Assembly (NCBI GenBank): GCA_001770785.1
Contig: MERZ01000005.1
Location: forward strand, 1 to 11,081
Reading direction: 5' to 3'
DNA length: 11,081 nucleotides
Source: Burkholderiales bacterium RIFCSPHIGHO2_12_FULL_61_11
GTDB lineage: Bacteria > Pseudomonadota > Gammaproteobacteria > Burkholderiales > Burkholderiaceae_C
Every line of letters starts with the position of its first letter. The stretch's first letter is position 1. A program made the position numbers and the translations under genes. The notes beneath the pieces were generated by a model. It did no database searches. It had not been told where the DNA came from and saw only the letters and a list, made by a program, of their open reading frames with translations. Of this stretch, positions 1 to 11,081 are shown piece by piece.

Positions 1-50
1 GTTCGGGCGCGAGTGACAATCCGGGCAATGGGCGCTTGCCTGCGGGGCAC

Positions 51-62
51 TAGAATTTGACA
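51..62 (+). promoter_or_regulatory. possible promoter elements upstream of the FAH-family gene
   Basis: TAGAAT at 51-56 matches the sigma-70 -10 consensus at 5 of 6 positions, and a perfect -35 hexamer TTGACA follows at 57-62. Neither has a well-placed partner: there is no good -35 about 17 bases before 51, and only TGCAAT at 77-82, with a short 14-base spacer, after 62. A short inverted repeat, TGCC-N5-GGCA at 37-49, lies just upstream. The rest of 1-164 shows no gene, and the 5' neighbour is outside the window. Weak call. Confidence 0.25.
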
Positions 63-164
63 TGGGCTTGAAGGGATGCAATGCCACTCATCGTAACCCG
101 GCCGCTTGAAAACACGGCTGCCGGACAAGCGACCTCCACCGCCAAGCCACTCACCAGGATTCAG

Positions 165-1148
165 ATGAAACTTGCCACTTACAAAGATGCCTCGCGCGAC
201 GGCCAGCTCGTTGTGGTGTCGCGCGATCTTTCCACGGCGCACTATGCGACCGGCATTGCCAGCAAGCTGCAGCAGGTGCTGGACGACTGGAACTTCATGT
301 CGCCGCAATTGCAGGACTTGTATGAGCAGCTCAACAACGGCAAGTCGCGTCATGCTTTTCCGTTCGAGCCCGCCCAGTGCATGGCCCCGCTGCCGCGCGC
401 TTACCAGTGGGCCGATGGCTCGGCCTTCATCAATCATGTGGAGCTGGTGCGCAAGGCGCGCCACGCCGAAGTGCCAGCTTCCTTTTATACCGACCCGCTG
501 ATGTACCAGGGCGGCAGCGACGATTTTCTGGGGCCGTGCGACGACGTGTTGGTTGCCAGCGAAGCGTTTGGCATCGACTTTGAGGCCGAGGTTGCCGTGA
601 TCACGGGCGACGTTCCGATGGGCGCGAGTCCTGAGCAGGCGCTCGAAGGCATACGCCTGGTGATGCTGGCCAACGACTGGTCGCTGCGCCACCTGATTCC
701 TGATGAGCTGGCCAAGGGTTTTGGCTTTGTCCAGAGCAAACCGGCCACGGCCTTCAGCCCGGTGGCCATCACGCTCGATGAAGTCGGTGATGCCTGGCAC
801 CAGGGGCGCCTGCACCTGACGCTGCAAAGCAGCTGGAACGGCCGCAAGGTGGGCATGTGCGAGGCCGGGCCCGAGATGACGTTTCACTTCGGCCAGCTGA
901 TTGCCCATCTCTGCAAGACCCGCAACGTGCGCGCCGGCAGCATTGTCGGCTCGGGCACCGTCAGCAACCAGGACTGGAGCCACGGCTACAGCTGCATTGC
1001 CGAAAAACGCGCTATTGAAGCCATTGAGGGCGGCCAGCCCAAGACAGATTTCATGAAGTTTGGCGACACCATTCGCATCGAGGCTAAGGGCAAGGACGGG
1101 CAGTCGGTTTTTGGTGCGATTGACCAAAAAATCGCCATTGCTGTTTAG
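165..1148 (+). CDS. fumarylacetoacetate hydrolase (FAH) family protein
   Basis: This is a 327-residue cytoplasmic enzyme of the FAH superfamily, whose members cleave C-C bonds or decarboxylate/hydrate 2-oxo acids at the end of aromatic catabolic pathways. The first ~100 residues form an N-terminal domain (HAFPFEPAQCMAPLPRAYQWADGS lies near 63-86, with the APLPRAYQW core). The C-terminal catalytic domain has the expected metal ligands: D110 (FYTDP), E140 and E142 (FEAEVAV) and D171 (ANDWS). A catalytic-type lysine sits at K192 (QSKPATAFSP), and GSGTVSNQ lies at 262-269. Start chosen at 165: AGGA lies just upstream, and MKLATYKD is where this family normally begins. An in-frame ATG at 81 also has a good ribosome site (GAAGGG at 70-75) and would add 28 residues that do not look like the family. 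The exact substrate cannot be read. Its only near neighbour is a convergent VOC gene, so no pathway can be assigned from context. Confidence 0.9.
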   Translation: MKLATYKDASRDGQLVVVSRDLSTAHYATGIASKLQQVLDDWNFMSPQLQDLYEQLNNGKSRHAFPFEPAQCMAPLPRAYQWADGSAFINHVELVRKARHAEVPASFYTDPLMYQGGSDDFLGPCDDVLVASEAFGIDFEAEVAVITGDVPMGASPEQALEGIRLVMLANDWSLRHLIPDELAKGFGFVQSKPATAFSPVAITLDEVGDAWHQGRLHLTLQSSWNGRKVGMCEAGPEMTFHFGQLIAHLCKTRNVRAGSIVGSGTVSNQDWSHGYSCIAEKRAIEAIEGGQPKTDFMKFGDTIRIEAKGKDGQSVFGAIDQKIAIAV

Positions 1149-1242
1149 TCTCCGTTGTCATGCGCCCCCCAAAACAGTGGCCGAAGCAAAGGTGTAAGCC
1201 ATGAAATCCGGCGGTTAAATGTTGCGGGCAAGCGCCGTGAAC

Positions 1243-1656
1243 TCAGGCGGCATAAAGCGTATCGAGTGACTTGAAGCCCTTGATTTCGATGGGGTTGCCG
1301 AACGGGTCGCAAAAAAACATCGTCCACTGTTCGCCCGGCTCGCCGGCAAAGCGCAACTGCGGCGCCAGCACAAACTTGGTGTGGGCCGCCTGCAGGCGCT
1401 GGGCAATGGCCTGCCAGTCCGGCAATGCCAGCACCAGCCCGAAGTGCGGCATGGGCACGCTCTCGTCGTCCACCTGGCCAGTGCATTCCGTGTGAAATGG
1501 CTCGCCCAGATGCAGCGACAGCTGATGACCGAAGAAATCAAAATCCACCCAGGTGGCGGTGGATCGGCCCTCGGCGCAGCCCAGCACGCGGCCATAAAAC
1601 TGGCGCGCGACGTCCAGGTTCCGGACATTGAAGGCAAAGTGAAACAGGCTTTTCAT
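1243..1656 (-). CDS. VOC superfamily (glyoxalase/bleomycin-resistance/dioxygenase fold) protein
   Basis: This is a single-unit VOC protein of 137 residues, the usual size for a family that works as a dimer of paired beta-alpha-beta-beta-beta modules. The first module opens with FHFAFNVRNLDVARQFY (5-21), with the likely metal ligand H6. The second module carries H71 (MPHFGLVLAL) and ends with the typical DPFGNPIEIKGF (117-128), where E124 is the usual last metal ligand. WTMFFCDPFGN is characteristic of the glyoxalase/dioxygenase-like branch. Members include glyoxalase I, extradiol dioxygenases, epimerases and antibiotic-binding proteins, and nothing here decides between them. The gene is convergent with the FAH gene (94 bases between their stop codons) and divergent from phaM. 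No strong Shine-Dalgarno sequence is visible before its ATG. The only other reading with decent length on this strand lacks the motifs, so this frame is secure. Confidence 0.88.
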   Translation of the reverse strand: MKSLFHFAFNVRNLDVARQFYGRVLGCAEGRSTATWVDFDFFGHQLSLHLGEPFHTECTGQVDDESVPMPHFGLVLALPDWQAIAQRLQAAHTKFVLAPQLRFAGEPGEQWTMFFCDPFGNPIEIKGFKSLDTLYAA

Positions 1657-1716
1657 GATGCAAGCTTAGCAGGCGCGCCAGGCTTGCAGGGGACACTGCT
1701 CCAGCCGGAACAGCCG

Positions 1717-1730
1717 CCGATAAAAATCGG
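1717..1730. promoter_or_regulatory. perfect palindrome abutting the phaM -35 box
   Basis: CCGAT and ATCGG are perfect 5-base inverted arms around AAAA, ending at the base before the -35 hexamer TTGACG of the proposed phaM promoter. The placement fits an operator for a dimeric regulator acting on phaM, and possibly on the divergent VOC gene. With arms this short, chance is a real alternative. It is not a terminator in the phaM direction, since no T-run follows. Confidence 0.3.
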
Positions 1731-1758
1731 TTGACGTGCTGCCATGGCGCTGCACAAT
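1731..1758 (+). promoter_or_regulatory. putative sigma-70 promoter of phaM
   Basis: TTGACG (1731-1736, 5 of 6 to consensus), a 16-base spacer and CACAAT (1753-1758, 4 of 6) form the best promoter candidate in the VOC-phaM intergenic region. It predicts a transcript start near 1765 and a leader of about 95 bases. A palindrome sits immediately upstream. Confidence 0.5.
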
Positions 1759-1859
1759 GAAGATGCGTGGGGCTTAAATGTTCTTATCCGCAAAGGTTCA
1801 TGGAGCGGGGCAGTCCATCCGTACAGACGCAATCGTGCACAACCCGACAGGAGACATTC

Positions 1860-2606
1860 ATGAGTAACGCAGACACCCCTTCTTTCCCCGATTTCGGCAA
1901 GTTGGTGCCCGGCTTCGACTTTCTGCAAAACCTGACGAAGCAGGCGGCAGGCAGCACCACGAAAAGCGCACCGCAGCTGCCCAACCTGGGGGGCTGGCTG
2001 GCGCCCACGCTCAATGTTGAAGAGCTGGACAAGCGTATCCAGGAGCTCAAGACCGTGCAGTTCTGGCTCGACCAGAACGCCACGGCGCTCAAGGCCACCA
2101 TTCAGGCGCTGGAACTGCAGAAGATGACGCTGGCCACGCTCAAGGGCATGAACTTCAGCATGAGCGAAGTCGCCAACGCCTTCACGCTCAAGGTGGCCGA
2201 CAGCGAGTCCGGGAAGGCGCCGACTTTTTCCGGGCTGGAGATTCCACCTTCGGCGTTTCAGGCCAGTCAGGCCAGCGCGGCGCACAGGGCTGAACCTGAG
2301 GCCGAGGTCAGCGTCGATGCCGGCGCGTCCCAAACCGAAACCGAACCTGACAAGACACCTGCTGCCGTTGCCGGTATGGTGGACCCGATGCAGTGGTGGG
2401 GCGCTTTGACCCAGCAGTTTCAGACGATTGCGGCCGAAGCAATGAAGGAAGCCGCCAAAAAGGCCGCCATGGACAGCAGCACCCAGGCCTGGCCCCAACC
2501 AGCCGCTGACAAAACCTCCATGCGGCCAGCGGCCAAGGCAGCACCAAAGTCAAAAACCAAAGCAAGGGCCAAAGCCAAGGCACCAGCGCGCAAGGCCGCC
2601 GGTTAA
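1860..2606 (+). CDS. phaM: PhaM-type polyhydroxyalkanoate granule-associated protein
   Basis: This 248-residue protein has the architecture of PhaM, which in Ralstonia/Cupriavidus activates PHB synthase PhaC, sits on storage granules and ties them to the nucleoid. Residues 38-110 are the conserved core, recognisable by LPNLGGWLAPTL (40-51), EELDKRIQELKTVQFWL (54-70) and LQKMTLATLKGMN (86-98), probably helical and oligomerising. Residues 115-215 are low-complexity, rich in Ala, Pro and Glu. The tail (about 221-248) is strongly basic, with Lys/Ala/Pro repeats (KAAPKSKTKARAKAKAPARK), the expected DNA-binding phasin-like tail. The start at 1860 is supported by AGGAG at 1849-1853, six bases upstream; an earlier in-frame ATG at 1767 lacks family sequence. 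The gene is followed after 14 bases by the FIST gene, probably one transcript. The symbol rests on recalled similarity, so a related phasin-like regulator is the main alternative. Confidence 0.82.
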   Translation: MSNADTPSFPDFGKLVPGFDFLQNLTKQAAGSTTKSAPQLPNLGGWLAPTLNVEELDKRIQELKTVQFWLDQNATALKATIQALELQKMTLATLKGMNFSMSEVANAFTLKVADSESGKAPTFSGLEIPPSAFQASQASAAHRAEPEAEVSVDAGASQTETEPDKTPAAVAGMVDPMQWWGALTQQFQTIAAEAMKEAAKKAAMDSSTQAWPQPAADKTSMRPAAKAAPKSKTKARAKAKAPARKAAG

Positions 2607-2620
2607 AGTCCACCGAGTCC

Positions 2621-3946
2621 ATGGCCCAGCGAAATCCCATGAAACTTTTCCCCTATGGCCACGCCACCCATCCCCAATGGCCGATGGCGGCGGCCCTGGT
2701 GCTGGCGCAGTTGCGTGGCTACCTGGCTTTACCCGGCTATGCCCATGCGCCCACGCTGGCGCTGCTTTACATCACCGATCACTACGCCGCCCAGGCGCAG
2801 GACATTCTCGATCACTTGAGCGCAGAGCTGCCTTTCATTACCGACTGGAGCGGCACGGTGGGCGTAGGCATTGCCTCCAACAATGTCGAGTATTTTGACG
2901 AGCCGGCACTCGCCGTGATGCTGTGCGAACTGCCGCACGACCAGTACCGCGTATTTTCCGGCGTGTCGCCCCTGCCTTCCTCCAGCACATTGGCCAGCGG
3001 TGGCCGCTTCAAGGCGCATACCGCGCTGGTGCATGCCGATGCCGCCACGCCCGATGTGGCCGAGCTGATTGAGGAGATGGCCCAGCGCACTGACAGCGGC
3101 TACGTCTTTGGCGGGCTGGCGTCCAGCCGCTTTGGCAGCGTGCAGTTTGCCCTGAGCGGCCATGGCAATGTCAAGGGCCAGGGCGCAGCCGGCGGCGTTT
3201 TTAGTGGCGGCCTGAGCGGCGTGGCCTTTGCGCGTGATCCTTCTGGCAGCATGGTTCTGATGTCGCGGGTCACCCAAGGCTGCCGGCCGGTCTCCGTTGA
3301 TCACGAAATCACGGCCCGCGAAGCCAATGTGGTGACCGAACTGGACGGTCAGCCCGCGCTGGACGTGATGCTGGACGATCTGGACATATCGCTGGACCAA
3401 CCGCACGAGGCGCTGGCCAAAGTGCGAAAGACGCTGGTCGGCTTGAGCCCCTCCGCGGACAGCTTGAACGACAGGCCGGCCCGGCAGCACGCCGGTCAGT
3501 TTGGTGCCGACGTGCTGGTGCGTCACCTGATCGGGCTGGACCCGGCACGCAAGGGCATTGCCATTGCTGATTTGCCCAGGGTGGGCATGAAACTGGCTTT
3601 TTGCGAACGCAACGCCGAGGCGGCGCGCGCCGACCTGATCCGGATATGCGCCGAAATTCGTGAGGAGTTGGAGCCCGAAGAGGTGACGCGGGAGGTCGCC
3701 AATGCCCTGAGCGCCCCTGAAACCGAATCGGGGCCGCATGCGGCCCGGCGCATCGTCGGTGCAATTTATGTGAGCTGTTCGGGGCGCGGCGGGCCGCATT
3801 TTGGCGCGCCCAGCGCCGAGTTGCAAATTGTGCGGCGCGCTCTGGGCGACGTGCCGCTGGTGGGCTTTTTTGCCGGCGGGGAAATTGCCCGCCAGCAGAT
3901 CTATGGCTATACCGGCGTCTTGACGGTGTTCGCCGCGGGCGACTGA
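2621..3946 (+). CDS. FIST N- and C-domain protein (predicted small-ligand sensor)
   Basis: This protein of up to 441 residues is built only of the FIST module, a predicted ligand-sensing unit found alone or fused to kinases and chemoreceptors, and proposed in the literature to bind small ligands such as amino acids. The N-terminal part has TDWSGTVGVGIASNNVEYFDEPALAVML (about 71-98) and then a Gly-rich FGGLASSRFGSVQFAL block. FIST_C is marked by CSGRGGPHFG (386-395) and GFFAGGE (415-421), followed by YGYTGVL near the end. There is no signal peptide, membrane segment or output domain, so it is probably cytoplasmic and acts through a partner. The start is uncertain: ATG 2621 and ATG 2639 (giving MKLFPYGHATHPQW) both have poor ribosome sites, and the second may be real. 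It follows phaM by 14 bases, and its last 40 bases overlap the convergent dadA. Confidence 0.85.
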   Translation: MAQRNPMKLFPYGHATHPQWPMAAALVLAQLRGYLALPGYAHAPTLALLYITDHYAAQAQDILDHLSAELPFITDWSGTVGVGIASNNVEYFDEPALAVMLCELPHDQYRVFSGVSPLPSSSTLASGGRFKAHTALVHADAATPDVAELIEEMAQRTDSGYVFGGLASSRFGSVQFALSGHGNVKGQGAAGGVFSGGLSGVAFARDPSGSMVLMSRVTQGCRPVSVDHEITAREANVVTELDGQPALDVMLDDLDISLDQPHEALAKVRKTLVGLSPSADSLNDRPARQHAGQFGADVLVRHLIGLDPARKGIAIADLPRVGMKLAFCERNAEAARADLIRICAEIREELEPEEVTREVANALSAPETESGPHAARRIVGAIYVSCSGRGGPHFGAPSAELQIVRRALGDVPLVGFFAGGEIARQQIYGYTGVLTVFAAGD

Positions 3947-5250
3947 GGGCTGGCGGGCATCCCGGGCCCAACGCCCAGGAACGCAAAGTCGACCTCGGGC
4001 AGCTGCCCGTTCACAATGTCGGCCAGCGCCTTGCCCGAGCCACAGGCGTGGGTCCAGCCCAGCGTGCCGTGGCCGGTGTTGAGAAACAGGTTGCCCACGC
4101 GGCTCCTGCCGATCAGCGGAACATTGCTGGGCGTGGATGGGCGCAGGCCGCTCCAGAATTGTCCGCGGCTCAGGTCCGCCGCGCCGGGAAAGAGCGCTTG
4201 CGTGCGTTGCAGCAAGCCCTGGCAGCGCGTTTCGTTGAGCTGGCGCCCGTAGCCGCCCAACTCGGCCGTGCCGGCAATCCGCAGGCGGTCTTCAGTGATT
4301 CCGTGGCTGTCCTGGCTGGTGTAGCGGCTGAACACCAGCTTGTATTCATCGTCGGTCAGCGACACCTGGTAGGCGCGCGAAGGGTCGATCACCGGCGCCG
4401 TGAGCGAGTAGCCCTTGGCCGGGTAAATGGGAAGTTTGAGTCCCAGCGGCGCAGCCAGCGCCGGACTGAAGCTGCCGGCGGCCAGCACGTAGTTGTCGGC
4501 GTTCAGTTGCACATAGCGGCCAGTGGGGTCGGTCGCCTCCACATGGCTGACCTGCTCGCCCGCACGCACCAGCCGCGTGATGTGGTGGCTCATCAAAAAG
4601 CGCACGCCGCGCTCCTCGCAGAGCCTGGCCAGCGCCAGCGTGAACTTGCGTGCGTCACCCGACTCGTCCTGGGCGGTATAGGTGGCGCCCGCTAGTTGCC
4701 CGCGGATGTGGGCCAGCGCGGGCTCGATCATCACCGCTTCCTCGGGCGAGATCACGCGGCGCTCGCAGCCGAGCTCGCACATCTGGCGTGCCGGTTCCAA
4801 TGCTCCGTCGAACTCCTTTTGCGACGTGTAGAAGTGCAGGATGCCCTGCATGCGCTGGTCGTACTCAATGCCCGTGTCGCGCCGCAGCTGCTGCAGCATG
4901 GTGCGGCTGTAGCTGCCCAGCCGCACCAGCTGCGCCATGTTGTGGCGCGTGCGCGCGGGCGTGCATTCGCGCAGGAACTGCAGGGCCCAGGCCCATTGGT
5001 GGGGATCGGCCCGAAGCCGGAACAGCAGCGGCGCATCTTCCCGCGCAAGCCACTTGAGCACCTTGAGCGGCGCGCTCGGGTTGGCCCAGGGTTCGGCGTG
5101 GCAGACCGAGATTTGCCCGCCATTGGCGTGGCTGGTCTCAGCGGCAGGCGAGGCTTGCCGGTCAATCACGGTCACTTCATGGCCAAGCTGGGAGAGGTAC
5201 CACGCCGAGCTGACACCAAGCAGGCCGCTGCCGAGAACGAGAACGCGCAT
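3907..5250 (-). CDS. dadA: D-amino acid dehydrogenase (DadA-type FAD oxidoreductase)
   Basis: This 447-residue flavoprotein of the DAO/DadA family oxidises D-amino acids (classically D-alanine) to the 2-oxo acid and ammonia, passing electrons to the respiratory chain at the inner membrane. The dinucleotide-binding motif GSGLLG is at residues 7-12, and the ribose-binding acidic residue D30 ends VTVID. ETSHANGGQIS (38-48) and GHGTLGWTHACGSG (393-406) are strong DadA hallmarks; the last is usually GWTMACGSG, so H replaces M here. The length is close to E. coli DadA (432), with a C-terminal extension of about 15 residues (ASPQSPAANTVKTPV) encoded in the overlap with the FIST gene. A GGAAA ribosome site lies 10 bases before the ATG. 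DadA paralogues are common in Comamonadaceae, so substrate preference (D-Ala or another D-amino acid) is open. No alr/dadX racemase or Lrp gene is adjacent. Confidence 0.9.
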   Translation of the reverse strand: MRVLVLGSGLLGVSSAWYLSQLGHEVTVIDRQASPAAETSHANGGQISVCHAEPWANPSAPLKVLKWLAREDAPLLFRLRADPHQWAWALQFLRECTPARTRHNMAQLVRLGSYSRTMLQQLRRDTGIEYDQRMQGILHFYTSQKEFDGALEPARQMCELGCERRVISPEEAVMIEPALAHIRGQLAGATYTAQDESGDARKFTLALARLCEERGVRFLMSHHITRLVRAGEQVSHVEATDPTGRYVQLNADNYVLAAGSFSPALAAPLGLKLPIYPAKGYSLTAPVIDPSRAYQVSLTDDEYKLVFSRYTSQDSHGITEDRLRIAGTAELGGYGRQLNETRCQGLLQRTQALFPGAADLSRGQFWSGLRPSTPSNVPLIGRSRVGNLFLNTGHGTLGWTHACGSGKALADIVNGQLPEVDFAFLGVGPGMPASPQSPAANTVKTPV

Positions 5251-5297
5251 TTTAATAAGCTTTCCAATAGGTCGCCCGTATGGTCTGGGCGTTACCA

Positions 5298-5314
5298 GCT
5301 ATTATAAATATAGC
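5298..5314 (-). promoter_or_regulatory. dadA promoter -10 box inside a GCTAT/ATAGC inverted repeat
   Basis: Read on the minus strand, a perfect TATAAT occupies 5306-5301, which would start transcription near 5294 and give dadA a leader of about 44 bases. No good -35 hexamer is visible 15-18 bases upstream, suggesting activator dependence. The box lies inside an inverted repeat, GCTAT-N7-ATAGC (5298-5314), that could be a regulator site. Similar AT-rich GCTAT...ATAGC units recur in Comamonadaceae genomes as I recall them, so it might instead be part of a dispersed repeat. Confidence 0.45.
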
Positions 5315-5652
5315 AATCATGGGCTGGCTGCTTCGGCACATCACACGCATTTTTTGGGGTATGACGGCTTTGCTGTCGCCTGCGCCGCAGCATCGCCCGA
5401 CCAGCGAGGCGATGCCACGCGGTGTGCCCGGATTGGTCGATTATGCTGCGACTAACCCTGACAATAAAAGCGGAGGGTCCTTCATTGATTTCACTGTGAT
5501 TTTTCGCCCAAGCCAGCCGGCTGGAGTAGATGAGCAATGGGCGGACCACAGATATCCTGCAGCGCGCCTACAAGGACTACGGTGATAGCCGCCATGAACG
5601 ACGGGCAGATCTGTATCTCTTGCTTTTCAGCACCGCATGTGATAACTTTAAT
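5315..5652. other. gene-free intergenic stretch between dadA and the transporter operon
   Basis: No convincing gene is present. The short open frames here carry no recognisable domain and no good ribosome site. GGAGG at 5471-5475 is followed by a frame that stops after a few codons. Two inverted repeats are visible: TTGGTCG and CGACTAA around 9 bases (5433-5455, one mismatch), and a perfect 12-base palindrome CCAGCCGGCTGG (5513-5524). Neither is followed by a T-run, so no terminator is called. Composition is less coding-like than the flanks. It may hold a decayed gene or long regulatory region, but nothing visible decides this. Confidence 0.4.
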
Positions 5653-5672
5653 ATGAATGAATATTCATTTTG
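5653..5672. promoter_or_regulatory. operator-like palindrome upstream of the transporter operon (site 1)
   Basis: AATGAATATTCATT (5656-5669) is a perfect 14-base palindrome. In the larger frame ATGAATGA-N4-TCATT it matches site 2 (10431-10454) with the same centre of symmetry. The right arm degenerates (TCATTTTG instead of TCATTCAT). It matches the form I recall for the acyl-CoA-responsive TetR repressor FadR of Bacillus, TGAATGA-N4-TCATTCA. It overlaps a possible -10 box (TAATAT, 5649-5654, with a poor TTCAGC 17 bases before it) and lies about 92 bases before the binding-protein ATG, a placement that suits repression. Confidence 0.6.
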
Positions 5673-5754
5673 TTGCATGAACCTCCTCTCGTGGAGAGTT
5701 CAGATGCCCGCAACCCCGGTTGAACCGCATTTCGTATAACCAAAGGAGACACAC

Positions 5755-6933
5755 ATGACCAGGTTCCATCAACAACTGCTCAGACTGCTGGGCATACTTA
5801 TGCTGGCGTTCGGCGCGTACTCAGCGACCGCGCAAGAAGCGATCAAAATTGGCGTGATTCTTCCGTTGTCGGGACCGTACGCGGATTATGGCGAGCAGAT
5901 CGGCAACGGCCTCAAGCTCTACATGCAGCAAAACGGCGATACCGTCGCGGGCAAGAAGATATCCATCATCATCCGCGACGACACTGGCATCGCGCCCGAG
6001 CTGTCCAAGCGCCTGGCGCAGGAAATGCTGGCGCAGGACCACGTCGATATCCTGGCCGGTTTCGGCCTGACGCCCAGCGCCTTGGCAGTGGCGCCACTGG
6101 CGACGCAGGCCAAGAAGGCCATGGTGATCATGAACGCGGCGACGTCGGTGATCACCACCAAATCACCGTACATCGTGCGGCTGTCGCACACCTTGCCGCA
6201 AATCTCCACGCCGATGGCGACCTGGGCGGCCAAGAACGGCATCAAGAAAGTCTATACGCTGGTGGCCGATTACGGTCCGGGCATCGATGCCGAAACCGCG
6301 TTCACCAAGACTTTTGCCGCGACCGGCAATCAGGTGGTCGGCAGCGTTCGGGTGCCGGTGACGAACATCGACTTCGCGCCCTATATCCGGCGCATCAAGG
6401 ATTCCGCGCCGGAAGCCATCTTCCTGTTCTTGCCTCCGGGCAGCGCCACCATTGGCTTCCTGAAGGCGTATAACGAGGGTGGCCTGGCCAAGGCCGGCAT
6501 CAAGCTGTTGTCCACCGTCGATTTCACCGATGACACCTTGATGGACACGCTCGGGCCATCAGTGCTGGGCGTGATCAGTTCGGGGCATTATTCGGCGGCG
6601 CACGATTCGCCGCTAAACAAGGCTTATGTGCAGGCGTATGCCAAGGCCTACGGCACCAAGCTACGCCCTAACTTCATGTCGGTCGGCGGCTACGACGGCA
6701 TGGCGGCGATCTATAAGGCGCTTGAGAAGACCAAAGGCGATGCCGACGGCGACAAGCTGCTTGCGGCGTTGAAGGGCCTGCAGTTTGAGAGCCCGCGCGG
6801 GCCCATCATGATTGACCCGGACACCAGGGACATCGTCCAGACCGTCTACTATCGCCGCGCGGAGGACCGCAACGGCAAGCTCTATAACATCGAGTTCGAT
6901 CAGATCAAGAACGTCAAGGATCCGGGCAAGTAA
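5755..6933 (+). CDS. periplasmic substrate-binding protein of a HAAT/LivJ-type ABC transporter
   Basis: This is a 392-residue extracytoplasmic binding protein of the Peripla_BP_6/LivJ class and captures the substrate for the permease encoded downstream. Residues 1-26 are a Sec signal peptide: a basic start, a hydrophobic core LLRLLGILMLAF, and a likely cut after ATA (24-26). The mature protein begins QEAIKIGVILPLSGPYADYG, the standard opening of this class, and two-lobe periplasmic binding fold features continue throughout (for example ILAGFGLTPSALAVAPLATQ near 100-119). The start is fixed by AAAGGAG at 5742-5748. LivJ-like proteins bind branched-chain amino acids, amides, urea, or aromatic and alicyclic acids. 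The dehydrogenase downstream and the shared operator favour a carboxylic acid catabolised through CoA esters, which is an inference. The gap to the next gene is 60 bases, the largest in the operon, with no terminator seen. Confidence 0.92.
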   Translation: MTRFHQQLLRLLGILMLAFGAYSATAQEAIKIGVILPLSGPYADYGEQIGNGLKLYMQQNGDTVAGKKISIIIRDDTGIAPELSKRLAQEMLAQDHVDILAGFGLTPSALAVAPLATQAKKAMVIMNAATSVITTKSPYIVRLSHTLPQISTPMATWAAKNGIKKVYTLVADYGPGIDAETAFTKTFAATGNQVVGSVRVPVTNIDFAPYIRRIKDSAPEAIFLFLPPGSATIGFLKAYNEGGLAKAGIKLLSTVDFTDDTLMDTLGPSVLGVISSGHYSAAHDSPLNKAYVQAYAKAYGTKLRPNFMSVGGYDGMAAIYKALEKTKGDADGDKLLAALKGLQFESPRGPIMIDPDTRDIVQTVYYRRAEDRNGKLYNIEFDQIKNVKDPGK

Positions 6934-6993
6934 TACCCGATCTATGGGCCAGGCTCGCCTCAAGCTTCCGTTGACTCAATTTCGACCCGAATC

Positions 6994-7863
6994 ATGCTGA
7001 ATTTTCTGGGTATTCTGTTCGACGGACTGGCCTACGGCACGCTATTGTTTCTGATCTCGGTCGGGCTTTCCGTGACGCTGGGCTTGATGGGCTTCATCAA
7101 TCTTGCGCATGGCGTCTTCGCGATGGTGGGCGGTTATTTGCTGGTAGTGCTAATGGGGCGCTTTGGGATGGGCTTCGTGGCCTCCCTCCCCATCATTTTC
7201 GTCGTGGTTGCGCTGGCCAGCCTGGTGTTGGAGCGTACGCTGTATCGTCCGCTGTACAAGAGCTCGCATCTGGACCAGGTGCTCATGACGGTCGGGATCA
7301 TTTTCGTCGCGGTCGCAGGAGCCACGTATTTCTGGGGTGCCGGCCAGCAACCCGTGGCCATCCCTGACTGGATGAGTGGGCAGTTGCCGGTGGCGGGGCT
7401 CGACCTGTCACGCTATCGGCTGTTCCTGATGGGGGTCGGGGCGATCATCACCCTGCTGCTGGTATTCGGTCTGGAACGCACCCGCTTCGGGGCGCGCGTG
7501 CGCGCCTCGGTGGAGCGGCATCGCACCGCCGAGGCGATGGGCATCCATGTCGAGCGCGTGTTTCAGCTCACCTTCGCCATCGGTAGCGGCCTGGCAGGCC
7601 TGGGTGGCGCGCTGGGCGTGAACGTGCTTGGCCTCGATCCAGGCTTTCCGCTGAAATTCCTCGTGTACTTCCTGTTGATCGTCGTCGTCGGCGGTCCCGG
7701 CAAAGTGATCGGCACGCTGTTGGCCGCGCTGCTTCTGGGCGTGGCCGACACCGCCGGCAAGTATTACGTGCCGGAAACCGGCGCGTTCGTGATCTACATC
7801 GCAATGATCGTCCTGTTGTTGCTGTTTCCGAACGGCCTGCTAGGGCGGAGCAAGGTCATATGA
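6994..7863 (+). CDS. HAAT-type ABC transporter permease, LivH-like
   Basis: This 289-residue integral inner-membrane protein is one half of the translocation pore. It is highly hydrophobic, with about eight membrane segments beginning directly at the N-terminus (MLNFLGILFDGLAYGTLLFL). The family hallmark NLAHGVFAMVGGY is at 36-48. The cytoplasmic coupling loop, RTRFGARVRASVERHRTAEAMGI (163-184), is the region that contacts the ATPases, and VVGGPGKVIGTLLAALLLGV (231-250) is the usual C-terminal signature. The length is typical for LivH. No clear Shine-Dalgarno sequence precedes its ATG, which is unusual in this operon, so expression may depend on reinitiation after the binding-protein gene. 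Its stop overlaps the next start by 4 bases (ATGA). Confidence 0.92.
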   Translation: MLNFLGILFDGLAYGTLLFLISVGLSVTLGLMGFINLAHGVFAMVGGYLLVVLMGRFGMGFVASLPIIFVVVALASLVLERTLYRPLYKSSHLDQVLMTVGIIFVAVAGATYFWGAGQQPVAIPDWMSGQLPVAGLDLSRYRLFLMGVGAIITLLLVFGLERTRFGARVRASVERHRTAEAMGIHVERVFQLTFAIGSGLAGLGGALGVNVLGLDPGFPLKFLVYFLLIVVVGGPGKVIGTLLAALLLGVADTAGKYYVPETGAFVIYIAMIVLLLLFPNGLLGRSKVI

Positions 7864-8882
7864 GCAAGCAAGTCGCAACCTCATCGATCGCAATGCCGCA
7901 CTACCTCGTGGCACTGGCAGCGCGCGAGCGCTGGAACAAGGTCGAGATCACTTTCTGGCTGGCGTTGTTGGCAGTTTACTTCGTGCTGCCGGGCTACCTC
8001 ATGTTCGCGTCGCAGATACTGATCACTGGATTGTTTGCGCTGTCGCTCGATCTGATCCTCGGTTATGCCGGCATCGTGACCCTGGGCCATGCCGCATTCT
8101 TCGGGCTGGGAGCCTACACCGCCGGTCTGCTCACCAAATGGGGGCTGGGCGAGCCGGTGGCGGGCCTGCTGATCGCCGGCGCGGTGGCGGGAATCTTCGG
8201 CTATATGACCAGTTTTCTGGTCTTGCGCGGCAAGGATCTGACGCGGCTGATGATCACGCTGGGCATCAGCCAGCTGTTGTATGAAGTCGCCAATCGCGCC
8301 ACCGACCTGACCGGGGGGGTGGACGGCTTGCAGGGCATCGCAGTGGGCAAGATTTTGGGGCTGTTCAGCTTCGACATGGGGGGCAAGACGGCTTATCTCT
8401 ATGTGCTGGGCGTGAGTTCCCTGCTGTTTGTGCTGGTACGCGCGCTGATCACCTCGCCCTACGGCCTGTCACTGCGCACCATCCGCGAGAACCCGCAACG
8501 CGCGTTGGCGATCGGTATTCCAATCCGTTCGCGGCTGACTAACATCTACACTTTCTCGGCGATGCTGGCCGGCATCGCCGGGGCGCTGCTGATGCAGACC
8601 ACGCAGTTCGTCGCGATCGACATCTTTAACTTTCAGCGCTCGGCCGATTTGCTGATCATTCTGATCATCGGCGGCGCCGCGACGCTCTATGGCGGATTCG
8701 TCGGCGCGGCCGTGTTCATGATCGCGCAGGACAGGCTGGCCAGCATCAATCCAGAATACTGGCTGTTCTGGCTCGGTATTTTGCTGATCGTCAGCACCTT
8801 GTATCTGCGCGGCGGATTGCTGGGCGCATTGCGGCGTCTGATGCAACTGGCGCAGCGCGCGCGAAAAGGAGGGCGCTCATGA
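7860..8882 (+). CDS. HAAT-type ABC transporter permease, LivM-like
   Basis: This 340-residue integral membrane protein is the second half of the pore. A short polar N-terminus (1-30) precedes the membrane segments. GYAGIVTLGHAAFFGLGAYTA (68-88) and TGGVDGL (151-157) are LivM-family hallmarks. The coupling loop is LRTIRENPQRALAIGIPI (205-222), followed by SAMLAGIAGALL and IIGGAATLYGGFVGAA. The C-terminus is basic (residues 325-340) and cytoplasmic. It overlaps the upstream permease and downstream ATPase genes by 4 bases each, so the three should be translationally coupled. Its last codons contain the excellent ribosome site of the next gene. The family is secure, but the substrate cannot be read from the permease. 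Confidence 0.92.
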   Translation: MSKQVATSSIAMPHYLVALAARERWNKVEITFWLALLAVYFVLPGYLMFASQILITGLFALSLDLILGYAGIVTLGHAAFFGLGAYTAGLLTKWGLGEPVAGLLIAGAVAGIFGYMTSFLVLRGKDLTRLMITLGISQLLYEVANRATDLTGGVDGLQGIAVGKILGLFSFDMGGKTAYLYVLGVSSLLFVLVRALITSPYGLSLRTIRENPQRALAIGIPIRSRLTNIYTFSAMLAGIAGALLMQTTQFVAIDIFNFQRSADLLIILIIGGAATLYGGFVGAAVFMIAQDRLASINPEYWLFWLGILLIVSTLYLRGGLLGALRRLMQLAQRARKGGRS

Positions 8883-9640
8883 ACGCCGTGCTGAGAACGT
8901 CGAATCTGTGCAAGTCCTTTGGCAGCATCAATGTCACGCAAGACTTCAATCTGGCCCTCGCGGTCGGCACGCGCCATGCGCTGATCGGCCCCAATGGCGC
9001 AGGCAAGACCACCCTGGTCAATCAGCTCACGGGCATGCTACGCCCATCGAGCGGATCGATATGGCTGGATGGCGAGGAGATCACCCACCTGGCGCAGGAG
9101 GAACGGGTGCGGCGCGGCTTGTCTCGCACCTTCCAGATCAACACACTGTTTGCCAACCTGACGCCGCTCGAAGCGGTGACCAGCGCCATCTGCGAGCGCG
9201 AGCGCGATAACTTTAGCGTGTTGCAGCGGCGCTTGTTCCCGCTCTCGCGGCGCCGTGCCGAGATCGACGAAGCCTACCAGTTGCTCGATCAGCTCAAGTT
9301 GGGACAAGACTGCCTGCGGAAGACGCACGAACTCGCCTACGGCAAGCAGCGCCTGCTGGAAATGGCGCTGGCCCTGGCGGTGCGGCCCAAGGTGCTGCTG
9401 CTCGACGAGCCAGCCGCCGGCGTACCCGAGGGGGAAAGCAATGATTTGTTCGACGTGCTGAGCGATTTGCCGAAAGATATCACCATCCTGCTGATCGAGC
9501 ACGACATGTCGCTGGTGTTCCGTTTCGCCCAAAGCATGACGGTCATGGTCGCCGGCGCTGAACTGGTATCGGGCACGCCGGCCGAGATTGCGCAGGACCC
9601 GCGCGTGCGCGAAGTCTATCTGGGGAAGGGACATGTCTGA
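8879..9640 (+). CDS. HAAT-type ABC transporter ATP-binding protein, LivG-like
   Basis: This 253-residue cytoplasmic ATPase is one of two that power uptake. In order it has Walker A GPNGAGKTT (37-45), Q-loop Q86 in SRTFQ, signature region LAYGKQRLLE (152-161), Walker B KVLLLDEP (171-178) and switch histidine H208 in LIEHD. The LivG family uses SYGQQR rather than LSGGQ, and here the first residue is A, giving AYGKQ. The D-loop is also altered: AAGVPEGES where relatives usually have AAGLNPEE or similar. All catalytic residues remain, so it is probably active. A perfect ribosome site, AAGGAGG, at 8866-8872 lies six bases before the start. The gene overlaps the permease by 4 bases and the second ATPase by 8. 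Confidence 0.92.
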   Translation: MNAVLRTSNLCKSFGSINVTQDFNLALAVGTRHALIGPNGAGKTTLVNQLTGMLRPSSGSIWLDGEEITHLAQEERVRRGLSRTFQINTLFANLTPLEAVTSAICERERDNFSVLQRRLFPLSRRRAEIDEAYQLLDQLKLGQDCLRKTHELAYGKQRLLEMALALAVRPKVLLLDEPAAGVPEGESNDLFDVLSDLPKDITILLIEHDMSLVFRFAQSMTVMVAGAELVSGTPAEIAQDPRVREVYLGKGHV

Positions 9641-10346
9641 GATGCTCTCTTTGGAAAACGTCGTGGCCGGTTACGGCGAGGCCAAAGTGCTGGACGGCTG
9701 CACCTTGTCGCTGCATGACGGCGAAAGCCTGGCCGTTCTGGGACGCAACGGCGTCGGCAAAAGCACACTGTTGATGACGCTGATGGGGCACACGCGGGTG
9801 CACAGCGGCGCCATCCGCTGGCTGGGGCGGGACCTGGCCGGCATTGCGCCGCATCGCCGCGCCGGCATTGGCCTGGGCTGGGTGCCACAGGAGCGGGAAA
9901 TCTTTGCCTCGCTGACCGTGGAAGAAAACTTGAGCATCACTGCACTGCCCGGCAAATGGGACCTGACGCGCATTTACGGACTGTTTCCGAGATTGAAGGA
10001 GCGGCGCCGCAACTGGGGCAACGAACTGTCCGGCGGCGAACAGCAGATGCTGGCGATCGGTCGGGCGCTGATGCTGAATCCGAAACTGCTGTTGCTGGAT
10101 GAACCGCTCGAAGGACTGGCGCCGGTGATCGTCGAGCAACTGTGCGAGGCGATCGGGCGCATGGTCAAGGAGGAAGGACAGGCGCTGGTGCTGGTCGAGC
10201 AGCGCGCGGAGCAGGCGCTGCAACTCACGCATCGCTGCGTAGTGCTGGAACGCGGCCGGATCGTACACGTCGCCGACAGCCCGACCCAGCTTCAGGACAT
10301 GGCGATGCTCGACAAGTGGGTCGGGGTGCGTTTGTCAGAAGTTTAG
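9633..10346 (+). CDS. HAAT-type ABC transporter ATP-binding protein, LivF-like
   Basis: This is a 237-residue cytoplasmic ATPase, the partner of the LivG-like subunit. Walker A is GRNGVGKST (37-45), the Q-loop is PQERE (Q86), the signature is a full LSGGEQQ (132-138), and Walker B is KLLLLDEP (151-158). EGLAPVI follows as D-loop, and VEQRA (188-192) has Q190 in place of the switch histidine, which is normal for LivF proteins. The start at 9633 overlaps the upstream stop by 8 bases and has GGGGAA just before it. An earlier in-frame ATG at 9588 would add 15 unrelated residues. It is the last gene of the operon, and no strong terminator hairpin is visible in the next 100 bases. Confidence 0.92.
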   Translation: MSEMLSLENVVAGYGEAKVLDGCTLSLHDGESLAVLGRNGVGKSTLLMTLMGHTRVHSGAIRWLGRDLAGIAPHRRAGIGLGWVPQEREIFASLTVEENLSITALPGKWDLTRIYGLFPRLKERRRNWGNELSGGEQQMLAIGRALMLNPKLLLLDEPLEGLAPVIVEQLCEAIGRMVKEEGQALVLVEQRAEQALQLTHRCVVLERGRIVHVADSPTQLQDMAMLDKWVGVRLSEV

Positions 10347-10396
10347 GCGCTCACGTCGAACTCACGTCAAAGAAGTCAAGGCCCGCGTCGAATCGC

Positions 10397-10425
10397 TTGC
10401 ATTTCTTCAGGACTCAGGTTAAATT
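10397..10425 (+). promoter_or_regulatory. weak promoter candidate before the short-chain dehydrogenase
   Basis: TTGCAT (10397-10402) and TAAATT (10420-10425) stand 17 bases apart, matching consensus at 3 and 4 of 6 positions. The site 2 palindrome begins six bases downstream, so a bound repressor would cover the transcription start. The AT-rich character compared with the neighbouring genes supports a promoter here. The hexamers themselves are unconvincing. Confidence 0.3.
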
Positions 10426-10430
10426 AGCAT

Positions 10431-10454
10431 TAATGAATGAACAATCATTCATTA
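10431..10454. promoter_or_regulatory. operator-like palindrome upstream of the dehydrogenase (site 2)
   Basis: TAATGAATGA and TCATTCATTA are perfect 10-base inverted arms around a 4-base spacer (ACAA), centred about 111 bases before the ATG at 10554. It shares its centre and 15 of 17 core bases with site 1 before the transporter operon. Size and symmetry are typical of TetR-family operators, and the form is the one recalled for Bacillus FadR. A MarR-family regulator, as controls bad/ali genes in Rhodopseudomonas, is an alternative. Confidence 0.7.
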
Positions 10455-10470
10455 TGACCTTGGGCTTACT

Positions 10471-10485
10471 CGCAGCAAAGCTGCG
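10471..10485 (+). other. small hairpin in the dehydrogenase leader
   Basis: CGCAGC and GCTGCG form a perfect 6-base stem with an AAA loop, 17 bases after the site 2 palindrome. No T-run follows, so it is not an intrinsic terminator. It would lie in the 5' untranslated region if transcription starts near the palindrome. It has no assigned role. Confidence 0.25.
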
Positions 10486-10553
10486 CTCCAGTAGCAGCAG
10501 GCACAAAGGCCTGTACTACTTCAACCCTTAACCTTTCAGTCAGGATATCGACC

Positions 10554-11081
10554 ATGCGAATAGACGGCAAAACAGCGGTAGTGACAGGCGGCGCTTCGGG
10601 AATCGGCCGGGCCACGGTCGAGACGTTGGCGCAGGCGGGTGCCCATGTGCTGCTCGGCGACATTGACGAGGAGCGCGGCGGCGCGGCGGCGGCAGCGCTG
10701 AGGGACCAGGGCCACGACGTGCACTTCATCCGGCTCGACGTCACCGATGCGGCATCGATCGCGGCCTTCAAACTGGAAGCGTACCGCGCCAGGGAGCACG
10801 TCGATATTGTGGCCAACGTGGCTGGCTGGGGCAAAATCCAGCCCTTTGTTGAAAACACACCGGAGTTTTGGCGCAAGATCATCGACCTGAACCTGATGGG
10901 GCCGGTGGCAGTGACGCGCGCCTTCCTCGACCAGATGATCGAACGCGGTGCCGGCAGGATTGTCACCATCGCCAGTGACGCCGGGCGCGTCGGCAGCATG
11001 GGCGAGACGGTGTATTCGGGTGCCAAGGGCGGGGCCATCGCGTTCACCAAGGCGCTGGCGCGAGAAATGGCGCGCTACAGC
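10554..11081 (+). CDS. short-chain dehydrogenase/reductase, BadH-like (3' end beyond window)
   Basis: The first 176 residues of a classical SDR are present, and the gene runs off the right edge. The cofactor motif TGGASGIG (11-18) and D36 at the end of the second strand indicate NAD(H) preference. The catalytic set is N113, S141, Y154 and K158 (YSGAK). The usual NNAG is NVAG here (88-91). SDAGRVGSMGETVYSGAKGG (141-160) and AGW (90-92) resemble BadH, the 2-hydroxycyclohexanecarboxyl-CoA dehydrogenase that oxidises the ring hydroxyl in cyclohexanecarboxylate/benzoate degradation. This is from memory, and FabG-like or other acyl-CoA SDRs share parts of it. The start has AGGA at 10542-10545. The shared operator links it to the transporter operon, and further pathway genes probably follow downstream. 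Confidence 0.88.
   Translation, partial: MRIDGKTAVVTGGASGIGRATVETLAQAGAHVLLGDIDEERGGAAAAALRDQGHDVHFIRLDVTDAASIAAFKLEAYRAREHVDIVANVAGWGKIQPFVENTPEFWRKIIDLNLMGPVAVTRAFLDQMIERGAGRIVTIASDAGRVGSMGETVYSGAKGGAIAFTKALAREMARYS

What the first reader, a model, noticed from the sequence alone, without database searches (positions are those of the whole stretch)
5653..10454. One operator sequence in front of both the transporter operon and the dehydrogenase gene
Site 1 (5653-5672) and site 2 (10431-10454) share the frame ATGAATGA-N4-TCATT. They have the same centre of symmetry, 15 of 17 core bases are identical, and they lie at similar distances from the next start codon (about 92 and 111 bases). Site 2 is a perfect palindrome with 10-base arms. 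Nearly identical palindromes in two promoter regions 4.8 kb apart are unlikely by chance and define a small local regulon. The form resembles the operator of acyl-CoA-sensing FadR (TetR family) of Bacillus, suggesting a CoA-thioester effector. The regulator gene is not in the window.
Basis: partly seen in the sequence, partly recalled or inferred. Interest (0 to 1): 0.72.

Follow-up and report, generated by a model that had tools for sequence, protein, structure and literature searches.

The report
Shared TetR operator, aromatic-acid uptake regulon
Two almost identical DNA switches in this contig are best read as binding sites of a TetR-type repressor that turns on uptake and breakdown of ring-shaped organic acids together; the repressor gene, seen in related bacteria, would lie just past the end of the contig.

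Summary
The frame ATGAATGA-N4-TCATT occurs at only two places in the 3.77-Mb assembly, both in this window. Site 2 is a perfect palindrome with 10-base arms; 15 of 17 core bases agree. Related genomes carry the same operator, TGAATGA-N4-TCATTCA, before orthologous genes: pobA-liv or livK, the same SDR, an acyl-CoA dehydrogenase, a CoA ligase. A TetR gene lies inside or beside the cluster. In 399 genomes of the order, 6 have this TetR and 11 an exact site; 4 coincide (P about 5e-6), and the other 2 TetR genomes have one-mismatch sites. In 20 of 22 hand-chosen sites the best promoter match puts the -10 just before or inside the operator; 14 of 22 beat shuffles. The window is a whole contig, cut 528 bases into the SDR gene; in four relatives the TetR starts about 1.65 kb after the SDR start. 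The regulator is not a FadR orthologue, though FadR is among its nearest solved relatives. The right half of the contig is foreign to the genus (transfer or chimera). The CoA-thioester inducer is inferred. A regulon of a known kind, with an undescribed regulator.

The parts
5653..5672 (.). Operator site 1 (ATGAATGA-ATAT-TCATTTTG), imperfect palindrome, before the liv operon
10431..10454 (.). Operator site 2 (TAATGAATGA-ACAA-TCATTCATTA), perfect 10-base arms, before the SDR gene
5620..5652 (+). Promoter-like region of livK: TTTTCA-N17-TTTAAT (best score) or, by eye, TTGCTT-N17-TAACTT; the -10 ends just before operator 1
   Evidence: 0 of 200 shuffles reach the score; the simple consensus scan found nothing; inference
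10397..10425 (+). Promoter-like TTGCAT-N17-TAAATT of the SDR gene; -10 ends 8 bases before the 18-mer core of operator 2
   Evidence: 20 of 200 shuffles reach the score, so weak alone; one search found nothing; a TTGCAA-like box recurs before relatives' operators (by eye)
5755..6933 (+). LivK-type substrate-binding protein of a branched-chain-amino-acid-type (HAAT) ABC importer
6994..7863 (+). LivH-type permease
7860..8882 (+). LivM-type permease
8879..9640 (+). LivG-type ATPase
9633..10346 (+). LivF-type ATPase
10554..11081 (+). SDR dehydrogenase, nearest model BadH (TIGR03206, below its cut-off), cut off by the contig end after 176 codons; 68-76% identical over those 176 residues to SDRs clustered with the TetR gene in six relatives (59% in a seventh, L130)

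Best explanation
The two palindromes are operators of one dimeric TetR-family repressor. In relatives the repressor is encoded inside or beside the dehydrogenase operon (in four of them in the order SDR, enoyl-CoA hydratase, TetR), so it would control its own synthesis. Without substrate the dimer sits on TGAATGA-N4-TCATTCA, at or just after the -10 box, and blocks RNA polymerase at two promoters: that of an aromatic-acid type ABC importer (liv) and that of an operon that oxidises the CoA-activated acid by a beta-oxidation-like route (CoA ligase, acyl-CoA dehydrogenase, hydratase, SDR). A CoA thioester made by the cluster's own ligase would release the repressor, so import and breakdown come on together. 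Shown here: the two sites, their rarity, the shared operator and the TetR in relatives, and the co-occurrence. Inferred: binding, repression, promoter positions, substrate, effector, and presence of the TetR gene beyond the contig end in this organism.
For: Only two exact-frame places in the assembly, both in the window. The six TetR-bearing loci found in 399 genomes all carry the operator with 0-1 mismatch beside SDR, hydratase, dehydrogenase, ligase or TetR genes. In one search, 11 of 11 genomes (own, 6 with the TetR, 4 with a liv relative) have 1-5 sites at up to 1 mismatch and no reversed-control hit. Exact site and TetR coincide in 4 genomes of 399 (6 with TetR, 11 with the site), P 5e-6, relatedness not corrected for. 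In three Sterolibacterium-labelled MAGs sites stand before pobA-liv or livK, the SDR orthologue and the acyl-CoA dehydrogenase, and each holds the TetR. In 20 of 22 sites the best promoter places the -10 1-11 bases before the core or within it; in 14 of 22 at most 10 of 200 shuffled upstream sequences score as high (orthologous promoters are not independent). Recognition-helix motif G-L-I/V-Y-Q-Y-F/V is shared by the 9 aligned TetRs, and a wider pattern of mine by 113 of the 120 listed homologues. Of 80 loci kept around LivK relatives (197 found) none encodes the TetR at E 1e-12, and only L019 and L022 hold a site with 0-1 mismatch.
Against: No binding data. Site 1 is imperfect. The TetR orthologue is not in the assembled genome (best hit 32% identity, E 3e-7) nor in the 87 held genomes of the genus at E 1e-40. 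The simple promoter scan finds nothing at either site, and the promoter score before site 2 is reached by 20 of 200 shuffles. 6 of 399 genomes besides the window's own hold an exact site without this TetR; in two of them (G177, G371) it looks by eye like part of a longer terminator hairpin, the others were not explained. In one search, 2 of 60 relatives (G033, G050) have a one-mismatch 20-mer with no pathway gene recognised beside it. The one site of G438 is not in its SDR cluster. Two of 22 sites (L151 and the G046 ligase) do not fit the promoter geometry.
Confidence: 0.85

Rival explanations
1. The sites are operators, but of the MarR-type repressor BadR of cyclohexanecarboxylate (bad-ali) clusters.
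For: The SDR's nearest model is BadH and the relatives' ligase is nearest to cyclohexanecarboxylate-CoA ligase. A gene that looks MarR-like by eye stands near the cluster in L104, L149, L150 and L156 (no family search).
Against: The published BadR operator is CAAN4TTG (PMC9795900, passages). It occurs three times in the window, at chance level (mean 3.3 in shuffles), and at neither promoter. The model scores are below the curated cut-offs. A TetR gene lies in the cluster that the operator precedes.
Confidence: 0.04
2. The palindromes are RNA hairpins (terminator or attenuator) and not protein-binding sites.
For: Site 2 folds into a hairpin of -9.7 kcal/mol about 85 bases after livF. Exact copies of the motif in G177 and G371 look like terminators.
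Against: No terminator-like site was found at either place. Site 1 folds only weakly (-4.0). In relatives the copies stand before genes clustered with a TetR. The constancy of the arms is partly built in, because sites were picked by the motif.
Confidence: 0.03
3. Not exclusive of the best explanation: the two sites were a working regulon in the donor lineage but are a relic here. The block from about 5.6 kb to 11.1 kb is a horizontally acquired or mis-assembled Sterolibacterium-type piece without its regulator.
For: DNA matches to a same-genus genome run from 2627 to 5316 at 85.5% and stop. LivK is at most 60% identical in 30 same-genus genomes but 83% in a Sterolibacterium-labelled MAG. No TetR match in 87 genomes of the genus. 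The assembly has 416 contigs and 2.8% contamination.
Against: Site 2 is perfect and both sites keep promoter-like neighbours. The contig ends before the place where the TetR is expected, so its absence is untested. Third-position G+C does not differ clearly between the halves.
Confidence: 0.3
4. Chance similarity of two AT-rich palindromes.
For: 12 further three-mismatch places of the 20-mer exist in the genome.
Against: Exact-frame rarity, expectation 0.002, and the same operator in relatives.
Confidence: 0.01

Closest known systems
FadR (YsiA) of Bacillus, TetR family
   Same: Among the nearest solved relatives by sequence: 3whb (named fatty acid metabolism regulator), 1vi0 (same sequence in the printed alignment), and 5gp9/5gpa, which I recall as another Bacillus FadR. 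Recognition region of the same form (IA-x-x-AGV-x-x-G-x-IY-x-YF). From memory, its operator has the same TGAATGA...TCATTCA form; no held paper confirmed that. Acyl-CoA effectors known (PMC6449355 and PMC13176608, passages).
   Different: C-terminal domain of the present TetR is TetR_C_24; FadR-3 signature absent in 9 of 9. Target genes handle ring-bearing acids and their import, not fatty acids.
MbdR of Azoarcus sp. CIB (TetR, 3-methylbenzoyl-CoA)
   Same: Same logic: TetR repressor of a CoA-dependent aromatic pathway, operators over -10, -35 or start, CoA-thioester inducer (PMC4424350, passages).
   Different: Operator ATACN10GTAT; no copy with up to 1 mismatch in the window. Only weak sequence similarity (4uds, E 2e-6).
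BadR and bad-ali clusters (Rhodopseudomonas, Aromatoleum)
   Same: Partly the same reaction types: BadH-like SDR, AliA-like ligase, acyl-CoA dehydrogenase. Repression relieved by a CoA thioester (PMC9795900, passages and outline).
   Different: BadR is MarR-type with CAAN4TTG in most Gram-negatives; that paper reports TetR-like genes in Gram-positive bad-ali clusters. Here a TetR in betaproteobacteria, scores below the bad-ali cut-offs, no BadI among the best matches shown.
PaaR of Burkholderia cenocepacia
   Same: TetR repressor of a CoA-dependent aromatic pathway with several promoters (PMC2770484, passages and section 8).
   Different: Inverted repeat with the core ACCGACCGGTCGGT, unlike this one (compared by eye, not searched in the window).
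KstR2 of mycobacteria
   Same: TetR with CoA-thioester effector (PMC8700777, passages); solved relative (4w1u, E 1.5e-15). Some source names call homologues 'cholesterol catabolism regulator'.
   Different: KstR2-3 signature absent in 9 of 9. The ligase scores far higher against the cyclohexanecarboxylate-CoA ligase model (655-662 bits) than against the FadD3 model (259-278 bits).

Membership tests
TetR-family repressor regulon | Regulator with TetR_N helix-turn-helix | tested here: met
   In relatives, PF00440 above cut-off in the proteins scanned; not testable in the window itself (contig end)
TetR-family repressor regulon | Palindromic operator at the promoter of the regulator's own cluster and of target genes | tested here: met
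   By sequence only:
TetR-family repressor regulon | Direct binding and effector release | not testable with these tools
   needs gel shift
Bacillus FadR | FadR-3 signature of the ligand domain | tested here: not met
   0 of 9 orthologues (pattern from PMC13176608)
Bacillus FadR | Operator of FadR form | tested here: inconclusive
   The form matches what I recall; no held text gave the FadR consensus
Bacillus FadR | Fatty-acid beta-oxidation targets | tested here: not met
   Targets are liv/pobA, SDR, dehydrogenase, ligase, in single genomes bamB or a bamE-like gene
BadR / bad-ali cluster | MarR regulator with CAAN4TTG operator | tested here: not met
   No CAAN4TTG at either promoter; MarR-like neighbours in some relatives seen by eye only
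BadR / bad-ali cluster | BadH, AliA at curated cut-offs | tested here: not met
   BadH 260 bits on the full-length relative L104, cut-off 431 (158 on the 176-aa window fragment); AliA 655 and 662 on the ligases of L104 and L149, cut-off 792
MbdR regulon | ATACN10GTAT operator | tested here: not met
KstR2 | KstR2-3 signature | tested here: not met
   0 of 9 orthologues (pattern from PMC13176608)
Aromatic-acid HAAT importer | Substrate-binding protein of the aromatic-binding type | tested here: inconclusive
   Best solved match 4ey3, E 1e-126; that its ligands are hydroxybenzoates is recalled. pobA stands in the same regulated block in L019 (TIGR02360 above cut-off) and, by eye, in L155

The most novel reading that the evidence does not exclude
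An undescribed group of TetR repressors in betaproteobacteria controls both the uptake and the CoA-dependent breakdown of ring-bearing acids. [quoted passage not shown] The whole transport-plus-switch block moves between families, here into another genus of the same order.
Probability: 0.3. Interest if true: 0.6.

Novelty: new member of a known kind. Interest (0 to 1): 0.42.

Why it matters
It gives an operator sequence, a regulator and target genes that can be tested directly for a group of TetR proteins with 650 homologues at E 1e-30 or better; among the 120 listed, the names given are generic or 'cholesterol catabolism regulator'. It suggests an inducer class and a possible biosensor for ring-bearing acids. 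The site before a bamB gene offers a handle on control of class II benzoyl-CoA reductase outside strict anaerobes and fermenters, where a review says it mostly occurs (PMC5400083, passages).

Tried and rejected
Text search for the operator letters found no relevant paper among those listed (20 of 207 listed; 9 of 9; 8 of 37, none of them with the operator). Reading the FadR-DNA structure paper failed: not held. Finding the rest of the SDR gene or the TetR elsewhere in the assembly failed. The site before bamB is not conserved: the bamB orthologues of 86-87% identity in G435 and G436 have no site with up to 3 mismatches in the 1.5 kb before them, so I do not claim a conserved class II reductase regulon. 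Homology of the junction 5251-5760 was not resolved beyond a weak match to the native side; no outside collection was searched with it.

Corrections to my own notes: checkpoint note 1 says the other three-mismatch places lie in coding sequence; that was unchecked then, and one search shows 6 of 12 inside ORFs, 6 outside. Checkpoint note 3 counts G283 among the hairpin-like sites; on looking again only G177 and G371 have longer arms. The list of 23 sites was chosen by hand with the motif in mind, so the constancy of its arms is partly built in; the one-mismatch site of G438, the sites of G033 and G050, the exact sites of the six genomes without this TetR, and shifted registers were left out, and further dropped the second L130 site. 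For three rows the start position that I gave is not a start codon (L155 pobA, L149 ACAD, L104 ligase), so those distances are approximate.
Full report
What is there. The window is one complete contig of 11,081 bases of an unnamed draft genome of 3.77 Mb in 416 contigs, 93.8% complete. Its right part holds a five-gene ABC importer of the branched-chain amino acid type (5755-10346) and the first 176 codons of a short-chain dehydrogenase (10554 to the contig end) whose nearest model is BadH. The two palindromes stand 83 and 102 bases before livK and the SDR gene.

Is it more than chance. ATGAATGA-N4-TCATT occurs at two places in the assembly, both here, with none for the reversed pattern. The 15 of 17 identity and the 10-base arms of site 2 are confirmed. 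Site 1 is imperfect: with 3 mismatches allowed the 20-mer has 12 other places in the genome besides the shifted register of site 2, against 2 for the reversed control. Of these 12, 6 lie in ORFs and 6 outside; none of the ORF starts printed beside them was recognised by eye as a gene of this pathway, and no family search was run on them.

The regulator. A search of relatives for the 20-mer with up to 1 mismatch hit 4 of 61 genomes: own, G046, and two (G033, G050) with no pathway gene recognised beside the site. In G046 an orthologue of the window's SDR (69% over 176 residues) heads a cluster SDR, enoyl-CoA hydratase, acyl-CoA dehydrogenase, TetR, with a CoA ligase next; exact 18-mer sites stand before the SDR and at the ligase start. 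Using that TetR, 6 of 399 genomes of the order have an orthologue at E 1e-30, and all six loci carry the operator with 0-1 mismatch in the cluster. The exact operator is found in 11 of 399 genomes; 4 of these are among the 6, P 5e-6. The handles that one search lists recur, but 373 genomes were not listed, and relatedness between genomes is not corrected for. The other two TetR genomes have one-mismatch sites. Besides the own genome, six genomes without this TetR have an exact site; in G177 and G371 it looks by eye like part of a longer hairpin, and none of the six was tied to this pathway.

The nearest relatives. Sterolibacterium-labelled MAGs give the best DNA match to the liv operon (77%) and 83% for LivK. 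There the operator stands before pobA-livKHMGF (L019; L155 by eye) or livK (L022), before the SDR, 20-23 bases from its start, and before the acyl-CoA dehydrogenase; the TetR follows the hydratase. In single genomes it also stands before a bamE-like gene (L148) and, with one mismatch, before bamB (L152). The latter is a class II benzoyl-CoA reductase subunit by its match to 4z3w (E 2e-231), with bamC next (E 5e-54). But bamB orthologues of 86-87% identity in two other Sterolibacterium-labelled MAGs lack the site. Over 23 sites chosen by hand with the motif, 13 of 14 arm positions agree in at least 22 sites (the last in 20), and the central four bases vary; part of this constancy is built in by the choice.

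How it works. Scored with a simple sigma-70 matrix (frequencies recalled), 20 of 22 sites have their best promoter with the -10 either ending 1-11 bases before the operator core (13) or lying within it (7); the exceptions are L151 and the G046 ligase, whose best -10 ends beyond the core. In 14 of 22, at most 10 of 200 shuffled upstream sequences score as high; orthologous promoters among them are not independent. For the window, site 1 is clear (0 of 200) and site 2 weak (20 of 200); the simple consensus scan finds none. A recurring arrangement, TTGCAA-like box, about 17 bases, TA-rich hexamer, then operator, is visible by eye in the window and in the Sterolibacterium pobA and SDR promoters. 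Steric repression follows by inference. The effector is inferred to be a CoA thioester from the target genes and from FadR, KstR2 and MbdR; nothing here tests it.

What the regulator is. By profile search its closest solved relatives are 3dcf (no specific name), then 5gp9 and 5gpa (which I recall as a Bacillus FadR), 1vi0 and 3whb (FadR of Bacillus subtilis, as I recall the entries), Mce3R and KstR2. The C-terminal domain is TetR_C_24 (one of the four proteins scanned there, P0091, scores just below the cut-off), and neither the FadR-3 nor the KstR2-3 published signature is present in 9 orthologues. So it works like FadR or MbdR but was not shown to be a member of either. BadR (CAAN4TTG), MbdR (ATACN10GTAT) and PaaR (ACCGACCGGTCGGT) have other operators.

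Host question. The left part of the contig looks native: DNA of a same-genus genome matches 2627-5316 at 85.5% and then stops, another matches 2637-5250 at 83.5%, and the D-amino acid dehydrogenase is 84-89% identical in these two; the other same-genus genomes searched have at most about 52% or no match. LivK is at most 60% identical in 30 same-genus genomes, and none of 87 genomes of the genus, own included, matched the TetR at E 1e-40. The tool warns that an empty answer without a known positive shows little; a TetR query of the same group did match. The right part was therefore either acquired or mis-joined. In four relatives the TetR starts 1.63-1.66 kb after the SDR start, in two 2.8-2.9 kb; the contig ends after 0.53 kb, so its absence here is not evidence.

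Negative controls. Of 80 loci kept around LivK relatives none encodes the TetR, and only L019 and L022 have an operator with up to 1 mismatch; three others have one at 2 mismatches. L025, with liv, SDR, hydratase and dehydrogenase relatives but no TetR in the locus, has no site with up to 3 mismatches in 21 kb. Its genome G438 has one one-mismatch site elsewhere, not before a recognised gene of this pathway; whether G438 has the TetR elsewhere was not searched.

Papers. Passages only: PMC5597230, PMC5400083, PMC5343134, PMC8700777, PMC4424350, PMC6449355, PMC13176608. Passages and outline: PMC9795900. Passages and section 8: PMC2770484. No paper describing this operator or TetR group was seen in the listings of searches, which cover open-licence PMC papers only and list at most 20 each; RegPrecise was not searchable.

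Noticed in passing
[quoted passage not shown] two other such MAGs lack the site at their bamB orthologues.
   Followed up: partly
window 5317-5640: Junction between native and Sterolibacterium-like DNA; no mobile-element gene recognised there by eye.
   Followed up: partly
L148:4165-8873: Exact operator 77 bases before a 1537-residue flavoprotein with iron-sulphur domains that resembles BamE/HdrA by eye.
   Followed up: partly
L149:9634-12108: Gentisate 1,2-dioxygenase, a fumarylacetoacetate-hydrolase family gene and a MarR-like gene (by eye) next to the regulated cluster in a Sterolibacterium-labelled MAG.
   Followed up: no
L151:6806-9127: One-mismatch operator before a 130-residue ORF without NCBIfam match, with a dehydrogenase near the glutaryl-CoA dehydrogenase model (439 bits, cut-off 470) further on.
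   Followed up: partly
window 2621-3946: 441-residue protein, taken by eye for a FIST-type sensor protein, without any NCBIfam match at E 0.001, conserved next to the D-amino acid dehydrogenase in two same-genus genomes.
   Followed up: no
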